Assembly (NCBI RefSeq): GCF_006517625.1
Contig: NZ_VHQI01000001.1
Coordinates: 254,180 to 318,179, forward strand
Direction of reading: 5' to 3'
DNA: 64,000 bases
Source: Mixta tenebrionis
GTDB taxonomy: Bacteria > Pseudomonadota > Gammaproteobacteria > Enterobacterales > Enterobacteriaceae
Both the position numbers and the translations under genes were made by a program. The notes under the pieces were generated by a model. The model did not search any database and was not told the DNA's origin. It saw only the letters and a program-made list of their open reading frames with translations. Below, one piece after another: positions 1-64,000 of the stretch (its first letter is position 1; each line of letters begins with the position of its first letter).

Positions 1-17255: not shown

Positions 17256-17289
17256 GGTTTTCAGCGCTACCGCCCGTCCACGCGCTGAC

Positions 17290-17318
17290 AAAAAAGGCCG
17301 CCTGCGGCGACCTTTATC
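17290..17318. terminator. Bidirectional terminator between AriR-like gene and Mn-catalase
   Basis: The 9-bp stem AAGGCCGCC/GGCGACCTT (one G-U) lies at 17294-17314, with a T run on the minus strand and CCTTTATCC on the plus strand. Confidence 0.75.
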
Positions 17319-17349
17319 CACTGACGGCGGCGGAGAGAGGGTGAAAATT

Positions 17350-18207
17350 TCACTTAACGCCGTCGGCTGGCGGCGCCGTGCCGGAAATCTGTTCGCTCTG
17401 CGCGCCGGATCCCGGACGAGCCGCAGCCAGCAAAGGCTCACCGCCCAGAATGTCAGGCTCCTCTTTAGCGGTAAATTGACCGTTGCCATCGTAAGAAGGG
17501 CCTTCACACCAGCGCCCCTTCGGCAGCGGTTTATCCAGCGAAGTATTAAGGCAGTAATAAGCGTGCGCGGAAGCTTCATGCTCCTGTGGGAAACTGTTCG
17601 GTATCGGCAGAGACGCATTCAGGCCGCCCATTTCCTCAATCACCGCCAGCCACTGCTGCTGATGCATGGTATCGCGGGCGATAAGAAATGACAGGAACTC
17701 CTTCATGCCTTTATCTTCGGTCATGTTATACAGGCGCGTTGCCAGTACACGCCCCGTAGCTTCCGCCGTTACGTTTGCCAACATGTCTGCCGCCACGTTG
17801 CCGGAAGCGTAGATATGACTCATATCAAACGGCATGCCGTTAGCGTTCACCGGCAGCGCGGCCAGACCGGAGGAGAGAATGTGGCGTGGGTTCATACCGC
17901 CCAGAATGGCGTTTACCACCGGATCTTTAGCCGATGCTTCCTGATAAGAAAGCGGCGCGCCCTCAAGGTTCAGCGCAACTGCATAAGCAAGCATTTCGAT
18001 ATGACCCAGCTCTTCCGTCGCGGTTGACATTAGCAGGTCCCTGATACGCGCATCGCCGCGCGCGCCCATCGCCTGGAAAAAATATTGCATCGCCACGCGG
18101 ATTTCGCCTTCGACGCCGCCGATAGCCTGCTGCAACAGCATAGCAAACTCAGGATCGGCCTTTTCTACCCGTACCGGAAACTGCATTTTTGATGAGTGAT
18201 GAAACAT
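17350..18207 (-). CDS. Manganese (non-haem) catalase
   Basis: This 285-aa di-manganese catalase disproportionates H2O2. The ferritin-like ligand set is visible: Glu in GGVEGEIRVAMQY, ExxH in TATEELGHIEML, Glu in NVTAEATGRV, and a His in ARDTMHQQQWLAV. The C-terminal part (WCEGPSYDGNGQF onward) matches longer Mn-catalases and ends in a Gly/Ala/Pro-rich tail. The ATG at 18207 has AGGGG upstream; the 31-residue upstream extension is not conserved in character. It is a monocistronic stress gene and cytoplasmic. Confidence 0.92.
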   Translation of the reverse strand: MFHHSSKMQFPVRVEKADPEFAMLLQQAIGGVEGEIRVAMQYFFQAMGARGDARIRDLLMSTATEELGHIEMLAYAVALNLEGAPLSYQEASAKDPVVNAILGGMNPRHILSSGLAALPVNANGMPFDMSHIYASGNVAADMLANVTAEATGRVLATRLYNMTEDKGMKEFLSFLIARDTMHQQQWLAVIEEMGGLNASLPIPNSFPQEHEASAHAYYCLNTSLDKPLPKGRWCEGPSYDGNGQFTAKEEPDILGGEPLLAAARPGSGAQSEQISGTAPPADGVK

Positions 18208-18676
18208 AGAATCCCCTCTCTCGCTTGTCAGGTTGCAATGCCTGATCAAGCCTGGAAGGTGTTTATCTATAAAGCAAATAAGTATGATAAACATTCTCAT
18301 TTGAACATTAACTTTTGGCGGTTAGCCGCTCTTTTATAAGCGTATTTATTTTCTTATTTTTTTTCACGTTTAGGTTTTTTCGCACATTATCGCTGCTATT
18401 CATCGCAAAAAGCGGCTTTACTCTCGCACATTGCCGTTTATCTTCAGCAAAAAATCAGGCGCTATCCAGCTTAGCATCGGGCTACAGCCGGTTGGCTTTC
18501 CCTTTGCCCTTTGCGCCGGCTCAGCAACAGGCGGTTTACCAGCGATGCGCAATAAAAATCAGCGCAGCGGCCTTTCTGCGCCTGGTACTCTTTGCGGTTC
18601 GTTCTATCATCGAATAGAGGGCTTTTATTTACGCCCGCGGATGCAAAATAACAACACAGACGCAGGATATAACCGG
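18208..18676. other. Divergent intergenic region upstream of Mn-catalase
   Basis: This is a 469-bp AT-rich divergent spacer. No convincing gene or operator is visible. A plus-strand frame running through it is the upstream extension of the next gene and has no start signal. Confidence 0.4.
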
Positions 18677-19210
18677 ATGAATATCGCATGTTTAGGATGG
18701 GGTTCGCTGCTGTGGAAACCGGGAGCGCTGCCTGTCAGCGGCGACTGGCACGCCGACGGCCCCGCTTTACCCATTGAGTTTTCACGCGTGGGCGACAGCG
18801 GCGAACTGGCTACGGCCGTTTGCCTTAATGCGCCGCTGGTTGCGGTTTTTTGGGCGCGGCTGGCGGTGGATACGCTGGAACAGGCGTGTGAGGCGCTGCG
18901 CCAGCGTGAACAGATTCCAGCGGAGCGGAAAGATGGCGTCGGCGTTCTGCTGATTCAGCCAACCACTATCGGACCGCTGGCAGAATGGGCGCGGGCGCGC
19001 CAGATAGATGCGCTGATCTGGACGGCGCTGCCGCCACGTATCGCCCACAGCGAAGGGTTGATTCCCGGCATCGACGATGCCATCGCCTGGCTGAGCGAAC
19101 TGGAAGGCGAACAGCGCGAACATGCGCGCCATTATCTTGAACAGGTGCCGGCGCAGCTGGATACGCCCTATCGCCGGGCGATAAAACAGCGTCTGGGGTG
19201 GGGACGCTAA
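18677..19210 (+). CDS. Hypothetical protein, possibly gamma-glutamylcyclotransferase-like
   Basis: The 177-aa product begins MNIACLGWGSLLWKPGALPV. A GxGSLxW-type opening followed by a beta strand is what GGCT/ChaC-like folds show at their N-terminus, but the catalytic Glu region is not clearly identifiable, so this is only a suggestion. The ATG at 18677 has AGGA 9 nt upstream. The protein is soluble. It is followed, after a 236-bp gap, by the flavoprotein operon; no functional link is evident. Confidence 0.65.
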   Translation: MNIACLGWGSLLWKPGALPVSGDWHADGPALPIEFSRVGDSGELATAVCLNAPLVAVFWARLAVDTLEQACEALRQREQIPAERKDGVGVLLIQPTTIGPLAEWARARQIDALIWTALPPRIAHSEGLIPGIDDAIAWLSELEGEQREHARHYLEQVPAQLDTPYRRAIKQRLGWGR

Positions 19211-19446
19211 GCCGCGCCTGACGCCCGTAACTTAACCGCAGGCACCCGCATACAGACCGCCGCCCGACGGTAGTTTGCCGGTGCCGTAGAAGCGGCCCCG
19301 TACCACAGGGAGCGTGCTCGTCGTTGAAAATAAAACAAAACCATCGATCCGCTACCTTCTGCTTGACCTGTTGCGCCGTCTTTGCACAATAGCGCGGCTT
19401 TGGGCGACTGCGCCTGCATAATAAAAATAACTGGAAGGAAGCTAAT

Positions 19447-21351
19447 ATGGGCATCACACGTCGCGATTTTCTCAATGGCGTCGCAATTACCGTTGCTGCC
19501 GGGCTAACGCCGCTGCAGATCCTGCGCGCATCGCCGCTGACGGCGCAAAAAACGCTTTATTATCCACCAGCCCTGACCGGCCTGCGCGGCAACCATCCCG
19601 GCTCGTTTGAACACGCCCATCAGCTGGGGCGCGATGGTAAAGGCTTCGATTTTGCCCTCGCGCCGGTAGAGGAAAAATACGATCTGGTGGTGGTCGGCGC
19701 CGGGATCAGCGGCCTGGCCGCCGCCTGTTTCTGGCAGCAGCTAAAGGGCAAGGATCAGCGAATCCTGCTGATTGATAACCATGATGATTTTGGCGGTCAC
19801 GCCAAACGTAACGAGCTGCACAGCGGCAACGCGACCCTGCTCGGCTACGGCGGCAGCGAATCGCTACAGTCGCCGCGATCTAACTTTAGCCCGGTTGCGA
19901 TGAGCCTGTTGAAATCACTCGGCGTCAGCGTTGACGGGCTGGAACAGGCGTTTGATAAAACGTTTTATCCTGATTTGAACCTGAGCCGCGGCGTCTATTT
20001 TGATAAGCGAAACTTCGGCGTTGATAAGTTGGTCAGCGGCGATCCGGGCCGCATGGTAGCGGATGATATTCCACGCGATCGGCTGAATGGACGCTCTTAT
20101 GAGGCCTTTATCAACGATTTTCCGCTGCCGGCAAGCGATCGCCAGGCGCTGATTGCGCTACACACCATCGATAAAGACTATCTGCCCGATCTTAGCGTGG
20201 AAGAAAAAGTTGAGTGGCTCGATACCCACAGCTATAGCCAGTTTCTGCGCGATAAGGTTGGCCTGAGTGAAATGGCGATCCGCTATTTTCAGCAGACTAC
20301 CAGCGATTTTCAGGCGGTTGGCATTGATGCCACCTCATGCAGCGACGCGCGCATTTGCGATCTGCCGGGCCTGAACGGTATGAAGCTGCCGCCGCTGGAT
20401 GCGGAATCGCTGGCGGATCTGGAAGATCCCTACGTTTTTCACTTCCCGGACGGCAACGCTTCGCTGGCGCGTCTGATGGTGCGCCATTTGATCCCGCAGG
20501 TCGCTCCGGCAGGCAAAGATATGCAGGATATCGTGCTGGCAACCTTCGATTACTCGCAGTTCGATCGTTCATCGTGGCCGGTCAGGTTACGTCTGAGCAG
20601 TACCGGGCTGCACGTTGCTAACGTCAGCGATGGCGTAGAAGTGTGTTATATGACCGGCGACAGGCTGCACAAAGTCCATGCCGGTCAGGTAGTGATGGCG
20701 GGATACAATATGATGATCCCCTACCTGGTGCCGGAAATGTCGCCGGAGCAACAGGAGGCGCTGAAGCAAAACGTCAAGGCGCCGCTGGTCTACAGCAAGG
20801 TACTGATCCGTAACTGGCAGCCGTTTATTCAGCTCGGCGTGCATGAGGTCTACTGCCCAACCGCACCCTACTGCCGCGTGAAGCTCGATTATCCAGTCGA
20901 TCTGGGCGGCTATCGACATCCACGCGATCCGAGCCAGCCGATGGGCCTGCATATGGTTTCCGTACCATCGCTGCCCGGCAGCGGCCTGAGCCCGCGCGAG
21001 CAAGCGCGCAAAGGTCGTGCGCAGCTGCTCGGCACCTCTTTTGAGCAGCACGAACGGCTGATCCGGCAACAGCTGCAGGGCATGCTGGGCGCTGCCGGTT
21101 TCGATCATCAGCGCGATATCCTGGCAATTACCGTTAACCGCTGGTCGCATGGCTACTCTTACTTCCTCAACGGGTTGTTTGACGATGAAGATGAGGCGCA
21201 AAAAATTATCACTACCGCACGTCAACCGATTGGCAATATCACTATCGCTAATTCCGATTCTGACTGGAGCCCCTACGCTAACTCCGCTATCGATCAGGCC
21301 TGGCGTGCGGTTAACGAACTGGTAAATGGGCATACGAAGGAGGAAGCATGA
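19447..21351 (+). CDS. Tat-exported FAD oxidoreductase, spermidine-dehydrogenase-like
   Basis: This 634-aa flavoprotein has a twin-arginine signal (ITRRDFLNGVAITVAAG) at the N-terminus. The FAD-binding motif LVVVGAGISGLAAACF is near residue 80, and the second half of the Rossmann site is LLIDNHDDFGGHAKRNE. The architecture resembles bacterial spermidine dehydrogenase (SpdH). GGAAG lies upstream of the ATG. The stop overlaps the next start (ATGA), so it is translationally coupled to a multihaem cytochrome that probably accepts its electrons in the periplasm. The true substrate could be another amine or polyol. Confidence 0.82.
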   Translation: MGITRRDFLNGVAITVAAGLTPLQILRASPLTAQKTLYYPPALTGLRGNHPGSFEHAHQLGRDGKGFDFALAPVEEKYDLVVVGAGISGLAAACFWQQLKGKDQRILLIDNHDDFGGHAKRNELHSGNATLLGYGGSESLQSPRSNFSPVAMSLLKSLGVSVDGLEQAFDKTFYPDLNLSRGVYFDKRNFGVDKLVSGDPGRMVADDIPRDRLNGRSYEAFINDFPLPASDRQALIALHTIDKDYLPDLSVEEKVEWLDTHSYSQFLRDKVGLSEMAIRYFQQTTSDFQAVGIDATSCSDARICDLPGLNGMKLPPLDAESLADLEDPYVFHFPDGNASLARLMVRHLIPQVAPAGKDMQDIVLATFDYSQFDRSSWPVRLRLSSTGLHVANVSDGVEVCYMTGDRLHKVHAGQVVMAGYNMMIPYLVPEMSPEQQEALKQNVKAPLVYSKVLIRNWQPFIQLGVHEVYCPTAPYCRVKLDYPVDLGGYRHPRDPSQPMGLHMVSVPSLPGSGLSPREQARKGRAQLLGTSFEQHERLIRQQLQGMLGAAGFDHQRDILAITVNRWSHGYSYFLNGLFDDEDEAQKIITTARQPIGNITIANSDSDWSPYANSAIDQAWRAVNELVNGHTKEEA

Positions 21352-22535
21352 GACTGCGTTTATCCTCCCTCGGCCTGCTGCTGGCGTTAAGCGGCAGCGC
21401 CCAGGCCATGTCACATGGCGAGTATGTTGCTCGCGCCGCCGACTGCGTTGCCTGTCACAGCGCGGAAAATGGCGCGCCGCTGGCGGGTGGCGTAGCGTTT
21501 TCCACGCCCGTTGGCGCGGTCTACGCCACCAATATCACCCCGGACAGGGAATATGGCATCGGCAATTACAGCTTTGAAGATTTCGATCGCGCCATGCGCC
21601 AGGGCATAGCAAAAGATGGACATCATCTCTACCCCGCTATGCCTTATACCGCCTATGCCAAAATGAGCGAGACGGATATGCGCGCGCTTTATCAATGGCT
21701 AATGCATGAGGTGCCTGCGCAGCCGGTTGCCAACCGTGACAGCGACATTCCCTGGCCGCTGTCGATGCGCTGGCCGTTGGCGCTGTGGAACCAGCTGTTC
21801 CATCGCGATGAGGGCTGGCAGTCGCAGGCGCAGCAGAGTGAGCGCTGGAACCGCGGCGCTTATCTGGTTGAAGGGCCTGGCCACTGCGGTAGCTGCCATA
21901 CGCCGCGCGGCTGGGCCATGCAGGAGCAGGCGCTGGATAACGGTGACGCACGTTACCTGAGCGGCGCCGAACTTGACGGCTGGTATGCCCCTTCGCTACG
22001 CGGCCTGGCGCCTGAAGAGACGGTAAGCCTGTTGAAAACCGGCCACAGCGCGCGCAGCGCCATTGCCGGGCCAATGGGCGAAGTGGTGCGGCACAGTACG
22101 CAGTATCTTACCGATGAGGATTTGCAGGCGATCGCCGTTTATCTGCGCAGCCTGCCCGCCGCCGCGTCGGGAGTTGCTGGCGCACCGGCGGCCAGCGTGA
22201 TGCAGGCGGGCCGGCAAACCTATGCAATGTACTGCTCTACCTGCCACGGCGCTAAAGGCGAAGGTGTACCGAACGTGATCCCGGCGCTTTCCGGTAATAC
22301 CGCGCTGACGGCGGACAATCCGCTTACCGCGCTGCGCGTGGTACTGGACGGGGCGCAGACGCCGGTCACCGCAGAACATATGGCGCAGACGATGCCGGGT
22401 TACGGTTGGACGTTAAGCGACCGGCAGGCCGCCGATTTAATGAGCTATCTGCGCGGCAGCTGGGGCAACCAGGCAGCGCCGGTTACCGTGCAGCAGGTTG
22501 GGCAGGCACGACAGCTAAACGTGCAACATCGCTAA
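21348..22535 (+). CDS. Periplasmic tri-haem cytochrome c
   Basis: This 395-aa protein has a Sec signal ending AQA near residue 20 and three CxxCH haem sites: C33/H37 (CVACH), C180/H184 (CGSCH) and C296/H300 (CSTCH). This three-domain layout is that of the cytochrome subunit of periplasmic gluconate/alcohol/sorbitol dehydrogenases, which pass electrons to the quinol oxidase. It overlaps the flavoprotein gene by 4 bp. Together they form a two-gene periplasmic dehydrogenase. No small third subunit is seen. Confidence 0.9.
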   Translation: MRLRLSSLGLLLALSGSAQAMSHGEYVARAADCVACHSAENGAPLAGGVAFSTPVGAVYATNITPDREYGIGNYSFEDFDRAMRQGIAKDGHHLYPAMPYTAYAKMSETDMRALYQWLMHEVPAQPVANRDSDIPWPLSMRWPLALWNQLFHRDEGWQSQAQQSERWNRGAYLVEGPGHCGSCHTPRGWAMQEQALDNGDARYLSGAELDGWYAPSLRGLAPEETVSLLKTGHSARSAIAGPMGEVVRHSTQYLTDEDLQAIAVYLRSLPAAASGVAGAPAASVMQAGRQTYAMYCSTCHGAKGEGVPNVIPALSGNTALTADNPLTALRVVLDGAQTPVTAEHMAQTMPGYGWTLSDRQAADLMSYLRGSWGNQAAPVTVQQVGQARQLNVQHR

Positions 22536-22557
22536 GCTGCCGCTAAAAAACGCCTCC

Positions 22558-22584
22558 GGGGATAGCATAAGCTATCCCCATTTT
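22558..22584 (+). terminator. Intrinsic terminator after cytochrome gene
   Basis: The perfect 9-bp stem GGGGATAGC/GCTATCCCC with a 4-nt loop is followed by ATTTT. It also lies between convergent genes. Confidence 0.78.
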
Positions 22585-22623
22585 GGCTATCACGGGCTTA
22601 TAGCAACGCTATACCGTAGCCGA

Positions 22624-25600
22624 TCAGAAGCGCAGCGTAAGGCCGGCATAGGCGCCGTAGTTATCCCGGTCTCCCTTGCGCAGCTGGTGGTTCAGGGTGC
22701 TGTTCAGCTCGGCCCTCTCGCCCACCTTCAGCTGCACGCCGAACTTGCTTTCAAGGCTGTTTTTCGCCTGGTTGTCCGCCAGCGCCGCGCCGTCAAAATC
22801 GAGCGAGTTGTTCAGCCCGCTCCTGACGAAGTGGCTTTCCATGAACGCGTTCAGCCGCACGTCTTTGCCCGGCACCGCCTCTTTTTTGCCGCTGGCCACG
22901 CGCAGCCCCACACGGCTCACCGCGCCGCCCTTACTTCCCGCGCTCACCTCCATGCCGTTGCTGTCCCGCACGTTGCCCGCGGAGAGGCGGTGGTAGGTCA
23001 GCTGCGCCTGCGGCGTAACGGTAAAGCCGCCGCCCTCCAGGTTGCCGCCGTCAAATGCAAAGGTGTAGCCGCTTTCCACCGAGCTGCTCACGACGCGGCT
23101 GTGGTACTTCTCGCTGGCCTGCGCCTGCCCCTTTATTTCACTGGTAAAGTAGCCCGCCTGCACCCATACGTCGGTGTACAGCCCATGACCCGTTTCCGCG
23201 TCGCTGAACCAGGTGCCGTACAGCCCGCTGCTGTAGCCCGACACCTCGCCGCGCGCCTTCGTTCCCGTCGCCCTGCTGGCGATATCGGCGCGGCTGTTGC
23301 CCATGGTGTTCATAAAACCGAGGTGCACGTCGCCGGAGAGCCACTGCATGCGCATCAGATCGCCGCCAATGCGCATCACGTCGCTGCGCGTCTTGTTATT
23401 CAGCGTGCCAAAAACCGGACTGGAATAGCGCGTGCTGCCGGAGTACTGCACCCAGACCGGGGAGTAGAGCGCGTCCTGCTGCCAGGCGAGGTTGTTCAGC
23501 ATAGCGAAGGCCTGCGCCTTCTTCGCGATGTTCTGCGAGGTGGCCAGCTTGCGCGTCAGCCCGTTCGTCATGCTGCCCGCCTGCGCCGGAGAGCTTTGCC
23601 GGTCGGCCAGCGAGTGCGACATCATCGCCGTCATCGCCGCCTGGTTTGCCAGCCAGGCCCCCGTCGCCGGGTTGTAGAGCTTCTTCTCGTTGCTGCCGTA
23701 GCAGGTCATGCCGTCGGTGCAGCTGCTGGTCAGGTACCAGTCGCCCTCTTTTATGCCCAGGATATATTCATATTTCGAGGCGACAACCGGATGGAGCAGC
23801 CGGAAGGCGTCTCTGCTGGAATATTTTTTATCGTTCACCTGAACCAGAAGGAAGCCGTCGCCAGCGGTCTGCTTCGCCTGCAAACGGCTCCTGGCCGTGG
23901 GCACGATATCAATCCAGGTGGGTAAACCATGCGATAACTGCGTTCTATCCACAATAAGCCGGTCGGTCAGGCGGTCGACCACGTTAGCGGCGCCGGCAGT
24001 GGTTAAGTCGGTATTTAAGCGTAAAATTCCGCCCGCAGATTTATACTCTGTCTTTTTATCCGGGAAAAAATACGTGGCACCGGTAATGCGCAGCACGTCA
24101 CCGGCACCAAAATTATTGCGGCCAAACCCGCTGGCAGACGCCGGGTTATTGGTGGTTAAGTCAATTACGCTGTCGGCTTCCGCATAAAAATAACTTAATC
24201 CCCGGAAGATCCCGTCACTGTTATCACGCATATTTTCAGAAAAACGAATGGTGCCATAATTCTGAAAAGTTGAGTAACCCTCCGTTGCCCTTATGTAAAT
24301 CCGGTCGTCATTTTCGTCAATCCCGCTAACTTCATGCGTGGCATTGGGATAAAAATCCATCCAGGCCTGTTGCTGCTTACCCAACGCATTAATACTCTCC
24401 AGCTCAAGAATTCCTTTTTTTAGATTAAAAAATTCCGTTCCAACAGCGCTAACCGAGACATTCCCGGTAATAATCCCCGCATTTTGCAAGTTAAACCATA
24501 TTCTATTGTAAACATAGGCAGAATTTTTTGTTAAAACATCTGCATAGTTTACTCCATCAACCGGCTCCCAGGGCTTTTCAATACTTTCATGCTGGACATT
24601 AGTAACAGTAATTGCCTGGTTATTTAAAGCAGAAATTGCCCCTGAGTTACTAATAGAAAGATAACTGTCATTCTCTGCAACCGCGTATCTGCCGTTTATT
24701 ATCTTGATGCCCGCCCCGTCCTTCAGGCCGCCAATGACTTCTGACTTATCTCCTAAATGAATATTCATCCATGCCATATCAATCGATGTTCTTCCCGCAA
24801 AGTCATCGATATTAATTGCTGATGCACCATTTCCAGTTGCTATTATTTCACCTTCATTTTTAATATCATAATTAGTAGCTGACAAAGTCAACTTTACACC
24901 ATCAGAATTATCACCTGACGTATGAATAGATCCTTTATTCTCAAAAAGATAATCCCCATACGCATAACCTTCTCGCTCCTTATAATAAATACCATGCGAA
25001 GTATTTCCATTAGTTCTAATCAAATCATTATTTTTTACACTAGAAAATCCATCCTGTTTTAACTTATATAAGTATATAGCTGCATGATCAGAATGTTGAC
25101 TAAGAATTTCTCCATTATTAACAATCTCCACGTTACCACCTGATTCCGCCTGAATTGCAAATCCATCCTGATTAATTAAAATATTTCCGTTATTAACAAT
25201 CGAAGCCTGGCTATTCGATGTATCACTTTCATAAGAAATTCCCACCACATGCCCCCAACGACTGGCTGCATCAATATTGTCCAGAATCACTCCGTTATTC
25301 GTAATAGTAGTGATTTTATTTTTACTAAGATAACTGACGATTCCTTTGCCACCTGACTCTACCATTATATTTCCGTCATTAATTATGGAAACCTCTCCAG
25401 ATTCAGGATAATAGTTCGCCCAATCGCTCTTTATGCCAGAAGCTTCATTACGGGCAATGATATTCCCATTATTTTCAATGAAAATGTTTTTATTCCCGGT
25501 ATTTTTCACTAAAATTGCTGATGAAGTCATACCAGAAACATCAATTAAACCATTATTTTCTATATATGAATAACAGTCTTGTTCTTTACAGGAAATTCTG

Positions 25601-26262
25601 TTTTTAGAAGGCCCCGCTAATGTTATGCCGTTTGATATCAATCCGGCCCCTGAAATGATTACTCCATTATTAATAATGGATTCAATGCCATATCCTATAT
25701 TAGAAAAAATACCTGTTCCGCTACCGCTTTTGATATGTATCTTTACGTCATTCCCGGTCGTTATGGTAGTATTACCTTTACCTTCATTCAGAACAGCCAA
25801 TCCCGCCGATAAATCTTCATATCCGTTTGCAAATCGATTCAGCACCTTACTTTCAATCTCTACAAGACTATTACCCGTTACTGAAATTGACAGGTTCTTA
25901 TCTTTTAAATCACTCCCATTAATCACTCCATATGCTAAATAATCTTGGTAATTATCATGGTATTCTGAATCATCATATAATTTAAAATTTGATGTTTTAA
26001 TGTTAACATCATGAAGTTTGATATTGTTTCCTACAGAACTATTAGACTTATCATAATAAAGTATACCAGCCGTCGATTTATCCTCCGATGAGGAATTTAA
26101 TGTCATATAACTCAGCGAGAGATCGCCGCTGCCGTTATAAATGATATTGGCCCGCCAGTTATCCGGATCAAACAGGTTGTCGGTGATGTTCGCGTGTGCA
26201 AGCGTTGAGTGAATGACAGTCGCCAGAATAGTAAGAGGTACTGGATTAACGCGCTTTTTCAT
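22624..26262 (-). CDS. Autotransporter (type Va) with beta-helix passenger
   Basis: This 1212-aa outer-membrane autotransporter has a Sec signal at residues 1-25 (ending LAHA). The passenger is a long series of short INNGxI / NNGNI-type strands, as in pertactin-like beta-helices, to about residue 850. A C-terminal barrel of about 270 residues ends in LTLRF with a terminal Phe. AGGGA precedes the ATG. Base composition changes sharply: the barrel is GC-rich like the genome, while most of the passenger (about 24.2-26.2 kb) is AT-rich. Function (adhesion, aggregation) is inferred from the family. No protease motif was seen in the passenger. Confidence 0.92.
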   Translation of the reverse strand: MKKRVNPVPLTILATVIHSTLAHANITDNLFDPDNWRANIIYNGSGDLSLSYMTLNSSSEDKSTAGILYYDKSNSSVGNNIKLHDVNIKTSNFKLYDDSEYHDNYQDYLAYGVINGSDLKDKNLSISVTGNSLVEIESKVLNRFANGYEDLSAGLAVLNEGKGNTTITTGNDVKIHIKSGSGTGIFSNIGYGIESIINNGVIISGAGLISNGITLAGPSKNRISCKEQDCYSYIENNGLIDVSGMTSSAILVKNTGNKNIFIENNGNIIARNEASGIKSDWANYYPESGEVSIINDGNIMVESGGKGIVSYLSKNKITTITNNGVILDNIDAASRWGHVVGISYESDTSNSQASIVNNGNILINQDGFAIQAESGGNVEIVNNGEILSQHSDHAAIYLYKLKQDGFSSVKNNDLIRTNGNTSHGIYYKEREGYAYGDYLFENKGSIHTSGDNSDGVKLTLSATNYDIKNEGEIIATGNGASAINIDDFAGRTSIDMAWMNIHLGDKSEVIGGLKDGAGIKIINGRYAVAENDSYLSISNSGAISALNNQAITVTNVQHESIEKPWEPVDGVNYADVLTKNSAYVYNRIWFNLQNAGIITGNVSVSAVGTEFFNLKKGILELESINALGKQQQAWMDFYPNATHEVSGIDENDDRIYIRATEGYSTFQNYGTIRFSENMRDNSDGIFRGLSYFYAEADSVIDLTTNNPASASGFGRNNFGAGDVLRITGATYFFPDKKTEYKSAGGILRLNTDLTTAGAANVVDRLTDRLIVDRTQLSHGLPTWIDIVPTARSRLQAKQTAGDGFLLVQVNDKKYSSRDAFRLLHPVVASKYEYILGIKEGDWYLTSSCTDGMTCYGSNEKKLYNPATGAWLANQAAMTAMMSHSLADRQSSPAQAGSMTNGLTRKLATSQNIAKKAQAFAMLNNLAWQQDALYSPVWVQYSGSTRYSSPVFGTLNNKTRSDVMRIGGDLMRMQWLSGDVHLGFMNTMGNSRADIASRATGTKARGEVSGYSSGLYGTWFSDAETGHGLYTDVWVQAGYFTSEIKGQAQASEKYHSRVVSSSVESGYTFAFDGGNLEGGGFTVTPQAQLTYHRLSAGNVRDSNGMEVSAGSKGGAVSRVGLRVASGKKEAVPGKDVRLNAFMESHFVRSGLNNSLDFDGAALADNQAKNSLESKFGVQLKVGERAELNSTLNHQLRKGDRDNYGAYAGLTLRF

Positions 26263-26831
26263 AATAATTTCCCTATTCCACTTGATAAGTGAAACTTAAC
26301 TTTGCCATGCAAAAAACGACATAATCGATCAACAAACAGCCAATAGCAGATCCAAATCACATAATAACTGAAAAAAAGATAAAATTTATTTAAGTTAAAT
26401 ATATTATTAGCTTTTAATTAGTTATCAGGATTAGTTAATATTAAATACTAATTACAGAAAATAGTGTTTGTTGTTCCGAAGAGATGTTCAGCGTGAATAA
26501 AACTAACAGCAGCAGGCTGTTATAAATTACAGATAAGTGATGATTCTGCGGGAAATTTTTATAATTACGCTGTTTGTATACAAATAATTTGCTTTTTCCC
26601 CTCTATTTACCGTTATCGTCGTGCCCTCTTGCCGCTTTCCCTGCGTTGCTTTGTGCCTTTTGATAGATGCTACCAACATATCAAACGCACATCTCAGGAA
26701 GAGGTTAGCAGCAGATTTTGTTTTTTGACGTTTTTTAGCAATTTTATGCTCAATCATTCCCTCATTAGCTAGCAAAAAGCTCCCCAATTTCAGCTGTAAA
26801 ATTTTATAATCGACTGAAATGAGGAGAAGTT
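26263..26831. other. AT-rich divergent region between autotransporter and azlC
   Basis: This is a 569-bp spacer. A minus-strand frame (26527-26787) lacks a ribosome site. A TGTGATTTGGATCTGC on the minus strand near 26360 is a poor CRP-like match. Nothing else can be supported. Confidence 0.4.
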
Positions 26832-27557
26832 ATGCACCGTAATGTCACATCTGAAAGCCGTTTGTTTGATGAAATCCAGCGTGGGGCGCTGATATCTATA
26901 CCCATTGTCATTGGATTTATTCCGTTTGGCCTGTTGCTCGGCGCCCAGGCGGCGCAAAAGGGTTTTTCTTTTTTCTCGCTGACCATGATGACCGGCCTGA
27001 ATTTCGCCGGAGGATCGGAATTTGCGGCTATCGCACTCTGGACCTCGCCGCCGCACATCCTCACCATCGTGCTGATTAGCCTGCTGATTAACAGCCGCCA
27101 TTTATTGATGGGCGCAGCGATGACGCCGCTGCTTGCCCCGCTTCCGCCACGTAAGGCGTTATTAGCGCTGTTCTTTATGTGCGATGAGTGCTGGGCAATG
27201 AGCATGAATGATGCGGCCCGCCGCCGTGAACAGGGTAAGCCCGCGTTCAGCGGCGGCTTCTATGCTGGCGTGGCGGCAACTTTATGGTTCTGTTGGGTAC
27301 TCTCTACCGGCATTGGCGTTATTATCGGACCGGTATTGGGGGATATCTCGCGCTGGGGTTTCGATATGGCTTTTCCCGCCGTGTTTCTGGTGCTGCTGAA
27401 AGGGATGTGGAAAGGTACGCGGGCGGCGCTGCCGTGGCTGGTCAGCCTGATCTGCGCAGCCGCTACCTGGCACTTTGTTCCGGGCGCCGCCTACGTACCG
27501 GCTGGCGCACTATCCGGCGTTGCGGCAATTCTTTTACTTAACAGGAAAGCATCATGA
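26832..27557 (+). CDS. azlC: AzlC-family branched-chain amino-acid exporter, large subunit
   Basis: This 241-aa inner-membrane protein is of the AzlC/YgaZ family, the large component of a branched-chain amino-acid exporter (in E. coli YgaZH exports valine). The family motif GLNFAGGSEFAAIALW is near residue 57, and RHLLMGAAMTP and FFMCDECWAM follow. Several membrane segments are evident. GAGGAG lies upstream of the ATG. The stop overlaps the azlD start (ATGA). A convergent Lrp-type gene follows azlD, as is common for azl loci. Confidence 0.93.
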   Translation: MHRNVTSESRLFDEIQRGALISIPIVIGFIPFGLLLGAQAAQKGFSFFSLTMMTGLNFAGGSEFAAIALWTSPPHILTIVLISLLINSRHLLMGAAMTPLLAPLPPRKALLALFFMCDECWAMSMNDAARRREQGKPAFSGGFYAGVAATLWFCWVLSTGIGVIIGPVLGDISRWGFDMAFPAVFLVLLKGMWKGTRAALPWLVSLICAAATWHFVPGAAYVPAGALSGVAAILLLNRKAS

Positions 27558-27844
27558 GCCTGAGCGTTTTAACCATTGTGCTAATGGCGCTGACCACTTA
27601 CCTGACGCGCATCGCCGGTTATCTACTGCTGCGCGATCGCGCGCTAAGCCCGCGCATTAAAGCGGTAATGGAGGCGGCTCCCGGCTGCGTGCTGATTACC
27701 GTTATCGCCCCGCACTTCGCCACCGGCAATCCGGCCGATCTGCTGGCGATGGCCATTTCACTGCTGGCCGCTATGCGTTTTTCATTGCTGCCGGTGGTGG
27801 CGATCAGCGTCATTTCCGCCGCCCTGCTACGCCATCTGCTCTGA
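27554..27844 (+). CDS. azlD: AzlD-family branched-chain amino-acid exporter, small subunit
   Basis: This 96-aa membrane protein with three or four hydrophobic segments is of the AzlD/YgaH family. TYLTRIAGYLLL near the N-terminus is typical. It overlaps azlC by 4 bp and acts with it as a two-component exporter. Confidence 0.92.
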   Translation: MSLSVLTIVLMALTTYLTRIAGYLLLRDRALSPRIKAVMEAAPGCVLITVIAPHFATGNPADLLAMAISLLAAMRFSLLPVVAISVISAALLRHLL

Positions 27845-27876
27845 ACATAACGGGCCACTGTAGCCCGCTGCGCCCC

Positions 27877-28332
27877 TTATCCCAGCGGAAGCTCCGATGT
27901 CTGCTTGATAGTCTGCATCGGCAGCTCCGTTTTCAGGCTCTGCACGCCGCTGATACGCGCCAGGTGGTCGATCTGAAACTGGCGATAGGCGTTGAGATCG
28001 GCGGCAACCACGCGCAGTAAAAAATCACAGTCGCCAACCATTAGATGGCACTCTACCACCTGCGGCAGCGCACTTACTTCACGGGCAAAGTTATCGACGG
28101 TTTCCGCATCCTGGCTGCGCAGCCAGACGCGCACGAATACCGTTAAATCCAGCCCCATTGCCGCCGGATTAAGTATGGCGACGTAACGCGCAATCACGCC
28201 ACTCTCTTCCAGCTGCTTTACCCGCCGCAGGCAGGGCGACGGCGACAGTCCCACCTTTTCCGCCAGCACATTATTGGCAATACGCCCATCTTTTTGCAGC
28301 TCCTGCAGTATCCGAAAATCCAGTTCGTCCAT
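27877..28332 (-). CDS. Lrp/AsnC-family transcriptional regulator
   Basis: This 151-aa regulator has the N-terminal Lrp HTH (DELDFRILQELQKDGRIANNVLAEKVGLSPSP split by one linker residue) and a C-terminal RAM ligand-binding domain (VVECHLMVGDCDFLLRVVA). The ATG at 28332 has GGA 8 nt upstream; an ATG three codons earlier (28341) is the alternative. It is convergent with azlCD, so control of amino-acid export, as AzlB does for azlCD in Bacillus, is a reasonable inference. Confidence 0.9.
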   Translation of the reverse strand: MDELDFRILQELQKDGRIANNVLAEKVGLSPSPCLRRVKQLEESGVIARYVAILNPAAMGLDLTVFVRVWLRSQDAETVDNFAREVSALPQVVECHLMVGDCDFLLRVVAADLNAYRQFQIDHLARISGVQSLKTELPMQTIKQTSELPLG

Positions 28333-28493
28333 CTTTAGCATCCATTATTACGCTTTCTTAAAGGCTGGATAAATTATGCCCGGAAAATCACAGGTTGCCC
28401 ATGAATCTGCCGTTCTTTTCCCGCCGCCGCCAGACGGCGCCTGAGAACAAGCTGTGCTTTACTTAACGCTATGTCCCAAAAGCGAAAAGAATA

Positions 28494-30041
28494 ATGAATA
28501 TTGGCAAAGCGATTTCCGGCGCTTTTGTTCTGCAATCTTCACTTGGCAGAACGATGGCTATCTTTATGCTGCTGTTGCTGACGGCGGTATTGATTGTCAG
28601 CGCCTGGACGCTGGATCGCTCATGGCAACGCAAGCTGCACGATACCGAAAGCGATGCGGTTAATCTGTCAGTCTCGCAGGCGCGCCAGGCTGAAGACACT
28701 TTTCTGCAAACGGAAATTGTGCTGCGCGCCATGCAGCGTGAAATTCCGGACGATGGGCCGAACAGCGTTGATAAAAGCGCTATCAATACGATACTGGCGG
28801 AGATGAAAAGCAGCCTGCCGCAGCTGAACGGCCTGTTTATCTATGATGCGCAGGGCAACTGGATCGCCGCCTCGGCTTCTCATGTGCCCGGCGCGATGAA
28901 TAACAGCGATCGGGAATATTTTATCTATCATCGCCAGAACCGGCACGGCGGCGTACATATCGGTCATGTTATCCGCAGTCGTACCAGCGGCGATTTGGTG
29001 ATTCCTGTTTCGCTGCGTCTGAACGATGCCGCCGGCGGCTTTACCGGCGTGGCGCTGGCCACGGTACGCGTAGACGCTTTTCGCCGCTTCTACAGCTATT
29101 TTGAACTGGGCGATGGCGACCTGCTGGCACTGCTGCTGGATGATGGCGCCGCGCTTTACGTGCGCCCTTTCCCTGACGCCTTTATTAACCGCAGCCTCTC
29201 CGCCAGTCCGCTATTCACTATTCAGCTAATGCGCTCAGATCGCGGCAAAGGCGCCTGGCGTTCGGCGCTGGATAATAAAGAACGCATCTTTGGCTATGCG
29301 CGCTCCGGCCAGTATCCACTGATCGTTGCGGCGGGCTTTGATAAATCGGAGCTGTGGACAGAGTGGCTGCATGACAGCCTGCCGGATCTGGTGTTAAACG
29401 GCACGCTGCTGTTGATTATTATTCTGATCGGCGCTCTGGTGCTGCGTCAGGTACGTACCAATGTAGAGAACCAGATCGAACTCACCGCGCTACGGGATGA
29501 ACTAACCACCATCAACCAAACGCTACAGGCGATGGCGCTGCTGGACGGCCTGACCGGCCTGGCAAACCGCCGCCAGTTTGATATTTTTCTCGCGCAGAGC
29601 CTGAAGCAATCGGCCCTCAGCGGCGAACCGATGGCGCTGATCATGCTGGATATTGATTACTTCAAGCTTTACAACGACAGCTGGGGACACGTTGCGGGCG
29701 ATAACTGTCTGCGGCGCGTCGGGGAAACGTTAAAAAATATTCCGGTACGACAAACGGATCTGATCGCCCGCTACGGCGGCGAAGAGTTTGCGATTATCCT
29801 GCCGGGCGCCACGCTGGAAGCAGCGCAGCGTATTGCTGAAAGTGCGGTTGAGGCAGTGCGCGCCATTGCCATACCTCACCCAGGCACCCGCCCCGGAACG
29901 GTTACCATCAGCGCGGGCGGCTTTGCGCTGAACGCCAGCGGCGAGGCGCAGGAGGCGCAGCAGATCAAGGAAGGCGCCGACCGTGCGCTTTATCAGGCCA
30001 AGCATCATGGCCGCAACCAGGCGGTCATGCTGCCGTCCTGA
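28494..30041 (+). CDS. Membrane-anchored diguanylate cyclase
   Basis: This 515-aa protein makes c-di-GMP from GTP. The layout is: TM near residues 20-40; a periplasmic dCache-type sensor of about 260 residues (AQGNWIAASASHVPG, NSDREYF); TM near 302-322; a short linker; and a GGDEF domain with RYGGEEFAII near 426-435. The active-site variant is GGEEF, normally active. An inhibitory I-site RQTD sits five residues upstream of it, so product feedback is expected. A weak ribosome site precedes the ATG. Monocistronic. Confidence 0.92.
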   Translation: MNIGKAISGAFVLQSSLGRTMAIFMLLLLTAVLIVSAWTLDRSWQRKLHDTESDAVNLSVSQARQAEDTFLQTEIVLRAMQREIPDDGPNSVDKSAINTILAEMKSSLPQLNGLFIYDAQGNWIAASASHVPGAMNNSDREYFIYHRQNRHGGVHIGHVIRSRTSGDLVIPVSLRLNDAAGGFTGVALATVRVDAFRRFYSYFELGDGDLLALLLDDGAALYVRPFPDAFINRSLSASPLFTIQLMRSDRGKGAWRSALDNKERIFGYARSGQYPLIVAAGFDKSELWTEWLHDSLPDLVLNGTLLLIIILIGALVLRQVRTNVENQIELTALRDELTTINQTLQAMALLDGLTGLANRRQFDIFLAQSLKQSALSGEPMALIMLDIDYFKLYNDSWGHVAGDNCLRRVGETLKNIPVRQTDLIARYGGEEFAIILPGATLEAAQRIAESAVEAVRAIAIPHPGTRPGTVTISAGGFALNASGEAQEAQQIKEGADRALYQAKHHGRNQAVMLPS

Positions 30042-30091
30042 TGGGCTGGCGGGCCGGGGCGCTGAACCTTTTTATGCCGCGCTCCGTCACT

Positions 30092-31321
30092 TTACACCAT
30101 CGCGTAAAGCAATGCTGACAGCGTAGCGATACCGCCAAGCAAAATACACAGCGCCCGCCCGCCGCGTAAAAACGCGAGCGCCGGCTTGTTGTAAATCAGC
30201 CAGGCCGGAATAAGGAACAGAATAATTGCGATCAGCGGGCCGCAGAACGCTTCAATCAGCGTAATTACGTTTGGGTTGGTATAGACGATTAGCGAAGTGG
30301 CCGCATACATCAACAGCACCGCCGCTCCCTGGCTAAGCTTGCGCCCTTTTTCACTACGGCAGTTAAGCAGCCGCACGGTAAAATCGCTAAACGTCTCCAT
30401 TACCGACAATGAAACGCCAAGAAAAGATTTCGTCATGCCGACGATGGCGATAAACGGCGCGATATAAAACAGTAACCCGGAGTCACCCGGAGAGGAGATA
30501 ATCGACAGCACATTCAGGTTTTTCTCTTTTGCCTCGGCAAAAATGTCGTGCGGCATACTGAGTACACAGCTGAGCACAAAGAAAATAATGCTGAAGAAGA
30601 TAGCCAGATAGGCGATACGGATAACGCGGAAGGCGCGCGGCGAGTCGCCCTGCTGCTGATAGTGCGCAGCCAGCGGCGAAATAATCGGCGCGCAGCAGAA
30701 AGAGAAAGTAATAAGCGGCAGCGTCAGCCAGATATTTTTAAAGGTGTCGGCGGCAGGCGTACCCGGCAACGTACGTAGCGCATCGGCAACATTTTCCCAG
30801 CGCCAGTGCGGGATCTGCACCACGGCAATAGCGATAATCGCTATTGCAAACGGCAGCGCCAGCATACTCATTGTGCCAACCACTCTGGCGCGTCCCTTGC
30901 TCAGGATGCCGAACAGTACCACCATGCAAATAAGCGTCAGCAGCCCCTGGCTGACGTTGGCAATATGCAGGCGCTCGGTTAAGAAATTATCCAGCGCGCT
31001 GACCAGCGAAATCCCATAGACCAGCATCACCGGATAAAAGGCGATGCAGTAAAGCAGCGTCATGATGCGATCGCCGCGCGGCCCAAACCAGGTGCTTAGC
31101 GCCGGCAGCCGTTGGCGATCGGGCTCGCTCATATAGATGCGGCCCAGCACCAGGTGAGGCAGCAGCGAGAGCGGCAGTCCCAGCAGCAGCATAATGATAA
31201 AGATAACCGGCCCGCGGGCGCCAATTTCAATCGGCAAGAAAAGCGTACCCGCTCCAACCGTCGTGCCATACAAACCCAGCGTCCAGACCGTATCCTGGAA
31301 CGTCCAACCCTGCTGTTTCAT
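30092..31321 (-). CDS. HAAAP-family amino-acid transporter (SdaC/TdcC-like)
   Basis: This 409-aa inner-membrane transporter has 11 or so hydrophobic segments. It belongs to the hydroxy/aromatic amino-acid permease family, close to the serine/threonine:proton symporters SdaC and TdcC (YGTTVGAGTLFLPI near the N-terminus; FVLSCVLSMP; GMTKSFLGV). AGGAT precedes the ATG at 31321; a ten-codon upstream extension has no ribosome site. The exact substrate is not assigned. Confidence 0.9.
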   Translation of the reverse strand: MKQQGWTFQDTVWTLGLYGTTVGAGTLFLPIEIGARGPVIFIIMLLLGLPLSLLPHLVLGRIYMSEPDRQRLPALSTWFGPRGDRIMTLLYCIAFYPVMLVYGISLVSALDNFLTERLHIANVSQGLLTLICMVVLFGILSKGRARVVGTMSMLALPFAIAIIAIAVVQIPHWRWENVADALRTLPGTPAADTFKNIWLTLPLITFSFCCAPIISPLAAHYQQQGDSPRAFRVIRIAYLAIFFSIIFFVLSCVLSMPHDIFAEAKEKNLNVLSIISSPGDSGLLFYIAPFIAIVGMTKSFLGVSLSVMETFSDFTVRLLNCRSEKGRKLSQGAAVLLMYAATSLIVYTNPNVITLIEAFCGPLIAIILFLIPAWLIYNKPALAFLRGGRALCILLGGIATLSALLYAMV

Positions 31322-31526
31322 AACAATCCTACCAATAAAAAAAACAGTCACTCAGTAACATTTACAGGTTATGCATCTCTGGTTTGAGCTTTTCATCGAG
31401 CCGCAGCTGGAGGAATTAGCCCAACGCCACAACAACGGCAGAAACAGTCGAGGTTAGAGAAACGTCTGTGCGGGGATTTTATCAGAAAAAACGGAGCAGC
31501 ACCGGAGACGATCGGCCGTCGCCGGG

Positions 31527-31546
31527 AAAAAGGTCTTACCAACCTT
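31527..31546 (-). terminator. Terminator downstream of tRNA-like gene
   Basis: The 5-bp stem AAGGT/ACCTT with a 7-nt loop runs into TTTTT on the minus strand, 8 nt after the tRNA-like 3' end. It suggests the tRNA-like gene is, or was, a transcription unit. Confidence 0.55.
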
Positions 31547-31553
31547 GTGAAGC

Positions 31554-31629
31554 TGGAACGGGCAGCAGGACTCGAACCCGCATCTTCAGCCGGTACGGCT
31601 GGTGTAATCACCACTTATACCACGCCCGT
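31554..31629 (-). tRNA. tRNA-Gly-like gene with disrupted anticodon loop (probable pseudo-tRNA)
   Basis: The 76-nt sequence ends in an encoded CCA and closely resembles enterobacterial tRNA-Gly(UCC). The acceptor ACGGGCG/TGCCCGT pairs fully (one G-U), the D arm reads GTATAAGTGGTGATTAC, and the T arm GCGGG TTCGAGT CCTGC is intact. The anticodon loop is CGTACCG. Position 33 is G instead of the invariant U, positions 32/38 and 33/37 can pair, and the top stem pair is C-A. A -10-like TAAGAT is 6 nt upstream, and a terminator follows. It is probably a decayed tRNA-Gly. If read literally the anticodon would be UAC. Confidence 0.7.
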
Positions 31630-31664
31630 TTCGCTATCTTAGCGGCCGCTGGCCGTAAGGGTCA

Positions 31665-31844
31665 TTAACGACCTTTGTTATAGCCGTTATGATGCAATAA
31701 ACCAGCGAAGCAGGATGCCTGAGTCAGAGGCAAGCGGCAGCTGGCGCAAATGGCGCCGTGATGCATTTTGCAGGTGCGGGAGGATTGAGTAAAAATAAAC
31801 TGATGGCTGCCGCAGCCGGGGCAGCAGAATTTAAGCGGATGCAT
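31665..31844 (-). CDS. Small zinc-ribbon protein, YmcF-like, 59 aa
   Basis: A 59-aa frame starts at an ATG with GAGGT 4-5 nt upstream (31849-31853). It has two CxxC pairs: FCCPGCGSHQF near residue 8 and HHGAICASCRLPLT near 33. The spacing and the HQ...HGAxCxxC pattern are the same as in the 50-aa protein at 14370-14522, so the two are paralogues. It is co-directional with the tRNA-like gene, 35 bp upstream of it. A zinc-bound fold is inferred; function unknown. Confidence 0.75.
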   Translation of the reverse strand: MHPLKFCCPGCGSHQFIFTQSSRTCKMHHGAICASCRLPLTQASCFAGLLHHNGYNKGR

Positions 31845-32113
31845 AGTTACCTCATGGTGAAAAGCCTCGAAAAAAATCTGATGTGCTTTAAGCCTACTCC
31901 TGGCAACAGCTTTAACAAGCGCAGATGCGAATTAAACCGCAGCCACGCTGGCAAATCGCCGGCGGCCTTGCGACGCAAGGCTGTAGGGACAGTCTATAGC
32001 GCGCCTGTGGTTTAGGATTTATCTTAATCAGCGGCAGATTACGGCGGTGACTGTGGCAAAAGTAATTACTGCGCGTAGGCTGATAATTCAGCTTACGGCA
32101 ATCGGGAGGCGCT

Positions 32114-32371
32114 ATGCCCTCTGTTCAACTGCATATTAAAGATCATCCGGAATTCACCTTTACCGGCAACTATTCCACGGCGCAAGCCGACGATGAAAGT
32201 ACGCAAGCACGCAGTCAGTTTGAAATTCAAAAGGCGTCGCAGCCTGTAGAGGCCTTTCAGGATCTTATTCCAGGCGACGCCGTTATCTTTGTTTCCGCCA
32301 GCGGTGAGGCGGAGGAGATGCAGCTAAGCGAAGAAACGGCGGCGCATCTTGTTTTTATCTCGCACCATTAA
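32114..32371 (+). CDS. Hypothetical protein, 85 aa
   Basis: I do not recognise this family. GGGAGG lies 4 nt before the ATG. It is an acidic soluble protein with beta-strand patches at both ends (SVQLHIKDHPEFTFTG; DAVIFVSASGEAEEMQLS) and a polar middle. No cysteines, signal peptide or membrane segment. An 8-bp inverted repeat follows at 32399-32424. Confidence 0.6.
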   Translation: MPSVQLHIKDHPEFTFTGNYSTAQADDESTQARSQFEIQKASQPVEAFQDLIPGDAVIFVSASGEAEEMQLSEETAAHLVFISHH

Positions 32372-32398
32372 CCTTTAGCAGAAATGTTAGAAAACCTG

Positions 32399-32424
32399 TC
32401 CGCAACCGCCATCAGCGTTGCGGA
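32399..32424. terminator. Terminator-like inverted repeat between convergent small genes
   Basis: TCCGCAAC and GTTGCGGA pair perfectly over 8 bp with a 10-nt loop. T runs nearby are weak, so this may be a poor terminator. Confidence 0.4.
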
Positions 32425-32429
32425 TAAAA

Positions 32430-32558
32430 CTATCGGCACTGGCCGGTTACGCCATCACGCCCGTTGGGGCACACATCCGTTGCGGGAATTAATGATGTGA
32501 TGCCCCATGAGCAACCCGCCAACGTTAAACAGATCGCCACGATAATAACTTTTTTCAT
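32430..32558 (-). CDS. Small lipoprotein, 42 aa
   Basis: A 42-aa frame starts MKKVIIVAICLTLAGCSW. It has a short lipoprotein signal with lipobox LAGC (Cys16), followed by a 26-residue mature part with two more cysteines (DVCPNGRDGVTGQC). AAGGGGG lies 4-5 nt before the ATG. It resembles entericidin-sized lipoproteins only in size and signal; the mature sequence is different. It is probably membrane-anchored; no function assigned. Confidence 0.68.
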   Translation of the reverse strand: MKKVIIVAICLTLAGCSWGITSLIPATDVCPNGRDGVTGQCR

Positions 32559-32806
32559 ACGCCCCCTTCTGATGCGCTTGCTCATCCTGCTATGGCCCGG
32601 CCCCCAGTATAGGCGCTGTTGCCATTGCGGTTAACGGGCATCTGCATTTTTGCAGGATTAGTGAGGTTTTTAACGGTTACCGGCGGTCTGACTTGCGGTA
32701 TTGATGATACCGGCATCAAATAACTGTTTTGCTGGACGCGAAGGCTGACGGAAACGCGCTGATGTGATTGTGTCAGTAAAGCGAGACTAAAGCAGCATAT
32801 GCCGGC

Positions 32807-32868
32807 GGCAACAGGCAACAGGAACAGGCAACAGGCAACAGGCAACAGGCAACAGGCAACAGGCAACA
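32807..32868. repeat. Heptamer tandem repeat GGCAACA
   Basis: Nine units: eight perfect GGCAACA copies and one 6-bp copy (GGAACA, the third) from 32807 to 32868. The non-triplet length makes it a candidate for length variation by slippage. Confidence 0.95.
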
Positions 32869-33084
32869 TAGCTCTAATACCGCCACGGCAACCATCCTGA
32901 TGAAATAATGCCATGCTGTTTTCCGCCGGAAAAATAAAACTTTAACGTCAGTGTGAAAGCCTGATTTCGTTTACCGGCGACAACATAATCATCGTTTCAG
33001 GCATTTTCTGCCGACGGGTTGGCAGCGGTCTTTAAAGCATCCCGCGTTCAGCCATATAAACAATGCAGCACAAGGAAATAATAA

Positions 33085-33122
33085 ATAAAAAAACAGCCCG
33101 ACATCCGTTATGTCAGGCTGTT
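33085..33122 (-). terminator. Strong intrinsic terminator of microcin-like gene
   Basis: A 13-bp stem (AACAGCC-GACAT pairing with ATGTC-GGCTGTT, one G-U) with a 5-nt loop is followed by seven T on the minus strand, 20 bp after the stop codon. Confidence 0.88.
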
Positions 33123-33142
33123 ATTGAATATTAGCTAAGCGC

Positions 33143-33385
33143 TTATACGGCTTTAGCTGCAAGACGTTCGGAAATAGCTGTCAAGATAGAGCTGGCAATG
33201 CCCAGGCCAATCGCTTTATGCGTCAGACCAATTTGCTGACCAGGATGCGTAGCATTTTCGATAGCGTTATTGGTGCTTTCGAGTTTAGCGTTAATATTTG
33301 TTAACGCAGAATTTATCCCCTTCAGCGCATCAGCGATACCAGCCCCACTTACCATGTGAATTTCTTGAGTGTTAAGCGTTTTCAT
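33143..33385 (-). CDS. Putative class II microcin-like precursor peptide
   Basis: The 80-aa product begins MKTLNTQEIHMVSGAG. This looks like a double-glycine-type leader: LN..E then VSGAG, comparable to the microcin E492 leader ending FGAG, where cleavage is GA/G. The remaining about 65 residues are amphipathic and Ala/Ile-rich (IADALKGINSALTNINAKL; LGIASSILTAISERLAAKAV) without cysteines. AAGGA precedes the ATG. There is a clear promoter and terminator but no adjacent peptidase-ABC exporter or obvious immunity gene, so it may rely on a remote exporter or be an orphan. Confidence 0.62.
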   Translation of the reverse strand: MKTLNTQEIHMVSGAGIADALKGINSALTNINAKLESTNNAIENATHPGQQIGLTHKAIGLGIASSILTAISERLAAKAV

Positions 33386-33417
33386 ATTTCATCCTTAATT
33401 GTTAGCCAGTTAATTTC

Positions 33418-33467
33418 TTCTCTCCAGGAGAGAAGCGATATTAATTATAATAACATCGCGCTGTCAA
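33418..33467 (-). promoter_or_regulatory. Promoter and 5' hairpin of microcin-like gene
   Basis: On the minus strand TTGACA (33467-33462) and TAATAT (33443-33438) are 18 bp apart. Just downstream, CTTCTCTC/GAGAGAAG (33418-33436) forms an 8-bp hairpin that would sit at the very 5' end of the transcript. Confidence 0.55.
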
Positions 33468-34121
33468 ATGAGCAGATTATTAAAAAGCATCAAATGCAAA
33501 AAATGCATACAAAGAAAAAATCCAATCAGACAATATAAAACTGCACAAAAAATGGATGCATTGTCAATTCAAAGCAGCAGAACAAAGTAATTAACCAGCC
33601 TGACCTGCCGTTGCTCAGAAAATAAATTATCTGTCAATTTACTCTGGTGGAACAGAATTGTTAAAGCAGACAGCAACAGGCCGCACAAAAAAATATCCTA
33701 TATGTCAACAGGTTATTGCAGTTTCTTACAGCAGAAGGCTGCTGTGCGTTTCGCACGTATTATTAATAGCCAGGCTGAAAAAGCGGAATTGCTTCAACAC
33801 TCTGTCCTCAGATAAAAATATTACCACCGGCTTTGATTAATCCTGAAATGATTTAATTTAAACATGCTTAACAGCCGCACGAATATTATTGACGGTTGCA
33901 TCAGAATAATACAAAAACAAAGTTAATTAACGCTGTCTGGATATAATGGATTGCTGTTTCCAATGCCCTGTTTCGCAGCGCCGTTCCCAACATCAAATGT
34001 TTTCAGGCTGAATAAAACCGCAACAGACAGTTTTACTGCTAAACTTACCAGCTACCGGCGTAGGTTTGAGTTACTCAAATGAGTCAGCAGGGAATCCCCT
34101 GCTCTTAATTAAGGGCTAATC
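33468..34121. other. AT-rich intergenic region
   Basis: About 650 bp of low-GC DNA with no gene I can support on either strand. Several short frames lack ribosome sites. An immunity gene for the microcin-like peptide was looked for here and not found. Confidence 0.4.
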
Positions 34122-34790
34122 ATGCTTACTTTAGTTAAAAATGGCATTAAATTAAGTACTGTCGTGCTGGTCGCTCTACTGGCCGGCTGCTCTTCAAAGG
34201 TTGCTGAAAAAAATCAGTATTCCGGCTTTCTTGATGATTACTCCGTACTAAAGCCGGTGAAAACGGCCCAGGGCCAGCAGACGCTGCGCTGGGTTTCGCC
34301 CGCCTGGCACCAAAATAATTACCGTAGCGCCTATTTTGCGCCGGTCGTTTATTATCCTACGCCTGCGCCCAACAGGCGAGTCAGCGCCGTGACGCTGGAA
34401 GAGATCCGTTCTTATACGCAACAGCAGCTTAAAAATGCCGTAGGGCAAAAATTTACACTTCTGCCCCAGCCGCAGCAGGGCAGCCTGATCGTTAAGGCGG
34501 CCATTACGGCAGTGACGGCAGAGAACAAAAGCGTACAGTTTTATGAAGTTGTGCCGGTAGCCGCCGTGGTTGCCAGCACAATGGCGGCTACCGGTCATCG
34601 TTCACAAAATGCGGTACTGTTCCTTGAAGCTGAAGTCATTGATGCCACGACTCAGCAGCCGGTTATCAGAGTGGTGCGCAAAGGGTATGGTAAAAGCGTG
34701 TCTGACAGCTCGGCTCCCATCACCGCAGCGGAGGTGAAACAGGCAATAGATGAAATGGTGGCCGATACGATTGCGTTTCCCGCCAGCTAA
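34122..34790 (+). CDS. DUF3313-like outer-membrane lipoprotein
   Basis: This 222-aa lipoprotein has lipobox LLAGC (Cys about 23) and the DUF3313 start pattern SGFLDDYSVLKP. Serine after the cysteine suggests outer-membrane sorting. The mid part predicts alternating strands and helices (LEEIRSYTQQQLKNAVGQKF), and a VLFLEAEVIDATTQQPVIRVVRKG segment is also typical. Function of the family is unknown. It is convergent with the VOC gene across a shared terminator. Confidence 0.85.
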   Translation: MLTLVKNGIKLSTVVLVALLAGCSSKVAEKNQYSGFLDDYSVLKPVKTAQGQQTLRWVSPAWHQNNYRSAYFAPVVYYPTPAPNRRVSAVTLEEIRSYTQQQLKNAVGQKFTLLPQPQQGSLIVKAAITAVTAENKSVQFYEVVPVAAVVASTMAATGHRSQNAVLFLEAEVIDATTQQPVIRVVRKGYGKSVSDSSAPITAAEVKQAIDEMVADTIAFPAS

Positions 34791-34875
34791 GCTGTTTCCC
34801 GGCCCGCATTAAAATAGCTACAGCAGCTCATATGCCGGTGCCGGGAACATAAAGCCGCAGCGGCAGAAATTGTGA

Positions 34876-34906
34876 CATCCTTACGCCAACAGGCGTAAGG
34901 ATGTTT
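34876..34906. terminator. Bidirectional terminator, 12-bp perfect stem
   Basis: CATCCTTACGCC and GGCGTAAGGATG pair over 12 bp with a 4-nt loop. A TTT follows on the plus strand. It separates the convergent lipoprotein and VOC genes. Confidence 0.75.
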
Positions 34907-35300
34907 AAGCATTTAACCAACGCATATTTTGTATTACTGTCCGATAACCATCTGCATCTGTAAAGGTGACGCCTCTGTGATCCCAGTAGGGGTTAAAAGA
35001 AACCACCCGGCGAAAACCAGCGTTGTCCATATCAGAACAGAGCCTGCTCCAGTTCTCCTCTTCCGGGATATAAAGAACTAAAAGATCTTCAGGAGATGAA
35101 GATGGCGTAAGCGGATGTTGGTGACACAGCGTAAATTCCAGATGCCAGGCAAGATCTTCCCGCCCCAGCATGCACCCGCTGAACCCCTGATGATCGGTGA
35201 AATCACCAAGTTTTTTTAAGCCCAAACCATTGCAGTACAGCTGACAGCTCTCTTCAAGCACGGTAACCGGGCGGGCGATTCTCAACTGTTGGAATTCCAT
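34905..35300 (-). CDS. VOC-family (glyoxalase/bleomycin-resistance fold) protein
   Basis: The 131-aa single protein has two beta-alpha-beta-beta-beta units: RIARPVTVLEESCQLYCNGLGLKKLGDF in the first half (given here in two parts, RIARPVTVLEES and CQLYCNGLGLKKLGDF) and MDNAGFRRV...DADGYRTVIQ in the second. It resembles YycE-like VOC proteins. AGGAGG lies 4 nt before the ATG. Possible metal ligands (HLE; final VIQN) are present but incomplete, so the substrate and activity are not assigned. Confidence 0.85.
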   Translation of the reverse strand: MEFQQLRIARPVTVLEESCQLYCNGLGLKKLGDFTDHQGFSGCMLGREDLAWHLEFTLCHQHPLTPSSSPEDLLVLYIPEEENWSRLCSDMDNAGFRRVVSFNPYWDHRGVTFTDADGYRTVIQNMRWLNA

Positions 35301-35857
35301 GCAGCCTCCTGACCTTTATTTGTTGTACAGTGTAGTTACGCATAGCTTTTTTGCTATCCCGCCTGTTTTTTGTACATAGTTAACAAGCGATAGATAATGG
35401 CTGCTAATAAGAATATGTACTAAACAGCCGTTCGTCTAAAACCAGATCAGGCTATTCTGTATCGCCGCCGCTTCGCGTATAGCTAAAAATAAACCAGCAT
35501 TGAGCGGCACAACGGCTGGCCCCGTCTGCAGCTAAAAAACAAAACCAGAACTAATTTATACAGCAGCTGACGCCACTTGCGGCTCAAAATAAACCTGAGT
35601 GAATCTGTACGCCTGCTCTCTTTACCTGTGGCTAAAAAATAAACCAGCTTTAATTTGTACAGCAACAGACGCTGCTTTATGACGTAGCGGTTATCAGAAA
35701 CTTCTACTTATGGTAGGATATATTTCCAGCCCGCACGACAAACAAAAAAACACATAATAGTTAAGTTAATTTAAATAGTTATCTCTTTTACTGTATTTAC
35801 TCATTATCAGTATGAGTAGCTTACAGGTTACAACACACAGCATGGAGTCACTGAAAG
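35301..35857. other. Intergenic region with degenerate 50-bp repeats
   Basis: A 557-bp AT-rich region upstream of the phosphoethanolamine-transferase-like gene. Besides the repeat array (35481-35680) it has AT-rich promoter-like DNA at 35740-35850 but no clear pair of hexamers. Confidence 0.5.
35481..35680. repeat. Four degenerate tandem repeats of 49-51 bp
   Basis: Copies start at 35481, 35530, 35581 and 35630. Each begins (A/G)GCT(A/C)AAAAA(T/C)AAACC and three continue with a (T)AATTTGTACAGC-like stretch. Divergence among copies is high. It is not CRISPR: there are no conserved repeat/unique spacer alternation and no cas genes. Confidence 0.75.
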
Positions 35858-37360
35858 TTGAAGTTCATTTCACATTTACGTAACTTTTTGGTTGTTTTAT
35901 ATCCATCAATATTACTTAATTATGCGATGGGATATGGCGGCGCTAAAGGTATTGATATTATTTTTATTGCGTTATTTTTAGTAACTATATCGCTTTATCC
36001 ACTGCTGCGTTTAATTATTTTAGTGCCGCTCTTTGCTTTAATCGCCATTTACTCTCCCACGGGCTACCTTTACGGTCCGCCCTCATTATCAATAATTGCG
36101 GCTCTGCTGCAAACGAATAAAAAAGAGTGCATTGAGTTTTTATATTCGGTGCCCTACATCTGTTATGCGCTGCCAGCGTTAGTTGTCTCATCCTGGCTCC
36201 TGCTGAAAAAAAATATTTTTAAATTCCACTACAGATCATATATTAAATATTTCCTTACGGTACTGTTGGTTATATTTATTGGCGTTTTAAGTTTCACTGG
36301 CAGGCTGGAAAAGATAAAAATTATCAATTTCTTTATCAGTATAAACAACTCAACGGCGACTTACCTGCAGCAAATTAAAAAATTAAGTGAGGGCAACGTT
36401 AATGCCCAATGGCAGATAGCGGAGACGGATAATCACTACGCTAATATTGTGGTGATTATTGGGGAAAGTATGCGTGCCGACTATATGTCTGTGTTCGGTT
36501 ATCCCTTACCCACGACACCATTTTTATCACAGGCTAACGGTACTTTTTATCGAAATTATATTTCTACCGCGCCAAATACCTTCCTTTCTTTACCCAGAGC
36601 CTTATCATTAAGCGATGGTGAAAACTTCGATATTTCTCATAATTTCGTTAACCTGGCGAAGCAGGCTGGTTTTGAAACCTTTTGGATCTCTAATCAGGGC
36701 ATGCTGGGTGATTTTGATTTACCCACCTCAAAACTGGCAATGTACAGCGATCATAAAATATTTTTAAAAAAAGGTGATTATGCCTCATCAGATATTGACG
36801 ATGTTGCGCTTCTTCCCCATTTACAAGCTATACTGGCCGCGAAAGATACGGGGAAAAGAGTTATCATTTTACATTTGATGGGTTCACACCCTCAATTTAA
36901 AAAAAGATTACACGGTAAAAAACCTTATTTCCATTACGCTAATGAGGATATCTCTGACTATATATCCACTTACAGAAATACAGACAGCCTGATTGGTTCA
37001 GCCTACACTATGCTAAAACAAACCGGTCAGCCTTTTAAATTATTTTATTTCTCCGATCACGGATTATCAAAAAGGACTATAGGCAACGCTGTTTACTTGC
37101 GTCATAGTTCGGCCACCAAACAGAACTATCATGTTCCTTTACTGATGCTTTCTGATGACGCCAGGGAAAGAAAATACGTTGATAAAGCTGTCAGCGCCTT
37201 TAATTTTATCTCCTTTTTCGCCGGGGAAACCGGCATCAAAGTCATAGCACCCAAGCTGCAAAGCTGGGACGATAACGCAAATGAAGTACAGGTTTTTAAT
37301 GGTAAAACCATGGTTCCCTATCATAGCTTAGCGGAAGACCCTGCGGTTATACCTGAATAA
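35858..37360 (+). CDS. Sulfatase-fold phosphoethanolamine transferase-like membrane enzyme
   Basis: The 500-aa protein has about five N-terminal membrane segments (to about residue 150) and a periplasmic alkaline-phosphatase/sulfatase-type domain. Visible are the metal-binding IIGESMRADYMSVFGY near 205, the presumed catalytic Thr in STAPNTFLSL, and a later YFSDHGLS metal site. This is the layout of EptA/EptC/OpgE-type enzymes that transfer phosphoethanolamine to LPS or glycans. The start is a TTG at 35858 with GGAG 10 nt upstream; the nearby ATG at 35842 is out of frame. The gene is AT-rich relative to the core. A glycosyltransferase follows 260 bp later, suggesting an envelope-modification pair. 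Confidence 0.85.
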   Translation: MKFISHLRNFLVVLYPSILLNYAMGYGGAKGIDIIFIALFLVTISLYPLLRLIILVPLFALIAIYSPTGYLYGPPSLSIIAALLQTNKKECIEFLYSVPYICYALPALVVSSWLLLKKNIFKFHYRSYIKYFLTVLLVIFIGVLSFTGRLEKIKIINFFISINNSTATYLQQIKKLSEGNVNAQWQIAETDNHYANIVVIIGESMRADYMSVFGYPLPTTPFLSQANGTFYRNYISTAPNTFLSLPRALSLSDGENFDISHNFVNLAKQAGFETFWISNQGMLGDFDLPTSKLAMYSDHKIFLKKGDYASSDIDDVALLPHLQAILAAKDTGKRVIILHLMGSHPQFKKRLHGKKPYFHYANEDISDYISTYRNTDSLIGSAYTMLKQTGQPFKLFYFSDHGLSKRTIGNAVYLRHSSATKQNYHVPLLMLSDDARERKYVDKAVSAFNFISFFAGETGIKVIAPKLQSWDDNANEVQVFNGKTMVPYHSLAEDPAVIPE

Positions 37361-37619
37361 GTTGATAAGCCAGGGACGGTTTATTGCTTTGAAACGATTC
37401 TACAGCACTTTTTTAGCACCTGCCGCCAGAGCCAGACACAGGCATCGCTATAAAAAGCGCAGCCCTTAAAGTAATCCGCAGAGCGGTTAGCACAGCAATA
37501 GCGCCTTACTGCAGGAGATCGCAGGCAGTAATAATTTATTGTATCAGCGCTGAATGTTCATTATACTCGCCGGTTACGGAAAAACATTTATTTCCCCCAG
37601 GCCAGGGCTACTGAAAAAT

Positions 37620-38375
37620 ATGAAGATATTCATTATTAATCTGGAAAATTCAGTCGCAAGACGTTTGCAAATGCAGAAGCAGATGAGCAATCTCGGCCTG
37701 CCCTTTGAATTTATTAAGGCTGTTGACGGCAGATTAATGTCCGATAAGCAAATTAAACAGGCGACCAGCATAATCAATTATGCTTTTTTGCCTGGAGAAA
37801 TAGGCTGTGCGCTAAGCCATCAGCTGGTCTACAAAAAAATGATCGACGATAATATTGATACGGCACTGATTTTGGAAGATGATGTCATTCTGCACGCCGA
37901 TACCGGCAACATTCTGGTAAACCTTAACCTGAGCAATAACAGGCCGGAGGTGGTTTTACTAAGCCGCGTTAATAAGTACCTGAAAAAACCCACCAGAAAT
38001 ATAACCGGCCATTACTCACTGCATAAAACGCATCAGGCAACCACTGCCCATAGTTATTTAATTAATAAACAAGCGGCGGAGTCGTTGCTCACACATCTTT
38101 ATCCTGTCTGGATGACGGCCGATAAATGGACATTTTTTGAAGAGCTGTCCCTGTTGACCGTTTATTCAGTCATCCCTCACCCTGTTTCTCTTTCTGAAGA
38201 GTCAAACAGCTCGACAATAAATATCAATAAAGGTAACTCTGATTTAGACCGGCAAAAAAAAGAAACCTGGCAAGAATTAATGTTAAAGCGTCCGCTCAAA
38301 GCTAAAATAAAACATCGCTACCGTCGTGCGGTTGTTCCTCTGTTCCATAAAATAACAGACCAGGGCAAGGGATAG
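37620..38375 (+). CDS. Glycosyltransferase family 25 (LOS/LPS biosynthesis type)
   Basis: The 251-aa GT25 enzyme begins MKIFIINLENSVARRLQMQK, the family's N-terminal hallmark. It has LPGEIGCALSHQLVYKKM and the nucleotide-sugar DxD-like LILEDDVIL near residue 90. It probably adds a galactose-like sugar to LPS core or a surface glycan. The ATG at 37620 fits the family start although the ribosome site is weak; an upstream ATG at 37554 would add 22 atypical residues. The gene is AT-rich like its neighbour. Confidence 0.85.
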   Translation: MKIFIINLENSVARRLQMQKQMSNLGLPFEFIKAVDGRLMSDKQIKQATSIINYAFLPGEIGCALSHQLVYKKMIDDNIDTALILEDDVILHADTGNILVNLNLSNNRPEVVLLSRVNKYLKKPTRNITGHYSLHKTHQATTAHSYLINKQAAESLLTHLYPVWMTADKWTFFEELSLLTVYSVIPHPVSLSEESNSSTININKGNSDLDRQKKETWQELMLKRPLKAKIKHRYRRAVVPLFHKITDQGKG

Positions 38376-38557
38376 TGATGAATTTTTCTACCCTTTATTA
38401 ACGCCCCGGCGCGTTAGCGTCAAAAAAAGCCGATGCCGTCGCTCCGGCGAAAAATTATATTATCACGCCTCAGCTAATGTTTCCTGTTAGCGCCCGGCAC
38501 GCATGCGGCAGAGAAATGAGTTAGTCTCTGTACGGATTAAAATGCCCGCATTCGCTG

Positions 38558-39538
38558 TTATGCCGGGTCATGTTGTCGCTCAACCAAATCAGGTCCTCGA
38601 AAGGCCCGGCGCCATTCGCTGGGACTTACGCTGAATTTTGACTTAAAGCTTTGGCGGAATGAAACCGGTGACTGAAATCCGGCCATCTCGGCGACTTTTT
38701 CAATGCTGTGATCGGTCGTCTCCAGCAGTTCCTGGCTTCGCTGAAGCCGTTCCGCGTTAATCCAGTCTCCCGGCGTGGTACCGGTGGCCTTCAGGAAGTG
38801 ACGCGTCAGCGTTCGCCGGCTCATGCTGACAAATCCGGCCAGAGAATCCAGCTTGTGAGGTTTGTCCAGATTGCGGCGCAGATAATCCATTAATTGATTC
38901 ATTTTGCCGTCCCGCGAGGTTTCCGGAACCGGACGCTCTATAAACTGCGCCTGGCCGCCCTCCCGGTAAGGCGGAACCACCATCCTTCGGGCCACCCGGT
39001 TGGCAACGGCCGAACCGTAATGCTCCCGGATAATATTAAGACAGCAGTCTATGCCAGCCGCTGTACCGGCTGAGGTAATCAGCCGCTCATCACTGGTATA
39101 TAAGGAGTTGCTATCCAGGTGAACTGCAGGGAAACGTTCAAGGAAGTCCGCTTCATATTCCCAGTGTGTGGCAGCCCGGCGCTCATTGAGCAAACCAGCG
39201 TAGGCCAGTACATAAGTCCCTAAGCAAAGACCTACCACCTCTGCGCCGCGCTGCCATGCGCTAATGAGCGCATCAAGCAGAGCCTGTGAAGGCCTTTCTT
39301 CCGGTTGATTCCAGTAGGGCACGATAACGATGTCTGCAACATCAAGCCTGTCCAAACCGTGCTCGACTTTGACAGACAGCCCAGGATCAGACATGACTAA
39401 AGCTGGTTTTTCAGCACAGATTTCCACACGGAATAAATCCGGCTGCGGCATAGACTGCCCAAAAATAATACAGGGTACGGAAAAGTGAAACGGGCTGAAT
39501 CCATCTGTGGCAAGCACGGCTACTGTTAGTGCAGACAT
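38558..39538 (-). CDS. GlxA-family AraC-type regulator (DJ-1/PfpI + HTH)
   Basis: This 326-aa regulator has an N-terminal DJ-1/PfpI-like domain (nucleophile-elbow region VVGLCLGTYVLAYAGLL near residue 120) and a C-terminal AraC HTH pair (LDSLAGFVSMSRRTLTRHF; SIEKVAEMAGFQSPVSFRQ). Such GlxA-type proteins usually activate catabolic genes. The ATG at 39538 is the likely start, although no good Shine-Dalgarno is seen. It lies downstream of the MBL hydrolase on the same strand, 106 bp apart, so the two may be functionally linked. Confidence 0.9.
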   Translation of the reverse strand: MSALTVAVLATDGFSPFHFSVPCIIFGQSMPQPDLFRVEICAEKPALVMSDPGLSVKVEHGLDRLDVADIVIVPYWNQPEERPSQALLDALISAWQRGAEVVGLCLGTYVLAYAGLLNERRAATHWEYEADFLERFPAVHLDSNSLYTSDERLITSAGTAAGIDCCLNIIREHYGSAVANRVARRMVVPPYREGGQAQFIERPVPETSRDGKMNQLMDYLRRNLDKPHKLDSLAGFVSMSRRTLTRHFLKATGTTPGDWINAERLQRSQELLETTDHSIEKVAEMAGFQSPVSFRQSFKSKFSVSPSEWRRAFRGPDLVERQHDPA

Positions 39539-39644
39539 AAAATTAATTTTACCGTAAATGATGGCCGCCGTGAGAACGCTGGCGGGTACGCTGACCAAAA
39601 GAGAGCAAATAATAACAGCGAATGCCGCTACTCAGGCAGAGCGG

Positions 39645-40427
39645 TTAACAGAAATCCATTGTCTCACCGTCTGCTGGAATCAAGACTTTGTCTTCAATGC
39701 CGTGCTCAAGCGTAAACTCACGCAGCTCTGCGCGGGTCAGCAGGCAATGGTTAATCGACTCCATATGAGAAGCAACGATCGTCGCAGCCGGCAGCATCTT
39801 AAGCGTGCGCAGCGTGTCTTCTTTACCCATAATGATCGGGCCATAAAGGTCGTTAACCGCATAGCCGGCGTTCAGCACCACAATATCGGGCTGGAAGCGC
39901 TGCAGGCTTTTTGCATAAGATTTTACCCAGACGGTATCGCCGGCAATATAGAGTGTTTTCTCATCATGATGCGTAAATACCAGGCCGCAAGCATCTCCCA
40001 GTAAACCGCCCCATTCAGCATCCGCGTACAGTTCATTGCTACCATGCTGACCGTCAGTTTTGTATATCGTTAGGCCATCTACAAAATGGTTTTCATCTTT
40101 CAGCACGCGGATATTGAGGAACTCCTGAGATCGGAGCAGCGCCGCATCGTTCTCATCCTGCGTATAGATGAGCATGTTTTTAGGCACGGCCTGCTGCGCC
40201 GCTTCATCCCAGTGATCGGTATGCGTATGCGTCAGGATAACGGCATCAACGGCCAGCAAATCCTCTACCGCTACAGGCAGTTCTACCATAGGGTTACGTA
40301 GGTGCGGACGTGCATTTCCCGCAAAACCGTCCCAGGCATCTTTGTCCGCCAGCATCGGATCGATGAGAAATCTCTTACCCGCATATTCCAGTACGAGCGT
40401 AGCATTGCGGATTTGCGTTATCTTCAT
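39645..40427 (-). CDS. MBL-fold metallohydrolase (UlaG-like)
   Basis: The 260-aa cytoplasmic metallo-beta-lactamase-fold enzyme begins MKITQIRNATLVLEYAGKRF. The metal motif HTHTDHWD is near residue 66 and a further Asp site is in LYIAGDTVW. ASHMESINH supplies a late His. It resembles UlaG-like lactonases, but the substrate is not deduced. It is next to the GlxA-type regulator, which might control it. Confidence 0.88.
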   Translation of the reverse strand: MKITQIRNATLVLEYAGKRFLIDPMLADKDAWDGFAGNARPHLRNPMVELPVAVEDLLAVDAVILTHTHTDHWDEAAQQAVPKNMLIYTQDENDAALLRSQEFLNIRVLKDENHFVDGLTIYKTDGQHGSNELYADAEWGGLLGDACGLVFTHHDEKTLYIAGDTVWVKSYAKSLQRFQPDIVVLNAGYAVNDLYGPIIMGKEDTLRTLKMLPAATIVASHMESINHCLLTRAELREFTLEHGIEDKVLIPADGETMDFC

Positions 40428-40783
40428 TATTACTCCAGTTATTGGTCAGATTTTAAGCCTCAGCCAGTTTTCGATTAGCAAGCATTATGGCTGCGAGTGG
40501 ATCTACTATATGAAGTGAAGGAAGAAAGCCGTGACATGCTCTCAGGTCATTAGTCGATGAAATCGGGTCAAATAAAAGCGATCGGCCGGGCCGTCACGAT
40601 TATGAGGCTGTTTGGCTGGACTTTAGAAGACGTAGCGGCAAGATGCAGGGACTATGCCGTAAACCCCTGGCCGCTCCCTTTTTCGCGCCGCTTCGCAGGC
40701 GGAACGCGGCGCACAGGTAAAAACCCGCACGCACACACTGAATTTCAGCATGGCTCGCGATGCTGCCAATATTGACTGGGGAA
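40428..40783. other. Intergenic region left of integrase remnant
   Basis: A 72-codon plus-strand frame (40557-40775) has no ribosome site and no recognisable domain. This stretch may be remains of the prophage whose integrase tail follows, but that is not shown by the sequence. Confidence 0.35.
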
Positions 40784-40930
40784 ACAGAGCGCCTGCAACG
40801 TTCGCTGGCGGAACAACTATACGAAAAACAGGGCGTAGATACGCAAAAACTACCCGGTCATAAATCGGTACAGCAAACGGCAAAATACCATGACGATCGC
40901 GGTAAGGGCTGGATGAAAATAGCGCTCTAA
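40784..40930 (+). pseudogene. Phage integrase (tyrosine recombinase) C-terminal remnant
   Basis: An open frame of about 48 codons ends in TAA and encodes the last part of a P2/lambda-type integrase: RSLAEQLYEKQGVDTQKL, then PGHKSVQQTAKYHDDRGKGW. The LGHKS box (here PGHKS) and the catalytic Tyr in the AKYHD context are visible. The upstream catalytic residues are absent. It is convergent with icd, 107 bp from its stop. E. coli e14 and phage 21 insert at the 3' end of icd in this arrangement, so this is likely a fossil of an icd-site prophage. Confidence 0.8.
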
Positions 40931-40985
40931 AGCGGATTTTTTTAGATGGTTGTGGGGAATTTTGGGGGAAGAAATACAAATAAGG

Positions 40986-41019
40986 AAGCCAACATAAATT
41001 CAATACCTTATGTTGGCTT
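40986..41019 (-). terminator. Terminator of icd
   Basis: AAGCCAACATAA and TTATGTTGGCTT pair over 12 bp with a 10-nt loop. T-rich DNA follows on the minus strand. It lies just after the icd stop codon. Confidence 0.75.
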
Positions 41020-41037
41020 GACGTTACTAACCAGTCA

Positions 41038-42291
41038 TTACATATTGCTGATAATCGCGTCGCCAAACTCTGAACATTTCAGTAGCTTAGCGCCTTCCAT
41101 CAGGCGTTCGAAGTCATAGGTTACGGTTTTGGCGTTAATGGCACCGCTCATGCCCTTAACAATCAGGTCGGCGGCTTCCTTCCAACCCATATGGCGCAGC
41201 ATCATCTCCGCGGAGAGAATAACGGAACCGGGGTTCACTTTATCCTGGCCGGCATATTTTGGCGCGGTGCCGTGCGTAGCTTCAAACAGCGCGCATTCAT
41301 CACCGATATTAGCGCCAGGTGCGATGCCGATACCGCCAACCTGCGCCGCCAGGGCGTCGGAAATGTAATCGCCGTTCAGGTTCATACAGGCAATAACGTC
41401 ATATTCCGCCGGACGCAGCAGAATCTGCTGCAGGAAGGCGTCAGCAATCACGTCTTTAATGACGATCTCTTTGCCGCTGTTCGGGTTCTTGATTTTCACC
41501 CAGGGACCGCCGTCCAGCAGCTCACCACCAAACTCTTCGCGCGCCAGCTGGTAGCCCCAGTCTTTAAAGGCGCCTTCGGTGAACTTCATGATGTTGCCTT
41601 TGTGCACCAGCGTGACAGAATCACGATCGTTGGTGATGGCGTATTCAATCGCCGCACGTACCAGGCGTTTAGTCCCCTCTTCCGAGCAAGGCTTCACGCC
41701 GATGCCGCACTGCTGCGGGAAGCGGATTTTGCTGACGCCCATCTCTTCACGCAGGAACTTGATCACTTTATCCGCTTCCGGCGTACCCGCTTTCCACTCG
41801 ATACCCGCATAAATGTCTTCGCTGTTTTCACGGAAGATCACCATATCGGTATCCTGCGGGCGCTTCACCGGGCTTGGAGTGCCCTGGTAGTAACGTACCG
41901 GACGCAGACAGATATAGAGATCCAGCTGCTGACGCAGGGCAACGTTCAGAGAGCGAATTCCGCCGCCGACCGGGGTGGTAAGCGGGCCTTTAATGGCAAC
42001 GCGATAATCCTTAATCAGGTCAAGGGTTTCTTCCGGCAGCCATACGTCCGGGCCGTACACCTGAGTCGATTTCTCACCGGTGTAAATTTCCATCCAGGAA
42101 ATTTTTCGCTCGCCGCCGTAGGCTTTTTTCACGGCGGCATCAACCACTTTGATCATCACTGGCGATACGTCTACGCCGATGCCGTCACCTTCAATATAAG
42201 GGATGATGGGATTAGCAGGCACAACCAGTTTGCCCTGATCGTCAAGAGTGATTTTCTGACCTTCCGCCGGAACAACTACTTTGCTTTCCAT
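41038..42291 (-). CDS. icd: NADP+-dependent isocitrate dehydrogenase
   Basis: This 417-aa TCA-cycle enzyme converts isocitrate to 2-oxoglutarate and CO2 and makes NADPH. The regulatory phosphorylation serine of the AceK switch is in [13 protein letters not shown] (Ser114). It matches E. coli Icd along its length, including the C-terminus [19 protein letters not shown] precedes the ATG. The intact 3' end next to an integrase remnant suggests past use as a phage attachment site. Divergent from rluE. Confidence 0.97.
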
Positions 42292-42388
42292 TAACCTCTC
42301 CTTCGAGCGCTTTTTTGTTAATGATTTGTAAGATGCGCGTCAATACTACTTGAATATTGCCGCCACGCCAATCATCTCAATTTCGCGT

Positions 42389-42394
42389 TATAAT
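42389..42394 (+). promoter_or_regulatory. Probable -10 element for rluE
   Basis: A perfect TATAAT lies 28 bp before the rluE start codon. No good -35 hexamer is at the usual distance. Confidence 0.5.
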
Positions 42395-42422
42395 GCGCTC
42401 ATTAACCCTAAGTGCAAAGCTC

Positions 42423-43049
42423 ATGCGTAAAACTGTCGTTAAGAATCACAACGTTAAACGATTCAGCCGCGCCTCTGCGCCCTCTGCAATACGCAGGGGG
42501 CCGCGGCGCGTGATTATTTTTAACAAGCCCTATGATGTGCTGCCGCAGTTCACCGATGAGGCAGGCCGCGCCACGCTAAAAGATTATATTGCGGTTAGCG
42601 AGGTGTACGCCGCGGGCCGTCTCGACCGCGACAGCGAAGGCCTGATGGTGCTGACCAACGATGGCGCGCTGCAGGCGAAGCTGACCCAGCCCGGCAAGCG
42701 CACCGGTAAAATTTATTACGTGCAGGTAGAAGGCGAACCGGACGAAGCGGCGCTTGATGCGCTGCGAAATGGCGTTAATCTGAAAGATGGCCCTACCCTG
42801 CCTGCCGGAGTGGAGAAAGTTGCCGAGCCGGAGTGGCTCTGGCCGCGCCAGCCGCCGATTCGCCAGCGTAAATCGATCCCGGTCAGCTGGCTGAAAATCA
42901 CGCTGTATGAAGGACGCAACCGCCAGGTACGGCGCATGACCGCGCACGTCGGCTATCCGACGCTGCGCCTGATCCGCTACGCCATGGCGGCGCTAACGCT
43001 GGATGGGCTGGCGCCGGGCGAATGGCGCGACGTCAGCGACGCAGTTTAA
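42423..43049 (+). CDS. rluE: 23S rRNA pseudouridine(2457) synthase RluE
   Basis: The 208-aa RsuA-family pseudouridine synthase modifies U2457 of 23S rRNA. The catalytic Asp is in [19 protein letters not shown], and [19 protein letters not shown] and [15 protein letters not shown] are family hallmarks. It lacks an S4 domain, as RluE does. The ATG at 42423 matches the conserved start; the upstream frame is not conserved. nudJ follows 17 bp later, as in E. coli. Confidence 0.94.
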
Positions 43050-43066
43050 CGGGTAAGGAGCCGCGC

Positions 43067-43504
43067 ATGTATAAACCCCACGTTACCGTCGCCTGTATGG
43101 TACAGGCGGAAGGCGAACTGCTGGTGGTAGAAGAGATGGTTAACGGCAAAGCCACCTGGAATCAGCCCGCCGGACATCTGGAGGCGGAAGAGAGCCTGTT
43201 GCAGGCGGCCAGCCGCGAGCTGTATGAAGAAACCGGCATTCAGGCGGAGATGGAACATTTTCTCGGCGTGCAGCAGTGGACCGCGCCGGATAACACGCCT
43301 TTTATCCGCTTCCTGTTCGCCGTCGATCTGCCCAGCCGTCAGGCTACTGAGCCGCAGGACGGCGATATCGAGCGCTGCTGGTGGCTGCCGCCGCAGCAGA
43401 TTCTGGCTGCGGATAAGCTACGATCGCCGCTGGTAGCGGAAAGCGTGCGCATCTGGCAAAGCGGCGCGCGTTATCCGCTCTCTCTGCTGCGCTTTTATCG
43501 ATAA
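43067..43504 (+). CDS. nudJ: Nudix phosphatase NudJ
   Basis: The 145-aa Nudix hydrolase has a complete box GX5EX7REUXEEXGU at residues 36-58 (GHLEAEE ... RELYEETGI). E. coli NudJ (YmfB) hydrolyses hydroxymethyl-pyrimidine pyrophosphate and other nucleoside di/triphosphates. AAGGAG lies 6 nt before the ATG at 43067, which excludes the longer upstream frame. It lies between rluE and mnmA in the conserved order. Confidence 0.94.
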
Positions 43505-43557
43505 TGGCCTTCCGCCGCGCCAGGGCGCGCGGCGGGGATGCGCCCCCGGCCGACGCG

Positions 43558-43566
43558 TGCTAGAAT
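43558..43566 (+). promoter_or_regulatory. Extended -10 promoter candidate for mnmA
   Basis: TGC-TAGAAT (extended -10) lies 36 bp before the mnmA ATG. A clear -35 is not evident, as is common with extended -10 promoters. Confidence 0.45.
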
Positions 43567-43602
43567 ACGCCGCCTGTTTTCGTTCCTTGTCGTGAGTGTG
43601 TC

Positions 43603-44715
43603 ATGTCTGACAACAGCCAGAAAAAAGTGATCGTCGGGATGTCCGGCGGCGTTGATTCCTCCGTTTCCGCCTGGTTACTGCAGCAGCAGGGCTATCAGGT
43701 GGAAGGCTTATTTATGAAAAACTGGGAAGAGGACGACGGCGAAGAGTATTGTACCGCCGCGGACGATCTGGCCGATGCCCAGGCAGTTTGCGACAAACTT
43801 GGTATGAAGCTGCATAAGGTTAACTTCGCCGCTGAATACTGGGATAACGTTTTTGAGCATTTCCTTGCCGAATATAAGGCAGGCCGCACGCCGAATCCGG
43901 ATATTCTTTGCAATAAAGAGATCAAATTTAAAGCCTTCCTTGAGTTCGCCGCCGAAGATCTCGGCGCCGATTATATCGCTACCGGCCACTATGTGCGCCG
44001 TCAGGAGAGCCACGGCCGCAGTCAGCTGCTGCGCGGCCTCGATGGTAATAAAGATCAGAGCTACTTCCTCTACACGCTCAGCCACCGGCAGATCGCCCAA
44101 AGCCTGTTTCCGGTCGGCGAGCTTGCCAAACCGGAGGTGCGCCGCATCGCCGAAGAGCTGGATCTGGTCACGGCGAAGAAAAAAGATTCCACCGGCATCT
44201 GCTTTATCGGCGAACGTAAATTCCGCGATTTCCTTGGACGCTACCTGCCCGCCCAGCCCGGCCCGATTGTCACCGTTGACGGCCTGACCGTCGGCGAACA
44301 TCAGGGGCTGATGTATCACACGCTGGGGCAGCGTAAAGGGTTAGGGATCGGCGGCCTGAAAGAGAGCAACGACGATCCCTGGTACGTGGTAGACAAAGAT
44401 GTCGCCAGCAATCGCCTGATTGTCGCACAGGGCGCCGATCATCCGCGTCTGATGTCCGTAGGGCTGATTGCGCAGCAGCTGCACTGGGTGGATCGTGAGA
44501 CGCTACGCGCGCCGCTGTCGTGCGTAGTGAAAACACGCTACCGTCAGGAAGATATTCCCTGCGTGATAACGCCGCTGGATGACGATCGCATCGAAGTTCG
44601 CTTTGCACAGCCGGTAGCCGCCGTCACTCCAGGCCAGTCTGCGGTGTTCTATCTGGGCGAGGTTTGTCTCGGCGGCGGCATTATTGAGCAGCGCCTGCCG
44701 CTGGTACAGGCGTAG
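43603..44715 (+). CDS. mnmA: tRNA-specific 2-thiouridylase MnmA
   Basis: The 370-aa enzyme 2-thiolates U34 of tRNA Lys/Glu/Gln using sulfur from the Tus relay. The PP-loop GMSGGVDSS is at 12-20. The two catalytic cysteines are Cys103 (NPDILCN) and Cys200 ([12 protein letters not shown]). It is full length. hflD follows 38 bp downstream, as in E. coli. Confidence 0.97.
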
Positions 44716-44753
44716 CGGCGCGTGCGGCTTACGACGAGTATACAGGAGTAACC

Positions 44754-46813
<2,060 letters not shown>

Positions 46814-46820
46814 GCCGCTT

Positions 46821-46854
46821 TCCCGGACGACGAGAAGCAGCCGTTCGTCCGGGA
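46821..46854 (+). terminator. Inverted repeat after purB
   Basis: TCCCGGACGA and TCGTCCGGGA pair over 10 bp with a 14-nt loop. There is no T run, so Rho-independent termination is uncertain. Confidence 0.45.
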
Positions 46855-46863
46855 CTGTCGTTG

Positions 46864-46898
46864 CGTTAACGCCCGGTTTATCTCTCCTCCCCTATACT
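46864..46898 (+). promoter_or_regulatory. PhoP box and -10 of phoPQ
   Basis: CGTTAA-N5-GGTTTA (46864-46880) is a PhoP-box direct repeat with 11-bp spacing, one half perfect. TATACT at 46893-46898 starts 12 bp after the box, the spacing usual for PhoP-activated promoters. It supports autoregulation of phoPQ. Confidence 0.7.
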
Positions 46899-46929
46899 CA
46901 GCGCTGAGTTATTTGCAAAGGAAAAGACT

Positions 46930-47598
46930 ATGCGCGTTTTGGTTGTCGAAGATAACGCCCTGCTGCGTCACCATCTTTCCGTACAGCTGCGGGAAATGGG
47001 CCATCAGGTCGACGCAGCGGAAGATGCGAAAGAAGCCGACTATTTTCTCACCGAACACTCCCCCGATATTACCTTAGTCGATCTTGGTCTGCCCGATGAG
47101 GATGGCATGACGCTGATTCGTCGCTGGCGTAGCCAGGAGGTGAAACAGCCGATTCTGGTGCTGACCGCGCGCGAAGGCTGGCAGGCGAAAGTGGAAGCGC
47201 TGGAGGCGGGCGCCGACGATTACGTGACTAAACCCTTCCATATTGAAGAAGTAGTGGCGCGGATGCAGGCGCTGATGCGGCGCAACAGCGGGCTGGCGTC
47301 GCAGATTATTACGCTGCCGCCGTTTCAGATCGATCTCTCACGCCGCGAACTGTCGGTGCATGAGCAGCAGATCAAGCTAACCGCCTTCGAATACACCATT
47401 ATTGAAACGCTGCTGCGCAACGTCGGCAAAGTGGTCAGCAAAGATTCGCTGATGCTCCAGCTCTATCCCGACGCCGAGCTGCGCGAAAGCCATACCATCG
47501 ATGTGTTGATGGGGCGCTTACGTAAAAAAATCCAGGCCGTTTATCCGCAGGAGGTGATCACCACCGTGCGCGGACAAGGCTACCGGTTCGATATTTAA
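46930..47598 (+). CDS. phoP: Response regulator PhoP
   Basis: The 222-aa OmpR-family regulator answers low Mg2+, acid and antimicrobial peptides. The receiver has phosphoacceptor Asp51 ([11 protein letters not shown]) and the conserved Lys in VTKPFH. The winged-helix DNA-binding domain follows from about residue 125. AAGGAAAAG precedes the ATG. phoQ starts 3 bp after the stop. A PhoP box upstream suggests positive autoregulation. Confidence 0.97.
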
Positions 47599-47601
47599 GC
47601 C

Positions 47602-49065
47602 TTGAAGCGTTTTCTGCAAAGCTACCGCCCCTTCTCGCTGCGCGCCCGCTTCCTGCTGGCGACCGCCGCCGTGGTGCTGGTACTCTCTCTCTCCTACGGC
47701 ATGGTGGCGGTGGTCGGCTATATGGTCAGCTTCGACAAAACCACCTATCGCGTTATGCGCGGCGAAAGCAATCTGTTTTATACCCTTGCCCAGTGGCACG
47801 ACAATCGTCTGACCATCGTGCAGCCGGAGCAGATGACGCTGAACTCGCCGACGCTGGTTTTTATCTATGACGAGCGCGGCAGGCTGCTGTGGCAGCAGCG
47901 CGACGTGCCGGAAATTCGCCAGAAAATCAGGGCGGAGTGGCTGAAAAAGCCCGACTTTTACGAAATCGATACCAATAATCAAACCAGTCGCGAGGCGTTG
48001 GGCGACGATGCGGCGGCGCAGAGCAAGCTCAACGACTATGACGATAACGGCGACGGCACCTTTACCCACTCGGTGGCGGTCAACCGCTATGACGCCACCA
48101 CTACGCTGCCGGCGCTGACCGTGGTGGTGGTGGATTCCATCCCGCAGGAACTGCAGCACTCCGACGTGGTCTGGTCATGGTTCAGCTATGTACTGCTGGT
48201 TAACCTGCTGTTGGTCATTCCGCTGCTCTGGCTGGCGGCGCACTGGAGCCTGCGTCCTATCGGCGTGCTGGCGGCGCAAATCCGCGAGCTGGAAAGCAGC
48301 CAGCGCGAGGCGCTTGATGCCAATCCGCCGCAGGAGCTGCGCAGCCTGGCGCGCAACCTAAATCTGCTGCTGGAGAACGAACGCCAGCGCTATACGCGCT
48401 ACCGCACCACGCTTTCCGATCTCACCCACAGCCTGAAAACGCCGCTGGCGGTGCTGCAAAGCACCCTGCGATCGCTGCGCGGCGGCAAAAACCTTTCCAT
48501 CGAGCAGGCGGAACCGATTATGCTGGAGCAGATTAGCCGAATTTCACAGCAGATTGGCTACTATCTGCATCGCGCCAGTATGCAGGCGGATCATAATCCG
48601 CTGAAGCGGGAGCTGCATTCAGTTTCCGCGCTGCTGGACAGCCTCTGCTCGGCGCTCAACAAGGTCTACCAGCGCAAGGGGGTTTCCCTGTCGCTGGATA
48701 TTTCGCCGGAGATCACCTTCGTGGGCGATCAAAACGATTTTATGGAGGTGATGGGCAATGTGCTGGATAACGCCTGCAAATATTGCCTGGAGTTTGTAGA
48801 GATCAGCGCGCAGCAAAGCGACGCCAGCCTGCAACTGATTGTGGAAGATGACGGTCCCGGCATTCCGGAAAGCAAGCGCGAGCTGATCTTTCTGCGCGGC
48901 CAGCGCGCCGATACGCTGCGCCCCGGCCAGGGGCTGGGGCTGGCGGTGGCGCGCGATATCCTTGAGCAGTATGCGGGCGATATCGAAGCCGGCACCAGCC
49001 CGCTTGGCGGCGCGCGCATGAAAGTTATTTTCCAGCGTCAGGAAGTGGAACATAACCTTGAGTAG
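47602..49065 (+). CDS. phoQ: Sensor histidine kinase PhoQ
   Basis: The 487-aa inner-membrane kinase has TM1 at about 16-40, a periplasmic PAS-like sensor to about 190, TM2 at about 192-214, HAMP, DHp and ATPase domains. The phosphoacceptor His276 is in [14 protein letters not shown]. The acidic cluster (NDYDDNGDG near 145) corresponds to the cation- and peptide-sensing patch of E. coli PhoQ. The N-box is [13 protein letters not shown]. The start is a TTG 3 bp after phoP, without its own strong ribosome site, so it is probably translationally coupled. Confidence 0.96.
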
Positions 49066-49121
49066 AACCGCACCGCCGCTGTTATACTTGCTGCAACCTA
49101 TAGCCTGAACCGGATAACCTT

Positions 49122-50246
49122 ATGGATTATCAGCTCGATCTTAACTGGAATGATTTTTTGCAAACCTACTGGCAAAAACGTCCGGTAATTCTCAAACGCG
49201 GCTTTAAAAACTTTATCGATCCTATCTCGCCCGATGAGCTGGCGGGGCTGGCGATGGAAAACGAGGTGGACAGTCGTCTGGTCAGCCAGCAGGAGGGCAA
49301 ATGGCAGGTGAGCCACGGCCCGTTTGAAAGCTACGATCATCTCGGCGAGCATAACTGGTCGCTGCTGGTGCAGGCGGTGGATCACTGGCACGAGCCTGCC
49401 GCTAAGCTGATGCGCCCGTTTCGCTTTCTGCCCGACTGGCGCGTTGACGATCTGATGATCTCCTTCTCGGTGCCCGGCGGCGGCGTCGGCCCGCATCTCG
49501 ATCAGTATGACGTGTTTATTATTCAGGGCACCGGCCGCCGCCGCTGGCGCGTTGGCGAAAAGGTGGCGCTGAAGCAGCACTGCCCGCATCCCGATCTGCT
49601 GCAGGTCGAGCCGTTTGACGCCATTATCGATGAAGAGATGGAGCCGGGCGATATCCTCTATATTCCGCCGGGCTTTCCGCACGAAGGCTACTCGCTGGAA
49701 AACGCCCTTAACTATTCGGTCGGTTTCCGCGCCCCCAGCGGACGTGAGTTAATCAGCGGCTTCGCCGATTTTGTGCTGGCGCGCGAACTGGGCAGCCGCC
49801 GCTACAGCGATCCGGATATTGCCGCGCGCGCCTGTCCGGCCGATATCCTGCCGCAGGAGATCGACGGTATTCGCCAGCTGATGCTGGAAGTGATCGAGCA
49901 GCCGGAGCAGTTCCGCCAGTGGTTCGGCGAGTTTATCTCACAGTCGCGCCATGAACTGGATATTGCGCCGCCGGAACCGCCCTATCAGCCTGACGAAATT
50001 TATGATGCGCTTCAGCAGGGCGATCGGCTGGCACGCCTCGGCGGTCTGCGCGTGCTGAAAATCGCTGATGCGGTATTTATCAACGGCGAGCAGCTGGAAT
50101 CAGCCCATCCCGCCGCGCTGGAAGCGCTGGCCGATAAGCAGACGCTGGGCCTGAACGACTTTGCCGACGCGCTTGACGATCCCGCCTTCCTTGCCCAGCT
50201 GGCGGGGCTGGTAAACAGCGGTTACTGGTTCTTCAACGAAGCATAA
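49122..50246 (+). CDS. roxA: Ribosomal protein L16 arginine 3-hydroxylase RoxA
   Basis: The 374-aa JmjC-type Fe(II)/2-oxoglutarate oxygenase (YcfD) hydroxylates Arg81 of ribosomal protein L16. The metal triad begins with His125-x-Asp127 (GPHLDQYD), and the distal His is in GFPHEGYS. The C-terminal winged-helix dimerisation region is present. It follows phoPQ as in E. coli and is convergent with pepT. Confidence 0.95.
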   Translation: MDYQLDLNWNDFLQTYWQKRPVILKRGFKNFIDPISPDELAGLAMENEVDSRLVSQQEGKWQVSHGPFESYDHLGEHNWSLLVQAVDHWHEPAAKLMRPFRFLPDWRVDDLMISFSVPGGGVGPHLDQYDVFIIQGTGRRRWRVGEKVALKQHCPHPDLLQVEPFDAIIDEEMEPGDILYIPPGFPHEGYSLENALNYSVGFRAPSGRELISGFADFVLARELGSRRYSDPDIAARACPADILPQEIDGIRQLMLEVIEQPEQFRQWFGEFISQSRHELDIAPPEPPYQPDEIYDALQQGDRLARLGGLRVLKIADAVFINGEQLESAHPAALEALADKQTLGLNDFADALDDPAFLAQLAGLVNSGYWFFNEA

Positions 50247-50252
50247 TTCCGT

Positions 50253-50277
50253 GGCGGCTGGCGCGCAGCCAGCCGCC
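50253..50277. terminator. Terminator between roxA and pepT
   Basis: GGCGGCTGG and CCAGCCGCC pair over 9 bp with a 7-nt loop. TATTTTTT follows 7 nt later on the plus strand. Confidence 0.6.
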
Positions 50278-50283
50278 GGGACG

Positions 50284-51510
50284 CTATTTTTTCTCCGCCG
50301 CCAGCCTGGCGATGCCGACCAGCACCTCTACCGTTTTCTCCATAATATTCAACGAAGCAAACTCATGCTTGCCGTGATAGTTATAGCCGCCGGTAAAGAT
50401 ATTCGGGCAGGGCAGCCCTTTAAAGGAGAGCCATGCGCCATCGGTGCCGCCGCGAATCGGCTTCACGTCCGGCTCCACGCCGCAGCTCCGCATCGCCTGT
50501 AGCGCCAGCTCGATACTGTGCGGATGCGCCTCGACGATCTCGCGCATATTGTAATAGCTGTCTTCGATAGTGACGTCGATATAGCAGTCAGGATTCAGCC
50601 CCTTGCCTACCCGTCGGGCGATATCGATCAGCTTCTGCTTACGCGCTTCAAAGCTGTCGCGATCGAAATCGCGCACGATATAGCTTAGCTCGGCGCGTTC
50701 CACAGAGCCTTTAATGTTGTTCAGATGGTAAAAACCTTCATAGCCGCTGGTAAACTGCGGTTTTTCGGTAGCGGGAATTTCGGCGTGGAAGCGCATCGCC
50801 AGATCCAGCGCGTTGACCATCACGCCCTTTGCGGTGCCGGGATGCACATTATTGCCGACAATTTTCACCGTTACCGAGGCGGCGTTAAAGTTCTCAAACT
50901 GAAACTCGCCGAGGCCGCTGCCGTCAACGGTATAGGCCCACTCGGCGCCGAACGCCTCAACGTCGAAATGTTCCGTGCCGCGCCCCACCTCTTCATCCGG
51001 CGTGAAGGCCACGCGGATTTTTCCGTGCGGAATATCGCCCTGCGCCAGCCGCGCCAGCGCGGTCATAATTTCCGCCACGCCCGCTTTATCATCGGCGCCG
51101 AGCAGCGTTTTACCATCGGTAGTGATTAACGTATGGCCGGTAAGCTGATGCAGCACCGGGAACATCACCGGCGACAGAATCTCTTCGCCAATGCCGAGCG
51201 CAATATCGCCGCCGCGATAATTTTCCACAATCTGCGGGCTTACGTGCTTACCGCTGAAATCAGGCGAGGTATCGATATGGGAGATAAAACCGATTACCGG
51301 CGCCTGACGATCGATATTAGCGGGCAGCGTCGCCATTACGCAGCAGTGCTCGCTAAGCGTCACCTCCTCAAGGCCCAGCGCAATCAGCTCGTCATACAGC
51401 ACCCGCGCCAGCTGCCACTGCCCATCCGTGCTGGGAACCTGCCGTGCATGCGGGCGTGACTGGGTATCAAATGAAACATAGTGTAAAAACCGGTCCAGTA
51501 GCGTTGTCAT
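50284..51510 (-). CDS. pepT: Peptidase T (tripeptidase)
   Basis: The 408-aa M20B zinc aminopeptidase removes N-terminal residues from tripeptides. The dinuclear site includes [11 protein letters not shown] (His and Asp), LLGADDKAG and [11 protein letters not shown] dimerisation lid lies in the middle and KPIRGGTDG near the C-terminus. AGAAAGATG surrounds the start. It is divergent from potA, as in E. coli, where pepT is FNR-regulated; no FNR box was identified here. Confidence 0.96.
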
Positions 51511-51779
51511 CTTTCTTCTCTCTTAATGGCCGTGAGCTATTATGGGAAGCCTGCTCCATCAACATATTGCGTCAGGTCATACTGTTAAAGCGTAGTGTGC
51601 AAAAAGACATATCGCGTTTTTTCACCTTAAATAGCGCTTATTGGTCCGCGAGCATGGAAATAACGCCGTTTTCAGGTATCATCGCGCCCCTGACTCTGTG
51701 GCGGGTCGACCGTAGCGACCACGCTTTACGCACATACAGGCAGCCCTGTCTGCCGATAACTTCGGGCTGAGTGACTAAA

Positions 51780-52895
51780 ATGACGCAAACACGCGCGCAA
51801 ACGGCGCTGGTTACGCTTTCTGGCATCAGTAAAGCTTTTGACGGCAAAGAAATTATTGCCGACTTTAACCTGACCATACACCACGGCGAGTTTATTACCC
51901 TGCTTGGCCCCTCCGGCTGCGGCAAAACCACCATTCTGCGCCTGATTGCCGGCCTGGAAGAGACCGACAGCGGCGAGATCGTACTTGATGGCGAAACCAT
52001 CACCGCCACGCCGGCAGAGCACCGCCACGTCAATACGGTATTTCAGAGCTACGCGCTGTTCCCGCATATGTCGGTGTTTGAAAACGTCGCCTTCGGTCTG
52101 CGCATGCAGAAAACCCCGGCGGCGGAAATTGCAGCGCGCGTCAACGAGGCGCTGGCGATGGTACAGCTCGACAGCTTTGCCGATCGTCGCCCGCACCAGC
52201 TCAGCGGCGGGCAGCAGCAGCGCGTCGCCATCGCGCGCGCGGTGGTCAACCGGCCGAAGGTGCTGCTGCTGGATGAATCGCTTTCGGCGCTGGACTACAA
52301 GCTGCGCAAGCAGATGCAGAACGAACTGAAGGCGCTGCAGCGCAAACTGGGCATTACCTTCATTTTTGTCACCCACGATCAGGAAGAGGCGCTCAGCATG
52401 TCCGATCGCATCGTGGTGCTGCGCGAAGGGCGCATCGAGCAGGACGGCTCGCCGCGTGAAATTTATGAAGAGCCCGCCAATCTGTTTGTGGCACGCTTTA
52501 TCGGCGAAATCAACGTTTTTGACGCCGAGGTGATTGCGCCGCTGGCGGATCGGCGCGTACGCGCCAGGGTGGAAGGCCGCGAATGCGATATCCTGGTGCC
52601 TTTCCCGGTAACGCCCGGCCAGCGCCTGCACGTGCTGCTGCGCCCGGAAGATCTGCGCGTAGAGGAGATCCACGACGGCGAAGGCGCCGAAGGTCTGGTG
52701 GGCTTCGTACGCGAGCGCAACTATAAAGGCATGACGCTGGAATCCACCGTCGAGCTGGAAAACGGCAAACTGGTTACCGTCAGCGAATTCTTTAACGAGG
52801 ACGATCCTGATTTCGATCACTCGCTGGATCAAAAAATGGCGATTACCTGGGTAGAAAGCTGGGAGGTGGTGCTGCCTGATGAAAATAATGCGTAA
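51780..52895 (+). CDS. potA: Spermidine/putrescine ABC transporter ATPase PotA
   Basis: The 371-aa ATPase energises polyamine import. Walker A is GPSGCGKTT near residue 47, the signature [14 protein letters not shown], Walker [13 protein letters not shown] and the switch His in [11 protein letters not shown]-terminal TOBE/regulatory domain follows. The ATG at 51780 is preferred; a GTG at 51771 is possible. potB overlaps its end by 17 bp. Confidence 0.96.
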
Positions 52896-53745
52896 CCGTT
52901 TTCAGAAAACGATCATCACTCTGATCGTCGGCTGGCTGCTGCTGTTTGTGTTCCTGCCAAATCTGATGATTATCGTCACCAGCTTTCTGACGCGTGATGA
53001 CGCTAATTTTGTCCGGCTGGCGCTGACCTTTGATAATTATACCCGGCTGCTCGATCCGCTGTATGGCGCGGTGCTGCTGCATTCGCTCAATATGGCGCTG
53101 ATCGCCACGCTCTGCTGCCTGCTGCTCGGCTACCCTTTCGCCTGGTGCCTGACCAAACTGCCGCCGCGCGTACGTCCGGTAATGTTGTTTTTGCTGATTG
53201 TTCCCTTCTGGACCAACTCGCTGATCCGCATCTACGGCCTGAAGATTTTTCTCAGCACGCGCGGCTGGCTGAATGAGTTTCTGCTGTGGCTGGGAGTCAT
53301 CGACAAGCCCTTCCGCATTATGTATACCTCGGAAGCGGTGGTGTTGGGCCTGGTTTATATCCTGCTGCCCTTTATGGTAATGCCGCTCTATTCCAGTCTG
53401 GAAAAGCTGGATAAGTCCTGTCTGGAAGCGGCGCGCGATCTTGGCGCCAGCAAGCTGCAAACCTTCTGGCGCATTATCCTGCCGCTTACCATGCCGGGCA
53501 TTGTGGCGGGCTGCCTGCTGGTGCTGCTGCCCGCTATGGGGCTGTTTTTCGTCGCCGATTTAATGGGCGGCGCGAAAAACCTGCTGATCGGCAACGTCAT
53601 TAAGAGCCAGTTCCTGAATATCCGCGACTGGCCGTTCGGCGCCGCCACCAGCATTGTGTTAACGCTGGTAATGGGGCTGATGCTGTTGTTCTACTGGCGC
53701 GCGGCGCGCCTGCTGAACAAGAAAGTCGCCGAACTGGATAACTGA
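52879..53745 (+). CDS. potB: Spermidine/putrescine ABC transporter permease PotB
   Basis: This 288-aa inner-membrane permease has six segments. The EAA loop that docks on PotA is [20 protein letters not shown]. It matches E. coli PotB closely ([28 protein letters not shown]). It overlaps potA. Unlike in E. coli, potC does not follow directly: a terminator-like hairpin, AT-rich DNA and mig-14 intervene (1.7 kb). Confidence 0.95.
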
Positions 53746-53761
53746 GCGTAACTGCCGCTTT

Positions 53762-53798
53762 CCCCATACAGCCCTGCCGGCCGTATGGGGATAGTTTT
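53762..53798 (+). terminator. Terminator-like hairpin after potB
   Basis: CCCCATAC and GTATGGGG pair over 8 bp (loop 13 nt, itself GC-rich), followed by ATAGTTTT. It lies 16 bp after the potB stop. Confidence 0.6.
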
Positions 53799-54141
53799 AC
53801 TCCTCCTGCATAACCTCAGCTTTTTCAGCGCCGGCCGCGCTCCTCTTTCCGGCTAATAAAACTCATCGCCTGTTTATCTTTTTTAGTGAAAAAAGGTATT
53901 ATTCGTCTACAGCAGGAAATTTCTTTGTTTCGATCTGCACCAGATATTAAAGGAACCGTTATTATATCCGGCGTTTTTTCAACGAAAAATTAAATGGTTA
54001 ATGCGCCATTTTATTTTTGTTAACACGCACGTTAATTATTACGCCATGCGACAAATTAATAAATTTTTATCTACGTCAGCATTAAAATCCGCAACGATTT
54101 TAATAGCGAATCCTGTTTATTATTTACAACATAAAAATAAA

Positions 54142-54158
54142 TTAACCTTTAATTAACC
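54142..54158 (-). promoter_or_regulatory. PhoP-box-like direct repeat upstream of mig-14
   Basis: On the minus strand GGTTAA-N5-GGTTAA, with 11-bp spacing, differs by one base per half from GGTTTA. It is 73 bp before the mig-14 start. PhoP boxes can work in either orientation. In AT-rich DNA chance matches are possible. Confidence 0.4.
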
Positions 54159-54231
54159 AGCCGCGTTTTCTGGCCGACGGTGGATTGTTGCCTCTGCCGG
54201 ATAGCGTAGGTATTGATGCAACGGGGAAAAG

Positions 54232-55143
54232 ATGAGTCAATTAACGGCGAAGCTGTCAGGATGGGAAGAAGCGACGGCGGCGGACTATCGGCACGCTTAT
54301 TTACGCTACGGCGGTAATTTCTCCACGCATCCCGATGTACTTGCCATTCAGAATCAGCTGCTGAAGGTGAACTCGCGTTACTTTGTCAGGGCTAACGGGC
54401 AGGGAGAGATTAAAGGCGCGCTTTGCGTATGGAATAATCAGCTTATCGCCAACGATTACGCCAGCGAAAATATCACCAGCGCCGCCTGCCTGCCGATTGC
54501 CAAAGATGAGCTTATTCTGCCGCTGGCTCCGCAGGAGAAGATTTTTCTGCCGTTTAACAGTAAAATTCTTTCCTGCTGTCACCGGCAACAGGCGATAAAT
54601 AGTACCTACCGCTTTAATGCCAGGCGTTCTCTCTGCCTGGCAAAAGGCGTGGCGCAATTTTCCGCCAAAACCCGGCAGACGAGAAAAAAAGAGCTGCGCA
54701 AATTTTTACAGCAGGGCGGCGAAATTTTACCGATCCAGCAATTCAGCGCTGACGATATTTTGACAATTTACGCTGAGCTGTTTTTTAAACGACGTAATCA
54801 AAAGATTGAAAAATCGGCGGCGCAGCGTGAATTCCTGCAGCAAATTAAACCGCATATTTTTGGCGATATTTTGTTTTTTAACGGCAGCCCCTGCGCGATC
54901 CAGCTTATTATGAAAGCGGAAAGCGCGCGGCATATCACTTACGACTATATTAATATCGGGCTGGATCCGGCGCTCTCCGCGCTGTCGCCGGGCACCATTA
55001 TCACCTGGCTGAACGTACAGCAGGCCGACAGCGAGTGCCAAAGCAAGGGTAAAGCGATGCGTTTCTCCTTCGGCAGGCCAACGGTGGAATATAAAAACCG
55101 CTGGTGCTATCAGCAGCCGGTTGGGCGAATCGTTACGCTTTAG
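54232..55143 (+). CDS. mig-14: Mig-14 family protein (antimicrobial-peptide resistance)
   Basis: This 303-aa homologue of Salmonella Mig-14 has the GNAT-like fold. YLRYGGNFSTHPDVL near the N-terminus, KGALCVWNNQLIANDYASEN, RFNARRSLCLAKGVAQFSA and AELFFKRRNQK are family-type blocks. In Salmonella Mig-14 is PhoP-regulated, associates with the inner membrane and is needed for resistance to polymyxin and cathelicidins. It lies between potB and potC, with unrelated AT-rich DNA upstream, so it is an insertion in the polyamine operon. Same strand as pot. A palindrome covers its stop codon. Confidence 0.85.
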   Translation: MSQLTAKLSGWEEATAADYRHAYLRYGGNFSTHPDVLAIQNQLLKVNSRYFVRANGQGEIKGALCVWNNQLIANDYASENITSAACLPIAKDELILPLAPQEKIFLPFNSKILSCCHRQQAINSTYRFNARRSLCLAKGVAQFSAKTRQTRKKELRKFLQQGGEILPIQQFSADDILTIYAELFFKRRNQKIEKSAAQREFLQQIKPHIFGDILFFNGSPCAIQLIMKAESARHITYDYINIGLDPALSALSPGTIITWLNVQQADSECQSKGKAMRFSFGRPTVEYKNRWCYQQPVGRIVTL

Positions 55144-55165
55144 CGCTAAAGCCTCGGTTTTCGCG
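55137..55165 (+). terminator. Palindrome at mig-14 stop, weak terminator
   Basis: GCTTTAGCGCTAAAGC is a perfect 16-bp palindrome over the stop codon. TTTT follows 6-8 nt later. Weak but correctly placed. Confidence 0.35.
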
Positions 55166-55455
55166 CCGCAGCGGCCGCCACGCCAGCGCCTTCTCCACGT
55201 CCGGCATCCAGCCTGGCCGGCGGGCGAAAAGCGCGCGCCGCCGGTGGCGATAGCTGCCGCGCCGTCAGGTTTAACCGCCAGTAAAATCGTTATATGCGGT
55301 AAAATGATGTAGAATGCGCGCCTTTGAAAGGCGGATCGCCGTCCGGACTCCGTTGAGTCGATAACTTTGATGCGGTTTTAGTCATAAAACAATGGGTTGC
55401 ATCGCTAATTTTTTAAGCTGACCAAGGGTTCGCATAAGAAAGTGGAGCTGGAAGA
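55144..55455. other. Intergenic region upstream of potC
   Basis: A 312-bp spacer that returns to higher GC. A TAGAAT near 55311 could be a -10 for potCD, but no -35 is convincing. No gene. Confidence 0.4.
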
Positions 55456-56226
55456 ATGGGTAAAACCTTACGCAGCGGCTTTATGTTCCTCATTTACGCC
55501 TGGCTGTATATTCCGATCGTTATTTTGATCGTCAACTCCTTTAACGCTTCGCGTTTCGGCATCAACTGGCAGGGATTCAGCACCCAGTGGTATGCGCTGC
55601 TGATAAACAACGACAGCCTGATTGAGGCGGCAAAACATTCACTGGCGATGGGCGTACTCTCCGCCAGCTTTGCGACGCTCATCGGCGCGCTGACGGCGGT
55701 GGCGCTCTACCGCTATCGCTTCCGCGGCAAGCCGTTCGTCAGCGGCATGCTGTTTGTGGTGATGATGTCGCCCGATATCGTGATGGCGATTTCGCTGCTG
55801 GTACTGTTTATGCTGCTCGGCATCTCGCTGGGCTTCTGGTCGCTGCTGGTATCGCATATTACCTTCTGTCTGCCGTTCGTGGTAATTACCGTTTACTCGC
55901 GCCTGAAGGGGTTCGATGTACGCATGCTGGAGGCGGCGCGCGATCTCGGCGCCAGCGAGATCACCATCCTGCGTAAAATTATTCTGCCGCTGGCGATGCC
56001 GGCGGTGGCGGCAGGCTGGCTGCTGAGCTTTACCCTGTCGATGGATGATGTGGTGGTTTCCTCCTTCGTCACCGGGCCGGGCTTCGAAATTCTGCCGCTG
56101 AAGATCTATTCGATGGTAAAAGTAGGCGTCTCGCCGGAGGTTAACGCGCTGGCGACGATTCTGATGGTGCTGTCGCTGCTGCTGGTGGCCGGTAGCCAGC
56201 TGCTGCTGCGTGACAAAACAAAATAG
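55456..56226 (+). CDS. potC: Spermidine/putrescine ABC transporter permease PotC
   Basis: This 256-aa permease has six membrane segments and the EAA loop [20 protein letters not shown]. It pairs with PotB in the PotA2BCD importer. GGAG lies 8 nt upstream. Separation from potAB by mig-14 means it needs its own promoter or read-through. potD follows after 11 bp. Confidence 0.95.
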   Translation: MGKTLRSGFMFLIYAWLYIPIVILIVNSFNASRFGINWQGFSTQWYALLINNDSLIEAAKHSLAMGVLSASFATLIGALTAVALYRYRFRGKPFVSGMLFVVMMSPDIVMAISLLVLFMLLGISLGFWSLLVSHITFCLPFVVITVYSRLKGFDVRMLEAARDLGASEITILRKIILPLAMPAVAAGWLLSFTLSMDDVVVSSFVTGPGFEILPLKIYSMVKVGVSPEVNALATILMVLSLLLVAGSQLLLRDKTK

Positions 56227-56237
56227 AGGAAAGGTTA

Positions 56238-57284
56238 ATGAAGAAATGGGGTTACTGGCTGGCGGCTGGGGCGCTGGCGTTGGGCTTACAGAGCGCGCAG
56301 GCTGCCGATGACGGCAAAACGCTTTATTTCTACAACTGGACTGAATATGTGCCGCCGGGACTGCTGGAGCAGTTTACTAAAGAGACCGGCATCAAGGTGA
56401 TCTACTCCACCTATGAATCAAATGAAAGCATGTACGCCAAGCTGAAAACCTACAAGGACGGCGCGTACGATCTGGTGGTGCCTTCCACCTATTTCGTGGC
56501 GAAAATGCGCAACGAAGGTATGATTCAACCAATTGACAAGAGCAAGCTGTCGAACTTCAGCAACCTCGATCCTGAGCTGCTGAACAAGCCGTTCGATCCC
56601 AATAACGATTACTCGATCCCCTATATCTGGGGCGCTACCGCCATTGGAGTGAACAGCGATGTTATCGATGCGCAGAGCATCACCAGCTGGGCGGATCTGT
56701 GGAAGCCGGAATATAAACAGAGCCTGCTGCTGACCGACGACGCGCGCGAAGTGTTCCAGATGGCGCTGCGCAAGCTTGGCTACTCCGGCAACACCCGCGA
56801 CGCCAAAGAGATTAACGCCGCCTACGACGAGCTGAAAAAGCTGATGCCGAACGTGCTGGCGTTTAACTCCGACAACCCCGGCAACCCCTATATGGAAGGC
56901 GAAGTCAACCTCGGTATGATCTGGAACGGCTCGGCATATGTCGCGCGTCAGGCCGGAACGCCGCTGGAGATCGTCTGGCCGAAAGAGGGCGGCATTTTCT
57001 GGATGGACAGCCTGGCGATTCCCGCCAATGCGAAAAACAAAGAGGGCGCGCTGAAGCTGATTAACTTCCTGCTGCGTCCGGAAGTGGCGGCGCAGGTGGC
57101 GGAAACTATCGGCTACCCAACGCCGAACCTGGCGGCGAGAAAGCTGCTGCCGCCGGCGGTGGCTAACGATCCGTCGCTCTACCCTTCCGATGCGGTGATT
57201 AAAAACGGCGAATGGCAGGATGACGTCGGCGACGCCAGCGTACAGTATGAGATGCTGTTCCAGAAGTTGAAGGCGGGACGCTAA
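56238..57284 (+). CDS. potD: Spermidine/putrescine-binding periplasmic protein PotD
   Basis: This 348-aa periplasmic binding protein has a Sec signal ending AQA near residue 22. The mature protein begins ADDGKTLYFYNWTEYVPPG. Polyamine-site residues are in NWTEY and IPYIWGATAIG, and in IWNGSAYVA. It delivers spermidine to PotBC. AGGAAAGG precedes the ATG. A GC hairpin follows the stop. Confidence 0.96.
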   Translation: MKKWGYWLAAGALALGLQSAQAADDGKTLYFYNWTEYVPPGLLEQFTKETGIKVIYSTYESNESMYAKLKTYKDGAYDLVVPSTYFVAKMRNEGMIQPIDKSKLSNFSNLDPELLNKPFDPNNDYSIPYIWGATAIGVNSDVIDAQSITSWADLWKPEYKQSLLLTDDAREVFQMALRKLGYSGNTRDAKEINAAYDELKKLMPNVLAFNSDNPGNPYMEGEVNLGMIWNGSAYVARQAGTPLEIVWPKEGGIFWMDSLAIPANAKNKEGALKLINFLLRPEVAAQVAETIGYPTPNLAARKLLPPAVANDPSLYPSDAVIKNGEWQDDVGDASVQYEMLFQKLKAGR

Positions 57285-57321
57285 GGCGAAACGTCCTTCC
57301 CCCCAGCAAGCCCCCTCGCAG

Positions 57322-57347
57322 GCGGAGCATCAGGCTCCGCTTGTTAT
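57322..57347 (+). terminator. Terminator of potCD
   Basis: GCGGAGC and GCTCCGC pair over 7 bp with a 5-nt loop, followed by TTGTTATT. Confidence 0.6.
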
Positions 57348-57439
57348 TACGCGGCGTTGAGGCAGCCCAGAACGCCGCTTTCTTTTATCCAGCGGCAACG
57401 CGCTACAGCATACAGGCGCAGCGCACGACAGCCGCCAGC

Positions 57440-57559
57440 CGCTGCGCATCTGCTGCGCCAGGTTCTGCCCCAGCGGCGCGCCGGGATGGCCTGAATTAGC
57501 CCGCTGCACCGCATCCATACTCAGCACGCAGCGCACTGGCGTTGCTGGTTATTGTTCAT
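57440..57559 (-). pseudogene. Transketolase (tkt) remnant
   Basis: An ATG at 57559 with GGAGGAG upstream follows talA by 17 bp, as tktB follows talA in E. coli. After about a dozen codons that frame stops. In another frame RCVLSMDAVQRANSGHPGAP, followed by LGQNLAQQM, is recognisable as transketolase N-terminal sequence (LSMDAVQKAxSGHPGAPMG in intact enzymes). The full gene needs about 2 kb, so it has suffered a frameshift and a large deletion. The LGQ part may come from the downstream GPLGQG box joined by the deletion. Confidence 0.78.
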
Positions 57560-57575
57560 CGCTCCTCCCAGGCGT

Positions 57576-58526
57576 TTACAGCAGCGTAGCCAGCTGTTTT
57601 TCCAGACGGATCTGGTCAGCGGCGAACAGGCGAATACCTTCCGCCAGCTTTTCTACCGCCATCGCATCCTGATGGTGCTGCCAGAGAAATTCCGCCTGCC
57701 CCAACGGGCTGGGGCGCGTCATTCTCACCCCTTCCGGCGCCAGCTGGCGCGTCAGCGGCGCATCGCAGGCCGCCAGCGCATCCAGCAATGCCGGAGAAAT
57801 GGTCAAACGGTCGCAGCCCGCCAGCGCCTGTACCTGTTCAATGCGCCGGAAGCTGGCGCCCATCACGATGGTGTCGTAGCCGTGACTTTTGTAATACTGG
57901 TAGATAGCGCGCACCGAACGCACGCCCGGATCGCTCTCCACGCTGTAGCTTTCCGCCGGCTGATGCTGTTGATACCAGTCATAGATGCGCCCGACAAAGG
58001 GCGAAATTAAAAACACGCCCGCTTCGGCGCAGGCGCGCGCCTGAGCAAATGAGAACAGCAGGGTCAGATTACAGTTGATGCCGCGCTGCTCCAGCTCCCC
58101 GGCGGCGCGTATCCCCTCCCAGGTAGCGGCCAGCTTAATCAGAATGCGCGACGGATCGATACCGTTTTCCTGATAGAGCTGAATTAACTTGCTGGCGTGC
58201 GCCACGCACATGCCGCGATCGAAAGCGTAGCGGGCATCCACCTCGGTAGAGATGCGGCCCGGAATATGGCGCAGCACCTCGGTGCCGATATCCACCGCTA
58301 CCCGATCGCAGGCGTTAAGGAGTTGGGTCTGCGCGCTGCCGCCCTGACGCCGCGCCTTCTCAATGGCGTTGGCGATCAGCGGCTGATACTGCGGCAGCTG
58401 CGCCGCCTTCAGCACCAGCGACGGATTAGTCGTGGCGTCCTGCGGCGCAAATTTTTTGATCGATTCAATATCGCCGCTGTCGGCGACCACCACGGTAAAG
58501 GCCTTAAGCGCCTCAAGCTGGTTCAT
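57576..58526 (-). CDS. talA: Transaldolase A
   Basis: The 316-aa pentose-phosphate enzyme transfers dihydroxyacetone units between sedoheptulose-7-P/glyceraldehyde-3-P and erythrose-4-P/fructose-6-P. The Schiff-base Lys131 is in [13 protein letters not shown], Asp17 in VADSGDIE, and [11 protein letters not shown] is typical. It lies 18 bp after the rpiB-like gene as the last intact gene of the minus-strand operon. Here it may handle erythrose-4-phosphate from C4 sugars. Confidence 0.95.
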
Positions 58527-58544
58527 AGTTGTTCCTCCCGCGCC

Positions 58545-59003
58545 TTACGCTTTGGCATGCTGATGTTCGTAGTAGCTGATGCGCTCCACCTTCGGCGCCG
58601 AGCCGCCGCCCTCATACTCCGCCTGAAGCCACGACTGGATAATGCTCTTACCCAGCTCCTGACCGATAACCCGCGCGCCGAGGGTAATAATCTGCGCGTT
58701 ATTGCTTTTGCGCGCCCGCTCGGCGGAAAAATTGTCATGGCACTGCGCGGCGCGAATGCCCGGCACCTTATTGGCGACGATGCTCATGCCAATGCCGGTG
58801 CCGCAGATTAAAATGCCGCGCTGATGCTCCCCACGCTTAATCGCCATCGCCACCTTATGCGCGACGTCGGGATAAAGCCCCGCCTCGCGATGCTTATCGC
58901 TGCTGTAATCCACCACCTCAATCCCCTGCTCCGTTAAATAACGCACGATGGCGTCACGAAAATCCCACGCGGCATCATCCGCGCCAATAGCGATTGACTT
59001 CAT
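58545..59003 (-). CDS. RpiB/LacAB-type sugar-phosphate isomerase (probable erythrulose-4-P isomerase)
   Basis: This 152-aa RpiB-family isomerase has catalytic Cys67 in ILICGTGIGMSI, and the phosphate-binding CHDNFSAERARKSNNAQ with its essential His. RpiB itself isomerises ribose-5-P. Next to a TPI-like isomerase and transaldolase, a role like DerI/EryI (D-erythrulose-4-P to D-erythrose-4-P) is more likely, but this is inference from context. The 72-bp gap to the PTS IIA gene is small enough for one operon. Confidence 0.88.
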   Translation of the reverse strand: MKSIAIGADDAAWDFRDAIVRYLTEQGIEVVDYSSDKHREAGLYPDVAHKVAMAIKRGEHQRGILICGTGIGMSIVANKVPGIRAAQCHDNFSAERARKSNNAQIITLGARVIGQELGKSIIQSWLQAEYEGGGSAPKVERISYYEHQHAKA

Positions 59004-59075
59004 GGCTGTCTCCTTTAATCAGAAAATAATAAAATTGCCGTGGTTAACAGCGCAGCACTCTTTATTGCCGCCCTG

Positions 59076-59444
59076 TCAGCCGTAAGAAAAAACAATACGA
59101 TCCCCCACGCTGATTAGCGGCGGCGGCGCGCCGCTGACATGAACGGCGCCGGGTAATTCAGCCTGTTGGGCGCCGTCAAAGCTCAGCGTAATATGTCCCA
59201 GCTGCGCCAGGTTTTTATTCGCCGCCTCGCCAACCGCAGTTATTGCATAAACGCGCTGGTTAATGCGCATTTTCTGCCCCGGCTGAATCAGCTCGTTTAA
59301 TTCACCCGGGCGATGGAGCGCGCAATAGAAAGCAATATCCGCCGGCGCCGGTTCGGCAAACAGGATGAGTTTATTTTCCTGCAGATAGTCCCGCACAAAT
59401 TCCCCTACCGCTCGCACCTCCAGCTGATAAATTAACGCGGCCAT
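59076..59444 (-). CDS. PTS glucitol/sorbitol-type IIA protein (SrlB-like)
   Basis: This 122-aa homologue of E. coli SrlB shares EPAPADIAFYCALHRPGEL (SrlB GAPADLEEYCFIH), YAITAVGEAANKNLAQLGH and the FDGAQQAELPGAVHVSG block. His44 aligns with a conserved SrlB histidine and is the likely phosphorylation site. It would take phosphate from HPr and pass it to a IIB domain. It is 1 bp from the KdgT-like permease gene. No IIC component is visible in the window. Confidence 0.88.
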   Translation of the reverse strand: MAALIYQLEVRAVGEFVRDYLQENKLILFAEPAPADIAFYCALHRPGELNELIQPGQKMRINQRVYAITAVGEAANKNLAQLGHITLSFDGAQQAELPGAVHVSGAPPPLISVGDRIVFSYG

Positions 59445-59445
59445 G

Positions 59446-60468
59446 CTATTTATTTCCTTTGGTAACCTGCGAAGAGAGCGCGATATTTTCCTCTCCTTTA
59501 GCCGCAGCCGCCGCTGTTTCGCTGACGGGCGCGTGGCGTTTTAAGCGTTTATCAAACCACGCCACCATTACCGGCGCGGTAATCATGGTAATAATGCTGG
59601 CGGTGGCCAGCTGGGCGGTGGCTGCATCGACAAATACCGCCAGCGACGGATCGGCCTGCGCCACCATTGCCGGGGTGAGCGCCGAGCTGGCGGCGGTGGT
59701 GCCAAGCGCCGCACCCAGCGCGGTTTTCTTCTTCAGGAAGAAGTTGTACAGAAAGTAAAACAGAATGCCCGTCACGGCGGAGATCAGGCCGAGCAGAATG
59801 CCGGAAAGCCCGGCGGTAAAGACCGTGGTGATGCTGGAGTTAGCGCCGATAGCAAACGACATAATAATAATGATGAGCGGCTGGGCGGCGGCGCAGAGCT
59901 GCTTAAACTTCTCGTCAAGGTTGCCCCACAGCATGCCGATCAGCAACGGAATCAGCATCGACAGCAGCGCGGCGAAGGGAATATTCGCCAGCCCGCTGAC
60001 GCCCAGCACCATCATGGTAACAAAGGGACCATCCTTGATGCAGAACACCGAGATCGCGCCGGCGTCGCTGGCGTCGCCGTAGTTGCTGCACAGCGCGATA
60101 TAGAGCGAGCTGTTAGAGCTGGTTAAGCAGGCCACCAGCGCCAGCATCGAAATACCGAGGAAACCCGCCGGGCCAAACAGCGCTCCCGCTCCCCATACGG
60201 CGATCGCGCCCGCCAGACATTTAAGTATTAATAACACCGCGCCCTTATATAATGGCAGCCCCGCCTGGCGTATATTAATTGAAGCGCCGCAAATTAGCAG
60301 AAATATCCCCATCATCGCGCTGGATCCGGACTTAAATAGCGCGGTGGTTGGCCCGCCGATATTTAACGCTTCGGGCGCGAAGCTGTTAATTAGTATCGCC
60401 GCCAGCAACGGGATAATAATCAAACCGCCGGGTACTTTATTCATTTTCTCAAAAATATTTATTTTCAT
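59446..60468 (-). CDS. KdgT-family permease (2-keto-3-deoxygluconate type)
   Basis: This 340-aa inner-membrane secondary transporter has about ten hydrophobic segments. It matches KdgT proteins: KMNKVPGGLIIIPLLAA at the start, ALVACLTSSNSSLYIAL, and ALGTTAASSALTPAMVA. KdgT is a proton symporter for 2-keto-3-deoxygluconate; relatives next to acid-sugar kinase and PdxA2 genes are thought to carry C4 sugar acids. The ATG at 60468 is chosen; a GTG four codons upstream is possible. It is followed immediately by the PTS IIA gene. Confidence 0.9.
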   Translation of the reverse strand: MKINIFEKMNKVPGGLIIIPLLAAILINSFAPEALNIGGPTTALFKSGSSAMMGIFLLICGASINIRQAGLPLYKGAVLLILKCLAGAIAVWGAGALFGPAGFLGISMLALVACLTSSNSSLYIALCSNYGDASDAGAISVFCIKDGPFVTMMVLGVSGLANIPFAALLSMLIPLLIGMLWGNLDEKFKQLCAAAQPLIIIIMSFAIGANSSITTVFTAGLSGILLGLISAVTGILFYFLYNFFLKKKTALGAALGTTAASSALTPAMVAQADPSLAVFVDAATAQLATASIITMITAPVMVAWFDKRLKRHAPVSETAAAAAKGEENIALSSQVTKGNK

Positions 60469-60607
60469 GATATAACTCACTTAATTAACCGGAAAGAGAG
60501 TGAGTAACGGCGAAATAAACCACCCGTACGACTATTACGCCGTCAGTCTGGTATTGATAAGTAATTAGCTATAATTTATTATTGGCAGCAGGCTACAGAA
60601 ATAAAAA

Positions 60608-62320
60608 TCACTGCGCTTCCTGATAAATATGCGCAATGATAGTTTCGATAATATCCTCCGGGCCGGTTAGTCCGCCTTTTCCTACGCAAACCAGTCCGGC
60701 CCATGGCCCGCCGATAATTCTGACCATATCGGTTTGCGGAATAACATAGTCAATCATTTCAATACCGGTAGCGCCCAGCGCTTTCAGCACGTTGACCATG
60801 GTATCGCCGCCGGTCATATAGAGCCCTTTAATTTCCGCCGCAGCGCAGTGCAATACTTCACGCACGATCGCTCCCAGCCCGCTGTTGATGTTTTCCGCCG
60901 CCTGCCCGTGCGCCAGGCCAAAGCGCGCTTCCTCCTGATGCAGATTCAGCAGCCGCCCGGTCAGGGCCGATTCAAACACCAACAGCGCGTTTTTATGCTG
61001 CGGCACGCACAGCTTCGCCTGACGCACTACCCGATTTACCTCGATCTCCGCCGCATTCTGCCGATCGACCAGCAGTTCGGCATCTACCGGGATATGACAA
61101 ATATTGGCGTGACTATCGATAAGGTAGCGCAGCTGTTTTTTCGTTACCGCCGTGGCGCTGCCGGCCACGATAACGATCGAACCTGAGGCTTTTTCCGGCA
61201 GCGCCGTCGGCAGCGAGCGCCGTGGCTCATGCATTAATCCACGCCGCGCCGCCAGCCGTTCGGTAAACGGCCCAGGGTCCACCGCCAGTACGTTCCAGCC
61301 CAGCGCCACTACCGCGCCGGCAATGGCATCCACATCCTCGATAGCGATGGCGTCCAGCACAATCACCCGCACGCCGCGCTGCTGCTGCGCCAGCAGATCC
61401 GCTTCGATCTGCGGTTTTCCCTTCATTACCGAAGAGAGGGCGATATGTCCCACCTGGTGCTGCGTCTGTTCCGCCAGCAGCCCCGGCACCCAGGACTCGG
61501 TTACCGGCGTGCGCACGTCGCGCGCCACGTCGGTACAGGAGAGCGCTACCGAATCGATAACCGAATAGCCGCCAACCAGAATGCGTCTGGACTGCGGCAT
61601 CGCGGGCACCACCAGCGCGATCGTTTCCCCCGGCAGCCGCGCCAGCATGGCATCGATCTCATAACCGATCCCGCCGCGCAGCGTGGTATCGATGCGCTTG
61701 GTAAAATAGCGAGCGCCGCGCGCCTGCAGCGCCGCTACCGCCGCCCCTACCCGCTGCTGCGCCTCCGCCTTCGGTAATGCCCGACTGTCGCTGCTGATCA
61801 CCATCGCCGGATAGTCGGCATCGCTGTGCGCAAAGGAATCGGTATCAAAAAAAGCGGCGCTTTTCAGGCCGCTGCGCGCCAGCAGTACGCCAACGGTGGT
61901 CGCGCCGGTTAAATCATCCGCCACAATGCCGAGCAGCCCGCCTTCCCCGCGCGGCCAGACGGCTTCGATACTGGCGGGCGTTACGCCGGACACGTAGATC
62001 TCTTCATGGATATAGTCCGCCAGCGGCCCGCTTTTACCGGTAGGATGCAGGTTAATGGTGGGAATGCCCCGTTTCGGATAGAGCCCGCAGCGCAGGGTGC
62101 CGCCGCAGTCGATCACCATCAGGCCGATCTCCTCCTCCGGCGGCTCGCCGTTTTTAAACACGTCCAGCGCGGGCCAGCCGGTCAGCTCGCACAGGCGTTC
62201 AACAACCGAAGGGCAGATGCCCCCGGTGATATAGGCGATTTTTTTCCCTGGCGTTACGGCAATTTTTAACGGGCCGCCCCAGCCTTTACTGCCCCTGCTG
62301 ATTAACAGATATTTTTCCAT
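60608..62320 (-). CDS. Fusion: PTS glucitol-type IIB domain + DUF1537 acid-sugar kinase
   Basis: The 570-aa product has two parts. Residues 1-115 match the N-terminal IIB domain of E. coli SrlE ([48 protein letters not shown]), with candidate phospho-Cys72 and Cys78. From about residue 129 a complete four-carbon acid-sugar kinase follows: [16 protein letters not shown] at its N-terminus, [15 protein letters not shown], and the C-terminal nucleotide site [14 protein letters not shown] ... GGPWAG. The kinase would 4-phosphorylate D-threonate or D-erythronate. The ATG at 62320 has AGGA 8 nt upstream. pdxA2 ends 28 bp before it. No frameshift is present, so this is a true fusion. Confidence 0.9.
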
Positions 62321-62348
62321 CTCTCGCTTCCTCTTTGCAGCCAACGTC

Positions 62349-63362
62349 TCAGGCCTGGCCGTGCTTCATCTTCCAGTAGCGCGCGGCTACCAGCGTCGAT
62401 TCCAGCATGCTGACCGTGCCCGCCTTGCCGGTGCCGGCAATATCAAACGCGGTGCCGTGATCCACTGAACTGCGCATAAACGGCAGGCCGAAGGTAATGG
62501 TGACGGAGCGTTCAAAATCGAGCGTTTTACAGGCGATATGCCCCTGATCGTGATAAAGCGAGAGGATGGCGTCGTAGTTGCCCAGTTTGCCAAGGTGGAA
62601 TACCGAATCCGCCGGCACCGGGCCGACGGCGTTGATGCCCATCTCCTGCGCGGCTTTGACCGCCGGAATCAGGTTATCCGCCTCTTCATGACCAAACAGA
62701 CCGTTGTCGGAGCCATGCGGATTTAGCGCCGCTACCGCAATACGCGGCCGGGCAATATTCAGCGCGGTAAATTCATGGTGGATCTGCTGGATGCAGGCCA
62801 GCACGCGCTCTTTACTGGCGTAATCGCAGGCCGCTTTCAGCGCCATATGGCGGCTGACAAAAAAGACGCGCAGGTTATGTACGTGGAACATGGTCAACCC
62901 ATAATCGGAATGGGTTTCCACCTGATAGATTTCGGTATGCCCCGGCAGCTTGCAGCCTGCCAGCTTGATCGCCTCTTTATGTATCGGCGCGGTAGATACC
63001 ACGTCGATATCCCCTGCCAGCCCCAGCTCGATCGATTTCATAACGTAATCAAGCGACATCTTGCCCGCCAGCGGCTGCACTTTGCCCCAGACGATGCTGT
63101 CGCAGTCATACTGCTGCGGCTCCAGCACATCGATGGCGCCCCAGCTAAAGCGCGCCTGGCTGGGATGAGTAATGTTATGGATGGGAAAATGACAGCCCTG
63201 AATTTTCATTGCCCGCTCAATAATCGCTACGGAACCGATCACGAAAGGACGGCATTCCTGATAAACGCTTTTTTCCATCAGGGTGGCGACGACGATCTCC
63301 GGGCCGATGCCGGCCGGATCGCCCAGGGTCAGTGCGACTACAGGTTTTTTCTCATGCGCCAT
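62349..63362 (-). CDS. pdxA2: PdxA2-type 4-phospho-threonate/erythronate dehydrogenase
   Basis: This 337-aa PdxA-family oxidative decarboxylase begins [17 protein letters not shown]. The metal His residues are in [20 protein letters not shown] and [13 protein letters not shown]. Together with a DUF1537 kinase it fits the PdxA2 branch, which turns 4-phospho-D-threonate/erythronate into DHAP and CO2 rather than acting in vitamin B6 synthesis. The ATG at 63362 has GGGAGAAG just upstream; the ATG at 63395 lies inside operator-like repeats and is unlikely. First gene of the minus-strand operon. Confidence 0.92.
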
Positions 63363-63387
63363 ATCTTCTCCCTCACAATAGTTAATT

Positions 63388-63538
63388 ATGTTCATATGTT
63401 CACTTACTTAACATGTGATCAAAAACATATCCGATGAATACCCTGTTTATAGTGACTGATATCACATTTAAAATTTTCACAGCGCTTTCGTGTTAATTTT
63501 GTGATCTAACATATGTTCAATAATAAATAATATGTTCA
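63388..63538. promoter_or_regulatory. Divergent operator region with ATGTTCA repeats
   Basis: ATGTTCA occurs four times in the same orientation: 63388-63394, 63396-63402, 63513-63519 and 63532-63538. The third is part of a perfect palindrome AACATATGTT (63508-63517). One pair lies near each divergent gene. Such heptamer repeats suit a DeoR- or GntR-type repressor, which is not in the window. Confidence 0.55.
63451..63466. promoter_or_regulatory. Near-consensus CRP site
   Basis: AGTGA-CTGATA-TCACA matches TGTGA-N6-TCACA at 9 of 10 positions. It lies centrally between the divergent pdxA2-like operon and the TPI-like gene, consistent with catabolite control of both. Confidence 0.7.
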
Positions 63539-63602
63539 CAGCACAAAGGCGGTGATAAAAGCATTGCCTGACAGGCTGAATTTTTTGCAAAGGAGCAGAG
63601 CA

Positions 63603-64000
63603 ATGAAAAAAGTGTGGGTAGGCACCAGCTGGAAGATGAATAAACCGCTATCGGAAGCGCAGGCCTGGTGCGAAGCGCTGGCGTACCTGCTGCCGCCGGT
63701 GCTGCATGAGGCAGTGCAGCCCTTTGTGATCCCGCCTTTTACCGCCATTCAGCCGGTTACCCGCTGGCTGGCGGAGCAGCAGCTGCCCTGCCTGACCGGC
63801 GGGCAAAATATGCATGAAGCGGAAAGCGGCGCCTGGACCGGCGAGATTTCCGCCAGCATGCTGCTGGAGGCAGGAGCCTCGCTGGTTGAGCTGGGCCATT
63901 CCGAACGGCGGGCCAGCTTTAATGAGAGCGACGGCGCCATCAACCGCAAAGTTCATACAGCCCTGCGGCACGGCCTGCGCCCGCTGATCTGTATCGGCGA
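63603..64000 (+). CDS. Triose-phosphate-isomerase-like (probable erythrulose-1-P isomerase), 5' part
   Basis: The frame is open to the window edge, so only the first about 132 codons are present. The product begins MKKVWVGTSWKMNKPLSEA. The TPI lysine (Lys11) and catalytic His99 (LVELGHSERR) are visible. The SWKMNK opening differs from housekeeping TpiA (NWKLNG) and is like LerI/EryH, which isomerise L-erythrulose-1-P to D-erythrulose-4-P. AAGGAG lies upstream of the ATG. It is divergent from the pdxA2-like operon and shares its control region. Confidence 0.85.
   Translation, partial: MKKVWVGTSWKMNKPLSEAQAWCEALAYLLPPVLHEAVQPFVIPPFTAIQPVTRWLAEQQLPCLTGGQNMHEAESGAWTGEISASMLLEAGASLVELGHSERRASFNESDGAINRKVHTALRHGLRPLICIG

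Follow-up and report, generated by a model that had tools for sequence, protein, structure and literature searches.

Enzymes outside the PTS can be controlled by PTS proteins, either through docking or through the phosphorylation of regulators, and in DhaKLM, a PTS-dependent dihydroxyacetone kinase, DhaM phosphorylates ADP on DhaL. Here we describe a protein encoded in a 64,000-nucleotide stretch of Mixta tenebrionis DNA (the window) in which a glucitol-type PTS IIB domain is fused to a DUF1537 acid-sugar kinase. As in DhaKLM, PTS phosphate would reach a soluble kinase without a IIC, which for the fusion is our proposal; unlike DhaKLM, the fusion kinase keeps an ordinary nucleotide-binding domain, and none of the seven proteins scanned has a Pfam match to DhaK, DhaL, or DhaM domains. 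For the IIB domain the nearest known system is the E. coli glucitol PTS (SrlA-SrlE-SrlB). The fused IIB shares 61–69% identity with the SrlE IIB in five relatives (those whose SrlE matched over the whole IIB part; other SrlE matches go down to 43%), fused IIBs and SrlE have 47 invariant residues in common, and a GutA-type IIA is encoded nearby. The fusion differs in having a kinase in place of the SrlE membrane part, and 9 of 18 fusion genomes are without glucitol IIC genes. Another soluble sugar-phosphate enzyme with a PTS IIB is indicated by the title of the model NF011497 (PRK14905), a TIM-PTS IIB fusion; in contrast to the protein described here, its IIB is of the glucose/sucrose type and sits on an isomerase. 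We know of no demonstrated function for that fusion.

The operon around the fusion also has relatives. One is the tetritol/D-apiose branch LerI-DerI (PMC10733421; Carter et al. 2018, as cited by others): among solved structures LerI is the nearest to the operon's TpiA2, and the DerI model gives the operon's RpiB a higher score than the rpiB model does, although the protein falls under the DerI cut-off and over the rpiB cut-off. Entry into the operon's pathway is by a DUF1537 kinase and PdxA2, not by a tetrulose kinase or a RuBisCO-like decarboxylase. The D-threonate pathway of DtnK (DUF1537) and PdxA2 (Zhang et al. 2016, as cited in PMC10971088 and PMC7954711) likewise pairs a kinase with a PdxA2-type dehydrogenase; here, by contrast, a PTS IIB and IIA as well as TpiA2, RpiB, Tal, and Tkt are added, and the kinase scores far under the DtnK cut-off. 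PMC4921024 reports a DUF1537 fused to a PLP-pathway gene, with no PTS domain. Our search of the open-access literature (open-licence PMC papers only, which does not prove absence) found no description of an IIB-DUF1537 fusion.

A Glucitol-Type IIB Domain on a Complete DUF1537 Kinase

The fusion is a single ORF on the minus strand (60608..62320, with the ATG at 62320 and the stop ending at 60608) that encodes 570 amino acids. Its parts are as follows:

61967..62320, minus strand: glucitol-type PTS IIB domain, residues 1-118 (PF03612, E 2.4e-47; 47 invariant residues)
62105..62107, minus strand: Cys72 codon, putative phospho-acceptor by SrlE homology (Cys in 24/24 fused rows and 15/15 SrlE)
62087..62089, minus strand: Cys78 codon, second conserved cysteine (alignment with SrlE, codon checked)
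60611..61933, minus strand: DUF1537 acid-sugar kinase (SBD_N and NBD_C), residues 130-570 (PF07005, PF17042)

Pfam places EIIBC-GUT_N (PF03612) at residues 6-121 (161.5 bits, cut-off 22.8); the match spans profile positions 3-118 of 184, which is the IIB part, and the best solved relative of residues 4-121 is SrlE (9x2m, E 3.2e-48). The phospho-acceptor role of Cys72 is presumably the one carried over from SrlE. After a linker of ∼10 residues comes a complete DUF1537 kinase with both of its halves, SBD_N (PF07005) at residues 130-355 (E 3.4e-58) and NBD_C (PF17042) at residues 383-557 (E 5e-29). DUF1537 structures are the best solved relatives of residues 127-525, among them 4xfm (E 5.3e-32), which we take to be a DUF1537 protein although its PDB entry is titled "uncharacterized protein". 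The motifs ADDLTGA, AGSA, TGGDT, and GKGGLTG, which we assume to be functional motifs of DUF1537 kinases, are invariant in 23 aligned kinases, 15 fused and 8 without a IIB. The SrlE membrane part and IIC domains PF07663 and PF03608 are absent from the fusion protein in the Pfam scan.

The Pfam match, the match to 9x2m, and the Cys72 and Cys78 codons bear out the first-pass annotation of this DNA, which had placed a glucitol-type IIB with both cysteines on an acid-sugar kinase. It had also called the kinase a complete four-carbon acid-sugar kinase; the completeness holds, with SBD_N and NBD_C both there, whereas "four-carbon" is only a family label, because the kinase reaches the cut-off of no named substrate model. 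The K. pneumoniae annotation of the fusion reads simply "four-carbon acid sugar kinase family protein". Apart from the one in the window, there are 23 more fused ORFs (24 rows in all, two of them from one contig), and these exclude a sequencing error joining two genes or an assembly artefact.

Operon Organization and a Shared Chromosomal Site

On the minus strand the gene order is pdxA2, IIB-kinase, kdgT, gutA (the PTS IIA), rpiB, tal. The tpiA2 gene is divergent from pdxA2 and is followed by a SorC-type regulator, beyond the window in the stretch L023. The features around the fusion are as follows:

63603..64000, plus strand: start of TpiA2, L-erythrulose-1-phosphate isomerase-like (continues past the window into L023)
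63451..63466, no strand assigned: CRP-like site, tpiA2-pdxA2 intergenic (sole match with ≤1 mismatch in the 64-kb window)
62349..63395, minus strand: PdxA2-type dehydrogenase of the PdxA family (PF04166; NF002992, 575.7 bits, cut-off 470)
59446..60480, minus strand: KdgT-type sugar-acid permease (PF03812, E 5.8e-109)
59076..59444, minus strand: GutA, glucitol-type PTS IIA (PF03829, E 8.3e-36; His44 and His84 checked)
58545..59003, minus strand: RpiB-family isomerase, for ribose 5-phosphate or D-erythrulose 4-phosphate (NCBIfam models)
57576..58526, minus strand: transaldolase (NF009001, 563.6 bits)
57333..57548 (L023:3513-3728), minus strand: transketolase gene remnant (61% over 31 residues)

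The kdgT stop and the gutA ATG are 1 base apart, and the permease scores 168.5 bits against the 453.8 bits of the kdgT equivalog. The transketolase gene after tal is whole in K. pneumoniae and Mixta theicola and reduced to the 31-residue remnant in the window's genome. GutA, on which the first-pass annotation was silent, is the predicted natural partner of the fused IIB.

Taken alone, the CRP-like site is not beyond chance, as 57 of 100 shuffles of the window also yield a match with ≤1 mismatch. Across genomes, a site with ≤1 mismatch falls in one 25-base span, 139–163 bases before the GDPAG codons of pdxA2, at 19 of 24 loci, namely 18 of the 23 with the fusion plus that of G034, a genome whose kinase is without the IIB; for the control of this positional count, each region was simply shuffled. 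At the other five loci (Intestinirhabdus; Serratia, with two mismatches; Zophobihabitans; G386; and G021) no such site was found at that span.

The window's genome has the operon at a chromosomal site, bounded by pot genes and by cobB/nagK (window positions 55456-57284 and L023:11627-13423), that it shares with K. pneumoniae, K. oxytoca, and Enterobacter sp. EA-1. A 275 kb K. pneumoniae record labelled as a plasmid (NZ_CP098173.1, L022) carries mfd, lolCDE, nagK, cobB, the operon, and the pot genes and looks like chromosomal DNA. In K. pneumoniae ATCC 13883 (L030) an in-frame stop splits TpiA2 near locus position 8130, where L151 has a tryptophan codon. Operon genes are split into short frames in Enterobacter sp. 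EA-1 (L057/L027) and Pectobacterium sp. PL152 (L050); for EA-1 a poor assembly is likelier than decay, because that genome is rated 49% complete.

Distribution and Origin of the Fusion

A contig scan with a kinase-only alignment returned 80 loci, of which 37 (L029-L065) were examined and L066-L108 (26–36% identical) were left out. The IIB is present at the same gene in 16 of the 37 (L029-L039, L047, L050, L054, L057, and L058), with the kinase frame fragmented in L050 and L057. Another 16 encode kinases 41–57% identical and without a IIB, from Bacillaceae, Lachnospiraceae/Clostridiales/Eubacteriales, and Actinobacteria, and the remaining five are more distant and likewise without it. In the family sample a close kinase was found in 13 of 392 genomes, 12 with the IIB and one (G034) without, and the class-wide search gave a single genome out of 369, the window's own. 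An order-wide search with the IIB gave 57 matches in 51 of 394 genomes; in G000 and G1099 only the IIB part of a 585-residue frame was matched, which yielded one further fusion. With G004 (the same as L058) and G087 (the same as L034) each counted once, 27 genomes have the fusion, and the orthologues span Klebsiella, Raoultella, Kosakonia, Pantoea, Erwinia, Serratia, Pectobacterium, and Zophobihabitans. A K. pneumoniae record in the plasmid collection added one more full-length fusion, with 81% identity. None of 5426 E. coli genomes had a match covering 80% of the query, and all 15 of the matches listed were srlE.

In a tree of IIB sequences, a branch with support 94/89 parts 24 fused rows, among which L034 and L156 are one contig counted twice, from 16 SrlE rows (16 of 18, with L118 and L129 in and L012 and L114 out). 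Four loci, G158 (whose kinase has one in-frame stop), the fragmented L050 and L057, and G1099, were used for gene order only, outside the IIB alignment and tree. Zophobihabitans (Orbaceae) branches deepest among the fused rows. Because the fused rows fall on one side of the branch, a single fusion event is the simplest history. In the GutA tree the operon group needs two changes, and a single origin occurs in 8% of bootstrap trees.

Conservation of the IIB Domain and GutA

The 47 invariant residues, Cys72 and Cys78 among them, were counted across the 24 fused IIB rows and 15 of the 18 SrlE, leaving out L012 and L118, which are misplaced fragments, as well as L129, a second SrlE that is divergent. 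IIB identity exceeds kinase identity in 252 of 276 pairs (means 0.805 versus 0.765). In the 29 pairs with kinase dS <1, IIB dN/dS is 0–0.25, with 20 pairs at 0.03–0.08, and the kinase is similar. Judged by these comparisons, the IIB is under purifying selection and is conserved as much as the kinase. GutA is looser than the IIB (dN/dS 0.06–0.54 in the same 29 pairs, one of them undefined) and fast-evolving, with a mean identity of 53%. Of 22 operon GutA rows, 21 have its His44, which aligns with SrlB His43, presumably the phospho-histidine; the exception is Pantoea sp. A4, where another residue takes this position in the sole GutA of the genome. His84 is kept in all 22.

Fusion and GutA in Genomes without a Glucitol IIC

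We searched 18 fusion genomes for a glucitol IIC (20 genomes in all, with G011 and G034 not counted here). Nine of the 18, the window's included, have no PF07663 (the membrane part of SrlE), and the same nine have no PF03608 (SrlA), in this case among 17 fusion genomes (without G035). GutA is encoded in all 18, exactly once in each of the nine IIC-less genomes. Three of the nine (G000, G004, and G021) are rated 100% complete, ratings being reported for these three only, and another (G073) is a metagenome assembly. The one PF03612 match in the window's genome is the fusion itself. The first-pass annotation saw no obvious transport role for a IIB on a kinase; in line with this, the IIC is missing both from the protein and from the window's genome. 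HPr and EI were present in all 10 genomes searched for them (the nine and G034). Because nine of these 18 fusion genomes are without a glucitol IIC, sorbitol uptake cannot be the task of the fusion and GutA in those nine. Together with the selection on the IIB, the same absence led us to reject a leftover of a sorbitol system as the explanation.

GutA adjoins the fusion locus in 24 of the 26 genomes in which the place is visible, and in those 24 kdgT is the neighbor of gutA; the contig of Serratia sp. H1w stops inside kdgT and is therefore outside this count. The two fusions without GutA in the surrounding stretch are those of Zophobihabitans, which has two GutA genes elsewhere, and G1099.

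The converse arrangement occurs in G034. Its kinase begins with the fusion's initial 12 residues (MEKHSLMGKGSK) and continues directly, in frame, with the kinase part; because those residues remain, the IIB was lost rather than never gained. We found no GutA, PF03612, or PF07663 in the G034 genome, which keeps pdxA2 (85%), the kinase (70%), kdgT (86.5%), and tal (77%). The 18 kb around the kinase contain no TpiA2, RpiB, Tkt, GutA, or regulator, and because of these other absences the joint loss of IIB and GutA may be one of several unrelated losses. Neither IIB nor GutA was found at any of the 16 loci with kinases 41–57% identical (blastp E up to 1e-4; flanks of ≤10 kb, often less). From this comparison, IIB and GutA look as if they were added as a pair to an ATP kinase, and the catalytic unit stands without them. 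Evolution seems to have cut a IIB from a transporter and welded it to a metabolic kinase, with the IIA kept even in transporter-less genomes. In G011, SrlE (L028:7570-8835) has ∼100 extra residues, many of them Ala or Gly, between its IIB and membrane parts.

Proposed Mechanism and Competing Explanations

We lean toward the view that the fusion forms a membrane-less PTS relay on the kinase of a sugar-acid operon, in which the phosphorylation state of the IIB sets kinase activity; we rate this as somewhat probable. KdgT would import the sugar acid, and the kinase would phosphorylate it with ATP. Phosphate from PEP would pass through EI, HPr, and GutA-His44 to IIB-Cys72, and the charge on the IIB would determine how active the kinase is. 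Our guess at the sign of this control, modeled on glycerol kinase and EIIA-Glc, is that the kinase would be active when the IIB is phosphorylated, i.e., when no preferred PTS sugar is flowing. The first committed step would then obey the same kind of signal as the upstream CRP-like site: cAMP-CRP would control transcription, and on top of this GutA and the IIB would act immediately, on the enzyme itself. Because the NBD_C motifs are invariant with and without a IIB, ATP is the likely donor and the IIB the likely controller. Gating by the PTS phosphorylation state was one of two roles raised in the first-pass annotation, and it is the likeliest reading of the present data; its case is stronger because a IIA is encoded in the operon, the pair is kept without a IIC, and G034 is without both partners. 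The other role, direct delivery of phosphate or sugar, is unsupported: the NBD_C motifs are the same without the IIB, and permease and kinase occur as a IIB-less unit. KdgT as a stand-in for the IIC found no support either, as KdgT and the kinase occur together without a IIB in G034 and in L044-L046, which are Lachnospiraceae/Clostridiales/Eubacteriales loci.

A different target for the same PTS proteins would be the permease. EIIA-Glc acts on permeases by inducer exclusion, and with this precedent GutA and the IIB might chiefly control KdgT, the unphosphorylated proteins binding it and the fusion tethering the kinase so that uptake and phosphorylation are coupled. The single base between kdgT and gutA in the window, and the adjacency of the two genes in the 24 genomes with GutA beside the fusion, would fit such contact, but gene order is weak evidence of contact, KdgT of G034 (86.5% identical) remains without IIB or GutA, and a IIB borne on the kinase would be left without a clear job; we regard this explanation as unlikely. 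Rather less likely still is a IIB that serves as second phosphate donor, with the sugar acid or kinase-bound ADP receiving phosphate from Cys72~P so that the kinase would run on PEP in a Dha-like manner. Glucitol IIB phosphorylates the terminal hydroxyl of an open-chain sugar and DUF1537 kinases do likewise, which would suit this chemistry, as would the short linker, the presence of IIA and IIB without a IIC, and the precedent of the dihydroxyacetone kinase system. Against it, the NBD_C motifs remain intact, the IIB is dispensed with in G034 and in those Firmicute homologues that were examined, and to our knowledge no IIB acts on a sugar without a IIC. We give a similarly small chance to the composite proposal that PEP phosphate flows through GutA and the attached IIB into the acid sugar or ADP, driving the kinase, as the entry to a new branched-C5-acid pathway into erythrose 4-phosphate. 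The IIB might instead be a passenger, acquired when a piece of a duplicated srl operon happened to fuse with the kinase, and retained because it helps folding or stability. A single origin from an SrlE-like IIB is compatible with the tree, G034 lost its IIB and retained the kinase, and GutA is loosely constrained, His44 even being lost in one genome; purifying selection on the IIB, both cysteines in 24 of 24 rows, and a GutA retained next to the fusion in 24 of 26 genomes nevertheless make this the most improbable of the explanations weighed here.

Control of the kinase by the IIB is the reading we prefer. A IIC-less PTS branch on a metabolic kinase is a variant of the known PTS control of non-PTS enzymes, and the comparisons above suggest that the sugar status of the cell switches this kinase on and off in several gut and plant bacteria. 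If the switch is true, it would be a portable, ready-made module for tying enzyme activity to PEP/PTS status, and it would allow a direct test of whether a IIB signals without a IIC.

Substrate and Pathway

Activity on D-threonate and D-erythronate had been proposed for the kinase at the outset, an assignment that now looks doubtful. The kinase scores 201.1 bits with the D-threonate kinase DtnK model NF047819 (cut-off 450), far under the cut-off, on which ground we rejected that identity, and 146 bits with the 3-oxo-tetronate kinase model (cut-off 350); moreover, TpiA2 is nearest to L-erythrulose-1-phosphate isomerase among PDB chains. The substrate is thus probably not D-threonate.

The TpiA2 comparison is similar in two genomes. 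The window's protein matches L-erythrulose-1-phosphate isomerase at 202.8 bits and the best triosephosphate isomerase at 169.9, and the K. pneumoniae protein at 217.2 and 174.9 bits; the window's protein also passes the NCBI triose-phosphate isomerase model NF000722 (357.5 versus 293 bits). Its motifs GTSWKMN and ELGHSERR resemble those of 11ef, whereas 1yya has GNWKM and IVGHSERR. GTSWKMN occurs at 22 of 27 fusion loci (L034 and L156 being one contig), the other five showing no TpiA2, and E-L/M-GHSERR accompanies it at 21 of the 22; the five Bacillaceae loci all have GTNWKM. RpiB scores 173.6 bits with the DerI model NF051858, under its cut-off of 240, and passes the rpiB equivalog TIGR01120 (141.4 versus 138.65), and its PDB matches are ribose-5-phosphate isomerases.

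Tal and Tkt consume erythrose 4-phosphate. Because TpiA2 resembles L-erythrulose-1-phosphate isomerase, a C5 acid that enters at erythrose 4-phosphate is hinted at. Our tentative candidate, possible though on balance doubtful, is a C5 acid, perhaps a 2-C-hydroxymethyl-tetronate (isoapionate type), with a route via L-erythrulose 1-phosphate to erythrose 4-phosphate. PdxA2 would oxidize and decarboxylate the phosphorylated acid to L-erythrulose 1-phosphate, TpiA2 and RpiB would convert this to erythrose 4-phosphate, and Tal/Tkt would carry the product into central metabolism. By our own chemical reasoning, helped by the D-apiose pathway, a PdxA-type reaction that gives L-erythrulose 1-phosphate would need 2-C-hydroxymethyl-tetronate 4-phosphate. 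LerI followed by DerI leads to erythrose 4-phosphate (PMC10733421), and the D-apiose pathway includes decarboxylation of 3-oxo-isoapionate 4-phosphate (PMC6302742). A straight pentonate leading to D-erythrulose 4-phosphate is a possible alternative, as is a C4 acid leading to DHAP, with an ordinary triosephosphate isomerase and RpiB. The pathway around the fusion is possibly new, and the operon hints at an undescribed route from a C5 sugar acid to erythrose 4-phosphate in common enterobacteria, including K. pneumoniae.

Two further observations concern related kinase loci. The window's own genome has a second DUF1537 kinase, 31% identical, on another contig (C12; locus L002), with one TAA inside the match. 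In a Bacillus sp. (L040:4787-5794), a GlpX-type fructose-bisphosphatase gene adjoins those for transketolase, RpiB, PdxA2, and the kinase.
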